A DNA stretch of 64,000 nt from Trigonopsis variabilis. Lineage: Eukaryota; Ascomycota; Trigonopsidomycetes; Trigonopsidales; Trigonopsidaceae. The notes under the pieces were generated by a model. The model did not search any database, was not told the origin of the DNA, and worked only from the letters and a program-made list of their open reading frames with translations. Made by a program: the position numbers and the translations under genes. Where the stretch lies: positions 993,756 to 1,057,755 of the forward strand of contig PPXM03000005.1 of the NCBI GenBank assembly GCA_003707065.3, in the 5' to 3' direction. This document shows, piece after piece, positions 1-64,000 of the stretch. Numbering within the stretch: position 1 is the first letter of the stretch; each line of letters opens with the position of its first letter.

Positions 1-262
1 TGAAAGCCGGAACTTCGCTCTTGGGTTTGTAGAGCTGACAGAGCTTATCAAACCGTGGAGATGGCACAATCACCCGAGCTTCCTCAGGCTCAATCGTAGC
101 AAAAGGATAATTGGCCGGGTTTCCTAAAGGCGAACGGGTGATTGCTTGAAAAAAGGTAGATTTTCCGACATTAGCAAGGCCAACGATCCCACTTTTAAGG
201 TTGTTTCCCGGTCGACCTAATAAGATCTTCTTCTCTTGGGTATTATTCTTCTTTGGTGGCAT
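1..262 (-). CDS. OLA1: Obg-like ATPase 1 (YchF/OLA1 family), N-terminal part only
   Basis: Reading leftwards from the ATG at 260-262, the frame stays open to the window edge, so only about the first 87 residues are visible and the 3' part lies outside. The start context is MPPKKN followed by a basic stretch. The P-loop GLANVGKST (about residues 29-37) and the following FFQAIT and NYPFATIEP are diagnostic of the YchF/OLA1 subfamily of TRAFAC GTPases. This subfamily prefers ATP and associates with ribosomes and the stress response. Family members are about 390 residues long. No intron is visible in this part. The upstream 440 bp, shared with the 3' end of the transporter gene, contains a palindromic E-box about 165 bp before the ATG. 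Confidence 0.93.
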   Translation of the reverse strand, partial: MPPKKNNTQEKKILLGRPGNNLKSGIVGLANVGKSTFFQAITRSPLGNPANYPFATIEPEEARVIVPSPRFDKLCQLYKPKSEVPAF

Positions 263-425
263 TTTTTTCTTCTTATAGACAGCAGCAGAACTTGAAAACG
301 GACGCCAGGTTAATAATAAAGATCGCCGAAGACCTCCAATTGGAAAATAATAGGCACTCGTCGTGGCAGATGGCACCTCCAGCAATATTCCCGTAGTTGA
401 AAAATTTATTGTTGCCATGGCTACA

Positions 426-435
426 CTCACGTGAG
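426..435. promoter_or_regulatory. Palindromic E-box (CACGTG core) upstream of OLA1
   Basis: The 10-bp perfect palindrome CTCACGTGAG lies about 165 bp upstream of the OLA1 start codon. CACGTG is the site of fungal bHLH factors (Cbf1/Pho4 type). Which gene it serves, and whether it is used, is inference. The rest of 263-705 holds no convincing gene; small ORFs there have no recognisable features. Confidence 0.35.
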
Positions 436-705
436 ATAGCCGCTACTTTTATTAAACTACACCAAGTTCCTTCACACATATTAATTCACTAAATATAACC
501 TCGAATCAATCCTTTATGACGGGATAATAATGACATGCATAATACAATTAATGATCGCATTCAAGCGTTTGAGAAGCAATCAGCAGTGCGACCGGGGGTC
601 AAGGCACTTATGGGAGCTGGATAAACACGAGCAACTGCTGTAGGACGGCGAGCGCGCTCTCTTCGAAAAGAGCACAGAAGGGTATAAAAGGCAGTCCTCT
701 GCAGC

Positions 706-2532
706 TTATAGATATAACTCTGGGTGACTCCATTTCTGTCGTAACTGAGCTCCGTATTTGTAAAAAGCAAAGGGAATAATAACCATAGCAGTACTAATGA
801 AAGCAAGAAGCCACGAGGCCCAGTGAAGTCCAAGACGATGGTACATTTGAGTCGTGAATAGAGGAAAGGCGGCACCACCAGCAGAACGAGTAAACACTTT
901 GGCAGCCAAAGCGGAGGCAGCGTATTTCTGGTACGCATCGATAATGTAGTTGTTCACAGAAAAATAGATCATAACCATACCGTAGCCAAAAGCTAGACCG
1001 GCAGAGGCAGGACCGACCCAGATGACATGCTTTTCAGCGGTTGCACCTAGAATCCAAAGGGCAATAGGGACAAAAGGAGCGCCAATCAAAGCAGCAGTCA
1101 GACGGTCTTCGGGAGTAGGGGCGCGCTTAGCACAGATTTTAGCATAGTAGCTCTCGATAATAGGAGTCGTAGCCAAGGCAAAGATGGCACCAATTAAGAT
1201 AGGGATAAACATCATACCAATAATATTATCACCATATCCATATAGCTCACCGAAGATAACGGGGAAGGCGAAGAAGAAAGCATATAAGAGAGAGTAGATC
1301 AAGACGATATAAGAATTCATCAAATCCAAAACGGGCTCGGTCATGATCATATGAACAGGACGGACCAAGCATTCATTAACAATTTCCTTGAGGGATAAGG
1401 GCGTTCGCTCAGCTTCAGTCATAATGTTGGGGTTACCAGTTTCTTTGCGGAGACGCTTAGCACGTCGTTTAAGTAAGACAGGGGGGTAGGTCTCGGGAAT
1501 TGTTACGACCAAGATAGATACTCCACCAGAAAAGGCCATGGTAACCCAGAAAATAAGGTCGAGACGGTGGGAACCAACAGCGATAAAACCACAGATTAGG
1601 GGTCCAAAGACAGGACCACAGTAGGGAGCAGCTGCAAAATAAGCAATGGCAAGACCACGTTCCTCCATCTTCCAGATATCAGCAATGGTACCGCCTGCCA
1701 AGACAAGACCAGAACTAGAAAAGACACCACAAAGAAAACGAACGACAAGCAGACCACCAATATTAGGAGCGAGAGCACAAGGAATCAAAAAGATAATGTA
1801 AAGTGCCAGTGAGATGAAATAGACAGGTTGTCGACCAATAATTTCGGAAAGAGGAGACCAGATCAGGGGACCAAGAGCAAATCCCATAACCATGATGGAA
1901 CAAGTAAGGGTTGCAACTTCAAGGCCAACATGATACTTCTTTTCGATAAGAGGAAGACCTCCGGTTACGTTCGATGAACCAAAGGCAACGCACAAGACAA
2001 GAACAGAGACTACAATAGTAACGTACCATTTATAGAGTCGGCCCCAGTTCTTAGGATTTCCGGGATCATCCACAGTGAAAGTAACGTATTCGATGTCTTT
2101 TTCCTTCTCTTCATCATAGTTACCCTCCTCGAGCTGTTCTTCAATAGTTGGAACATTTTGAAGACGCCTAATTGATCTGATAGTCGTAGCAGGAACTAAG
2201 CCAGTAGTTGTTTCTAAGGTATATTCTTCAGGGAATTCTTGTCGGTTAGGATCCATCGCAGCTGAAAAGTTGGGATCCCTAGAAGGAGCTTCAGTCAATC
2301 CTCTGTCTTCCAATGATTGGACAGTTTCAGTCCGTCCCAAAGTATAAGTCGCTCCATCTATGTTTGATGACACCATTCCAAACGAAGATGGGGCTTCATC
2401 CCCACCACTGGCCGAAAGATTGTCGACATCTTCAGATGCATCATGAAAAGTGCTGTCTTGAACATTAGTATTAGAAGGAGGATTTGTCTCTGGAACAGTA
2501 TTTTTCTCTTTAGGATCGCTTGATTCTGGCAT
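706..2532 (-). CDS. Major facilitator superfamily drug/polyamine:H+ antiporter (DHA1 type)
   Basis: Intronless, 608 aa. A long hydrophilic Ser/Thr/Asp-rich N-terminus (about 1-150) is followed by the fungal DHA1 signature DDPGNPKNW (about 155-163), which precedes the first membrane helix. Twelve hydrophobic helices are readable. The family motifs are present: the GPLIWSPLSEIIGR loop between helices 2 and 3 (about 221-234), and VVRFLCG followed by GGTIADIW..EERG (about 263-295). These features place it among fungal multidrug/polyamine antiporters of the plasma membrane (FLR1, TPO, CaMDR1, S. pombe caf5 relatives), which export cationic or aromatic compounds using the proton gradient. The substrate cannot be told from sequence. 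The 1.6 kb upstream has no other gene, which would fit a large regulated promoter. Confidence 0.92.
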   Translation of the reverse strand: MPESSDPKEKNTVPETNPPSNTNVQDSTFHDASEDVDNLSASGGDEAPSSFGMVSSNIDGATYTLGRTETVQSLEDRGLTEAPSRDPNFSAAMDPNRQEFPEEYTLETTTGLVPATTIRSIRRLQNVPTIEEQLEEGNYDEEKEKDIEYVTFTVDDPGNPKNWGRLYKWYVTIVVSVLVLCVAFGSSNVTGGLPLIEKKYHVGLEVATLTCSIMVMGFALGPLIWSPLSEIIGRQPVYFISLALYIIFLIPCALAPNIGGLLVVRFLCGVFSSSGLVLAGGTIADIWKMEERGLAIAYFAAAPYCGPVFGPLICGFIAVGSHRLDLIFWVTMAFSGGVSILVVTIPETYPPVLLKRRAKRLRKETGNPNIMTEAERTPLSLKEIVNECLVRPVHMIMTEPVLDLMNSYIVLIYSLLYAFFFAFPVIFGELYGYGDNIIGMMFIPILIGAIFALATTPIIESYYAKICAKRAPTPEDRLTAALIGAPFVPIALWILGATAEKHVIWVGPASAGLAFGYGMVMIYFSVNNYIIDAYQKYAASALAAKVFTRSAGGAAFPLFTTQMYHRLGLHWASWLLAFISTAMVIIPFAFYKYGAQLRQKWSHPELYL

Positions 2533-4133
2533 CTTATTTACAACTTTTTAACAGGTCGACTAGAGATATCCAGATCCAATTTATATAGACTATTAGAAGA
2601 ATTAAAAACAATCAGTGAGAAACTGAATTAAAATGACTCTAAAGGTTAGATAAAAGATACCATTGTTAATTGATTATCAGCTTACCGATGGTAACGACGA
2701 GAGACAAACAGTAAGTCAAAATAAAGAGGGGTGCAGTTTATTTAAATAACCAAGGTCCAACTGTGATTAGTGTCTGTGTTTGTGTCTGAGGTTTGCTCTC
2801 AATCGGGAGCAGACGTTCCAAAAGGTTTCGCTTAATCGGAACAAGCGGTATATCGGCAAACCCGTTACCCTGCCTCATCACCAAATAATTCCAGAATAGT
2901 CCAATAAGTAAAATACCTAGTTATCCATCCTATTGCTTTATTTATAAACTCATACTATCCAATATTTACTACTTGATACTTAATACTCGTGGAACCGTTC
3001 GACTGGTCGACCTTTCTGAATTTTAGTTGAGGCTGTGTCAAGCTCCAGAACTGCGTCACCAAGTTCATCTCGTTACTGTTTTGAAGGTCATCAACAAGCA
3101 ATTGGCCAACATGAGTCAGTCACATCAAGAACGCAACTGATCCACGCATTGTTATTGTTAAAATATATGAAATTTACTGGTCCAAACTAGCAGTTAAAAT
3201 GGCTTTCCTTGTCTTTGGTGCAAAGATTTCTCAACTTGAACTCACGGCAAGGGAGCCGTCCTTACATAACAGGACATAACTGTACGTCATGTCTCTTATT
3301 TTTCTTATAACTGGATCAATTAAGAGCCTCAAGCCCAAGAAAAGACGTATATGATTTATTTTAATTATGATCACAGGTCATGACTTGCTGTATTCAATAT
3401 TTTCAAGCGAGAAATCTCGGTATTGAACAAGTTGATAAGAAGAAAAAACAATTGATTTAGCTTTCTCTTTGCTAAATCGGGCCGGTAAGAGAGACACTGG
3501 TGTATATCCCACACCCAACTTTGGACATCAAGGGAAGAGGACAAAAAGGATTTCAACTCCCCAATTCGCTTACATAATCTCTGCCGAGATTACCTTGTCT
3601 TTCAACGGCGTTTCCTTCATTTTTGCTTCAATTTCATAGTATTCTCAGTTATATTATTTCTCGAATGTTTCTAAATGACCTTGGCTTTTCATCCCGCATT
3701 CTCTGACACTAGAGCCTTGGCTTGCATCATGTCTCAGCCATGTCTTCCTTTTGCCCAGCGATTCCTTTAAGTTGCATTCAGTCCTATGGCGTCACTCCAG
3801 AAGAGGCGGTAGCATCTAAGACCTTGCGGTCTTAGCGAAAGCCTGAACTCTCATAATCATGCCACTTTACATTTCATCCTCACCTCATTGTAGAAGGATA
3901 TCATTCTTCTCTTATGAATTGTCTATCTCGCTCTAAATATCTGGTGTCGGTCTCTGCGCCCTATGTTTTGATCTACCCTCTAGCCTTGCCTATTAAGCCG
4001 TATCTGGTCTCCACGCACGGCTACCTGCCTATTATGTTTACGAGAAAATAGCTCTCCAATCTAGAACCCAGCATTGCAGCATACATCATTACAAATTATG
4101 AAAGACGGTTATATAGAATGCCGTAATCTATGT
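2533..4133. other. Intergenic region between MLH1 stop and the MFS start, no gene recognised
   Basis: About 1.6 kb without a convincing coding region; a 61-codon frame near 3371-3556 has no family features. The stretch holds the promoter of the transporter gene and the MLH1 3' end. GTCGAC-containing palindromic sites occur at about 2553 and 3004. Two short perfect inverted repeats with 4-nt loops lie at 3575-3592 and 3816-3835. On the minus strand the second would form an 8-bp stem capped by a GCAA (GNRA) tetraloop. See findings. Confidence 0.5.
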
Positions 4134-6607
4134 TCAACACCTCTCAAAGACTCGATACAGACTCTTCATGTTTGCAACTTCGACGATGTTCTGAGCCATT
4201 GTCTCTGTACCAACAACTTTTCTTAATTTATCCCATAGCACTTGAGGAGGTGGCCCATTCACATGACTGTACAGATCTGCAATAGCTCTCGCTACTCCCT
4301 GCAAGCATTGTTTTTCATGCTCCCAGTCTATCTCTTGATTTAAAGTTTCAAGAAAGTGGTTGAGATGGTCACGTCTCAATGTCGGAACATATCCTAAGAC
4401 CAACAATGGCAACTTTCTTAAATACCCATCCTCAATCACAACATTGTAGTATTCGTCCAAAAGATCCAGTTTAACATTATCTTCTATTCTCACTTCAATC
4501 GGAGGATCAAGCTTTATCTCACCGTAATTAGGAAATTCATTAAGAGAGACTTGGTAAAAAAGCTCACTGAAAACGTTATGGTATTCTACCAAAAATAGTT
4601 TCGTTTCCTTTTGAATGGCTGCTAGACTAGCCTGTTCGTCCACGATGCCGACAAGTTTAAACTTATGTAATAAGTCGGTAACTTCTGCGTCCCATTTTTC
4701 CGTCAGGTCCAAAACAAGCCCAAGATAAACAAAAGTGACAGAGTACGGCAAACCGATAGAAGCAGGAAGGACGTTAATGACCAGTAAGCCATTCTTATCG
4801 CCTCACTCTGACACTTGCCGTACACGGTGACTTATTAGCCACTCCTGTGAGCATAAAAGCAATCAAGGTCCTCATGCTTAAAGAACTGTTTTTTGTTCTC
4901 TATGCAAGTGTGACATAAAATAAACAATAACCGCGTCGACAAGAAAATCGACCTCGGTTCAGCTCTGCTCCGTTACAACTTTGCCCTCATCATCATTTGC
5001 TTATCTGGACCGCTCGAACCGTTCATAGGATGGTGTTAGCTTTTTCCTTGATATGTTTTGAATTGTTTTAAGGACTACTACTTACCTATATTTGCAGCAG
5101 CCTTGACTTCTTCTATTAGCTCACCAATCGAACTTAATTTCAAGATCGTCGGCTGCTTGTTTGGGAGAATGTCATAGCCCTTCCCTTGTAGACGAGTCCA
5201 ATCCAAAATCGTTTGTGTTGCATCCGTTCGGACTCGATCATAAGCATATATATTTTTCGGCTTATTTTCTTCACTGAGTCGAGATACGCGTACCCGTTTG
5301 GTTATGTGCTCTAAAGCAAGATTTGACCTTGACAGAGAGTCAGACTCTTCTTGATCAGAGGTATCGATGGTTGCTAATTTTTGAGAAGCCGAGTCAACAC
5401 TTTCAGCATGTCCTAGCCTAAGGATCGTCTGAGTCGGGAAACTGCGACTTGAATCGTGAGTTTCAAGGCTGATGCGAATGGACTGAAGGATTGTTTCGAT
5501 TATCTCGCGTTCATGAAGAAAACGGACTTCACGCTTCGTGGGATGAACATTGACATCGACTAAAAGTGGATCAATTTCTAGGGCAATATAGGCAAAACCA
5601 TGACCTCCTTTGGGAAGAAGCGATGAGAACAGCTGAGATAATCCACGCTTGAGTGGATCGCATGTAACTGCTCGATTGTTTATAAATATAATTGGAGAAA
5701 TCGACTTCTTGTTGGAATAATTGGCATTGGTAACATAACCTTTGGCTGATTGAAGTCCCCATTCTCCATGATCTTGGACATCAATGGCAACAAGCTCATT
5801 GGCAATGGCTGATCCGTAAATCAGTCGTATTCGATCCACCTTAGAGGAATCTTGAGATGTGGAAATAGTGCTATGAGCTTCCCCATACTATAGAGTTAAC
5901 CAGAGTTATTAAAATGCCGTTACCTTTTTACAACTAATACTGATATTGCCAACATGAATAGCATATCGTCCGACGACATCCACGATCTTTGCATATTCGT
6001 CTCCGGGTGATCTAAATGCACGTAATCTAGAGGGCATATTATAAAATAAATCCTCAGCCTGGCAGATAAGTTACATCTAGGAAATTTAGCAAACTTACTA
6101 CAATCTGCGTCCCCTGACGGCTTGCGACAGGGTTAGGCTCAGAAATCATATTACCGTCACTGTATGAAACTCTCCAAGCACAAGGTGAATCAGAAGTTTT
6201 AGAGGTGACACTGAGATGAGCAATATGCGAGATGGAAGCGAGTGCTTCACCTCTGAACCCGTAAGTCGAAACCGACTGGAGATCTTCAAATCTAGTTAAC
6301 TTAGAAGTTGTAAAGCGTTCACATAATATCCCTAGGTCATCCTTCTATATCGTTAGACATCACCTCCGGCTACTCTTACGTGGATTCCAACTCCGTTATC
6401 AGAAATCTGAAGTGATTTCAACCCCCCATCCTTGACGATAATCTCAATAGAAGTGGCGTTTGCATCAACAGAATTCTCCATCATTTCCTTGAGAGCATTG
6501 GAAGGTCCGATTATGATCTCACCAGCGGCAATCTTATTTATGACCGATTCCTCTAATTGCTAAACTATTAATAGCTGACAATGACCACTTACCTTAATCC
6601 TATTCAT
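4134..6607 (-). CDS. MLH1: DNA mismatch repair protein MLH1 (MutL homologue), six exons
   Basis: Spliced from exons 6607-6593, 6559-6380, 6344-6099, 6058-5924, 5887-5086 and 4684-4134, giving 642 aa; the sum is an exact multiple of three. The GHKL ATPase motifs are all visible: NKIAAGEII and ENSVDAN, DNGVGI, and YGFRGEAL. The MutL transducer signature [15 protein letters not shown] follows. The C-terminal dimerisation domain ends in FERC, the invariant MLH1 terminus that separates it from PMS1. In eukaryotes MLH1 pairs with PMS1 or MLH3 in the nucleus, downstream of MutS complexes. Introns 1-4 are 33, 35, 40 and 36 nt. Intron 5 (4685-5085) is 401 nt and carries hairpins. The start gives MNRIK before intron 1, a short N-terminus. 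It is divergent from SYO1, with 145 bp between the start codons. Confidence 0.95.
4685..5085 (-). other. Unusually long (401 nt) structured intron of MLH1
   Basis: The donor GTAAGT is at 5085 and the acceptor GACGCAG ends at 4685, preceded by a CTGAC branch. Joining the flanking exons restores the MLH1 frame with no residues missing relative to yeast MLH1. All other clear introns in the window are about 30-60 nt. Inside are a 17-nt inverted repeat (4735-4751 with 4815-4831, 14 of 17 paired, including nine consecutive pairs) and a smaller hairpin at 4929-4959. No complete snoRNA box set was found. Confidence 0.75.
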
Positions 6608-6752
6608 ATTAGACTCATTTATTTTATTATGTGGAAGGCTAGTGCTCCCCTGTCGTCGTTGCGCCGAGTAGAGAGCGTTACAATCTATCAAAAGTCCCAA
6701 GCCAAAAAAAATTTCCCGAAGACTATTATCCTTTAGGTCTGGTATAGAAAGG

Positions 6753-8675
6753 ATGGCGAAAATAAAGAAAAAAAATAAGCTCTTCCAGAGTAAGATTTAT
6801 TCAAGGACTAGCAGGGCAGTTGATTCTTCCTTAATTTCCGCTAAAGGGGATCGGGGGTCACTCGCACCTTTGGTTAGAGATTTATCCTCCACCGAAGATG
6901 ACAAACGACTGTCAGCAGTAACAGCCATTCACGCCCTTTTCCATGATGCTCTAAGCAGAGAATATCTCCTGAAAGAGAAAGTGGTCAAGATCCTGATGGA
7001 AAAAGGCATCCATGATTCCAACCAACAGGTCGTTGCAGAAACTTACGGGGCGTTATTGACTCTTGCCTCGACAATTGGCTATGATGTTTGTATGCATATG
7101 TATAGACAGGATATCTTGACCCCCATTATAAATACGTTAAATAGGACCACTGGCTTTATTTCTGCTCAACAATCTTTGGATGCTTTGGACCAAAAAACGT
7201 CTTTCAAGTTATTGGAAAATGTTCTCTCATTGCTGTGCTGCCTTATTGTTATAGCGGACCCTGTCCTAGATTCTATCGCCAAGTCTCTTCCTTCTCTTCC
7301 TCGAACTCTTCTGGATATTTTGTCTGTAAGTAAATCGCCTAAATCCTTACTGTCTGCAACTGCACAATGTTTATATATTGCCACTGACTCCAATATTCCT
7401 TATCAACAAGTTGTGGGATCCAAAGAGATTCTTGATTTTTTGGAGTATCGCGAAAACTTCCCTCTTGCTGCAAAAGCTTATCTGATTGGGGTCTTATATA
7501 ACTATTTTCTCGATGGTGATAGTCAAATTGAACTCTTCCATTTGGTCCGAATGTTAAATTCTGATTTGGACTTGAATTACGTTACCCAAGCTGCTGCTTT
7601 CCTTGATTGGAGTGACAACCGTGGAATAGTCTCACAGGACGATAAATCTACGGAAAACAATGAGAAGCTTCTAGATTCTGAAGATCGAGTGACTGCAATT
7701 GAGGTGGCGCTCGAACTATTTACCTCTATAGCTGAGACTATTGCGGACCAAACTCAAGAAAATTCCCACGCTCGCGCTATCGATGAAGTGATGGATGAAA
7801 CTGATGATAATATTGCTCCAGATAATGACGGACAAGATGAAGCTAATTTCGATGTGGACATGGATATTGCCAATAGTAATAATGAGGGTGAAGACGATAT
7901 AGATCAAGAAGTGATCAATAGTGACTTATCTTGCTATATTTTAGTGACCACATTACCAAAAATTGTTACATCTTTGGATATTAATTCGCTTCAATGCCGC
8001 GCTATTAGTGCCCTTAATAATTCTCTCTGGGCGTTCGCCTCTTCGGCTCTTAAAAACTCAAAGAAGTTAAGAGTAGTGGTGGAAAATGCTCTACCCAAGG
8101 TATTTGCAATAATTTCCTCTATTGTTTCAATGGATGCTAATAGCTGGACTGAAGAACATGTGCAAACGTTGACAGCTTGTCTTGGGGTTCTCTGGGCTAG
8201 CTCCGAAATTCTCCCTGAAAAAGTCGACATCTCATCAAACCAAGTTAACGATTTCATCTCTCTTTATAAATTGCTTGAATCCCGTGAGGAAGCTGGCCTC
8301 GAAGGCCGGGTACGATTGGTGGGCTTTTTGGGCGCAGTTGCTAGTTCTGAAGGAAACGTTGACCTAAATAGACAAGTTGGCACCTTCTTCATGACATTGA
8401 TAAGTAGCTTGCCTAATATTTCGGACCTTGTTGTTTTTCAAGTTTTGGATTCACTATTTGATATTTATGCGGATCAAGAATATGACTACGACGAACCAGT
8501 GTTCATCAAAATGAAATTCTTGGATCATCTCAAGAGATCTTTACCGAAGGTTCGTCAAGCGGTGAAAAAAATAGATAAGAAACGGTTTCCTGAACTTAGG
8601 GAACAGGGAGAAAATGCGCTGGAGAACTTGACAGGGTTCATCAAATACAAAACAGACGAAGGAAGACGGAAATAG
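6753..8675 (+). CDS. SYO1: Symportin SYO1 / HEATR3 family ribosomal-protein import chaperone
   Basis: Intronless, 640 aa. It starts with a Lys-rich N-terminus (MAKIKKKNK), followed by ARM/HEAT-type helical repeats (about 35-290). An acidic segment follows at about 340-390, rich in Asp, Glu and Asn, and then more helical repeats. The C-terminal basic tail (KKIDKKRFPELREQGENALENL) is typical of the family. Fungal Syo1 co-imports ribosomal proteins uL18 (Rpl5) and uL5 (Rpl11) with Kap104 and delivers them for 5S RNP assembly; the acidic loop binds uL5. The length matches fungal homologues of 600-680 aa. It is divergent from MLH1 and convergent with METTL4, whose stop codon lies 34 bp away. Confidence 0.85.
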   Translation: MAKIKKKNKLFQSKIYSRTSRAVDSSLISAKGDRGSLAPLVRDLSSTEDDKRLSAVTAIHALFHDALSREYLLKEKVVKILMEKGIHDSNQQVVAETYGALLTLASTIGYDVCMHMYRQDILTPIINTLNRTTGFISAQQSLDALDQKTSFKLLENVLSLLCCLIVIADPVLDSIAKSLPSLPRTLLDILSVSKSPKSLLSATAQCLYIATDSNIPYQQVVGSKEILDFLEYRENFPLAAKAYLIGVLYNYFLDGDSQIELFHLVRMLNSDLDLNYVTQAAAFLDWSDNRGIVSQDDKSTENNEKLLDSEDRVTAIEVALELFTSIAETIADQTQENSHARAIDEVMDETDDNIAPDNDGQDEANFDVDMDIANSNNEGEDDIDQEVINSDLSCYILVTTLPKIVTSLDINSLQCRAISALNNSLWAFASSALKNSKKLRVVVENALPKVFAIISSIVSMDANSWTEEHVQTLTACLGVLWASSEILPEKVDISSNQVNDFISLYKLLESREEAGLEGRVRLVGFLGAVASSEGNVDLNRQVGTFFMTLISSLPNISDLVVFQVLDSLFDIYADQEYDYDEPVFIKMKFLDHLKRSLPKVRQAVKKIDKKRFPELREQGENALENLTGFIKYKTDEGRRK

Positions 8676-8709
8676 ACCATTTTGTCGTATGATAGAGTTC
8701 ATTAAGAGA

Positions 8710-9886
8710 CTAATTTTTATGAAGAAAGGAGCAATGATTAAACTTGATGCATTCATCCCCAATGACGGTCCAATTAGATCTACAGGATCTTGCGAACATC
8801 TCAAGTCCTTTGATTTGACTTCCCAAATGATGTTTAAAGATATCTATCGATGTTAGGCAATAAAAAAAATCACAAACCATCTAAAGCAGGTTTTCGAGAA
8901 TGGTAATCCGGAACAGCATAGACGACGGATACTCGCGACTCTGCTAAGGGAAAGTGGTTAGCGCGGGCAATATAAAGAGTCTCTAACGGTTTTCGGCTAC
9001 CCGGATCAGAAAGATCCATTAGGGGCTCACCAAATGCCGTTACTTTACACCAAAATACGGATTCAACGATGGTAAGCTTCTTTTTCTTGAAAAAATTCCT
9101 AACAAGTCTTTGCCATTTCAGTTTGTTAGTAACCCAAATAGCTAGAATACCATCTTCAGTCATAATCTGATCAAGTGAGAGATCAAATAGCCGATATGGG
9201 TCAAATGCATCGTACTGAAAAGCATGTCGAACTGACTTATTGGGCCAAGGTGGATCTAAAACTATTACATTCCATGGCTTGCGGTCTGAGATTGGTTCCA
9301 AAAATTCAGTAAAAGAGTGACGTAGCCTTCTTAGAATGAAAGCTGCCCGAGGGGGAAAGAAGAAGTTGGTGTTAAGGACCGTTGTTGTGATAAACTCGTC
9401 TGAATCATTATAAAACACACGATTATAAAGCTCATCTACAGCTATGACATCGATTATAGATGTTGGTTTTCGATCATTAGCCCACACACTAATCATTTGA
9501 AGGTTCTCCTTTAATGACCAGATGGAGCTTAATTTATGCCGTTCTTCCTTGTCATAATCCACAATTCGCGGAACCAAAAACATATTTGGTGGTATTTTTA
9601 CCAAATTAGACTTGATAATGTAAGTCAGTTCATCCCAGGATCTCCCTAAGATGCCAGTGGATGAAGGGTCATGCTGTCCTTTAGGGACGTCAAACGGTCT
9701 TTCTCGCGGTTCCGTAGATACGGGAGCATATCCTGGTGGAATTATCCCAAGACTCGTAGGTATATCGATCATATAGACAGCCTCAAGTTCTTTGAGCCTC
9801 TCGGATGCGCTTGTACTCTTGTATTCATTCATATTTATAAACCTGGCGTTTCCTTTTGAGCTCTGTTCTGGCCTCTGATCGATCAC
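8710..9886 (-). CDS. METTL4-type MT-A70 adenine N6-methyltransferase
   Basis: Two exons, 9886-8878 and 8843-8710, 380 aa. The catalytic DPPW tetrad followed by NKSVRH (about 212-221) is the METTL4 hallmark, unlike METTL3/IME4. Downstream come IWVTNK, FWCKV..GEPL and RKPLETLYIA, which match the rest of the MT-A70 domain. The 34-nt intron (8844-8877; GTTTGT donor, CTAAC branch) is supported because the second exon supplies the conserved ending GLEMFARSC..NWTVIGDECIKF. Without it the protein would lose the final motif. Known METTL4 enzymes methylate U2 snRNA (m6Am) and possibly DNA; the target here is inferred from family only. It is absent from baker's yeast. It shares a 184-bp divergent promoter region with DPP5. 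Confidence 0.9.
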
Positions 9887-10070
9887 CTGACTTCATTCGT
9901 TAAATCCTAGGCAGTGTCCATAAGTTGCTTTACCCTTTGGAGAAAATAAAGAACTATGAATGCTGGTCTGTGATCCCGTCACGACTATTCCAGTGATGGG
10001 TGAAATGAACATCCCAACTGAGGTTCCTCCCAATCACCACCCACCATCGACCAGGCGCTCGCACGGTGAA

Positions 10071-12324
10071 ATGAAGTTCCTGGTTTTTCTATTAACTGTT
10101 TTTACCAGTCTTGTGGGGTCACGATTCACATCAGATGACCTCATTTCAACTGGTTCTATCAACAGTCTTTCAGTCGCTGCTGACGGAGTAAGAGCCGCAA
10201 TGAGGAATGAGAGCATTCTAACTCCAGGAATGGTCAATTTTTATTTATAAGTCCTATTCTTTGTATTTTCATGAGTATACTGCTCAATTGCAAATTGTCA
10301 ACAATATGCTGGGGTCCGTTCGGACTATCTACTCGACCACTCGGCTGCAAGAAGTCACCTTTATTGATGGCGAGAACACGAGATTTCTGCTATTGACCAG
10401 TGAGGAAGGAGGAAATGAAACTTCATTATGGACTGGTGACATCTCCAGCGGCTATTATGTGGGACTAAGCCATGTTCGCCGTTTTCCTTCCCCTGTTTCT
10501 GGCCTAAAGACTCATAGAGATGCAAACGGTAGCGTTCAGTATGTCGTATCCGGCTGGGCTGGACCCGGAGGAGAACTAGGGGAAACTAAACCAAACAAGT
10601 ACGATTCTGGCGTGCTTTATGATTCTTTATATGTTCGTCATTGGGATTACTGGAAATCTGACAAGACCAGAGCCTTATTTACTGGCTCTTTAGTCTTTTC
10701 TTCCGATGATGATGTCTTTCAGGACTCTGGAAAGCTCCTGAATGTCCTGAAAAGAACAGGAATTGAATCGCCTAGGGGACCTTATTTCGAATCCAGCGAT
10801 TATGACTTATCCGAAAATGGCATCACCTTCTCAGCTAAAGCTCCGAACCTAAATCCTGCTCTTAATACGGCGTCCTTCATTTATAGGGTGGGATATGATG
10901 GGTCCAATCTGACTACCCTGAATGGCGCTTTGAGCCCTCCTCTTGGTTCAAGTGGTAGTCCTACGTTTTCGCCCAACGGCTCTCTTATCGCTTATCTTCA
11001 GCAGCATGAAAATGGATTTGAGTCTGATCGTTCCCGTGTCTATATTTGGGATTTGGAGACTAATACGACGAAGGAGTACTTCCCTGATTGGGACGTAAGC
11101 CCGAGCGGGCTGGAATGGTCACGAGATGGTTCCACCTTGTATATATCTGCGTTAGTAAATGCTACATCGCGGTTATTTAAGCACATATTTGCTGAAAACT
11201 TGAAATCACCCAAGCTGATCAAGCTAGATAAATACCAGTCTGTCGACGGGGTCTTCCCCACTGCCGGCAACAAGTTGATTCTCCACTTAACTTCCTTCAT
11301 CGAACCTGCTACAATAGCCCTCTTTGAGAGCGAGATTGATGAAGTTATCGCCTTGCTTTTCGAGATCTATCCTAGAGGAGGAGTTCTTGAACCGAGCAGA
11401 GTGGACGATTTTTGGTTTGTCGGAGCTAAAGGTCGAAAAGTTCAGGGATTTATCTTCTATCCTGAAAATTTCAATGAAAATAAAACGTATCCTCTTGCAT
11501 TTTTGATTCATGGAGGACCTCAAGGTGCTTGGGAGAGTTCTTGGAATAAACGATGGAATCCTTTAGCATGGACAGGAGCTAGTGAGGAAGGCTGGATTGT
11601 TGTTACGATCAATCCTACAGGTAGCACAGGGTACGGTCAAAAATTCGTCAATGATGTCTCGGAAAACTGGGGTGGTCTTCCTTTCGTGGATCTACTTCTT
11701 GGCTACAAATACATCCTGAGACACTCCCCTTTTATCGACTCTGAACGTACAATTGCAGCAGGAGCTTCTTATGGAGGTTACATGATAAATTACATCCAGG
11801 GAACTGAGTTTGGCCGGGCGTTCAAGGCCCTGGTTTGCCATGACGGGGTGTATGATACCCGCAGTTTTGGTGTCGATGAGCTTTACTTCCTCAACAAAGA
11901 GTTTGGTGGTATGCCTTGGACGAATCCCCAAGGCTACGAAATGTACAATCCTGCTAAACTTGTAGACAATTGGATGACCCCGCAGTTGATTGTCCATAGC
12001 GGACTCGATTTTAGACTTCCCATTACTGAAGGTCTTGCTGCATTTAATGCCTTGCAAGTCAAGGGTATCCCTTCCAAGCTACTCTATTTCCCAGACGAGA
12101 ATCATTGGATCATAAATCCCGAGAATAGCAAGAGATGGCATGACGAGATATTTTCTTGGATCAACCAGTGGACAATGCCTAAGGAAAGTGATGATGCAAC
12201 TGATTCTAAAGAAGAGTCAAGCTGGTTGGATAACATTTGGAAATCTGATGAACTTGAGCATATGGACGAATTGAGCAATAGGCGAGCTTCCTCAGCTGAA
12301 CCTGTTTTCTGGGCGATCTCTTGA
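10071..12324 (+). CDS. DPP5: Secreted dipeptidyl-peptidase V (prolyl oligopeptidase family S9)
   Basis: Two exons, 10071-10187 and 10228-12324, 737 aa. The chosen ATG gives MKFLVFLLTVFTSLVGS, a clear signal peptide; an upstream ATG in the same frame at 9960 would bury it. The 40-nt intron (GTAAGA...CTAACTCCAG) restores the frame into the beta-propeller. The alpha/beta hydrolase domain has the nucleophile in GASYGGYM (Ser553), the acid in HSGLDFRLP (Asp633) and the base in DENHW (His665). HGGPQG supplies the oxyanion region. Many NxS/T sites fit a secreted glycoprotein. The enzyme releases X-Ala/His-Ser-type dipeptides from extracellular peptides in moulds. The Ser/Glu-rich C-terminal tail after INQW is longer than in classical DPP5. 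Confidence 0.92.
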
Positions 12325-12600
12325 GCGAGCTTGGGCATGGCAATAGATAATTTTAGGCCATAAGATCATGAATAATAATGCCTACGTAAACATATACCAT
12401 ATAGTCGTCATAATCATTAAGTAAAATACATTAACCCAGTAAACCGCACAAGTATCAAAAATGCGAGGTGTTTCTCTAACACAGTATACTACTAAGCATC
12501 TAAGTTATATACAACCACTTCTACTTTTTAAGATAAGAAACTGAATCAAAGAAGGAGATATTTCTCTGAGAACATAGCGATCAAACGAGAGTATATTGAT

Positions 12601-15600
12601 TTAGATTTCAGGAGTTTTAGGTCCACCAAGGACAAGAGCTAAGAGCGCCATACGGACGTAGAGGCCACACCGCATCTAGAAATGTTAGTATCTTTCGAGA
12701 AAGTTCATAATTTACCTGGCGGAAATAAGCGGCACGCTGGTCAAAGTCGACTTCTTCACTGATCTCATTCACTCGAGGAAGAGGATGCATGATACACATA
12801 TGGCTCTTGGCATTTTTGAGCATATTATTGTCGACAATATAAACGTCCTTCAAGCGCTCATACTCGGCTTGGTCGGAGAAACGTTCCTTCTGAACTCGGG
12901 TGCAGTAAAGGACGTCAGTTGCACCAAGAATTTCCGGAGTAATAACCTCAGATTCCAACACGAGTTTTCCATGGCTCGCCAGATCATCCCGAATTTCACG
13001 AGGCAGGGATAGCTCTTTGGGTGAGACAAGCTGGATTCGAACATTCCAGTATTCAAGTAGCTTACACAAAGAATGAACAGTGCGCCCATACTTAAGATCA
13101 CCCATGAATGTGACAGTAACGCCATTTATTGTGCCTAGCTCTTCGCGGATAGTGAACAAATCCAAGAAGGACTGAGTTGGGTGTTCTCTAGAGCCATTTC
13201 CACCATTAATGATAGGAACTGGGGAGAATTTAGCCGCAGTCGCAGCAGACTCCTCGGACGGGTGACGTAAAACAACCGCGTCACTATAAGATGCGAGCGT
13301 CCGAATAGTGTCCTGAAGAGTTTCTCCCTTGGTAACAGAGGAGCCTGTAGCTGTAACAGGGACTACTCGTCCTCCAAGACGTTGCATAGCAGCATTGAAA
13401 GATGCCGATGTCCTAGTAGAAGGCTCATAGAACAGAGTGGAGATTAGCCGACCTTTACAGATGTCGAGAACTCCTTCACGCTGGGTCATAAGACGCATAT
13501 CTTGAGCAACAGCGAAGAGGATATGCAGATCCGAGCGGTTGAACTGATCGACCGAAAGAATATTCTTGCGGAAGAATGGGTTGTTTCGAAGAACCTGCTG
13601 CAAAGCAGATGGAGGAGAAAGAGACTTGGGAATAGAAGGCTCAAATGAAGCTTCAGAAGGCGTTTGCTTGGCTAAAAGAGGCGAGAAGATTTCTGGGGCC
13701 TTGTTAGGTTGGGGTGACTGAATTTGAAGAGGCAAGCCTTCCTGTTCTTCCGGTTCTTCGATGCTAGGAACAAAAATAGAAGTATTGAGAAGCTCCGGTC
13801 TAATTTGTGGCTTCTCTTTGGTTTGAACATCAATCGAAGAAATTGCCAACGAGTAATTCCTGCAGATAGCCTCGATCAGCAACTTAGCACACTTCACATT
13901 GGTCACCAATGGAATTGAAAAATCAACAGCCATCCGACGAGTTCGGTAACCTTTCGACATATAGTTGGCAGGCCTTCTAAAATGATTATTGGAAGGCAAG
14001 TTGATGTAAAGCTCAATGGTATGGTTCGAAATATGCTGAGTCAAAGAATACTCCGACTTTTCAGATTCTTCGTCATTCAGGACTTCGACGTACTTCACGG
14101 GAACTCCATGTTCCTGTAAAAAGTCGGCAGTACCTGCAGTAGCGAACAGGTTATATCCGTGGTCATAAAGGTTCTTAATAGAAGGGAGCAACTCAGCCTT
14201 TTCGCGGAAAGAGCCGATGGAAACAAGTATATTCTTTTTCGGAAGCTTGAATCCAGTAGCAATGAGGGCTTTCAAGTAAGCCTCGTATTTATCGTGGCCA
14301 AAGCAGGCAACTTCACCAGTAGAAGCCATCTCAACTCCTAATACAGGATCAGCACCTGAAAGACGAGAGAAGGAAAATTGGGGAACCTTAACGGCCACTG
14401 TATTTTTTTCCAAAGTAACATCTTGAAGGGGATAGGCGCTAACCGGAAGACCACAGATGGCATCGGTGGCCATTTCAATTAAATCAATTCCACTGGTCTT
14501 GGACACAAAGGGGAATGATCGCGAAGCACGAACATTGCATTCGATAACTTTGATGTCATTATCTTTGGCGATGAACTGGATATTATAAGGGCCAGTCACA
14601 TTGAGAGCCTTGCCAATCTTTTGAGTAGCAACAACAATTCGTCGCACAGTCTCTGGATCAAGATCCTGAGCAGGGACGCAAAGAGTCGCATCACCTGAAT
14701 GTACACCAGCATTTTCCACATGTTCAGAGACCACGTGCATAATCATCTTTCCATCTTTGGCGACAGCATCCATCTCAATCTCTTTGGCATTCTCAATATA
14801 CTTTGTAATGACAACAGGATATTCGCGAGAAACCTCGACAGCTTGCTTCAAATAGTTCTCGAGGTCTGCCTTAGAGTAAACTGTATTCATCGCAGCACCT
14901 GAGAGAACATAAGATGGTCGAACGAGAACAGGATAGGAGACTCGATCACAGAACTCTTCAGCCTCTTCGATGCTGGTAAGCTCTTTCCAAGCAGGCTGAT
15001 CAACGCCAATGTTGTCCAACATTCTAGAAAATTTGTATCGGTTTTCAGCCGTGTCAATCATTTCAGGTGAAGTGCCCAAGATTTTAACATTAGATCGATA
15101 AAGCGAAATAGCAATATTATTGGAGGTTTGACCGCCCATAGAAATGATAACGCCACTGGAGGTTTCGAGTTGATAAATATCAAGAACCCGTTCAAGGTTA
15201 ATAACTTCGAAATAGAGACGATCGGCTTCATCATAATCAGTGGAAACAGTCTCAGGGTTGTAGTTCACCATAATAGTCTTCATGCCGTGATTTCGAAGAG
15301 TTCGAACAGCTCGAACGGCACACCAATCAAATTCAACTGATGATCCAATTCGATAGACACCAGAACCTAGAACCATTACGCCATGATCATTGAAATCAAG
15401 ATCATGGGAATCTCCATTGTATGTCATGTAGAGATAATTAGTATGCGCAGGAAATTCAGCAGCAACAGTATCAATCTGTTTAACAAAAGGCGTAATACCT
15501 GCTTCGACACGCAGTCGACGAACAGCCAGTTCGTTAGAGTTGATAAATTTTGCGATCTGCCGATCCTCAAATCCCAGTTGCTTCGCTTGTTTGATATATC

Positions 15601-18418
15601 TGATCGGAATGTTGCTCATGGTGAACTGGGAGAGACGCTTTCCGAAATTAATAAGATGAGAAAGCTTGTTCAAAAACCATTTATCGATTCGAGTCATTTC
15701 CCAAATTTTTTCAACGCTATATCCAGAATCCATCGCGTTGGCAATAGCAAATAAACGTTGGTCTGAAGGAGTTTGAAGTTCTGCATCAATGTCGATGGAC
15801 ATGAGCGCACTAGTAGCATTGAAACCCATGTTTTGATAGTCCACAGCTCGAATGGCCTTCTGTATCGCTTCTTCAAATGTCCGACCTATAGCCATAACTT
15901 CTCCAACGCTCTTCATACTCGAAGAGAGTACATTGCTGACCCTAGTGAACTTTTTAAGATCCCAACGAGGAATCTTGACAACACAGTAGTCAAGGGATGG
16001 CTCAAAACAGGTGCAAGTGCTCTTAGTGACAGTGTTTTTAATCTCATTCAAGGGAATATTAAGGCCAAGCTTAGCAGCAATAAAGGCTAAAGGATATCCG
16101 GTGGCCTTGGAAGCAAGAGCTGAAGATCGAGACAGACGGGCATTGACTTCAATGATGCAATACTCTTTAGAGAAAGGGTTCAAAGCATACTGGATATTGC
16201 ATTCTCCAACGACTCCCAAATGTCGAATGACATTAACCGCAGTCGTCCGCAGCATATTGTAATCCTCGTCAGACAGAGTCTGTGAAGGCGCGACGACGAT
16301 CGAGTCACCCGTATGGATACCAAGGGGGTCGAAATTTTCCATATTGCAAACAGTGATGCAGTTATCGAAAGCGTCGCGGACAACCTCATATTCAATCTCC
16401 TTCCATCCCTTCATACTTCGTTCAACAAGAACCTGCGGGCTGGCTGCAAAAGCCTTGGTGCATAGGTCGACAAGTTGCTGCTCGTTTTCAGCAAATCCAG
16501 AACCCAGACCACCTAACGCATAAGCGGCCCGAACGATCACAGGAAAACCAATGTCCTTCACAGCATCGAGAGCTTCTTGAACATTATTAGCCGATGCAGA
16601 TTTCGCACATTTTTCCCCAATTTGATCCATGCTTCTGGCAAATAACTCTCTGTCTTCGGTGGTGATAATAGTGTCGATAGGAGTGCCTAGAACTTTGACT
16701 CCAAGATCTTCGAATTCATCTTTCAGCTCGATACCGACATTAAGAGCAGTCTGTCCACCGAAAGTGACATAAATCGCATCCGGTTTTTCTTCCTTGATAA
16801 CTTTTCGGACAAATTCAGCGGTAACAGGCAAGAAATACACCTTATCGGCAAGACCACGAGAAGTCTGGATAGTAGCAATATTTGGATTAATAAGAATTGT
16901 GTAGATGCCTTCTTCTTTGAGAGCCTTAATAGCTTGACTACCAGAGTAATCAAACTCTCCAGCTTGACCAATACTAAGACCACCACTTCCGAGAACAAGA
17001 ACCTTTTTGGCGTATACTCGAGGGTGCTTTGCTCGGTTCTCGTCGATAAGGCCGTGAGGAAATTGAACTGGGGCAAGTATGCCCGCATTAGACGATTTTC
17101 TGACTGCATCGATGAAAATATCGAACAGAAATTCGGTATCACGAGGGCCAGGAGTAGACTCGGGATGGAACTGAACAGAGAAAAAGGGCTTTTCCGTGTT
17201 ATAGATACCTTCGTTCGAACCGTCATTGGCGTTAACAAAGAGTTCTTTCCAACCACTAGGCAGTGTGTCAGTATCGACAGCATATCCATGGTTTTGAGAT
17301 GTGATATAGCAGCGGCCGCTAATAAGATTTGTGCAAGGAATGTTGTGTCCACGGTTACCGAACTTGAGTTTCAAAGTTTCAGCACCGATAGCCCTAGCAA
17401 GAAGCTGATGCCCAAGACAGATGCCGAAGACGGGAACTTTTCCATTTTGAACAGCTTTAGCGAGAGATGCAACTGTAGAGTCAAGAAGAGCGGGGTTTCC
17501 AGGACCATTCGAGATAAAAAGACCATCATAAGGTTCGCTGATGAGAGATAAGTCGTAGTCCCAAGGTACCACAAATAATTCCACACCACGGCGAACGAAA
17601 CAGCGAATTTGATTGTATTTCATGCCCACGTCAATACAAAGAATGCGAAGAGTTCGGCCATCCTGGGTCTTGATCGCGTTGGCAGGTGCAGGTTTATAAA
17701 GCACAGGCTCCTTCACAGAGACGCGAGCTACAAGGTTTGACTCGTTGGGATTGTTCCAATCGACATTTTGAAACTTCGAAGAGCAAGACAAACGATCATA
17801 TTTATCGGAAACTTCAATCGAGAGTTTGGCAAGCATGCTACCTTTCTCACGGATGTGCTTCGTCAAGGCACGAGTATCGACACCGTACACAGCGGGAATC
17901 TTCTCCTCCTTTAGCCAAGCTCCAAGAGAAGATGTGGCCAGAAAGTGAGAATATTCTTCGCAGTAGCTGTTAACAATAAGACCTGCCACGTGGATTCTAT
18001 TGGATTCAAAATACTTGGGAATAGACGTCACAAGCTCGTCCATTTCGGTACGAGAAGGGACCCCGTAATTTCCAATCATTGGAAACGTGATCACCAATAT
18101 TTGACCTTCGTAGGAAGGATCTGTAATAGATTCAGGATAGCCAACCATACCTATATTCAGGAAAAGAAGCGATTAGCCTTGAAGATGATAGACGTCTCGA
18201 GCACACTTACCAGTCTGAAAGACAATTTCACCCGAAACAGAGATCTCGGCGCCAAAAGAATAGCCACGAGTAACGTAGCCGTCTTCTAACTCTATCTGGA
18301 CGAGCTTGTCATGCTCGTTTAGATAAGGTACCACCGGAAGATACTTAAGAGCGCGAACAGTATTATCAGAAGTAACACTGTTAACAACTTCAGAGAGGCT
18401 CGCACGTCTGTTGCTCAT
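12601..18418 (-). CDS. URA2: Multifunctional CPSase-ATCase (Ura2 type) lacking the dihydroorotase-like domain
   Basis: Three exons (18418-18211, 18150-12716, 12675-12601) encode 1905 aa. The 60-nt first intron splits the conserved [11 protein letters not shown]. The 40-nt last intron (TACTAAC branch) gives the ending [24 protein letters not shown]. Domain order: glutaminase (CLGHQ nucleophile loop, QFHPES), two ATP-grasp CPSase halves (to about 1510), a Pro/Ser/Glu-rich linker of about 80 residues, then ATCase (about 1588-1905; STRTS, REHPTQ, HPLPR). It makes carbamoyl phosphate and carbamoyl aspartate, the first two pyrimidine steps, in the cytosol. Fungal Ura2 normally carries an inactive DHOase-like domain of about 350 residues between CPSase and ATCase (about 2200 aa total). 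It is absent here, in one uninterrupted frame. See findings. Confidence 0.96.
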
Positions 18419-19932
18419 TTTTTTCTCGCAAACAGATGTCTAAACACTGTTAGCTTTGTCCTAGTCACCCGGGTCCAACTGGCAGCCTAATCGACATACC
18501 TAAGACAAAGTCCAATAAGTAAACTATCAATAAATATCAAAGCTGCTCCCCTAGACTATCGAATAATTAGTAGCTCCCGAAAAAACAATTCAGCGATGCT
18601 AATAACTATTCGTAGTTGCCTAGGAGAAGGGAAAAAAAATTTCAGCCAGTAATGGGAAAAAAAATGGGCACCGCCGTTCTGGGAAGGTAGGGTAACTTAT
18701 GTTCACTAACGCCGAGAATGTTCGGATTTTGATTGGACTCTAGATAAGCAAACTTTTGAAAACCCGTTAATGTAGGACAGGGATAGTATATTCCCTTTAT
18801 TAAAGCTCTTGATTTTCCAGAAGGTAAAAATAAGGTGTATGAGCCGAATCATTTAAGTTCTTATCTACCGGTTTTTTTCCCTGTTCCTCGAAGCTGTCCG
18901 TATGGCGCCCGCCGCTCGTACTCTTATGGCGACGCGCACAAATGTACTAATGAAAGAAAGCTTGGAGTTAAGAATCGAGTTTTACTCAGGACTGGCTCGA
19001 CTGACGAGCAGCGATGGTCAACATCGTTTGTAAGCCTATCTATTCAGACATCTCGCAGATCAGAACATGTGTCCCTAGATATTTCACCCGAACGCGTTGA
19101 GATATCTCCCAAGAACAGTTATTGAATATCTTACATCTAACAAGTAATTCGTAAAGTCGATTAATATGTACTTCATAATCTAGTAGAGAATGACCTGTCA
19201 CCTTCAACTAAAGGTGAAAATCTAGGAGACAAGAATAAGGTCTTCAGTGAACGTTACATGGGGTATGATGCGCCGCTTACTACTCTATCATAAGATCCAG
19301 AAGAAAAAAAAGGAGGAAGAAAAGCGAATTTGTTGCTAAATAGGGCGAAAGCACTGGAGAAATAAGGCCGTATCATAAGAAGTATTACATGGTCTAGCCT
19401 CTTTAATAGTACTTTCTTAATTACATATCACTATATGTTATTCCAGGGTATTGCATCAAAGATCTGTCATATGGAAACGTACATTCAGCTGTGCTGGATA
19501 AGATGAGCTTTGTTGCGTCATAGGACAGACAGAGCAATCGGCTGTAGTTGCCATTTAAGAAAACGATTGATCGTTCGGCCCAGAAGATGACAATCAAGTC
19601 AAACAAGTCATAATCGGACAATGTATAAGAAGATAAGGCTAATTATCGGCGACACGTACCAACTCATCTATTCAATTATTCCCGTTACGGGAGAGTAAGC
19701 ATGTACGGCATAGACTTTTGTCAGAGAGTACCAACCAGTTGAAAGTTGTCCCGCGGCCTCCACGGGATAGACTGCCGAACAACAAAATATATCCTGCAAG
19801 TCACTAAAAACTTGAGGCTCCGGACATCCTCGGTGTCATTTAAACTTGCAATCTCTAAGCATTTCGACGTCTGGAATATAATATAAAGTCTGGCGTTTCC
19901 TGCTCGTTTATTAAAGATTTGGGGAATCTGAT
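18419..19932. promoter_or_regulatory. 1.5 kb divergent intergenic region between URA2 and HAL4-like kinase
   Basis: This stretch must hold both promoters. It contains poly-A/T tracts around 18630-18665. Several frames of 60-96 codons (for example 18835-19125 plus, 19421-19621 minus) show no recognisable domain or splice-supported extension. I see no tRNA or other RNA gene in it. Specific regulator sites cannot be assigned by eye. Confidence 0.4.
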
Positions 19933-21926
19933 ATGGCGCCTGGTTCAGATCAGTCCACGAATTCAAGGACTGAAGCATCAGTCAACTCGATCACAAATAA
20001 GCTGGCAGATGTGAGCTTAAAGTCGTCCCGATTAATGGGGAACAGTACTCATGTATATGAGCACGTCACGCTGCCTCCTTCGCGGGTAAGTTTTCATGAA
20101 TGTTTATCTTTTCAAATATTCAAGAATAATTAACCTAACGTCTATAGGTCGCTTCACATGATTCCGGTTCTAGGGCAACCCCGTCTCCTGGTTCATCTGT
20201 GACTTCGTTTTCGGATGCCGCCTCTGCCAGCACGTTCACTGATGATCATATGCACTCAGACCATGAACATGGCGATATATCTCATTTACGTGGTTCAGCT
20301 GCAAGCCAATCCCATAGTCATGGCGGATCGGATGAGAACATAAAAAGAAATGAACCGTCTTCTCCGAGCCCCCATAATGCTCAAGCCCGAAACATTCACC
20401 CTCACTTCTTCGTTGGCGAAGATCCAGCCTCTAAAGGTTCAACTCCAAATGGTTCTCCCACGCCATCAAGAACTCCGTCTCATGAAAGTACTCCCGCTAG
20501 TGTTTCTACAACCGCTTCCTCCGCTCATAATGATCATTCGGATGATTCTCGCAGAAAGCATCATAGCAGTATGATAGATGATATATCTCCACGGTTTGTC
20601 TTCTCCAAGAAAAAGGCACCTTTCAGCACTGGTCTATCAAACCGGCCTAGTAAAGAACAGGTTGTTGATCAGACCCATCACCACCATTCGGGAGGCTTGA
20701 TGAAAAGCAAAGCTCATTCCAGTATGATGGAATTGAAGAGATTCTTTAAGCCAAGTCTCAAGAAATCTAAAGACAAGGATGGCCATAAGGCCTCAAAAGT
20801 ACCCAGTTCATCTAGTATATCTTCCCGGTCATCCAGTACTAGTCTCAACAAAGCCGTTCCCTTTGGCGAAGAAAACAATACTCTGTCTAAACGTTACGGT
20901 AAGTTTGGTCAAGTCCTTGGCTCAGGTGCCGGGGGAAGCGTCCGAATCATGAAAAGAGCCTCTGATGGCACTACCTTTGCTGTCAAAGAATTCCGTCCTC
21001 GACATCCTCATGAATCCGAAAAAGAGTATGCGAAGAAAGTTACAGCCGAATTTTGCATTGGATCAACATTACACCATGCGAATATTATAGAAACCCTTGA
21101 TATAGTACAAGAGGGTGGAAAATTCTATGAGGTCATGGAGTATTGTCCTTATGACTTGTTTGCTATTGTGATGTCTGGGAAGATGTCTCGACTCGAGATC
21201 GGATGCGTCTTCAAACAGATTCTCTCAGGCGTACAGTACCTCCATGAGATGGGCCTCGCTCATCGTGACTTGAAACTGGACAACTGTGTAGTCAATGAGG
21301 ATGGGATTGTCAAAATTATTGACTTTGGAAGCGCTAGTGTCTTTAGGTATCCTTTTGAGAAAGATATTGTTTACTCTCATGGTATCGTGGGATCCGACCC
21401 CTACCTTGCTCCAGAGGTCTGCAAAGAATTGAAGTACGATCCGCAACCTGCGGACGTGTGGTCTTGTGCTATTATATTCTGCTGTATGACTCTCCGGAGA
21501 TTCCCATGGAAAGCTCCACGAATGTCAGATAACTCATTTCGTCTTTTTGCCTCCGACCCCGAACCCCCTGAAGATCAAAATGCGAAGGATACACAAGATC
21601 CAAATAGGGTTCGCACAAGCATGCTTACCGATGGACACGACCAGGCTCCTCCTCATAAGAGTGTTATCAAAGGTCCTTGGCGTCTTTTGCGATTGCTGCC
21701 GGCTGAGACTCGTCCCGTAATCGGTGCTATGCTTGAGCTTGACCCAAAGAAAAGAGCAAAGTTGAATGATGTCTTTGAAGATCCCTATATCAAGGGCCTC
21801 AATATGTGTACTGTTTCTCCTTCAGGAGAGGTGATTAAGTGCAAGGATCATACGCATACTCTGGTGGCCCCAGAAAATGCTCATTTAGTGAACTATCGGA
21901 AACGGGATGACTCCAAGCCGCGATAG
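19933..21926 (+). CDS. HAL4/SAT4-like serine/threonine kinase (NPR1/HAL5 family)
   Basis: Exons 19933-20085 and 20148-21926 (62-nt intron, CTAAC branch) encode 643 aa. The N-terminal ~290 residues are Ser/Thr/His-rich and disordered-looking. They include histidine clusters and a basic patch ([17 protein letters not shown]). The kinase domain begins at about 300: glycine loop GSGAGGSV, lysine in FAVKEF, catalytic [13 protein letters not shown], and [22 protein letters not shown] and [12 protein letters not shown] are characteristic of fungal Hal4/Hal5/Npr1 kinases. These regulate plasma-membrane transporters (K+ uptake, amino-acid permeases) and respond to TORC1. The kinase insert between subdomains X and XI (about 500-545) is long and acidic/polar, as in the family. 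Which paralogue it is cannot be settled by eye. Confidence 0.9.
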
Positions 21927-22422
21927 TAAAGGTATTATTTCCCGAATTGAATTGATGTTTATAAATATATGCGATGCGTTTGGAAGGTTCCGATATGATG
22001 TTTTATTTCTTGACGCGCTCTTCTCTCTACTTATGTATTAAATTTTGCTTTATTATTGGACTTGCTGTTCTTTGTTTCCCCATTATCATGATCATTTCAT
22101 TTTGAAATCAAGAAGAAAACATTCTATGTGCATGTCGGGTTCTATGTCGAGTTTGCCGTTTTGTCCATCTGAAGGGAGTATTGCTTTTTCTCTATTATGA
22201 GGAAGAAATATTTTCTATGCTAATAAGTTAAGTGCATCAAATGTGCTTATTGATGGTAAATCTAGCTATATGAGAAAGGTATTCTGAGAACGGATCACAT
22301 CTTTGAGCAGTTCTACCTTGTGTAGCGCATCAGACATCAACGCATTAAAAGCGCATATGCCACATCAATATACATGCACATTCAGTTAATATATACAGAT
22401 CCAATATCCAACATTTCGCAAC
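21927..22422. other. Convergent 3' region between kinase and uL11m genes
   Basis: An AT-rich stretch of about 500 bp that carries the 3' ends of two convergent genes. No coding frame or RNA gene is recognisable. Confidence 0.4.
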
Positions 22423-22887
22423 TTAATACACAACCTTGACTCCGACGGAGATGGCTTGACCCAACACTGACCGGGCAATGCTCTCAAGAGGGAGCTTTTC
22501 TAATCGAGGATCCATTTGCTTAATCTTAGCTATTTCGTAGATATGTTTAACCGAGATGGTCCCGACCGGCTGTGACTTGAGATCAGAAACCCATTGTCCG
22601 CTCCACTGAGCTCCGCCTTTGAGAGCTCCTGCAGCTTGTATAAGAAGATAGGATGTAGACGGAGGTCGAACATCAAACGAAAACGTACGATCAGGGTTAA
22701 TTTTGATTAGGCAAGGAATAGGGATACCGGGAATATACTGAGCTGTTCTTGCGTTGAATTCTTTGCAAAAATCAATGGCCTTAACACCTTTTGATCCTAG
22801 TGCAGGTCCAACTGGTGGTGCTGGAGCAGCTTTTCCTGCTCCTACAATCAATTTGACGAGTACAGGCTTTGCTGCTTTTGAGGACAT
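22423..22887 (-). CDS. MRPL19: Mitochondrial large-subunit ribosomal protein uL11m (yeast MRPL19)
   Basis: Intronless, 154 aa from the ATG at 22885-22887 ([18 protein letters not shown]). A start 13 codons further upstream (22926) is in frame, but the family in yeasts begins exactly at the short form. The [18 protein letters not shown] loop and [11 protein letters not shown] are the uL11 N-domain. The C-domain contains PPSTSYLL and [15 protein letters not shown]. It binds the GTPase-associated region of the mitochondrial 21S rRNA. The N-terminus is basic and may itself act in import. The next gene upstream (ULA1) is on the same strand, with its stop at 23105. Confidence 0.93.
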
Positions 22888-23104
22888 GGGTGTAGTCGAG
22901 CTTCTTGGTCGGCAGCGGATGTACAAAATTTCTCATAGCAACCCAACCGGGAGGATCTTATGGCTGTCTATTTACTACAGATGGTAACTAATGATAAATT
23001 GACAAGTCCTAAGAGGTTCTTTTCATTATTCCGCTCATGCCGCTGGTGTTAAATAGTATGCTCAGCCTTAAGCTAGAAATAGTATTATACATGCAGTCAT
23101 TCAT

Positions 23105-24957
23105 TCATAGATTCACGACCTGACACTTGCTGAAGATTCCATCGAAAATAACAGTATTAAGTACTGGGACGTATTGTCCGGTCATAATCTATCATAAGCT
23201 AAGATTGAATCATCAGCCTACCTTGACTACTTCCTGAGAGCCGATACCTCCCATGAAAGATGCTATATTGTGATTTATACCGCCTTCTGATCTCACTCTA
23301 TATTCAGTCAGGAGCTTGACAGAAATCCACTTACACTTCCTGGAGCACATTGTGGTTAAACTTGGATAAAAGGTCCTCACCAACGATAGACGCAGCTTTC
23401 CGACTAAGACTGTCTTGATCAATAAAAGAACCCCCATCGGCGAGAGCTTTGTATGCTACTATTGACAGCATGATAATAAATAGGCTATTGTCAGGATCTT
23501 CGCTTTCTGTCTGTGCCAACATAGCTAAGGAGGTCTCCATATTATCCCATATCGAGCAGTTCATTATTGATACGAAACGAGAGTTCTTTGCGAACTCAGA
23601 TGCTTCTCCATAACTGATTATGGATCTATCCAACCCTAGATCTTGTAATATCTCTTGAGCTCGCCTGTATAGCCAGTCTGCATCTCTCCTGGCGCGACGA
23701 TGATAACTAGAATCAGTGGCATGAATGCTGAAACAACGTACATGTTCTGTAAATCGACATAGCGAGATGAATCTGACTTCATGTCGATGAGTACACCGCT
23801 GAGAGGCAACTGATGTTGAGTATTATGAGAAGCATCATTCACAAAATCCTGAAGAGCGCTAACGAGTATCCAGAATTTATGTATCTTTGACGAAAGGCGT
23901 GGTATTCTTGAGAAGAGTATTTCTATCTCTTTGGGTATCTGGCAGAATTAGTAAGACTAAGAAGCAGGAATCAACTGACTGTAGTTTTCTGAGTAGCCCG
24001 CCAGACCGCCGCAATTGCTTCTTCATAATTTTCTGGATCTGACAGCGGAGCATCTTTGCCTATTATTGCTTTAAACTCCTCTACCTCCTTGGTCGTTTTT
24101 GGTGGATACCCGTTATGCTGGTGTCAGCATGAGAAATATTTAAAACACACACCTCTTGTTTCCATTCTTCAAGGAAGATCAAGAGTAGTAATACATAAGG
24201 AATATGGGCTCTATCTGTTTCCGACAATTCTCCTAATTTTATTGATTTTGCGTAAGACTGAAGTTCATCCCAAGGACAATCTAATCGTAGCTCTGCCAAT
24301 GAGTCTGCATGCGCATCAAATACTATAAAATATAAGCGAAACTTGCAAAAAAGGGACGTACCATAATGCTCCTTATAGTTCAATCGCAAACAACCGTATA
24401 ATCCCATGGTATCTATAAAACCAATGGGAATGTTTAGGGGCCATGTGTATCCCGCCAATTTCTCTTCTTTATCCATAGTCAGTCCTTCAGCGATGATCAT
24501 TGAGAATTTGTCAAAAAAGTGAAGATCATTGTCTATAATATCGGCAGGAGACTATCAAGGAATGTTAGTCCAATAAAGAAAAATCAGGATAGTCCACACA
24601 CACCTGAACAAGATAGTTGCCTTTAACGTCTGAGTTCATTTCCTGAATTAAATTGCACACAACTTTCGCCCGAGGTTGACCGACCGCATCCTCGCTCACA
24701 AAGAAATTCGTACAGACATCCTCTTGAGATACATTCTCACAGTCAATTATCGTATATTCACCAATTCCTATTATATAAGTCAGAACAGTTGGATAAGGCT
24801 TACCTGGTAAAACGACATTCTTCAAAATCTCTGTGGCACTCGGTAAGGCATTCAATATACAGATATTTGATCTCTCAAGAGCTAATTGCCCACTATGTTT
24901 CCATAATCTTAGCTGCCTATCATATTTTTGGACTTTGTCTGTTCCAAGTTCAGGCAT
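23105..24957 (-). CDS. ULA1: NEDD8-activating enzyme E1 regulatory subunit (ULA1/APPBP1), nine exons
   Basis: The start MPELGTDKVQKYDRQLRLW is the classic N-terminus of Ula1/NAE1. Eight introns of about 35-50 nt must be removed. Each splice restores conserved blocks such as VLPG/IGEYTIID, QSLNLQ-like LQNIYHRRARRDADWLY, NHNIASFMGGIGSQEVVK/I and the terminal VPVLNTVIFDGIFSKC. The adenylation fold is present but the protein lacks the catalytic cysteine domain of UBA3, as expected. It pairs with UBA3 to activate NEDD8/Rub1 for cullin modification. The stop at 23105-23107 lies in the last exon, found only after splicing the GTAGGC donor. The start codon is 72 bp from that of the divergent WRAP53-like gene. 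Confidence 0.92.
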
Positions 24958-25029
24958 AGTTTAAGTGTTTTCGTTCGCAAGCTGGGAGTAGATGTCAACT
25001 CTCACCCATCCTTTCCAAAAATGAACTAA

Positions 25030-26337
25030 ATGCCGGAACTCCTGTCTAGCTATATCTCTATCTCCTCGACTGATAAAACTTACTGTCATCCATGTCCATT
25101 GACATGGACTATTGAAAGTGACATATTACCCGATGATCCTTTTTTATATCAATCGAGAAACGTAAAAGAACTCTCTGGGGCATTTTATGATAATTTTAAA
25201 GAGAGTCAATGGTATTTTTTCTCTTATAGACCTTTTTCTAATCCTCTTTAGGTCATCTGATGGATCATTTTCAATTACTTGGAATGAAGATAATGCCCTC
25301 AGGGCGTTCATCATGTGCGCATTTGATATTTTCATTGTTAACATATTTAGGCCTTCTGACTTACTTTCTAGTGAACGTACGCTCCAAGTTTTATCACTTC
25401 TTCTAATGCATTAGATTCGAAGCTTGTTCCTTATAGCCGTTGGTTAAGTCCTACTAAGATAATGAGCTATAAAATCCATCCTCAATCAAATATGTCTAAT
25501 ATGCAATCTTGTTTGGTCTTAGTATCTCACAAGGATTCACCCATTCAGCTTTATGACCCTTTCACTTTTAAAGTTCATGGCTCTTACAGCCTCATTAACC
25601 ATAATAATGAAGATTTCATCGCGCCATATTGTCTTGAGTTTTGCTCCCAAGGAAGTTGTTTCATTGCGGGCTCTAGAGATAAGATATCCGTTTATTCTAC
25701 TGCTCATCCAGGTGTCGATCCTCTCTTTGAAATTCACATTACGAGTTCCAGTCAGAAGTGTTTAGTTTCTTCAATCTCGGTGACATCTGATGATACCATG
25801 GTAGCTGTTGGCACCTTTGAAGGGGAAGTGTTCATTTATTCCATACATGATTCATCGTTCATCGGTAGTTTCCATACCGAGTATGGGAACGGAGTGACGC
25901 AGTTATGTTGGTCTCCTGATGATAATTATTTGTATATCGTCTCGAGAAATTCCGACGTCGTCAGTGTAAAAGATGCTCGGATGGGATTCAAGACAGTAGC
26001 CGAATTGAGAGGGCATCGAGGGAGGACAAGCCAAAGATTGCATGGTGATATTTGTACAACATCCTCTTCTAGTGAGTACGGCAAATTCTTTCTCGGTGGA
26101 GTTGATGGGTTTATACGTGAATGGGATAGACCAACATACGGAGGCTCAATGCAGGCCTCGGCTGAATGGCAAGCTCATGAGAGTGCCGTGTCTTCAGTGA
26201 AATTCAACCCAATTGATGGAATTATATCTACATGCTCAGGAAACAGGGTATTGGTCTCGTCAGCGGATACCGATTCTGACCGCGAGGAAGAGCCGATAGA
26301 CAACACATTTAAAATTTGGAAGGCTAAACATCTATAG
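25030..26337 (+). CDS. WRAP53/TCAB1-like WD40 protein (Swt21-related), four exons
   Basis: The first exon encodes the N-terminus through FKESQW. A 40-nt intron joins it to SSDGSFSITWNEDNALRAF, reproducing the WRAP53 blade 'kWspDGs'. Two further introns of about 36-38 nt lead to the long last exon. That exon contains SHKDSPIQLYDPFTFKVHGSY (matching 'SR-NPIHIWDAFTG'), repeated WD blades, GHRGRTSQRLHGDI and the ending NTFKIWKAKHL. The exact third junction (donor GTACGC or GTTTTA) is not certain. Animal TCAB1 binds CAB boxes of scaRNAs and telomerase RNA in Cajal bodies; yeast Swt21 is a diverged relative in splicing. A two-codon uORF (ATG AAC TAA, 25021-25029) directly abuts the start codon. Confidence 0.82.
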
Positions 26338-26378
26338 AGCATGGTTTTCATGTGACCCTCAGGATAATATAGCAGACA

Positions 26379-27380
26379 CTATCTACCACGAGTTCGAGGA
26401 TGACCCCTAGGAGCACGCGACATCGATTGTGTTTCCGAAGAGTACCTAGAGGTTAGATTGCTTTGTAGTAAAACGTTGGCATACTGTGGACGACTTGAAG
26501 GATTATTAAAATTGATATTCGGAGCGCCTAGACTACCTTGTGACATCGCAGAAGATGCTGATGTATCAATATTACCATTCTGTCGGTAATTCTGGCCACT
26601 AGCGTAACCCTGAGGCTGTCCATGTTGATATGTTTGGTTCGTGTATTGGTTATACTGTTCGGGCTGCGCTCCTTGATATCCTTGATAGGATCCCATCATC
26701 TGGCTCATCATCGTCATGTCCATGGACATATTTGCCATGATTTGCTATAAGCGTTAGGTAGACTGGATAGATTTACTTGCCATTGCTGCCTGTGGACTGA
26801 AGTTCGCCCTTATCTCATCTTGTTTTTCACAATACAGCATCCACGTAAATTCATCAAAGCCATAGTTGAAATACTCAGTTATGTCCGCACCTGGCTTCCT
26901 CCATGGTTTTCCCTCCAACTCCTCTAGATCGACGTCTGTTATGGGCTTTCCTTCGTATTCTCCAACCTTGTTAATATCGATTTCCGATGGTCGATTGACA
27001 TCTTGCTCTTCTTTATAATTAGCATACGCTTATTAACAACCCTAACCTGAACCCGAGACCGCAGCGGCTGGTTTACTGGCAACGACCACTTGAGGAAATG
27101 ATCCTAGTTTACTAGGAGGCTCAGCTTTCTGCCCTGATTTTGCCTCAATGACAAATTCAATGTCCTAATAACATTAATAAAAGTTCAAAAGCAAACAGGA
27201 AAAAGTACATACTGAATCGCTCTCTTCTTCTGAACCTGATTCCTCCTCTGAATATGTATTTCCGTCGGTATTCTCCTGCGGTATTTCTGAGGCCTTATCA
27301 TTAGATGCCTTGACGTTGTTCTGGCCTTGTTCTTCTGGAACAGATTCGTCTCCATATAAAAACTCGTCCTCGTCATCCAT
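26379..27380 (-). CDS. FIP1: Polyadenylation factor FIP1, four exons
   Basis: The start MDDEDEFLYGDE (27380) is the family N-terminus; a longer upstream reading adds unlike sequence. The Fip1 motif KPWRKPGADITEYFNYGFDEFTW is intact in the third exon. The C-terminus is Met/Gln/Tyr-rich and ends in an RG-rich basic tail. Three introns are used. The last (26745-26780, 36 nt) has a GCAAGT donor and is a GC-AG intron: only that donor keeps the frame into MANMSMDM. Fip1 is a subunit of the cleavage and polyadenylation factor. It tethers poly(A) polymerase and RNA15/CF IA in the nucleus. It is divergent from the nucleoporin gene, with 164 bp between starts. Confidence 0.93.
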
Positions 27381-27544
27381 GGCAGTAGCTGTTACGAAGG
27401 AATCACAAGAGGACAGGGACAACCAAACTATTTGTCGATCAATAGCCACCCAACAGAGCGATTAGTCTTTTGCAAAACTACAGTTATTGTGTAAAATCTA
27501 CGCAGTTTATCGCTCAGGAGCGGTTTTTCAAGTTTTTACTAAAG

Positions 27545-28246
27545 ATGTTTCAGTCTAATACTCCGTTCGGAGGGAATCTTCAAACTTCAAATACTGGTAT
27601 GAGCACAGGAACTAATACTTTCGGTAATCCAGCAAACATTCAAGTGAACAGCAATAACAACGGTAATAACCTCATTAAGATTACTCCTATTACTAGAGTC
27701 AGTGATTTACCGCCGAATCTGCAACAGGAACTTGAAGTCATTGATAGCTATATAGCATCCCAGGGCAGAATTACGAACGATCTTGAACAAACACATGATA
27801 CACATAAAGAGCTGATTGAAAGCATTTTAAACGACGTTGAGCTTTTGTCGAGAAAGCTAAGTCTTACAGCTCAAGCCCTTGGTAGAGATTTCACGGTAGC
27901 CTCGTCTGAGCGCGAGGTCGCCCAGAAATTGAAAGAACAGGCAGATAATTGTTTTCATGTGCTTTCTCAACTTCGAACAGAGGGAGCAAGATTACCATCA
28001 GGGGATTCACTTTTGACTTACTTTGTCAACTTGAGCGAGAAATTCCAAGAACAGATACACGAACAAGCTTTGATCCTAAGTGAAATCGAAAGAGGAGTTG
28101 CAAGTATTGAAAGAGGTCTTGGTCAACGCTCGCCTTCACCCTCTACTTTGCTTGATGCTCTCAGAGAACAGTACAATGTTTTCATGGCATTGAGCAACCG
28201 AGTTGCAGAACTACATCATAGCGCATCCCACTTGGAAAATGCCTAG
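27545..28246 (+). CDS. Nup49/Nup45 (NUP58-type) nucleoporin with almost no FG repeats
   Basis: 233 aa from the ATG at 27545 (MFQSNTPFGG). Residues 1-55 are Asn/Thr/Gly-rich and hold only two FG pairs (PFGG, TFGN). From about residue 57 the structured part follows: DLPPNLQQELEVIDSYI and a heptad-rich coiled coil to the end (LREQYNVFMALSNRVAEL), matching the C-terminal domain of yeast Nup49 and S. pombe Nup45. This forms the Nsp1-Nup57-Nup49 channel trimer in the pore. Yeast Nup49 has a GLFG domain of more than 200 residues. Here no coding space for it exists upstream, because FIP1 starts 165 bp away. Identification of the coiled-coil domain is firm; the FG loss is discussed in findings. Confidence 0.82.
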   Translation: MFQSNTPFGGNLQTSNTGMSTGTNTFGNPANIQVNSNNNGNNLIKITPITRVSDLPPNLQQELEVIDSYIASQGRITNDLEQTHDTHKELIESILNDVELLSRKLSLTAQALGRDFTVASSEREVAQKLKEQADNCFHVLSQLRTEGARLPSGDSLLTYFVNLSEKFQEQIHEQALILSEIERGVASIERGLGQRSPSPSTLLDALREQYNVFMALSNRVAELHHSASHLENA

Positions 28247-28606
28247 AATTGATAATTTGATGACGTACTCTATAGGTTGTCGCCAAAAAATGTGGATACT
28301 CTGATTCTTACTTATGTACATTAGCTGATAAACAATTTCGGATTTCCTACCGTATCAGATTCAATTGAGAAAGATGGTAATCTTCTTTCTGAGAAAACCC
28401 CTTCAAGTTGTATCTAATAGTCCTCTAGAATTGTGATCAAATAATATCTATACATATCTCCAGTCGCGGAGATGTTTAGCTGGTCCACGAAGAAACGAAT
28501 ACGTGGGGACGTTGCAACGGTAGTTTGGTTACCCGCCGGTGTTCACCTCCATTAACAAATCAAATTTCCTTGCAGGCTAGTAGGGCTTTTTTTTTTGGTC
28601 ATCAAT

Positions 28607-31366
28607 ATGACTCTGTGGAGAGGCTTGATGCCTAACATTGGCTCTTCATCGGAGGTCAACAAAATCCTTGACCTCCCCTGTTTGCCTTCTGAGAAGATAG
28701 ACAAGCTATTTGCTGACGATGATATGCTTCAAGAATTGCGTTCCTCTAATATTAAACTGGCAAAATTTTTCAAAGAGCCAGATTCCTTGCGAATTCTGAT
28801 ACAATTTATATTGGATTGTGACGTTAACGATAAGCAAGACGTTTGGAACGCGTCAAAGGAACCAGCAGTTGAAGATAGCTCCACTTCCAAACCTGAAGCT
28901 GACTCTGATGATCTCTCAACGACTAATGATCAAATTGAGCCTGATAATGACTTAGTCAATGAAAATCAGACTGAAAACTCTGAGAGCGAAAAGGACGATG
29001 AGATATCAACCAGCCTTGATGATGAAAATGTCGAACCGTAAGTTTTATTTGCGACTCCTATCAGTCTCATTTTACTGACATATATCTTCTTTAGAAATAT
29101 GAATAATCGACATCGAATGATGGCAAGAATTGCAACAGAAGTTCTCACGTGCGAACAGTCCTCGATAGCTGAATCCCTTCTGGAGCAAAGTGACCTTTTA
29201 TTACATCTTTGGACGCTGATGGATCGAAATCCTCCTCTTGATACGGTCACTGCGGGTCTTTTTACCAAAGTGAATGAGATACTTCTGGTTAAAGATACGT
29301 TAGCTATGATCAATTTCATCAAATCAGTTCCTAATGTCGTTCATAATTTCATCAAGCATATCGATACACCGTCAGTTATGGACCTTTTACTTAAAGTGAT
29401 CAGTACTGATCAAACTCAAAGCCCTACTGGGGTCATAGATTGGCTTCAGAACGAGAAAATCATCCCCAGTCTCGTTTCTTATCTTGGGCCTGAGTATCCT
29501 TCCACCACTCAATCCTCCGCAGGCGACTTTTTAAAAGCGCTTGTGATGATATCTGCCAATGCCCATGACGGAAATTCACTTGGACCAAATGAGCTTTCTC
29601 GCGAGTTGGTATCAGAACCTTGTGTTACGAACATGGTCAAAAATATGATTACAGGTGGCGGCACTGGATTAGCCACTACCGTCGGACTGATTATTGAAAT
29701 AATTCGCAAAAATAATAGCGATTATGATAGTGTTCCTGTGATGTCTGTCACTATTGAAAGCCATCCTCCGACTCTCAGAGATCCTATTTATCTAGGCACG
29801 CTTGTCCGAATTTTTGCTCAACATATCCCTGACTTTCAAGCAATGTTGTCCAGGAATCGCTCGGACGAAATTCTTGAGACAGCATTCGGTTATATAGAGC
29901 CACTGGGCTTCGAACGGTTCAAGGTTTGTGAATTGATCGCGGAGCTTCTTCATTGCAGTAATATGGCATTATTGAACGATCCAAGGGGAGAAGCAGTAAT
30001 CAGTGAGCGAGATGAATACAGAGACAAATTGAAACTTAATAAGCAAGGAGATGCTAGTGAGTTTAACTTGTCTGATAGTCAAATTAAAGACGAAGGAATT
30101 CTGCAAGAAGCGGAAAGAAATGAGCCCTCTGATTCTCTTTCTCATACTCTGGAGCCGGAGGAACATCTTAGGCCTACCGAGAGTTCTAGCACTGTGGAGT
30201 TCACTCATAATAAAGATTCAATGAGTGAGGTGGAAGCTTACCTTTCTAAATTTCAAGCTAAAGAACCTGTCATTGGAGACCAGCTTAAAATGGCTCTTGT
30301 GGAAAACAAAGTGATTCCGACGATTTTGAGGCTATTTCTTAGTTTTCCTTGGAATAATTTCTTGCATAATGTCGTCTTTGATATTGTTCAACAAGTCTTC
30401 AATGGACCGATGAATGAAGGCTATAACAAGTCGGTAGCGTTGGATCTCTTCGAAACGGGACATATCACGCAATTAATAGTCCGCGGGCAAGAACTTAATG
30501 ATGAACAAGAGAAGGGTAATAATCTGCGGATGGGCTACATGGGGCACTTAACTCTTATTGCTGAAGAGGTCGTGAAATTTACCAATTTGTTCAACGACTT
30601 GTTCACAGAGAAAGTGAAAGAGGAAGTGTCTGCTGAAGAATGGGTTCATTATAGTGAAGTCACACTGGCTGAAATTCGACATATGTATAACGCAGTTTTA
30701 GGTGGTCAACCATCGGAAATGGATGAGGAGAATCAATACTCACCTGTTATCAGCGGTAATGAGGGTGCAGAATTCGATGATGGACAGGATCTTTATTCTA
30801 GACCTGGAAACGAATTTGACGAATCTGGAGATCAGAATGATCAGTTTTCTCGGTATATGTCCCAAGAAATGTCAAATAATATCCCAGAACGCTTCGCATC
30901 CTCGGATGAAGATGAAGAGGATGAGGAGGGAGTAAATCTCCAGGATTACCATCATCGCCCTACATGGACGATGGACGAAGTGACTACAGGAGAGGATTCA
31001 GGTAACTTTTCGCTTGCATATTCGTCTTTCCCCTCCAATGACCATTCGGGACTTGATTCTAATAAGGATACGCATAAATATACATATTCCTTATATGATG
31101 ATGACGATGGAGCGAACGAGGATCTCGAACTTGTACGATCACCTAGTCATTCAAGTTTCGAAGATAACGAACACGATCATGAGGAGGATTCTCTTCAAAG
31201 AGATGACAGGGAGGTCTCGAATGATACTAATTACAACGACACTGACTCAGAAAATCTTGAACTAACAAGATCTAATCGCTCACATGAGAACGATGCAGCA
31301 GACGCAGATGCAATAGTTCGTCTGACGAAGACTTTATCTTTACATGACGAGGGAGAAGGCAAGTAG
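28607..31366 (+). CDS. SAPS-family protein, Sit4/Ppe1 phosphatase-associated subunit
   Basis: Exons 28607-29037 and 29095-31366 (57-nt intron, CTGAC branch), 900 aa. The start MTLWRGLMPNIGSSS is taken at the first ATG. The SAPS domain covers about 60-640: LPSEKIDKLFADDDMLQELRSSNIKLAKFF near the N-terminus, then IDWLQNEKIIPSLVSYL and TGGGTGLATTVGLIIEIIRKNNSDYD, and MGYMGHLTLIAEEV. The last ~230 residues are acidic, Ser/Asp/Glu-rich. Yeast Sap155/185/190 and S. pombe Ekc1 bind the PP6-type catalytic subunits Sit4/Ppe1 and act in TOR signalling, cell-cycle entry and tRNA wobble modification. It is tandem with the upstream nucleoporin gene. Confidence 0.93.
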
Positions 31367-31729
31367 GACGAATATTTATAAACATGGGACTAAAAATTTT
31401 TCGAGAGGTTGTTATGCATTGATTTCTTTGTGATCTGGTTTCCCATTCTGTTCACGGCCCTGTGGTTTTTGTGATAGTGTTACGATATAAGATTGGTTTA
31501 TAACTGATAAATGTGCTGATGATCGTGTGATGATGTATTATATTTGAGCGGTCTTATGGTCAATTCTATTTAATGATATGAGTTGGCAGGCTCATCATTC
31601 TATGTTAATAGGTGATAATTTGACTGAAAGATTCCGCTTAATGGGATTTGTAAAATATTCATTTCCAATTGACTATCGAAAACCAGGCTTTCTCGCTGAG
31701 TTGTTTTGTAACCGTCTGTCAGACTCTAC

Positions 31730-33871
31730 ATGGTTTGGTTAACTGGGAACAATAACTGTAACATCAAAAATTTTTGGAGACTTCTCGAGACAGCAATGTG
31801 GATAACTTCCCAGATAGTTGAACTATGGCATTCCCTGAGATGGATTCTCTTAGAGGTCTTTGTTGTCTCTACGGTAATTTTTGTGCTCAGCATGAAAGTA
31901 AAGGATCGCGAGCATCGCCAACGAGATCTCGAAGAAAAAGCTAGCCCAAGTGACTCGCCAGCAGCTAAACGGGTACCAAAAATCTTCACAGCGAAACCAA
32001 AATATGTTCAAAATGCTCATCTGAGCAGGATTCCTTCTCTCGACAGTCATGTGATAATCTTTTTCTCGTCTCTGACAGGGACGTCGGAACGATATGCACA
32101 GAAGCTGGCTGCTTTGCTTAATAAGCCATTGACTCAAGAAGCGCAATTGATTAATTTAGACTATATTGAAGACCTTGATGTCTATTTTGTCAATCCTAGA
32201 GAGAAAGACTACGTCTACCTATTTGTTGTTCCATCTTATGATACGGATTCACCTTTAGATTTCTTCATTGAAACTCTGAAAGAGACTTATAATGACTTCC
32301 GCATAGATTCCAGGCCTCTTTCACGAGTACTAGGTTATAGTGTTTTCGGGGTGGGAGATAGCGAAGGATGGGGTGAATCAGAAAAGTTCTGCTATCAGGG
32401 GAAGGAAGTAGACAAGTATTTAGGAAAGCTCGGGATCCGACGACTATTTCCATTTGGAAAAGGAGATGTCAAGAAGGATGTCAGCAAAACCTTTGAAGAA
32501 TGGTCGACTTTTTTGCTGGGCACTCTTCGTGAAAGGGTTGAACCTGAGGAGATGGCTATAGTTGATTCGGACGATGAGGGTGATGGATATAATCAAGATG
32601 AACCAGAGGCAGAGCTAGCCGAGAAAAGACCCAGCGAGCTCACTGATATGGAAGATATCGGCTCTATGATTGAAAGTACGAGGAAATCTAGGGATTTGAG
32701 CTCGATAGCTACCAAAGAAATGGTTTCCAAGAATTCTCCAACCTATAATTCTCTCACCAAACAAGGATACACTGTCGTTGGATCGCATTCTGGTGTCAAA
32801 ATCTGTCGATGGACAAAATCTGCACTAAGAGGTCGTGGGAGTTGCTATAAGTTTGCATTCTATGGTATTAAAAGCCATCTATGTATGGAGACCACCCCTA
32901 GCTTGTCTTGCTCTAATAAATGTGTTTTCTGCTGGAGGCACGGTACAAACCCTGTCGGCACCTCTTGGAGATGGAAAGTAGATCCGCCTGAAGAAATTCT
33001 TAAGGGGGCTATGGAAGGACATTACAAGAAAATTAAGGTACTTAAGGGATGTGCCGGTGTCCAAGCTGAAAGGTATGCTGAAGCTTTCACTATTCGGCAC
33101 TGTGCTTTATCCCTGGTAGGGGAACCTATCTTCTACCCTCATATAAACAAATTCGTTTCTCTCCTTCATGAGAAACACATCAGCAGCTTCTTAGTTTGTA
33201 ATGCTCAGCATCCCGAACAGCTTGCCGCTATGGACCAAGTGACCCAATTATATGTCTCCATCGATGCTAGTTCTAAGGAATCCCTGAAGAAAATTGACCG
33301 ACCCTTACATCGAGATTTTTGGGAGCGTTTCAATCGCTGTTTGGATATTCTCAGAGAGAAAACTAACCAGCGCACCGTCTTTAGACTCACTCTTGTTAAA
33401 GGTTTCAATCTGGATGAAATCGATGGCTATGCAGATCTAGTTGCTAAAGGCCAACCATCTCTTATCGAAGTTAAGGGCGTTACTTACTGTGGAACTTCTG
33501 CCAGTAATCCTCTGACCATGCACAATGTCCCATTTTACGACGAAGTAAAGGAATTTGTGGAAAAGCTCGACAAAACCCTCCATGCTCGAGGGTTGGATTA
33601 CGGCATTGCCGCGGAGCATGCCCACAGTTGCTGTGTGTTGATGGCCAGGTCCTCTTTTAAAATCGATGGAGAATGGCATACTCATATTGATTACGAAAAA
33701 TTCTTCCAATTGCTGGAATCCGGCGTCAATTTTGGTCCTATGGACTACATAAGCCGGACTCCTGATTGGGCTCAGTACGGTTCTGATCAGGCAGGCTTCA
33801 ATCCTGAGGATAATCGATTCTATCGCAAATCGAGGAAAACTATTGCTTTGGGTCATGAAAAAAATCAATAA
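31730..33871 (+). CDS. TYW1: tRNA 4-demethylwyosine synthase (TYW1)
   Basis: Intronless, 713 aa from 31730; a start at 31796 is possible. An N-terminal hydrophobic helix (about 36-54) fits the membrane anchor of fungal TYW1. A flavodoxin-like domain (FFSSLTGTSERYAQKL, FGVGDSEGWGES) is followed by an acidic linker. The radical SAM domain carries CSNKCVFC, the three cluster-binding cysteines (about 394-401), with WRH next. The wyosine-base domain includes SLVGEPIFYP and KIDRPLHRDFWERF. The enzyme uses pyruvate and SAM to build the imidazopurine ring on m1G37 of tRNA-Phe, the second step of wybutosine synthesis. It follows the SAPS gene in the same orientation after 363 bp with no feature I recognise. 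Confidence 0.95.
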   Translation: MVWLTGNNNCNIKNFWRLLETAMWITSQIVELWHSLRWILLEVFVVSTVIFVLSMKVKDREHRQRDLEEKASPSDSPAAKRVPKIFTAKPKYVQNAHLSRIPSLDSHVIIFFSSLTGTSERYAQKLAALLNKPLTQEAQLINLDYIEDLDVYFVNPREKDYVYLFVVPSYDTDSPLDFFIETLKETYNDFRIDSRPLSRVLGYSVFGVGDSEGWGESEKFCYQGKEVDKYLGKLGIRRLFPFGKGDVKKDVSKTFEEWSTFLLGTLRERVEPEEMAIVDSDDEGDGYNQDEPEAELAEKRPSELTDMEDIGSMIESTRKSRDLSSIATKEMVSKNSPTYNSLTKQGYTVVGSHSGVKICRWTKSALRGRGSCYKFAFYGIKSHLCMETTPSLSCSNKCVFCWRHGTNPVGTSWRWKVDPPEEILKGAMEGHYKKIKVLKGCAGVQAERYAEAFTIRHCALSLVGEPIFYPHINKFVSLLHEKHISSFLVCNAQHPEQLAAMDQVTQLYVSIDASSKESLKKIDRPLHRDFWERFNRCLDILREKTNQRTVFRLTLVKGFNLDEIDGYADLVAKGQPSLIEVKGVTYCGTSASNPLTMHNVPFYDEVKEFVEKLDKTLHARGLDYGIAAEHAHSCCVLMARSSFKIDGEWHTHIDYEKFFQLLESGVNFGPMDYISRTPDWAQYGSDQAGFNPEDNRFYRKSRKTIALGHEKNQ

Positions 33872-33935
33872 GTCATCTAATAGGAGTTATTCATCTGTAT
33901 CTATGTATATTTTACTGTACAATAAGCAATTTGTT

Positions 33936-35795
33936 CTATCCTGAAATGACTTTCATAAACCAGTTGCGTAACAACGATGCTCCAACTCTCGCAGGAGTAG
34001 CAAATAGTCTGTAGCTCTCTTCGGGGTTTACTTCGGGAAATTCTGACGTATCGAGAACACTGTCTCTTGTCTGGAGTTCATCGAATATTTTTGGATCATT
34101 AAGATCCACGGATCTCGTTTTCGCAGTAACCTTCCATACTGCAGCTAGTATCAAGAAGCAGGCGACATAGCCATAAGAAGTTCCAAAATCTAACCACGAG
34201 AACTTGACGAACAAGCATTCATAGCCTTGAAAGAAAATAAGAACGAGATTAGCTAGAACGCAGAAATATGCGCCGTAGGGATAAAGAATTGCCCTGAAGG
34301 GTAAACTGCTGACAGGAATTCCCTGTTCTTGTAAAGCTTTTCTAAACCTAATGTGTGATATACTAATGATAAGCCATGTAATAAATGTGGCCACACCGGA
34401 AAGATTCATTAAGAGAGCAAAAGTTTCTCCGCTTGGTCGGTTAGCAGTCTGTTAATGAAAACACTCACCCGCCCGAACCACTGAGGAAAAACATTATCGC
34501 AGCCCCAGTGAGACTGAAAATGATAGCTCTGACAGGGACACCATTCTGGTTAGTCTTGGCAAATAACTTTGGTGCTCTCGAAGACATGCCAAGATAGTGT
34601 AGGGTCCTACTTGAAACGTATACGGATGAGTTTCCGGATGATAGTACCACGAAAACTATTATAGTATTCACTACAGATGCGGCTGCCTTCAAGCCAGCGT
34701 CTGATAGTGCAATTGTTAGCGGGGATGTGGCGAGGTTTGAGGATGAGTTTGAAGAAAGTAGTCGGCTATCGTTGTAAGGAACGAGCAATCCAATGACGAA
34801 AATGAGACCAATGTAATATATTAGTATTCGATAGATGACCTGCCTTATGGCTTTCGGGATGTCCTCACTTGGCCGTATACTCTCGCCCGATAAAACTCCT
34901 GTCATTTCGCATCCTGCATAAAGCGTTCCTGCCACCGCGAAAACCTTTATCACACCGGTCGGATCAGACGCGAATGCTCCTGGGTTTGCCCAATTCGAAA
35001 AACCGATGACTCTTCCGCCGATCTCTCCGTTAGTTGGCCCTAAAGTATTCCATACCATTCCTATATCAATCACTAGTGTATTAGCCTGTTATATATGGTT
35101 CAAATAACTCACAAAGTCCAACCACGATAAAGCTTGCTATAGATATAACTTTTATGACTGCCAGCCAGAATTCGAGCTGACATTAGTTTGATAAACTCGT
35201 GTCTTACGTCGCCGAAACTCTTAATTCCAAGAAAAGCGCAGCCAAGGAAAACCAGCCAAAATAAAGCTACCCATATTATCTGCGGTATGGCTTGAGTCCA
35301 GAATGTCATGACAATGGAAGCACTATTCAGTTCTACTTCTTAGATTTTGGACCATGAAACTCAAATACCATTAGCCAGAACTGTGATCCACATTCCCATG
35401 TAGCAATAAGACAAGGCCATGCCGATTGCAGGGTCGATGAACTTATCAGCATAAGCCGTAAAACTTCCGGTTACAGGGAGAGCAGCTGACAACTCTCCCA
35501 GGCTTTGCATGACGAAATAGACGATAACTCCGATCAGGCAAAACGCGATAAGAATCCCTGCAGGACCACCCTCGCTCAGAGCATTTCCAGATCCCACTAA
35601 TAAACCGGGACCGATGATTCCTCCGAGCGTAATCAGTTGTATATGTCTAAACGATAATTTTCTGTGTAGTACTCCGTGTTCATCACCGATCCTCGCATCT
35701 AAATTCCTCGAAGAACCCGCCTCGTCGTTACTTGTGCTTCCTTATTAGTAATTTTGCCTCCATTACTTACCTCGGAGCATCTGACACTCTTCCAT
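33936..35795 (-). CDS. Amino-acid permease (fungal YAT/APC superfamily), six exons
   Basis: The first exon is tiny (MEECQMLR, start at 35795). A 30-nt intron (35741-35770) leads to the conserved KLSFRHIQLITLGGIIGPGLLVGSG block before helix 1. Four more introns of about 30-42 nt follow. Joining restores ELSAALPVTGSFTAYADKFIDPAIGMA, the YAT signature, then EFWLAVIKVISIASFIVVGL, FSNWANPGAF, AGCEMTGVLSGES and NLSGVATFITWLIISISHIRFRKALQEQG. Twelve membrane helices are expected. The protein is a plasma-membrane proton symporter for amino acids; specificity cannot be read. Many members are controlled by Npr1/Hal-type kinases, one of which is encoded about 14 kb away, but any functional link is speculation. 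It is divergent from XAP5 by about 220 bp. Confidence 0.92.
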
Positions 35796-36014
35796 TCGTG
35801 TTTCTTATGCTTCTTATGTCGTTTAATTCCATGGTCGGCGAAGGCGATCATCCGTCGCAGTGCCCTGTCCTTTCTCACTCTGTCGTTTATCTCTTAGGGT
35901 GTTACGCCCAAAGAGCTAGGTGTCGCGCTACGGGAATACCTTCCATACGCTTGTCGAGTGGTGTGCTAAAAAAGGAAAAAAAGTAGCTGACCTCACAGGT
36001 GATCTGAAGTGGGC

Positions 36015-36806
36015 ATGAATGGAACTTCAATGGCCCGAGTATTCGTGAAACCGTCTTATATGAAAGATGAAAGACCGCTCGAAAGCTCATCTGAAAGTTT
36101 GGGAGAAGGAAAAATCAAGGATAAATCAGACCCGAGAAAAGCTAAGCCGAAGGATATAGCCGCGAACGATCCTAAGAAGAGGCAGAGAAATAAGACGGGG
36201 GTGACATTATCTTTCGACGACGATGAGGAGGATCCTTTCTTAAATAGCAAGAAACCCAAGAGGAAGAGGGATCCTACGATATACGACAAACTCACTGAGC
36301 AAGGTGAGAAGGAAGAAAAGGAACGCATTGAGAACGAGAAAGAAGAAAGGGCCGCAGAGGCAAGAGAGAAGGAAATCGCAAAAGAAGAGATTGAAATGGG
36401 ATTCACCCTGATGGACGGTAAAGGAGTCCCCGGGACTATCAAAATCAAGAAAGGAGATGACATAAGGAAGGTACTGGAAGAGATAAGGAAATCAAGAAGA
36501 GAGCTTCACAAAACTAGAATCAACGATTTAATGCTTGTGAAAGACAACATAATAATTCCCCACAGCTACAGATTCAGCTACTTTGAAGCAAGGAAGATTA
36601 AGACCAGGAAAGGCCTTCTTTTCGACTTTGGAAACGCGACTTTGGAGGACAGCGTGCTACGAACCATGATCGTGACCCCGAACTGGTATGAAAAACATAA
36701 ACACATATACCCTGCCACAATCTGGGAAGAATTCAGCCCAGAGGAGGATTACGAAAAGAAAATCTACAAGGACAAGAACGGATTTGTCTATTTTAGTCAG
36801 GCATGA
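36015..36806 (+). CDS. XAP5/FAM50-family nuclear protein
   Basis: 263 aa from the ATG at 36015; MARVFVKPSY at 36030 is an alternative start. The N-terminal half is highly charged, with a Lys/Glu-rich helix (about 90-130). The XAP5 domain follows: EIEMGFTLMDGKGVPGTIKIKKGD, then IPHSYRFSYFEARKIKTRKGLLFDF and a C-terminus with NWYEKHKHIYPATIWEEFSPE. It matches human FAM50A and S. pombe Xap5. These are spliceosome/chromatin-associated proteins that affect intron retention and antisense transcription. A CTGAC...CACAG sequence just upstream (about 35985-36000) could be the end of a 5'-UTR intron; if so, a short upstream exon is missing from this model. Confidence 0.9.
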   Translation: MNGTSMARVFVKPSYMKDERPLESSSESLGEGKIKDKSDPRKAKPKDIAANDPKKRQRNKTGVTLSFDDDEEDPFLNSKKPKRKRDPTIYDKLTEQGEKEEKERIENEKEERAAEAREKEIAKEEIEMGFTLMDGKGVPGTIKIKKGDDIRKVLEEIRKSRRELHKTRINDLMLVKDNIIIPHSYRFSYFEARKIKTRKGLLFDFGNATLEDSVLRTMIVTPNWYEKHKHIYPATIWEEFSPEEDYEKKIYKDKNGFVYFSQA

Positions 36807-36895
36807 TACATGTTCCTTCCCATAGAAAAATTATCAGGATGCCCATAATCACGATCAAAGGATCCAAAGAAAATGAGCAACCGATGCGGAGGATC

Positions 36896-37847
36896 TCACT
36901 TCGTCCAGGTCTTTACTGAGCCATCAGGCTGGCCAAAGAAGGCAGCCTCTGCCATATCAATAAAAAGTCCAACCTCAACCACTCCTACTATTCTGATGAT
37001 TTGGTCTTCAAGTATTTTAGGATCAGGAATAGCACCAAAATGGGCATCGATAATAAAATTGCCATTATCCGTCACGCAAGGGCCAGCCTTCGCAGAACCA
37101 CCCATCCTCAACGTAGTCAACTGAGCTCCCAAGGCCTTCAATTTCTCACCGACATAAGTATGCGATAAAGGAACAACTTCAATAGGGACTCCTTTTAACC
37201 ACACGGTCCCGAGACCTGTTGCCTCTTTCCGAGAATCTAATGTCAAAACGTCTCTTCATGGGCAGAACGTACCAGCAACGATGATGAATTTATCGGCGCA
37301 AGAGGCGACAAGTTTCTCTTGAAACAAACATGCCCCTCCGCCCTTTATACAATTCAAATCAGGATCGACTTCATCGGCACCGTCGAAGGCAATCTGTAAA
37401 TGAGTGACCCTATTGGTCAGAATGAAAATAGATTTGAACCTACTCGTCTATTGATGCTAATTTAAGACCACTGTCTTGAATCAGGAGCTTAGACTGAAAA
37501 CCTGTAGAAACGAAAACAGCCCTTGCAAGCGCCTCGGGATCATTTCTGAGTTTCTCAGCTATGCGCTCGACCACATAGACAACAGTGGATCCTGAGCCTA
37601 TTCCAATGGCAGTAGGAGTAGAAGGAAAATACTTATCCACAGCATCGTAGGCTGCTTGCTTTTTTGCGCTCTCGATAAGATTCACTGCCGGCAGAGACAT
37701 GTTGGAGACGTGACGTAACTGAAAAAATTGGTGCGGTCTAATCGAGTAACAGAACCTAAATATTCTGTTGGACTGACTGCGGCATTGAGCAAACGCCAAT
37801 ACTCGATCATAAAGTAGTCGTGACATATGATGGGGAAATCCTAGCAT
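36896..37847 (-). CDS. RKI1: Ribose-5-phosphate isomerase A, with possible mitochondrial leader
   Basis: Introns at 37410-37443 (34 nt) and 37237-37272 (36 nt). From the conventional start [22 protein letters not shown] (37700) the protein is 244 aa. From the upstream in-frame ATG (37847) it is 293 aa, with a 49-residue Arg-rich, acid-poor leader. Active-site blocks are [31 protein letters not shown] (catalytic Asp), [15 protein letters not shown] (Lys and catalytic Glu) and [20 protein letters not shown]. It interconverts ribose-5-P and ribulose-5-P in the non-oxidative pentose phosphate pathway. The first splice uses the AG before GTCACTC; using a later AG would break the frame and lose VTHLQ. 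Confidence 0.95.
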
Positions 37848-38329
37848 GAAACTGCAAAGTGACTGCCGTCTTCATAATCTCACATCTGGAGGCTTGACCT
37901 TTTCGCACTTTCACTTAATTATTGAACACAGTCACCTAGTTCATGCCTCTATTATAAATACAGAGTGTACTTCTATGACTTCTGTCAAGAGCTAAAACGA
38001 AAGGATCTTGGTGGTCGCAAATCTATGACATGCTACTATAATTGGTAGATCGGTTCAGGAACCATAGTTTGCACAAGATTAGCCTCAGTCCTCATCTAAC
38101 AAAGTGTAATTAGTCTTGCGAGACACCCTGAGAATACACTGGTTATTCAGTGCAGTTTCAAGATAGGAAGACTGAGCGAAGATCAGAAATTTGTCCCACT
38201 TGACTGGCGTGTAGCAGCTACGAGACCACGGTCATTTCGTGGCGAGAGAAATCGAACTCTCTCTCTCGATCCTAGTCGAGTTGGAGGAGGATAGAGACTT
38301 CAGGAAACTTTTGAAAAAAGTACACAGAC
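37848..38329. other. Divergent promoter region between RKI1 and the F-box/WD gene
   Basis: About 480 bp containing the two promoters. A dyad-like stretch around 38245-38290 with a repeated CTCTCT and a GA-rich run is visible; no coding or RNA gene is recognised. Confidence 0.35.
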
Positions 38330-40569
38330 ATGGTGCAGGAGGGAAATCAAGAGGGTATCTTTGAGCGTGATTCAATCATTGATACTCTTCCTCTAGGTTA
38401 GTACCATCATGGTCGAATAATGAAAGATGAAAGGCTAACAGAGCAGATGTTACTATAGGAGTCTGCTCGATGTTGGATCATGTTTCACTGGTCCAGTTTA
38501 GTAGCACTTCTAAGAAATGCCGTTATATTGCTAATCTCACATGGAAAGCCAAGTTTCTACAAACATTCGACAATGCACAGAGGTTTGTTCCAGTATCGGC
38601 TTTACACAACAGTTGGAAAGACGAAGTCATTATTCGTTTAGAGCTGTTGAGACAGTTGAAGAAAGGATCAGGAAAAGTGCGATCCTATAATACCCCTTTA
38701 AATGTCGTGACTGATATAGCGGTTGATTTCAAATCAGACAGGTTGGTCGCTTACTCCCGATATGAACGGAAGGGGTATTTTTCAGCTCTGAGCAACCGAC
38801 GATATAGTGAAAGTACGATCTTCTTTTCACCATTTATGCGCGATCCTTTTCAAGGCGCTGATATTGACGAGGGCTCTACTTCTCCTCGGTATGTGATGGA
38901 TATTTCAAAATTTGCTACTGTTCTGGTGGAAGATAATAATCGTCTTCTGTTTGAGACTCCGTCAAAGAACAATATATGCAACACCTTTGCTACCCATGTA
39001 TCTCATCCTGCTGCAGTGACAGCTGTATGGATTACAAAGAGAGAGCCACCTCGAAAACATATCCATGACGGTTGCATATCTGGAGATTCACAGGGAAACA
39101 TTTTCGTATGGAACACAGCTGAGATCAAGCTTAACGGTCGATATCAAATTGGGAAAGAAACCATAGTAGACCACAAAACAAGAGAGATAAAGACAATAAC
39201 TCGTGCAATCCGGACAATTTTTGCTTCCGATCAATGGCCATATCTGGTCATTTTAAATTCAAAAGGTGATGCGTTCGTTTCTCTGAGATTACCTGGAAAG
39301 AGCTTGGAATTCGTTACTATTTCAAATGCTTTCGATCCCGATGAAAAGCTTCTTGGAGTCATTGCAGACTTTTCTCACAAGTCTTTCACTATCGTTTCAT
39401 CGAGAAGCGTCACAAGAATTCCTATCCCCAAAGAGACTTTTTATTTCAAACATACTACTATCCCTTTGGACTCGGCGTGCTTTGAATTTGCCCATAAAAC
39501 AAACGGACCAATAGTGAATTATGCTGAAGATACCCCAATTGCCAAGCACCTTGAAACGACCATCAAACAGAGCAGCCCAGGTTCTGGGTCCCTTATATTT
39601 GCTACCTTACACGAATCAGGTGCTATAATGACATGGGATCTAAGAGCCGAAAGTAGCAATGTGCACCCTTTAAGAATCTTGGATTATTATGACAGGCCAG
39701 TCCATTCCATAGCATTAAATGCATTCTACATAGTGGTAACTGAACATAATGGAGCTGTGAAAGCCTATGATTCGTTAACGGGGGAACCAACTTTCACTCT
39801 CATCAGGGCTAAAATGAATGGTCGCTCTGAATCATCGGATTTACCAAATGAGCTTCCTTCGGAACTATCACTATCCCCGTTGGCTAGCTTGAGAAACCAG
39901 CTCATCCTAGACCCTGATCCTTCCAATTTGAGAGGGGTGTCTTGTTTTCAAAATTGCGTCCGCTATTGGGACTTTGGTGCTAACTATCTTAACGATCCTA
40001 TGAGTGCTTCAGGGATAAACACTAGAAAGCGGTTTGCGGTCGGTCTCCCACCCTCTACACTAGCTACCTCTCAAATGAAGAAAGCTGCCGTGATCGAGGA
40101 TATGAATGCAGATAGAGAAATATACGAAGAAGAATTAGAAGCGAGGGACAAAGCTTTGCGCAAAGTCTCTCTTTTGAATGGAAAATCACTCGGTACTCTT
40201 TCGGAGGATGAATTGATACAGTATGCGACGATCTTAAGTCTGGAAGGAACTTCACTCGAGGATATTGGGAAAAGCAACGAGCCAAGCGGATCAGTTGACA
40301 AGGCGCAACGATTACGTGAGAGCAATTATTATAAACACGGAAATAGAAGAGAGACGACAAGTACTTCAGAAGAAGATAGTAGAGAGTCTGCTTGTCGGAT
40401 TCTCCACCATACGGACCATGCAGATAGCGTGAGAAGTCTACAAGGTCAGGAAACTGCCCCACGACAGGCCAATGTTTCACATGATGGTACGCCAGTGGAT
40501 TATTATGACGAGGATGAAACACTAAAAAAAGTTCTAGAATTATCGTTAGTGAGTTTAGAGCCTTATTAA
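38330..40569 (+). CDS. F-box / WD-repeat protein with C-terminal ubiquitin-interacting motif
   Basis: Exons 38330-38396 and 38447-40569, 729 aa. The 50-nt intron (GTTAGT donor, CTAAC branch, GAGCAG acceptor) completes the F-box. It supplies the LPLDVTIGVCSMLDHVSLVQFSS spacing; another AG 14 nt later would shorten the motif. WD-like blades follow (for example SGDSQGNIFVWNT, FATLHESGAIMTWDLR, NGAVKAYDSLTGEP). Near the C-terminus YYDEDETLKKVLELSLVS fits a ubiquitin-interacting motif, with another helical DELIQYATILSLEG segment earlier. F-box proteins recruit substrates to SCF ubiquitin ligases; the UIM suggests binding of ubiquitinated partners. I do not recognise the orthologue. It is tail-to-tail with another F-box gene. 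Confidence 0.78.
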
Positions 40570-41045
40570 CTATTACTAACTTAAGCTCGAGCGGTGACAT
40601 TATTGCTGCCGGGAGCCGTTATTGAGCCTGATTTCATACCAGTCAGTTGGTTTAAATGAATTGAGATAAAATTGATATTGGACGACTTATGTACATTAGT
40701 TGGAGTCATCGAAGTGAGTCTGGTAGGAGCTAAGACACGCTTTACTGTTACGGAAGTAGACATCCTCATGCCGAATCTAGAAAAGAAAGGAAAAAGAATC
40801 TACGGAGACAGTGAATGTGTGCGATAGAGACTCCCTTAATAAATGAATGACAACTTCAAAATCACCTGGAAACGATCGTAAACCATAAGCCAAAACGCCA
40901 CCGGCCCAAAGAAAATCGGCTCTCACTCCTCCTAAGTGTGACATGCAAAAATTAATTTCAATTAGCTTGAATCTGACCAAGACAAGATGATCAATGTCCA
41001 TATCTCTCAATATCTTCTCGATACCAAAACCAAGATCACTATGTA
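40570..41045 (-). CDS. Unresolved coding-like segment downstream of the F-box/LRR gene
   Basis: On the minus strand a frame from about 41045 to 40790 reads LGFGIEKILRDMDIDHLV through GGVRADFLWAGGVLAYGL and VVIHLLRESLSHTF. The composition looks coding. A second frame (40769-40581) follows a pyrimidine-rich TTTCTTTTCTAG acceptor at about 40787. Two readings are possible. It may be the final exons of the F-box/LRR gene, reached through a 23-nt gap that keeps the phase. Otherwise it is a separate small gene beginning at MDIDHL or MSHLGG. I recognise no family, so boundaries and function are open. Confidence 0.35.
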
Positions 41046-41054
41046 CTAACTAGT

Positions 41055-42634
41055 TCAGGATACTATACATTCTGAGCCAATCGTAAAGGAAAAAGGAGTT
41101 GATGGCCTAGAATTGTGAGATAGCCGAAGTAAAAGGTCTTCTATATCCAAGGAATCACCAAGGTCGAGATCGAAATATCCAAAATGTGACGAGAGCATAA
41201 GTTTTGACCATACATTTTCTAATTTCTCCGCATCTCGGAAACGCAAGCTAAGAAGAAGACTATAATGAACTGAAAAAACTCGTTGTCTCTTGTAATCACA
41301 TTTAACTTTGATTATCGATGAGTTGCCAGATGCCTGACGCCGTTCTCGGTTAGAACGCATAATTTTAAGGATGTCAGACCAAGGTATATTACAGTCGTAG
41401 ATGACAAGGTCAACAACCCCTCGGCTATCTGTAGAACTTTGGTCGGAAGAGTAACGTGAAATCAGAGACGAGATAGATTTACTACCAATGGAAGTATTGT
41501 CAGCGACTAAAGATATAAGACACCTGCAAGATTCGATAGCTCTTTTTATCGCCGCGTCAGAGAACTGCCAACATCCGCTAATTTCGAGACCCTTCAGGTG
41601 TGACGCGAAATTGCTTGTAGATATACAATTTAAAAGGCTATCTGAAAGCTGCACCTGATCAACTATTGAGAGAAAAGAGAGTCGGTTTAATGACGCTAGT
41701 AGTCTACATAAATTTTCATCATCCAGTCGAGAAGCACAGGCTCGTTCCAGGTAGAGACACTCAAGATCTTCGATACTCCCTGCCAATTGTGACAAACCCG
41801 ATGAAGTTAAAGAGATATTCTCAGAAAGAGAGAGGGTTTTCAGTATCAACTTCCTTCTATGCGTGACCTTATTCGTATGCACACTCGTGTCGGATCCAAA
41901 AATTAATGCACCTAACAGTTGGTCATTTAAACTTTGTAAATTGGACAAATCCAAAACCTCAAGTTTAGGACACTTTCCAAGCAAATCTAGATTTCTTGGT
42001 GTTACAACAGAGTCACAATACTCAAGAAAGATTTGCTCAAGGTTATTGCATCGAGCTAGTATATACTCAAAAGCATTAGAGGGACTAATAATGCAGTTAC
42101 TGAGAACCAATTTTCTGAGGCAACGGCATTTAGAGATGGCCTGACAAGACGTCTTATCTAGCTCCCCGAAATTTTCCAAATTGAGAACATGCAATCTTGT
42201 ATTCTGGGAAAGCATTTGTGATAAATGTATCGGTTTAAATGAAGATACACCACTGAGATCAAGCTCTTCTAAATTGCTTGCCGCATAGCATATTGCCTCA
42301 ACATGAAGGTTGGATATACGGCAATACCCAGCGAGCGAGAGTCGTTGTAGAGAAGAACCAGTGCGAAGGACAAGCCATACTAATTTATCCAGAGAAAGGA
42401 TATCGCTGTAGCCAAATAATTGAGGCCCTATCTCCCGCCACAGAACGCAATCATAGCATATGGAGTACCAAGAACGAGAAACCTGAGTGATCAGTGGAGT
42501 TGTCAAATGACACAACGCACTTTACCACAATCTTCCAATTCTTTTGGAGCAAGATATTGGAAGATGCTTAGGCTCAATTCTCGAGGAAAGAAGCCCACAA
42601 AGTCCAAACCTGTTACTTCCTCGCTAGATGTCAT
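41055..42634 (-). CDS. F-box / leucine-rich-repeat protein
   Basis: Starts at MTSSEEVTGLDFVGFF (42634). A 38-nt intron with a GTGCGT donor joins FFPRELSLSIFQYLAPKELEDCGK to VSRSWYSICYDCVLWREI, reconstituting a full F-box. Seven or more LRRs of the AMN1/cysteine-containing type follow (LEELDLSGV, LHVLNLENF, LRKLVLSNC, LEVLDLSNL, LKTLSLSENISLTSSGLSQL, LKGLEISGCWQFSDAAIKRA). This resembles SCF substrate receptors such as Grr1/Pof2. The clear frame ends after SRPSTPFSFTIGSECIVS at 41055, but the protein may extend into the adjacent segment (see findings). About 190 bp separates it from the divergent PXA gene. Confidence 0.82.
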
Positions 42635-42823
42635 AAGTGACAAGAAGTGAGAAGGATTATCCCTCAAACTACTAAATATTCAGTAAGATATTCTTAAAGT
42701 TAGAGAAATGAGTCTTCGAGGGGAACTCGGATGATAATATACAGATTCGACCGTTACAGGATGAGTTGGGTGATGCAGCAACATGGACAGAAATTATGAC
42801 ACGTCCCCACGATCAAGAATGAA

Positions 42824-44273
42824 ATGACTTTACAGGTTCAGAATGAGGAACAAAGACTCTTAGAACTACTTTTTAATCCTTTGAGTGGTTTTGAAGAACG
42901 AATAAAGAACTCTGAGCTGCTAATCAGCGAGGACTCTGACATTGGTTTTGAAATTCTTGTTTTGCTGGCTCTGATTTGGAGACAATTCATATTGTCATGG
43001 TATAAAACTTTTTCAGAGGACTCCATATTTACCGATCAATCTATCGAGATAATTGGCTTAGTGTCGAAGGACATTGAATCGAGATTGAAGGTAATACAGA
43101 TAAAAATTCATGTCATTGGTCTCTCTAATTATGCTAGTCAGTCGACACTAGAATAATCGCTGAACGGATTCCATATATACTTAGGAATCATATTAAAAGT
43201 GAGTGCTTTGATCTTACATAGTTAATACCAGAGTATCGATCGATCGGGTCACCCGAGGCTCCTAGTTCGGTCGTCAAAACCCATTTGGCGCTCTTAGAAA
43301 CTGATTCGGAATCTCAATATCTGAACGCGTTATCTGAGCAAATTATATTTACGCTCCTACCTCCAGAAGCATACAATTCCTGCGGTTTCAGAGCCCTCCT
43401 ACGGTCGCTTCTTGCAAATGTGGTCCTTGCCAATATAATTGATACGTTATCTAACCCCATCATCATATTTGATATAATTATTTCGGTATACAAGCTCAGA
43501 TGCTGTCATTACTGACACTACAGTGCACATCTGTTAAACGGAGGGGACCAAGCTATAAAGCTCCAGAGAAATCATTTCTGGTTTGTTGCGTGATGAGAAT
43601 GCTTTATATTGTCTTTTTCATCATACGCTATGGATTCGCCTTTTTCTACATGCTTCTTGGCTATCTAAGACTTTCTACATTCAGTGAGCACCAAAGAAGG
43701 ACTCCACAAAATGTTACATTAATTCCTCTATTGGATTCTCTCTTCTGTCTGCTTGGTTTCGATGTTTCAAAACCTTGGTTGTTGCCTCTCATTTGTCTTC
43801 CTTCGGGGCTTCTATCTGCAGTGGATGAGAAAATTCAGCGGCTGACTCAAACCTACCTGGACTCAAGGCTATGGAATCGAAAAACTTCTCGAAAGGTCAT
43901 ACACTCTATTAGATTGGCTCTCTTCCCCAATAATGGGAATTTGATAACGTCTAAGCCGGAACCTTCCGCGGAGCAGATTCGGCGAAAGAGAGACGAAACG
44001 TCTCATTTAATCTACAAATCCATTCATAGTGGTAAAGATGAATCATCTTCTCAGGGGGTCCATAGTTTGTTTCTATTACCCTCTTTACTTCATGCATCGT
44101 GGACGATCTCAGACGAGCTTCTTTCGATCTTCTCAGAACGTCGACTTAATAAACAGCTCATTTATCCTATGCTGGATTTGGTCATAGAGACCGTTTTTCC
44201 TGAGCTTGTCTCGTACTCTTCAACACCTTACGAGACGGAATCTGACCATAGAAAATCTGCTGAGGTTGAATGA
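42824..44273 (+). CDS. PXA-domain protein (sorting-nexin-associated domain), four exons
   Basis: Three introns (about 47, 34 and 38 nt) are required. Exon 1 supplies LALIWRQFILSWYKTFSEDSIFTDQSIEIIG, the PXA core. Exon 2 gives DTRIIAERIPYILRNHIK. Exon 3 contains HLALLETDSESQYLNALSEQIIFTLLPPEAYNSCGFRALLRSLLANVVL, and exon 4 has a basic then hydrophobic segment (VMRMLYIVFFIIRYGFAFFYML). PXA domains occur in sorting nexins (Mdm1, Snx13/14/25) and in the fungal PXA-only proteins Nvj3 and S. pombe Pxa1. These sit at endosome/vacuole or ER contact membranes. No PX or RGS domain is seen, so the fungal PXA-only class is the best match. It is convergent with the HTH gene. Confidence 0.82.
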
Positions 44274-44441
44274 GAAAAACTTGATCTCCTTTTAGATATA
44301 GTCTTGGCATGGACGTACGCAAGGGACTATTGTAATATACAGTATAATATTAGACGCTATAGATTGAATAACTCCGACTCCTAGAACAACGCTCTCGAAA
44401 ACAACAAACTGTATACTTCTAGCCATGAGATTCTTCTACCA

Positions 44442-45491
44442 TCAGGAATAAAAATAATTAGAATACTGGGTAAAATGACTGTGATCTTCACAAGCCTTAC
44501 CATAACAATCATCGATCCTCCTTTCATCGAGTTCTTCGTTTGTGTAGCTCGCGCAATGAGCAAAAGACGAGGATAAAATGTCAGAAGAAATGCTGATATT
44601 TTCAAAAGGATCTCGAAAATAGAGAGGGTTTGGTTTCAATGGCACTTGATTATCTACCAAAGGCGAATAGTGCATCGAGTTTCCAGAGAAGGTCGGATAC
44701 TCTTGACTGTAGTATTCAACAGAATTAGATCTCTTATGGCGGGAAGAGCTAGACCTTTTGGTCTCGCTAGCACAATCAACGCCACTATTGCGAGCATAAC
44801 CACCGAATGAGTGTTCAAGAATAGGATGATGCCCAGCCTGAGCTGAGAGAAATGCGGAATCATCTAGTATGGGAATCCACGATCCATAACTGGACATATT
44901 GCTCACAGTTGAACCATCTGATTTCGTGCGATCTTCATTTCTCGCAGAATGGTCATTAATACCAGGAACAGAAATTTCAGGAAGAGGGAAACCAGAGTTC
45001 TGATCGGAGTTTGTGGAGTACAGTGGGCTATTGAGACAGGAACTGATATCCTGTATCGTTGTTGACGAAGATAGAGTTTGAGTCTCATCAAACCAGTTAT
45101 CGCCCCCTATCGAGTAGGACCCAGAGGAACTAGGATTGGAAAAGACATTTGAGCTGCCATCTAATGGAAGAGAGTAGCTAAAATAATCTGAACTGCTTTG
45201 CTCACCACTGTCATAGTCCATACTCTTCGAGGCATCATCGATATCGCGGTCGGCCTGACCAAAAGCTTTGCAAATCTTTGAAACGGTGCTCCTTTCTATA
45301 CCAAATAACAGACCTACATTCTTCTGAGACTCCAAGGGGTGAGATTTCGCATAGCGAAAAATCTTTTCCTTTTCGGAATGAGAAAGCGACTTGCGTTTAA
45401 CAGGACGTTTATAATTTCGAGATGCACCAATATTTGGCCTGTAGGTAGAACGCCGAGAGGAGATGTGAGAGATCTGAGCTGATGGAGACAT
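44442..45491 (-). CDS. CENP-B N-terminal-type helix-turn-helix DNA-binding protein
   Basis: Intronless, 349 aa. After a basic N-terminus, KRKSLSHSEKEKIFRYAKS followed by LFGIERSTVSKICK (about 33-78) is a psq/CENP-B-type HTH. The rest is Ser/Asn/Tyr-rich with no transposase (DDE) domain and no second CENPB-type HTH. A regulatory protein is therefore more likely than a transposase. A cluster of acidic and aromatic residues could be an activation region; this is inference. The 2.2 kb upstream has no other gene, which is common for transcription factors. I do not recognise the orthologue. Confidence 0.65.
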   Translation of the reverse strand: MSPSAQISHISSRRSTYRPNIGASRNYKRPVKRKSLSHSEKEKIFRYAKSHPLESQKNVGLLFGIERSTVSKICKAFGQADRDIDDASKSMDYDSGEQSSSDYFSYSLPLDGSSNVFSNPSSSGSYSIGGDNWFDETQTLSSSTTIQDISSCLNSPLYSTNSDQNSGFPLPEISVPGINDHSARNEDRTKSDGSTVSNMSSYGSWIPILDDSAFLSAQAGHHPILEHSFGGYARNSGVDCASETKRSSSSRHKRSNSVEYYSQEYPTFSGNSMHYSPLVDNQVPLKPNPLYFRDPFENISISSDILSSSFAHCASYTNEELDERRIDDCYGKACEDHSHFTQYSNYFYS

Positions 45492-47732
45492 CTCTCAATT
45501 TGAAAGTAAGTATGAGGACAATGGACACAGAACGAAGGAACTAGGTGTCGTGAAACCAAAAAATTACCAGCGAGATAATAAGGACACAAAAACACTAGCA
45601 ATTACCATAAAAGCTAGAGATAACGATATGCCTTTATATGAAAGGTAGTCTATCCTCTTAACAGTAATGCGCTTCCACTGATATCAGGTGAAAATACAGC
45701 AGCTCAGATATTCCGATAAGAAAGAGACAAAGATACCGACTGGAAAGGATAGAAAGAGAAGTCTGGAATGATTGTCCGGATATTTCAATGATAAACGATG
45801 AGCTCCGTTGACTTCTGTCCTAAAGGAGGATGACTTGCGGATCTAAACGAAAGACTGCGATGCCTCTCCTCATCCGAAATTCACCATTTTAGTAAGTTTT
45901 GTCTGGGAAAGGCTGGACCGTATTGTAAAGGTACTATTTGAGCCGCATATAGCCTAATGTAGTATTAAGGACCAAACCGGCTGCCTATTTCGTACAAAAT
46001 CGACATTAAATTATGGCCGTGGACTCTATGAGGTTCAAGACAATAGGAATGGTCTCTCATTTTATTCTTTATCGGTAACAGCCGACAAAAAAGACCAATG
46101 ATAGCGCCTAAAATCAGGAAGTCCAAGAATCAGGCTACTCACAACCCCAACACATGAGGTCCTTCTCCTAAGATTGTGCGATTGCACACTTCGCCGGAGA
46201 GCAAGTTTAATCATATTATTTATATGAATATGACGAGGTTCCATATGACTTCTGAGTACGGTATTTGAAAGTAGATCGACGTACAATTTTAGAGTGGGAT
46301 TATGATGATTTAATCGAGCTTCAAAGTCAGGTCATCTCATCTCGTCTGGTTGTGAGGCAATACACGACTTGGCCAAGTGACGGCATTCTACCGTTATGTC
46401 CATGTTACGTCCATTCGTCCACCGTTCTCTGGGCAACAAGGTCTAGAACAGGCATCTAGAGGAAAATTACTTCTTCCAAAAAGGAACATAAAAAAGTCCA
46501 ACCTAACATGGCCTTTATAACTCACTATGGAGGAGGGGAAGTTGGACCGTTAGAATCATGATCACCATTGCCGAGAGTGCCGGACTCAAAGTATCCTGCC
46601 ACTATAGCGTGATGGATCAGTTTTTTAGTGTCTCTATCTATGTCAATCAAGAAAGATAAGATAAATCGAGCGATATAGAAGGCTGGTGTATGGGAAGAGG
46701 TCGTTTTCAGGATTGGGTACAAGATGGTCGTCGCTTCGCAGCTAAGCTCGTATCCGACCCCGCCTCTTCGTTACCCCAGTTATGAATCGTACACTTGCCT
46801 AATTAGTCTCTCTTATAGAAAGAGAGATATCCAGAATCTGAACCGCCCTTAATAAGGACTATTATTTGCTTGGCTTACCGCCATTAGTCTTGGTACATGT
46901 ACATCCAACCGTCTTTGCACCTAATCGAAGAGAGAACACCTGCATGTGATTCCTATTCATTCTAAATATTCTCAAAGTACTTAGTCTATATAAGGAACCT
47001 AGTCCTGGAGCATCATGACATGATATTTGCGTCTCTGATTCGTCGCCTTTGACTCTGTTTAATGAATGGCCTTTACTTTTTCGCCAATTCTACTTATAGC
47101 CATTCTTTAGTAGAAGTATGAAAAAAATAAAGCAAAGCACTCGCACTTCATTATTTTGAAGCATTTTGGCATTTCCTTATATAATTACATCAGAAGCACT
47201 AGCTTCTTTCATATTTATCTCCGTCGAAACAATGCCAAATTATGTAGCACTGTATGTGGTAAGTGGGGCTACTAACTTCCTCGACGTTTATTGTGGGGCT
47301 CAGCTGATCTTTTTTAACTTACCGTTCATTACCGACGCTCCTGATCCACGTGGGAAAGAAGCGGCGCGGTGGAAACGAAAAGCGCTGCTTGACACGCAAG
47401 TGCAGAAGAGATCTCTTTGAAACAGGAATAGGGAAATGGCACGGTATTTGGTTGTATAGGGAAATGTGAATTACGAATAGAATCAGATGATCGTAAAGCT
47501 GGACTTGACTATTGTCTAACATAAGTAGAACCCAATGTGAGTTAGTGGCTTTCAAAAAATAATTAGCGATAGGCTTCACTTTTTAGAACACGTCAATTCC
47601 AGTGAGCCGATAAGTACTTGAGTCCTATAAGCATTGAAGATTAAACCAACTATAATCTACCACGCTAAATGTGACTCAACTGCCAGTAATTATGCAACGC
47701 CTTGAGTGGAGAGGACAGACATCAGATTGATG
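45492..47732. other. 2.2 kb gene-poor region
   Basis: It lies between the HTH gene start and the RBG1 stop. Several frames of 60-86 codons are present (46062-46286 minus, 46265-46459 plus, 46525-46722 minus, 47166-47420 plus, 47319-47579 minus). None shows a domain I know. A CCACGTGG palindrome is at 47346-47353. The region may hold the long promoter of the HTH gene plus decayed sequence. Confidence 0.4.
46525..46722 (-). CDS. Hypothetical small protein or exon
   Basis: A frame of about 65 codons that extends open upstream to about 46770 without a further ATG. It contains FYIARFILSFLIDIDRD and KKLIHHAIVAGYFESGTL, a plausible helical composition, and ends in a Pro-rich tail. A GTGAGT donor-like sequence directly follows the stop. 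I recognise no family; it could be an isolated exon, a gene remnant or chance. Confidence 0.18.
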   Translation of the reverse strand: MYPILKTTSSHTPAFYIARFILSFLIDIDRDTKKLIHHAIVAGYFESGTLGNGDHDSNGPTSPPP

Positions 47733-49394
47733 TTACTTTTTAAGAACTGCGAGTTAGAGGCGGCACTGCAGGTACACATACTCGTGATCACATCTTCGTC
47801 CTCTAACACATGCGAAAGGCCGACGTATTGAGGTTGATGTTTGACACTTGTCCCTAGAACTTAGACAACGCTAAAAGTCGAAACTTACCCCACACAACCG
47901 CCACCCTGAAGTCCTCAACGAGACTCTTATGAATGGCATTACACTAGGAGAATATCAGCACATCTGCAAAAAAAAAATACTTGCGAAATCTTCAACCGTG
48001 CAACGGTTGGAACGTAAAACGACCGGCTGCTCAAGATCGGGGTCCTGGCCTTTGGGTTTCGTATAGACTCTCACTAAGTTGAGTTTGTCCCACATTTTCT
48101 CCAAAAGCTCATTAAAATTCCAACCCTAGCTCATTAGACCATCAAGATAAAAAGGCGTTCATACGTGTTCAGAGGAAATGGGAACAGCATCAGGAACGCG
48201 ATAGAGAAGATCCAGCTCTTTTCTGTAAGTCACTTAAAGAAACAGTACTACCTTCAATAGAAATGGAATCAATCTTGTTCAAAACATATATCACAGGGAT
48301 ATACTTCCTATTAGGTGCTTCTAGGACATCTATCAGGTCATCGACAGTGGCATCACAACGAAAAGTGATATCTGCCGAAGTGATCCTATACTCTGACATG
48401 ACGGCACGAATTTCCTAGATGTTAACTGAATGCTGTTGCACCGAGCTCACATCTTGATCAAGATGAGTGAGAGGGACGGTCTTAGTAATGCTAATGCCTC
48501 CTCTTTCCTTCTTTTTGAATATAATATTAGGAGGCTAAGTTAGACAGATCGTCGATGAAGAACCAACTTGCTTATTTATTCGGATACCGAAACCTTCAAG
48601 TTCACTCTCTATGATTTTCTTATCCGTGAGAGGCTTTGATACGTCCAGAACAATAAAAATAAGATTACAAGACCTAGCCACAGCAATTACCTCGCATGTT
48701 AACAAGTAAGCATCTATGACCCTTACCTGACGACCTCGACCTCGTCCGTCCCGTGCTCCTTGAATAATTCCAGGAAGATCAAGAATCTTGAAGGTTAGAA
48801 ATTCAACTCTTAACAAAATTTATTACCTGGATTTTGGCACCGTTATATTGAAGAACTCCCTAACGGATGTCAGTGACATAAGAATAAACGCTTCGTACGG
48901 GAACCGTCGTCAATGTGGTAAATTCGTATGCTGAAGTTAGATAGTACGAGAGATTCAATCTTACCAGCTGCTTCACTATGCGTTCCTGTCAATTTCGTCA
49001 TGAGTGTACTCAAATTTAGCTATGAAACCTAGTTAGATATCCGAACCTCTTTCCGACACTAGGGAATCCTATAAAACCAACTGATGCGACGCCAGTCCGA
49101 GCAACATCGAACCCAACTATGAGTGAGAATTTCATCCTAAATGAGACATACCTGCATTATTACCACCACCTCCAGAGCTCGGGCTTAGGAGTTCCCTCTT
49201 CAATTTCGCTTGCAAGTCAATACAGCTTTTCCCACTTTCTTTACCTAATTTAGCTTTCAACTGACCCAGATGAAAACTCGTAGCTTTATTTTTCTGCGTT
49301 CGGGCCATTTCGGCCTCGATTTCTCTAATCTAATGGTGAGCCATTGCAGGAGACAAAGAAGTAAGTGTCCACGTACTTTCTCGACTGTCGTCAT
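47733..49394 (-). CDS. RBG1: Developmentally regulated GTP-binding protein, DRG1/RBG1 family, 16 exons
   Basis: The start MTTVEK (49394) is spliced to [28 protein letters not shown], the DRG N-terminus. Fifteen introns of about 30-47 nt must be removed to give a colinear DRG1. Conserved blocks include [12 protein letters not shown] (P-loop split by an intron), [63 protein letters not shown], and [18 protein letters not shown] (NKID). The TGS domain reads [18 protein letters not shown] to the end DEDVITILKK. One intron (47944-47984) is GC-AG with a GCAAGT donor. RBG1 binds Tma46 (DFRP1) and ribosomes and supports translation of hard-to-elongate sequences. Such intron density contrasts with intronless neighbours. 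Confidence 0.93.
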
Positions 49395-50224
49395 AGTATG
49401 GATATATCCGAGCAAATGTTAAAGATAGAGCTTTAAATACTTGAGGGGATCTGATAGCCAAAGGTCGACACGAGCCGTCGCGCAATATTCTCTGAAGAAA
49501 TTCGAACTTTTTTGCGTTACCTGATCGTTACAGCAAGGAAGCAGTCGAAGAGGTGGGCTGTAGACCAAAGGGCGGATCTGTCCTATATGGTACCTTGTAT
49601 ATCGTAATCGGTGACTTTTCACTGCCTTAGAGAGAAACGTTCGGCGTCTAAAGATTACAGTAATGCGTATATATGAGGAGTAGTTCTTGGTGACCTTTAC
49701 TAAGGTCGGTAAGAGAACGGTAGCTTAGATGAATACATAGAAAAGCATTAGTCAACCTAAATAAACTAAGATCCTCGAGCGAGCCACTAGTGGAATTTTT
49801 ACATTAAGTTAGTGAACACCAGAAGAAAGATAGCAAGTTCTCAGGCGTATTTTGTCATCAACATCCTGCAGCTTTTTTCCGTATAATCAGAACAGGAAGA
49901 GCTCTGATACTGGCTGCAAAGGGCAAATAAAACAATAATGCTCAACATTTCTGTCTCATTCTTGGAATTACCATGAGTAACCCGCTACAGATGAGTCCAG
50001 TATGAAGTTATTTTGGCTTGACGAACTGGAGAAGAAGGCGAGCTATAAGATATGCTGGGGCCAATAGATATTGATAATGAGATTCAAGAGTCAAAAACAT
50101 AGCTGTATCCTGTCTGCGAAAAGGCACCCCGATTTATGAGTATAATGACCTCGACTGGACGGCGATGAGCAAAGCATCATTTGAACATAAGAGGCCCACG
50201 CGTGAATCGCCTTCATGAAAAATA
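49395..50224. other. Intergenic, upstream of RBG1 and downstream of SEA4
   Basis: 830 bp. A 67-codon minus-strand frame at 49419-49622 has no recognisable feature. I see no RNA gene. Confidence 0.4.
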
Positions 50225-53200
50225 TCAGAGGGAAATGCAAGTGCAGTTGCAGCCTGACACAGGACAGATCGAGTGGTTTTCAAACCACTCTCTGGAATGA
50301 TTGATGTGCATCCCATGATTACAAGAAAGGCAGAATGTGATCCTGAAATATTAGTTCTATCAAAATGAGTCTGTTCACCAATTGTCCAAGATATGCTCCG
50401 ATGTGCGTACATCATCAACATTACCAGAGGCCGATTCCATCGATCCGAGACTTTGCAAGCAAACGACGCAGCGGGGAAGAGGACGGTTGCACCAAGGACA
50501 ATAAGCACCCTGTGGAAAGTTAATATATCGTGATAATTGCCATATAGAGGAATACCTTGAAAAGTGTAGCTGCCTTCGAGCTATCTGCTTTATTGGATCT
50601 TAATCCTTTGTTCAAACTGTTGAAGTCGCTTTCCAAAGTCGATTTCTTTGAGATTGGCTTCGAGATTAGCAAAACAATAAGGATAATTACCTTATGACAA
50701 TGATTACATCGAATACTGACTTGATTCCGAGGAGTGGAGAAAGTAAAACTGCTATGAGATTTATTGAGATAACTCCGACCACAATCGAACTGGGCACGCT
50801 TATAGAATAGCCTCCATCGGTCAAGGATATCACGATAGCTTCAAAATCAGAACAAAATATAAAGAACACAACAAACCTTTCAATCCAGAAAGACACTTTG
50901 CTATCTTCGAAATATTTTGGGACAACAAGAGACATAATGAGGGCGGCTGTCTGCACATCTGCTGTTCTATTCACATAGTTCCCTAGGAGTTCAACAGCAG
51001 TAGAGTTAAGACCCGTCAGCATTAAGCCCTCTATCTCGCCCCTGGACACACTTCTTTTAGCAAGGCGTTCCAGGTAAGAGGATAACTGGAGGTCAGACAT
51101 GTGTTATAGTATTTCGACGAACTTCGTTATCGGGCAGAAATCGCAGAGCAATTCCCAGCTTGTCTTTCATTGGTAGTGAGTCTTCATCAAGTACCTCATT
51201 CCAGTCTTTGTCTGCAATGTAGGCGAAAATCGCACGTAAGTAAGGGTTCTCAAGTTCAGAAGACATTTTGCGACACTGATCTTTCCAAATAGTGTTGTCT
51301 GACAAATTTTCTGTGGAGTAACCTGCTATTGCAGCAGCCAAGACCCTCAATACTCTGTTTTCGGACTTCGAAAGACTCTCGATGGCACGATCAATTTTAC
51401 CAAAAAGAACTGCCCAGCAAGCTGCCATATCATGATGATTTCTCTCCTCCAATCTAACAGTTAGATTCAGATGCCTTCGGAGATCGATGACTGCGTAGAA
51501 GCCGACGATACTTACGATTTTAACTTTTGTTCTAATTCGCCAATGCCAAAGTCCCAACCGCAGCAGAGCAAGGCCAACTCTCTGAGACTCTGTCTGAGAG
51601 CACTCCGACCGGGCTCAGAGATTGCAAAAATTCTGACACCTGAACTTCTCTTTCTAAGAATATCTGTTACAGCGCTTGAGAAGCTCCTCTCATTCACAAC
51701 ACCGCGTCTCTGACGTTTATCTAGAATGTCAAAATCATGAAAATAAGAGATTTACCCGCTGCTGATTTCCATATTCCAAGTACTCCGTAGTATTCAAAAT
51801 TGACGCTGCCAGAGATAAGCTGGGAATTTTCGACACAAGACTCCATCACTTCAGGGTTACAGGCATTTCTTTAACTCAAACATACCAGCTAACCAACTCC
51901 AAATCGCCTTAAGGTACCTTTTGCTTTCAATGGTCGGGACCGATTCAATGACATTCAAGTTTTCAGAGCACTGACATATTAGTAACGAATTTCATTTAGC
52001 GAAATAAATAGCACATACATTAAGACTATAGCCTCTTAGAGCACGCTTTAGCATTATCTCAGATATGTCATAATTCAAGATCGAAGGGACTTCGTCCTCA
52101 GAAGAAACGGACTCGGCTCCAGATAATTCCGTGCTGGCACTTTCAACTGATTCCATCAGTTGAATATCCTTCATTAAAGAAGAAGACAAGCTGGAAGCAG
52201 AAGCAAGAACAATGCTTTTATGATCAGAAAAGGCAATTGTATGCCTAGCATCAAAGCTTATGGATGGAACAAAATTATCAAATTCCTCTTTGATAACCTC
52301 ACCATTTTTAGTCAACCAGACAAAATTGGTTGTAGATAAGCTCTTTGAATTTTTCAGAAAATCGAAGGAGATGATCTGATCATGCAACGGATTTACTGTC
52401 GTCAGCATAAACCCATTCATCAACTCACATATTCTATCACGTATAACAAACACATCGTCCCTCTTGCTTTCCAATTCTGGCATCTTCAGCTCTAACCTGC
52501 TCGTGTACTTCGTTTCCGATAGAATATTCGCATCTGGGGAAGCCGATATTGTCCAAAACCTCACTATTCCATCTTTCCCCAGAATTGCTAAATCCCCCTG
52601 TATGTCCGATGAGAATCTTAGAGCTGATATATGATCTAAGCGACCATTTGCAGTGCCGCTTCCATTCAAAGTGAGACAAGGCCCTCCAAGTCCACCCTTC
52701 ATGTAACGAAGATCCCACAATTTCACGACCCCCTCAGAGGAGTAAGAGGCAAAGCAATTGTTATTAAAGGGATCAAAGACTATCCCATAGCTGCATTTTG
52801 AAGGGCTTTGGAACTGAGGTGTTGCCGATCTCAGATCCAAGACCCGCAGAAACTTAGTGGTACCTACAACGAGCTCCATTGGGCCAGAAGGAGCAAATGA
52901 TATTGAATTGACTGTTTCTCCTGCAAGAAGGGATTGATTAGCCTGAGTATAGCTGAGCGAGTTGTAGCCTTGTTGTCCGTAATCCCATATATTGAGGGAA
53001 GCTTCGCTTCTAACTTTATCTAAGCCAGTAGCGACCAAATTCTCCGAATTGAATGCGACAGTGTTGCAGGGTCGAGATTGACGAACATTGAGGACAATTC
53101 TCAAGTCAGAGGAACATATATTTGTTATTACAGTAGTGCCCTTAAATTGTCCAATGCCGACAAGTCCTAGACATTAAAATCAATGCGAGCATTCTGAATA

Positions 53201-53396
53201 TACCTTTCGTGTGAGATGCGTATCCATACGAATGAATAGACTCAAAGTCACTTTTGCGTCCCAGACATACAAAGGGTTTGGATTCATCATTAGAATCAGA
53301 GAATAGTGCTATCTCACTATTATCTGATCTCACAACTAGAAAGTCGTTGTGGTCATTATGACTCCAAGAAGAGACTGTCTCAATCGAATTTGCCAT
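50225..53396 (-). CDS. SEA4: SEA/GATOR2 complex subunit Mio (Sea4), multi-exon
   Basis: The start MANSIETVSSWSHNDHNDFLVV begins a WD40 propeller. A 37-nt intron (CTCG..GTCTAG) leads to the large exon with NTVAFNSENLVATGLDKVRSEASLNIWD and VVKLWDLR. IMLKRALRGYSLN marks the start of the helical domain, which is split by several short introns (52.0-50.6 kb). The C-terminal zinc-binding ends are diagnostic: CNRPLPRCVVCLQSLG, then after an 80-nt intron CLSCNHGMHINHSREWF and CPVSGCNCTC. The stop at 50225-50227 is reached only after that splice. Mio is a vacuolar/lysosomal GATOR2 (SEACAT) subunit that promotes TORC1. Exact exon borders in the middle were not all resolved. Confidence 0.88.
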
Positions 53397-53804
53397 CTAA
53401 TCTGGTCTCAGTGAATCTGATTCAGTAGATCGGATAGTTCTTCCTCAGGGAGATGACTGATCTGGCTTTGATATGATATGAGGAAAGAGTGGTCCTTAAT
53501 CAAATATAGCCTTGTGAGGTGAAGGAATAAGGCCTATTCTGAACTAGCTATTCTGAACCAGCGGTAGCGTTAGCAGACACCTTGTATATAATGGGCCGGA
53601 GAAAGTGGCGAAGACTCGGGAAAAGAAATAAGAATTCTGGTCCTATTCGATCAGCAAGACGTCTCTCTCAGAGCCCTTAGAATAGCGTTACAGTATTGTA
53701 ACGGCTCTTTTTTATGCAATTTTCCAGCCACGACGACACATAACCTTGATATCGTTTCTTTCTTGAGAAGATCTTGGAAAAGTAGACAAAATAGCTGATT
53801 GAGA
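53397..53804. promoter_or_regulatory. Divergent promoter region between SEA4 and EFG1
   Basis: About 400 bp, no coding frame recognised. It contains repeated CTGATT/GATCTG-type words and a near-repeat 'ctattctgaac' at 53535-53560, of unknown significance. Confidence 0.3.
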
Positions 53805-54372
53805 ATGAAGCCTAAAACAGGAAAGACCGATATTAACGAGATTAAAGGCTCGCATGATGTCCGCAGCACTGCAAAGCTTACTAAAAGAATTCGAGACTTG
53901 ACGAGGTTGATAAATAAGGAATCGACTTCCGCTGAAGTAAAAGCAGAATCAGAAAGAGCGCTTTCCGCTTTAAAATCGCAGCTGGAAGACGCTAGGACTC
54001 GCCGTAAAGCGAAGAAGAATATGAAACGTTACCAAATGGTCAAATTTTTAGGTGAGAGAAAAGATAATGAGGCAGCAGTTTATCTAATACAATATAGAAA
54101 AGCAAAAGACCATAAGAAGAATCAAAAGAGTACAGAAATTACTTGAAATCGAAGCGGAAGGAGAGAAGAACGGCGACCGTCTGCAAGAACTGCAAAGCAT
54201 GCTTCGACAATATGAGATCGACCTTGCTTATACCCTCTTCTTTCCTTTGAATGAGAAATATATCTCTCTGTATGTGGATTCTGCTCCCAATCAGAAGAGA
54301 GATGATATTAGGAAAGCCATCTCTAATGACCTAGCATCGGGAAAACTTTCGCTACCAAAAATTGAGATCTAA
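53805..54372 (+). CDS. EFG1: rRNA processing protein EFG1
   Basis: Exons 53805-54051 and 54098-54372, 173 aa. The 46-nt intron (GTGAGA donor, CTAAT branch) resolves what looks like a frameshift. It joins RYQMVKFL to EKQKTIRRIKRVQKLL, the Efg1 core (family pattern rYhmvrFfErqKa.RklkrL). The start ATG at 53805 gives MKPKTGKTDINEIKG followed by KRIRDLTRLI; an upstream TTG is not needed. The protein is basic and coiled-coil. It acts in the nucleolus in early pre-18S processing (A0-A2 region) within the 90S particle. The C-terminal KRDDIRKAISNDLASGKL fits the family end. Confidence 0.88.
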
Positions 54373-54692
54373 ACCTCATCAAGTTGTATTATAGGGTGTT
54401 TTTTTTTATCTGAAATTCTCGTTAATACGTACGATGGATGCATGAAAAAGGTTAAATGAGCTACAAGGACTTCTAACCTCGACTACTGAAGTTCACACCG
54501 CTAGTTTGTATTGGAAACACCACGTAAACACAAAGAATTACCGAGCAGGCTTGATTACTAATACAAGCGATTGTGGTCACGACTAAATTGAATGAGAGAG
54601 AACAGGAATTGAGTCCAATGAGATTAAATTAGAGCATTAGAGCAAATAATGGGATAATGCATCAATAACTTCAAGTGTGACTTTCTTAATCA
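54373..54692. other. Convergent 3' region between EFG1 and glycogenin
   Basis: 320 bp, AT-rich with a short poly-T run; no feature recognised. Confidence 0.35.
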
Positions 54693-56163
54693 TCAAGTTC
54701 TAAATGTCCTTGTTGCTTTAGGCGCAGTTGACTCCCAAGGAAATTGAAATAGAGTTGCTGGCCCTGGCGGAACGCTTGGATTGCGCTTTTCGGTGTTTTC
54801 CTTCCTTCTTGTTCGTAGCGAAGTCTCAATATTATCATTTCCAATCGTCGTTTCTTTCACAAGCGGTATCAATGAGCTAGGCTCATCTTCTTGTGAGATA
54901 TCTACCTCTGTTCCAAAACCGTATTCTCCTTTGTCTATGGAATCTTTGTCCCATTTATTTTCATAGTGACGATCCACAAGGTACTTTCCTTCCTCTAGGC
55001 TATGTACAGGAGGAGGTTCTTGCGTAGCGTTCCATGATGGTCCGAAATCGGCACCGATTGTCGCATCTGAGTCGAGATTGTCAGATTCGAGATTGTCAGA
55101 TGCGAGAAAATGAGATTCAAGAACGTTATATTCACCTAGTCTATCCTCCTTAGATTGTTGATGTTCACCAATAAAGTCGACAGCCTGAGGTTCAGAAACA
55201 AGACGTCGATATAACTCAGTCTCTACAAAATAACTCCACCATTTGTCCACTAGCGGTGACATATATCCGTTCACAGAATCTCGAAGGGGTTTAAGCCAGG
55301 GCTTCGAAAGGCCTATGAAATGTATGATAGAGATATCCTTCCAGAAATACTTCAAGGCTGGCAAGTATCTGTAGCATAAGCACGAGCGAAAGAGAGCAAC
55401 CCACTCATAGTTGCCATTTATGGTCATATTAAAAGTAAAGGGTAATCTGTGAGTCTTCTCCGGAGTAAAATACAAATTCAAGAGACCCTGGTCGCCTCCT
55501 TCAATGGTTAGAAACAAGATGAAATGTTGCAAGATACCATCAATTGATTCTCCCTTTTCTGCCATCACAAGCAGATCTTCAAAGATACTTTCATTAGGAT
55601 GTAGAACCATTAGGCCCTAACGGATTAAAAAAGTCCTGTAACATTCATTACATACGCTGTTAAAAAGATCAGGCCAACCTGAGTCGGGACAAGCCTTTCT
55701 GTAAATAGCGAACTGAGAGTCAACATACAGCAAATTCACAATCCAAGGAAAAGAGTCCGTCTAATGACTTAATTGGGAGCGTGTCAGCATCCAGATATAT
55801 AATTGTGTCATAATCTTCCAATCGCCATAACTCAATCTTAGTAAATGATTCCGCCAAATCCAGCCGTCCTAGCAATTTCAAATTGTCTGTGCATGGATTA
55901 GATATCGGTTGCACTCGTATTACACTGTCAAAAGATTTCTGAAGTAAGCAATGCCTATGTCATGGTCCCACCTCAAGGCAGTCAAAGGTATCTGATGGTA
56001 ATTCAGAGCTCGCGAGGACAATAACAGGGTACTCAGATCCCAAATCACGAAGAGACTCTCTAACAACAAGAGCGCCTGAGTCTTAATATAGTCTCTCATA
56101 TGGATTATCACCCGCCAAGTACCCTTCGTTTAATAACAGAGTAGCGTACGCGTTCTTTTTCAT
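54693..56163 (-). CDS. Glycogenin (glycogen initiator glucosyltransferase, GT8), six exons
   Basis: The start MKKNAYATLLLNEGYLAG (56163) is spliced by a 36-nt intron to ALVVRESLRDLGSEYPVIVLASS. A second intron leads to SVIRVQPISNP and the donor-binding DADTLP (DxD) in YDTIIYLDADTLPI. Three more short introns separate CEFA/ACPDSGWPDLFNS, GLMVLHPNESIFEDLL and GGDQGLLNLYF (the GGDQ motif that contacts sugar). A His/Trp-containing IHFIGLSKPW closes the GT8 domain. The C-terminal ~150 residues are acidic and low-complexity, ending near FPWE. Glycogenin self-glucosylates a tyrosine to prime glycogen; I did not locate the acceptor tyrosine with certainty. It is divergent from TFC3. Confidence 0.92.
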
Positions 56164-56541
56164 GAATACTCCACAATGTTAACTGTGTAACGAACTGTAA
56201 ATAGATAAGCCAGGCAAACGAGACAATTAGAAGACTTTTTGTCGAGAGCTTTGTAGATGTCCAGGTGAAAGGAAGAAAACACGGGGAATTGGGACTTTGC
56301 ACCGCAGGGTAATCTCCCCTAAACCGAGACTTATATTGGACCTTTGACGAACGTGAAGAAAGTGAAAAGAGGAGAGATTTGAGAGGATTTTGCCTGGGTG
56401 AACTACAAAGACCCTTACAGAGAATATTTCGCTACGTCTTTTGGGGATATCACCCAAATTGGAGACACTCCAATTTTTATCTTGAGATAATAGCTCATTT
56501 CCGCTAGAGCTTGAAGATCCTAACGCCCGTTACAGCTCATA
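56164..56541. promoter_or_regulatory. Divergent promoter region between glycogenin and TFC3
   Basis: 378 bp holding both promoters. It is pyrimidine/purine-skewed around 56330-56400; no coding exon could be tied to either gene. Confidence 0.35.
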
Positions 56542-59500
56542 ATGTGTGAAATGCCCGAAGATTTCATTACATTGATCTTGGAGGCAATTGTTTTTGAAGG
56601 CGAGCGAGGTAATCATATGATGAGAGAATTATTCGCTAACTAGACTAAGGTATACTGCTTGGAGAGATGCATACTTTTCTTAAGCCTGAGAAGCATCAGA
56701 ACTTTAATCCAGTTCTCTTTAGCTGGATTAAGGAGCATCCTGAAGAGTTCTTGATTGGAGATATGACTAGCGAAAAGGTAAGAACAGCTCTCTTTTATTG
56801 CTTATTAAAGAAACCCATCCTAGACTATATCGACGAAGATTATTACGAGATAATACATTCTCATCCTGCGAGCCGTATATTCGTGTCCGAGGCCGTTCAA
56901 TATATGACGCTAACAGGAATGCCACCAGAAGTGAGTCCGATAAAAGGAGCAACGTTGGAGGTACTTAGGGTAGTCGCTCGATCGCGAGAGCAGGGTATTA
57001 TAGGGACTGAAATTGCGAAGCAAACGCGGCAAGATCCTCGATCTATCTTCCAACGAATCCAGCAGCTAGTGAAAACCGGCCTTGTGATAAAACGATCTTT
57101 GTCAATAGAAGGGTGTCGGACAAGTCATGTACTTCTGACCAAATATGGTAACTTGGTTAATACAAGGCCCACTTCTAATGTCGATGTCCGCCGGCTTAGA
57201 AAGATGGTCATATTCTCGTTAAAAGGCTCTGTTAATATGCTACGCAATTATACTGATCTAAGGTATCAACTCGGTTGCGATCAATCGAAGTTTACTCGGA
57301 GACTATTCACCCGAATAGTTTCTAAACTGGAAGCTGATGGTCTTATAGAAAGGGTTATAATATCTCGGCAAGAAAATAATGTCAAGACTAAATATAACTG
57401 TATCAAATATGTCGGAAAAGGGTCTCTTTATGAAGGCGCGGAACATTCTTCAGATGAGGAATCGCTCGATTTGAATGACAAGATTTCTGATGATTTTTTG
57501 GATGAAACTCTAACTAATTCATGTGATAATATCATCAATAAAACGAAAGCTCCTGGGCTGTCGTTTACAAGATTTCTATCAATCGAACTACAAATCTTTT
57601 ACGAGATCAAATCAATAGGAAACAATAGCGGGGTTACTCTCCCACATTTATTCGTCAACAATTTTGGATCGAGATATTATAAACCTGTCTACTCTTATCT
57701 GGAAAGGTATGTTACTTTTTTCTCTCGGCTTGATAAGACAAAACTTCTTCATAATATAAAACGATGGTTTCAGCTTTACAGGGAGCAGGATAGTTCGGAC
57801 AAGATATCCTTTTACAGATATTTTCTCCGTTCACATGTTGGTTCGTCACCATCTTCCAAAGAAAAGGAGCAGAAAAGCGATGATTTAGCTTGTTTAGCGA
57901 AAGAGGTTCCGGTAGGTCTTATAGGACCCGGAACTACTGGTGTTGATAACTACTCTGAGACGGAAGGAAGAAGAGTATATCCGTTAGCGGGCCAAATTCG
58001 GCCCCTCAGTACCCAGTCTACAGACGAAATTGTTCTCTCCGAAAAGGCTTTGTCTTCTATAGTTAACTCCCATGAGAGCTATGCGACCAGAAAGAGATTG
58101 AATAGAATAATTGAGCTCCTTAAAGATAATGATGGAATTATAGAGGGAGGACAGTCACTTATGACGTTGTACAATTCTCGCTATAATGTGAACTCGGGAC
58201 AAATTGATCGCAAAACATTGAAAAAGGCTCTAGACTATCTCAAGACTAAGAGAATAATTCAGGAAATGGGTATGTCTGTGATCTTACCAAGTGGAAAACC
58301 GAAACTAACTTGGATCATATCTTTTTCTAACCTTGATATGAACGGGCAGAAATTTGCGTCTTTTAGAGATTCGCTTATGACGAAATATCGAGAGAAGAGA
58401 TCGCAGGCACGGCAGACAATGCGAATGAATGAGGACTTCAAATTCTATTCAGATCTTTCTACTGAACAGAAGTTCAAGAAAGTTGAAAGAAAGATAGAAC
58501 TTCTGCTTGATTCTACCGAGTTCGATGTGCTAGACAAAGAAGAAGCAAGAAAGAAATTATCCAAGCGTCTAGCTAAAAGCAAACCATTGAAAGTTGGCGT
58601 ACAACCGCCCTTGAATGTCAAGACCTCCAACGGAAAGGCAAAACCGAATCACTATCAACCTACTGAGAGCGATTGGATAGTGTCTACTCCTACACCACGG
58701 TCAAATATTCTTCCTGGCTCGCATTTCAGTGCTGAAGATTCTGATAATTTACTACGAAGTGTGATTATTTCCCGTTCTTTTCAGCAACATTCTAAAGTTA
58801 TTGATTGGTGCAAGATCAAGCTACAATTTCCTAACTTAAAACTTATAGAAATCAAGAAAGCCTTCCAAAGATTGAGAGAAAAATATGGAGGGAAGGCGTT
58901 TCTGGATTCTATTTATGAATTATGGGAGTCAGTCTTTCTCTTCTCTTATAGGAAAGGCGAAATTGATCTTCCGTTGGAGAACTATGATCTTGCGGAATAT
59001 CTTCGCTTTTGGAAAATGAAGATGCCATCGTGCATTTTCGATCTTTCCTCTATTGATATATCGGCTTTTAGTCGAAGGCAAGAGTCTTCTAACCTTGAAT
59101 TCAGAAGGAATTCCACGGAATCTTGGTCTGAGTATGTGGGAAGCGCTAGCTCTTTGTCAAAGGAACGCATGCTCCTTGGATCTCTTTCTTTAAGCATGAG
59201 AATCGATAAAGAAATGCAATCGGATACAGAAAGCCCTAACGAAGCATTTATTCATAACGCTCTAAAAGAGATCAACATAGAGAATATCATTAATGATTTG
59301 CAAGAGAGAAAGCTAATTCGAAGGGCTCACTCCAGTGCCCGAGATTGTCCATGGATACTCACGGAAAGGTAAAATTATATTATATACACATGCTAACATG
59401 ACGCAAGGGCTGTTTCTAAACTTCGAACTAAACCAGGAATTGAAATCTTCAAGGAAGCAAAGGATTTTCACAACTGTCTGATTAATATCATGCAATCATC

Positions 59501-60026
59501 GAAAACATTAGTCATATCCCAGTTTATTCCGAATGGCACGGCACTGGAATTAATTGATCTTATATCTTACAGGTGTCTAGAATGTCATCGTCGGAGATCT
59601 TCTTCCATTTATGATGTCATCGATTCCTATTCTTCGAGATTTCTGGATCGTGAGCAGATAGATGCTGAAGTTTTTGTTAAAGCTAATAACGGTTGTTGCA
59701 TCTCTGATATTCTAATCCATGCGCTAGATATTTCGGAGACTAGAGAGGGAGCCGATTTGAGCTCACTTTTCCAAGAAACTTTCCTTTTTCCTTACGTCAG
59801 TGCCATGGCAATTTTCATTAATTTCCATCCCTTATGTACATTTCGCTTTCTCCTTCATCATGCTCTTGAATCCTTCGCGAGTACCGAAGTGCTGGAAAGT
59901 CTGCTTTACTTCGCGAGCGAGAATTCGCGTTCCGTTTCGGTACAGCGTAACATTTTTGGACAGTTACAGTTTGCATCTAGTCCCCTATGGTACATAAAGA
60001 TCGCAAGTCGCACTCAATCTGCATAA
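56542..60026 (+). CDS. TFC3: TFIIIC B-block-binding subunit (tau138/Sfc3)
   Basis: Exons 56542-56608, 56650-59368 and 59408-60026, 1134 aa in phase. Introns are 41 and 39 nt with CTAAC branches. The N-terminus (MCEMPEDFITLILEAIVFEGERG) and the winged-helix block ATLEVLRVVARSREQGIIGTEIAKQTRQDPRSIFQRIQQLVKTGLVIK are the family B-block domain. A second winged helix (YATRKRLNRIIELLKDNDGIIEGG) and a basic coiled segment (KFKKVERKIELLLDSTEF) follow. DWCKIKLQFPNLKLIEIKKAFQRLREKYGG is a Myb/SANT-like helical part. The protein recognises the internal B box of tRNA genes for Pol III. It is the last ordinary gene before the transposon-rich right end. Confidence 0.9.
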
Positions 60027-60481
60027 CAGGATGAGCTGATGCAAGGCTCACCATTGATTGCTGCCTAGGAATGACTGTTTACCATAGGAAGGCATGGTAC
60101 AAGTGATTAAGGAAATAGACTTAGCAGGTCTAGTGGATCAGAAGTCAAGTTCTTACTCACCCTACTTTTGATGGCATTTCAAAAACACATATTTTACGAT
60201 ATCGGGTTAAGCTTCTGCCTTATTTATGTTGATATGTAGATTTAATATCGAGAGTCACAAGAGTTAACGTTGGCCATAGTCAAGATTCACATTCAGAATA
60301 ATTTGGATGTTTCAGATTCAAGAAATAAGTTTTTTTTCTCTCACAAGACATGATTTTGAATATACGGAAACATTCATTGTCACTCTTTCCAAAGTATCAC
60401 TCAACCAATAAACCAAAATCAACTTGGATTACTCCTTTCAACAAATTGGACTTCAACGGCTGCGCTTGCATACGCAGTAGT

Positions 60482-60772
60482 TGTTGAGACTGGAAGTCTA
60501 GAACACTCAAACATTCAACAATGCATTGTGTGTAAGACAATAATAGGAACAATGCATTGTGTAAGACAATGGGAACAATGCATTGTGTGAGCAAGACAAA
60601 GAGAAGCAATCAGACGTATTGCTTTCTTTGGCGAAATAGTGTGGTCTGTTTTGGATAAGAATATCCGAAGACTAATATAAAAGGACTACTCTATGTACAG
60701 ATAAATAATACAATACAGCAATACAGTCGCCCACCTTTCCTAGTCTATACAGGTACAATCTAAATCTTAACA
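60482..60772 (+). repeat. Solo LTR A (291 bp, forward orientation)
   Basis: It begins TGTTGAGACTGG and ends CTTAACA, the TG...CA inverted ends of an LTR. The flanking 5-bp sequences GTAGT (60477-60481) and GTGGT (60773-60777) look like a target-site duplication with one mismatch. Inside are three copies of ACAATGCATTGTGT (60518, 60549, 60575) and a TATAAAAG box near 60677. No pol sequence adjoins it on either side, so it is a solo LTR, probably left by recombination. Confidence 0.82.
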
Positions 60773-60924
60773 GTGGTGAACCTCCCCTACTCAACCATAT
60801 ACCTCCCATTTCATCAATTTTCCCATAGTGTGCAACGTTTGCATGCACAGTGTATTGATTCTGAATATAGAATACCTATCAAGCATAAAAATGTCGATTG
60901 TTGGATCGGCGGAAGAATGAGGAG

Positions 60925-61216
60925 TGTTAAAATTTGGATTGAACCTGTATTGACTAGGAAGGTGAGCTACTGTATTGTATTGCTTTCTTGTATTTCTTGT
61001 TGTATTTCTTGTATTTGTACATACTGTATCCCTTTTATATTAGTCTTCGGGATATCTTATCCGAGACAACGTACAATATATCTCTTCGGAATATCTTATC
61101 CGAGACAGAACACAGAATTTCACCACAATGCATTATTCTAGACTTTCAGTCTCAACAAGTATTTTATCATAATGCATTATTGAATGTTTCAGCGTTCTAG
61201 CTTTCCAGTCTCAACA
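60925..61216 (-). repeat. Solo LTR B (292 bp, reverse orientation) with perfect target duplication
   Basis: This is the reverse complement of the LTR A family. It starts TGTTAAAATTTGG, carries the same inner words (ACTAGGAAGGTGAGCTACTG, TATTAGTCTTCGG, TTATCCGAGAC), and ends CCAGTCTCAACA. It is flanked by AGGAG at 60920-60924 and again at 61217-61221, a perfect 5-bp target-site duplication. It is therefore an independent insertion, not an inversion of LTR A. An internal partial duplication of the terminus (TTTCAGTCTCAACA near 61144-61157) and of the TCGG..ATCTTATCCGAGAC block are visible. Confidence 0.88.
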
Positions 61217-61719
61217 AGGAGAAATACTGAGACCTCTAGATTGTGCGTTTGGTACACATTTGTGTTGAAGTTCCATATAGAAATGCTCACTAAGTTGAAA
61301 TGGTTTATTTATTATATTGGTTCTATTCTGTGTTACATTGTTCAACATAGCGTCTTTCTTATAGCAATTCGGATATTCTATATAAATCTAACAACGCATT
61401 GACCAATTCTAACAAGCTTCTCAACCTGTGAAAACCTACCATGTTCGTTCAATATTTTCCCAAATCCTGTTGCCGAGATTAATGTGTTCCAGAAGAATAA
61501 GAATATACTCAAAGATATAATAAGCTAGAGTTATTTAGCTGATCAAATGAAGTCCAATATGTTGATTCGAATAAAATCAACTGTCCCTTGGCCACAATTT
61601 CTTCATTGAGTTGAATTTCCGTTCATTTACATTATATTGAGTTAGAAAAGTTCTTTTTTTTGTTTTATTCAAAAACTTCAGTAATATAGTGTTTTCCATT
61701 TGTTGTCCACTCGTCTTAA

Positions 61720-62200
61720 CTGTAAAACGGCCGGGGAGATGGAATTTGGAGTGCTGTGAGAACTGATGTTCGCAATGATACTACTAGGCCTGATGGTTCT
61801 TTTTCCATGCTGTCAAAGGCGGCTAAAAACGTAAAAGAATATATTATGAGCTTCATTGAAAACTGTAAAAGAAATGTTAGGATAGCTAAATAAGGAATGC
61901 TGATTAAGAAACATAAACAAACTGCCCATTCTAAAGGACTATTCAAAAAAAAGTCGCTGAAATCAGGTCAACATCCATTAGTAATTTGGTACTGCCATAT
62001 AGTCGAAAAGCGAAAACAGAAAGATGTAGTTGTTTCCGCCGCTGATGCCGAATATGGTAATCAAGAACATCAGATGTAGAAAAGCTCTGACCTTACGAAA
62101 GTTAATTGACGCTGTTGTACTATCGCAACCAATTCTATTCACAGAGAGAGAACCAAAAATATTAATATCCGATATCACTTTATCTGAGAAGTAGAAGGAA
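61720..62200 (+). pseudogene. Decayed Ty1/copia-type RNase H remnant (tentative)
   Basis: A short stretch around 62000-62060 reads EKRKQKDVVV followed by SAADAEY in plus-strand translation. It resembles the copia RNase H motif 'kKQ..v..SttEAEY'. The following LRKLIDAV...ILISD resembles the next block in the family. Stops and frame breaks interrupt the surroundings. I regard it as an old fragment; only alignment could confirm it. Confidence 0.4.
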
Positions 62201-62961
62201 CCTATGTATTTGCATAGAACTTATGACAGGAGATACTAATAGAAGGACTATTGACAAGTTTATTTCAGAATCATAGAGGTCTGTAAACGTTCTCACTGAA
62301 GGGCAGTTGAGAACACCCAGTTAATTATTCAAGTTGGAAGTCGAACGCTGAAAACTTGATTAATGCCAACGCATTAGGGTGGAATAACACATTCTTGGGA
62401 TTGGAAAATGTTTGTTGAAGCAAGAAAACAATGAACCGACATTGTTGTCTCTCTAAGAGATGTTAGTCGTATGTGGAATATCCCCTCAGATATTCGTTTG
62501 AAAATAGGACTTTTTTTTGTACGGATAATTGATACTGGACTTTAGCATATAACAGAATAATTTATATAATTTCAACCATAATAATATCCTGGGCATGGAT
62601 TGGTATGGACTAGTTATAGAGAGACTGAACACTGTTAGTTCAGTATGATCAACATAGGCGGGACAGGTGAATGCCGTCTTATATTGTCGGGATAATGAAC
62701 AGAATATAGCTAACATAATAAGGAATACGAGAAAAACACAACCATACAGAGAAGGCCTGTTTTACTTATCGTGTCTTTCGCTGTAATCCGAGGATAACGT
62801 AGAGCATAGTTATGTTTCCTTCCTCATGGATGTTCTTTGGAATATGCTAAATGTAATGTGAGTTCATTGAGCAATTTGAATCACATGCATGAACCGCGGT
62901 TTGCGAAATAGATTACTTTCATCTTTTTATGTTGTCCCTCTCCTACTTTATTAGTTATGAG

Positions 62962-63131
62962 TGTTGAGAATTGTACCTGTATTGTTTTGTGAGATGGACT
63001 ACTGTACTGTATTGTATTATTTATTTATTTATACATAAAAGTATCGCTTTCATATTAGTCTTCGGATATTTCTTATCCGAGAAAGCTGATTCCTTCTCTT
63101 TGTCTTACACAATGGATTGTTGAATGTTCAT
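62962..63131 (-). repeat. Truncated LTR C (reverse orientation)
   Basis: Same family as LTRs A and B: it starts TGTTGAGAATTGTACCTG and shares ACTGTATTGTATTATTTAT, TATTAGTCTTCGGATA and TTGTCTTACACAATG. After TTGTTGAATGTT (about 63131) the sequence no longer matches, so the outer ~40 bp are lost or replaced. Identity is visibly lower than between A and B, suggesting an older insertion. Confidence 0.75.
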
Positions 63132-63650
63132 CTTTTTTATTGAATCAGGGTGTTAAAGATACAAAAAGCTCGTAGCTTCCATTTGTGTGACGTTTACTTG
63201 GCCGAACGAGTACCTTGTGCGGCAGATATAGGTGATGTCCGAGCAGTATCTCACATGCAGTATTCAATAGTAAATAAATGATAACAATCTGCGCTTAGCT
63301 GAGATAATATATCGAACAGTCTAAAGATTGAGCTCTTTTTGAGAATGGTCGTCAGACAGATCAAAAAGGAAATATTATCGACAAGGACATGGCAAATATC
63401 TCCATTCTATTAGCATTCGGTGACTTCAATTCATAATATATCTAAATTGGAAATACAGTGTTTCGAAATGCTTTCTTTGATCAGGCTACATGAGAATTCG
63501 TAACGACGTCTAGAGTAATCCTTGAATATTGGCTTCCCCAGAAACTTACGCTTTGATACTGCCCGAATATGATTAATTGGAGACAACCACGATTTATCCT
63601 AAACAAAATGGCGATAACATGAGATACGCTTCTGGTCACTGGAAGAATGC

Positions 63651-64000
63651 GACCCGTCCTCCTATAAAGAAGCAATGAGACAGGATGACAGATAAATGGA
63701 AAGAAGCCTGCGAAGAGGAATATAGGTCATTGATAAAGAACAAGACCTGGGAATTGACTGAACTACCCAAAGGAAGAAAAGCTGTCACAAATAAGTGGGT
63801 ATTCAAGCGGAAGAGAAACGCACTAGGAGAAATTCAAAGATACAAGGCTAGATTAGTTGCTCGAGGATTTACACAAATTGAAGGTATTGGCTATCAAGAG
63901 ACCTTTGCGCCTGTTATCAGATATGAATCGATCCGGAGTATCATTGCGATTGCGACAGCTATGGATCTGGAACTACACCAGATGGATGTAAAGACCGCGT
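63651..64000 (+). mobile_element. Ty1/copia retrotransposon reverse transcriptase fragment, frame-broken and cut by window end
   Basis: Plus-strand translation gives a typical copia RT start: DPSSYKEAM, then after a one-base frame shift near 63690 KWKEACEEEYRSLIKN, KTWELTELP, KWVFKRKR, YKARLVARGFTQIEG, YQETFAPV and LHQMDVKTA. It runs off the right edge. The sequence upstream (63130-63650) shows no integrase in frame. The frame break argues that this copy is inactive. Whether it belongs to the same family as the nearby LTRs is unknown. Confidence 0.85.

Follow-up and report, generated by a model that had tools for sequence, protein, structure and literature searches.

The role of the inactive DHO-like domain (pDHO) of fungal Ura2 has been argued to be structural, with DHO dimers joining ATCase trimers into hexamers (PMC9863657). 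A URA2-type gene of Trigonopsis variabilis, located in the 64,000-nucleotide stretch analyzed here (hereafter the window; contig PPXM03000005.1, positions 993,756 to 1,057,755), was described in an earlier note as lacking this domain, which raises the questions of whether the domain has truly been lost, whether anything is left of it, and how a Ura2 without it would work.

Organization of the URA2-type gene

The gene occupies window positions 12601-18418 on the minus strand and comprises three exons. Exon 1 (18418-18211) encodes the N-terminal part of the CPSase small-chain domain and is followed by a 60-nt intron (intron 1, 18151-18210; GT...AG). Exon 2 (18150-12716) contains the CPSase–ATCase domain junction, with no intron nearby; intron 2 (12676-12715; 40 nt, GT...AG) carries the sequence TACTAAC, and exon 3 (12675-12601) encodes the ATCase C-terminus and the stop codon. 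When the three exons were joined at these junctions, which were predicted from the sequence, and translated, they gave exactly 1905 codons, and the frame stayed open across the CPSase–ATCase junction, reproducing the continuous frame of 1905 aa reported in the earlier note. The N-terminus of the protein (18418-18380, minus strand) contains an RRxS motif, which we take to resemble a PKA site.

Pfam analysis of the unspliced ORF (12617-18148) detected CPSase_sm_chain, GATase, CPSase_L_D1, D2 and D3, MGS, OTCace_N and OTCace. These families cover the glutaminase pair, the two halves of CPSase together with the oligomerisation domain, the allosteric MGS domain and the two domains of ATCase, giving the order glutaminase, CPSase, linker, ATCase. 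Glutaminase and CPSase form one fused chain, as indicated by Pfam and by comparison with E. coli positions (see below), and a fungal-type ATCase is present at the C-terminus of the same chain. None of the 18 Pfam families found in this ORF at E ≤ 1 was an amidohydrolase. With both flanking domains complete and only 96 aa between them, the claim that the DHO-like domain is missing from this fungal Ura2 was confirmed.

The surrounding genes encode a Syo1-like protein (6753-8675), an MT-A70 methyltransferase-like protein (8870-9832), a prolyl oligopeptidase (10306-12324), a SAPS protein (29099-31366), a TYW1-like protein (31730-33871), an XAP5 protein (36015-36806) and a TFIIIC tau138-like protein (56667-59372). 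Positions 6753-62000 thus hold a compact, intron-poor fungal gene set, and the PDB matches of the Syo1-like and TFIIIC tau138-like proteins confirm its fungal type. Rfam and tRNA scans of the window gave no match in either case.

The linker between CPSase and ATCase

The interval from LLIEAI, at the end of CPSase, to FFRKN, at the start of ATCase, comprises 96 residues (aa 1499-1594; 13864-13577, minus strand). In the 2214-aa yeast Ura2, where CPSase spans residues 441-1482 and ATCase residues 1910-2214 according to PMC4625875, the same interval is about 430 residues long (427 by these boundaries), and the solved inactive DHO-like domain, PDB 5NNL, has 342 residues. The net loss relative to yeast Ura2 is about 330 residues, an approximate figure because the domain boundaries are not defined identically. 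Two overlapping fragments covering the linker matched no Pfam family at E ≤ 10, and a phmmer search with the longer fragment matched none of 177,635 distinct PDB sequences at E ≤ 10. Because the 96-residue linker matches nothing in Pfam or PDB at this threshold, we conclude that about 320 residues of the pDHO barrel are absent, in agreement with the earlier statement that no TIM-barrel segment is present. Apart from the stub described below, the inactive DHO-like domain is missing from between CPSase and ATCase, and a tblastn search with 5NNL (336 residues) revealed nothing convincing elsewhere in the window, the best of the matches listed having an E value of 0.41 (46558-46629). An intron hiding the pDHO was rejected, because the flanking domains are only 288 bases apart.

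The linker has a codon usage score of −1.086, within the range seen across the remainder of exon 2 (−1.025, sd 0.067). Uniform synonymous choice would give −1.377 (sd 0.057) for the linker, and none of 1,000 such sequences scored as high as observed. Because its codon usage matches that of the rest of exon 2, the linker is ordinary coding exon. Its final 60 residues (13577-13756, minus strand) form a Pro/Ser/Glu/Gln-rich tail (P 20%, S 13%, E 12%, Q 12%) leading into ATCase, whose end resembles the N-terminal extension of the Chaetomium ATCase, ctATC (LQEMLAAPSSF). Of the about 80 Pro/Ser/Glu-rich residues noted previously, the rich part proper is confined to these 60 of the 96 linker residues. 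A predicted structure of the last 494 residues of exon 2, based on a two-sequence alignment, had a mean pLDDT of 50.1; because the MGS part, whose fold is known, also scored below 50, the low model confidence in the linker carries no meaning.

A putative remnant of pDHO

The remaining 36 residues of the linker (13757-13864, minus strand) comprise its CPSase-side end and what appears to be the decayed first strand of pDHO, and are hereafter called the stub. Twenty of these residues (13757-13816, minus strand) align in register with residues 1-20 of 5NNL, which starts HRTIQLPGLINIAAFVPGLV, and this segment pairs with HRTIQLPGLINIAAFVPG of that structure. When residues 1-20 of 5NNL were slid along the 96-residue linker, a score of 26 was obtained once and scores of at most 3 everywhere else. 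A score of 26 was reached by one of 20,000 fixed-register shuffles, by none of 7,922 20-mers from the 17 other ORFs of the window and by none of 1,770 20-mers from the rest of Ura2 (0 of 9,692 when both sets are taken together). Likewise, when the comparison was free, ungapped and limited to the first 24 residues of 5NNL, no shuffle out of 2,000 reached the score. When the linker was compared without gaps or positional restriction with all 336 residues of pDHO, the result was weaker, with 4 of 150 shuffles reaching the score, and the match was reported neither by phmmer/HMMER nor by tblastn. The same alignment was also the top choice for the DHO of human CAD and for a bacterial DHO (locus L001, see below), albeit weakly: both scored 6, which 63 (human) and 30 (L001) of the 7,922 background 20-mers reached.

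The match begins 16 residues past the CPSase end, as in the yeast Ura2 sequence; counted from the LLIEAI end, the stub shares 12 of 36 residues with that sequence, and none of 20,000 shuffles reached the score. The stub has the N and F-V-P in common with the inactive pDHO of fungi; the H-V-H of active enzymes is missing from it. The motif HRTI.LPGLINIA, common to 5NNL and the yeast sequence, has decayed in the window protein, where LPGLIN has become RPELLN, while the adjoining ATCase is still 65% identical to ctATC. The earlier note had stated that no LPGLIDVHVH-like sequence is present and that nothing of the domain remains. The absence of a barrel, and with it the loss of the domain, is supported; nevertheless, the form seen in fungal pDHO, LPGLINIAAFVP, has a degenerate counterpart at the expected place. 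We read the stub as the remnant of a fungal pDHO that was already dead before it was lost. The stub is short, and its decay suggests that the loss was not recent.

Conservation of the flanking enzymes

We compared Ura2 with E. coli CarA, CarB and PyrB at 54 active-site or ligand positions, and 49 of them were identical. In the glutaminase, 10 of 11 positions equal those of E. coli, including the triad C269, H353 and E355, the exception being F314, which is Y. The CPSase agrees at 24 of 28 positions and differs at E208, L210, D753 and L755, which contact ATP on its adenine or ribose side. All 15 positions checked in the ATCase are the same. The assertion that the catalytic residues of the flanking enzymes are intact thus holds for the glutaminase triad and for ATCase, but is too broad for CPSase and for the glutaminase as a whole, where not every position equals its E. 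coli counterpart.

These results bear on the idea that the gene is a pseudogene or encodes a Ura2 that is inactive in part, with another, full-length copy elsewhere making up for it. URA2 duplications have been described in Mucorineae and in Rhizopus delemar (PMC4625875), which lends this idea some plausibility. However, 1905 codons are open, both introns look normal, the active-site positions are conserved and the codon bias is kept, and we regard this explanation as very unlikely.

Origin of the loss

Considered together, these observations make it highly probable that this is a genuine fungal Ura2 that lost an already inactive pDHO when about 1 kb, coding for about 320 residues, was deleted internally and in frame, and we infer that the flanking enzymes remain functional. 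Because a decayed stub of the first pDHO strand remains, the deletion would be a secondary, internal one, and because the HRTI.LPGLINIA motif has decayed, it would be old and followed by relaxed constraint on the stub. The entry of the domain (its first 18-20 residues or so, decayed) would have become joined directly to the flexible Pro/Ser/Glu/Gln-rich tether.

Could the gap instead lie in the assembly, the contig having dropped about 1 kb encoding pDHO? The size of the loss is indeed close to that of one domain. On the other hand, the frame is kept through the junction, and the 60 residues that follow the stub show codon usage that is ordinary for this gene. A recent break should moreover have left the conserved LPGLIN in place, whereas RPELLN is seen beside an ATCase as well conserved as this one. 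An assembly artefact is therefore very unlikely. A different possibility is that CPSase and ATCase were fused ancestrally and that a DHO domain was never present, as the lack of any recognisable barrel would allow. This is at odds with the stub, which matches the beginning of the inactive fungal pDHO and does so in the register expected, and with an ATCase of fungal type that is nearer to Chaetomium than to human, so that we consider an ancestral fusion extremely improbable. Secondary loss is the best reading of the sequence and fits it better than a primitive CPSase–ATCase fusion or a recent gap in the assembly would.

The loss may also be real but ordinary, namely old, common to a whole fungal lineage and visible in protein databases, even if the literature covered here does not discuss it. 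This proposal overlaps with the secondary deletion favored above and differs from it solely in breadth. It is compatible with the decay of the stub, which suggests a non-recent event, and with the wording of PMC4581275, where fungal ATCase is "usually" joined via an inactive pseudo-DHOase; PMC6022934 similarly refers to a fungal protein carrying an "active or inactive DHO". Three scans of the viral_contigs collection gave 4, 57 and 35 pattern matches with no confirmed relative, and a scan of genome_contigs gave 36 with one confirmed, the bacterial DHO of L001; no fungal Ura2 appeared in these collections, which contain no fungal genomes. The literature searched, in which few subscription journals were covered, yielded no description of a fungal Ura2 without pDHO, which is not proof that none has been published. 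We hold a lineage-wide loss to be a real possibility, if one somewhat below an even chance. Length filters may hide proteins of this kind: a 10% size cut-off was applied in assembling the URA2 family of PMC4625875, and a protein of 1905 aa, 14% shorter than yeast Ura2, would probably be dropped.

Predicted assembly and pathway function

In CAD, the hexamer consists of ATCase trimers and DHO dimers, and mutations that disrupt DHO dimerisation break it up into trimers; ctATC is active as a trimer on its own, and a further contribution might come from CPSase dimers (PMC9863657). Because the DHO-dimer contact that turns trimers into hexamers is absent from the window protein, its particle should be a trimer, or else be held together by CPSase–CPSase contacts. 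We infer that this Ura2 forms ATCase trimers without a pDHO dimer contact. Glutaminase and CPSase would make carbamoyl phosphate, which the ATCase domains, trimerising as in ctATC, would use, with the CPSase parts tethered to the ATCase trimer by about 60 flexible residues. A separate URA4-type dihydroorotase would then make dihydroorotate; no separate DHOase was found among the other 17 ORFs of at least 200 aa in the window. The MGS-type allosteric domain is present, and UTP feedback by way of it should persist. In yeast–mammal chimeras, swapping pDHO reportedly impaired channelling. That channelling of carbamoyl phosphate and the response to UTP are retained in the pDHO-free Ura2, working as ATCase-based or CPSase-joined trimers on a disordered tether, is a tentative proposal to which we give close to, but not quite, an even chance.

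If it is true, fungi can do without their conserved inactive DHO domain, and pathway control does not require the hexamer architecture. A species without pDHO but with its active-site positions kept amounts to a natural deletion experiment on the role of the domain, and the protein is useful because that role becomes directly testable. The shorter, simpler chain may also lend itself to structural studies, which this multienzyme has so far resisted.

Comparison with known systems

The order of the flanking enzymes is the same as in animal CAD. CAD, however, has an active DHO domain, whereas the window protein has none, only a stub in which the metal-ligand motif H-V-H is lacking. Bacterial class A ATCases, such as those of Aquifex and Pseudomonas, work with a DHO or pDHO partner, and in P. 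aeruginosa pDHO is needed for ATCase activity, so that the role of a DHO-like partner can be structural only (PMC7053772); no such partner is present in the chain described here. An ATCase need not depend on pDHO, because ctATC alone is an active trimer (PMC9863657). In L001, a locus of the Anaerolineales MAG UBA6663 (9935-12101), a dihydroorotase ORF is directly followed by an ATCase ORF, the same DHO–ATC order as in eukaryotic CAD. The former aligns to residues 4-316 of the fungal pDHO (32% identity in the best segment) and the latter is 52% identical to the window ATCase, and this pair is possibly a prokaryotic relative of the CAD module.

The ATCase scored 430 bits against the ctATC chain and 298 bits against the human CAD chain, which supports the assignment of this Ura2 to the fungal type, and it shares with ctATC the N-terminal extension LQ..L. 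As in S. cerevisiae URA2 and its Chaetomium thermophilum counterpart, GLN-CPSase-MGS is followed by a C-terminal ATCase in one chain. The differences are that, of the inactive DHO-like domain of fungal Ura2, only about 20 residues are left as a decayed stub, and that the protein has 1905 aa, as compared with the 2214 aa given for yeast in PMC4625875. Because only the pDHO stub remains, the window protein is best described as a derived variant of fungal Ura2 rather than a full four-part member of the family.
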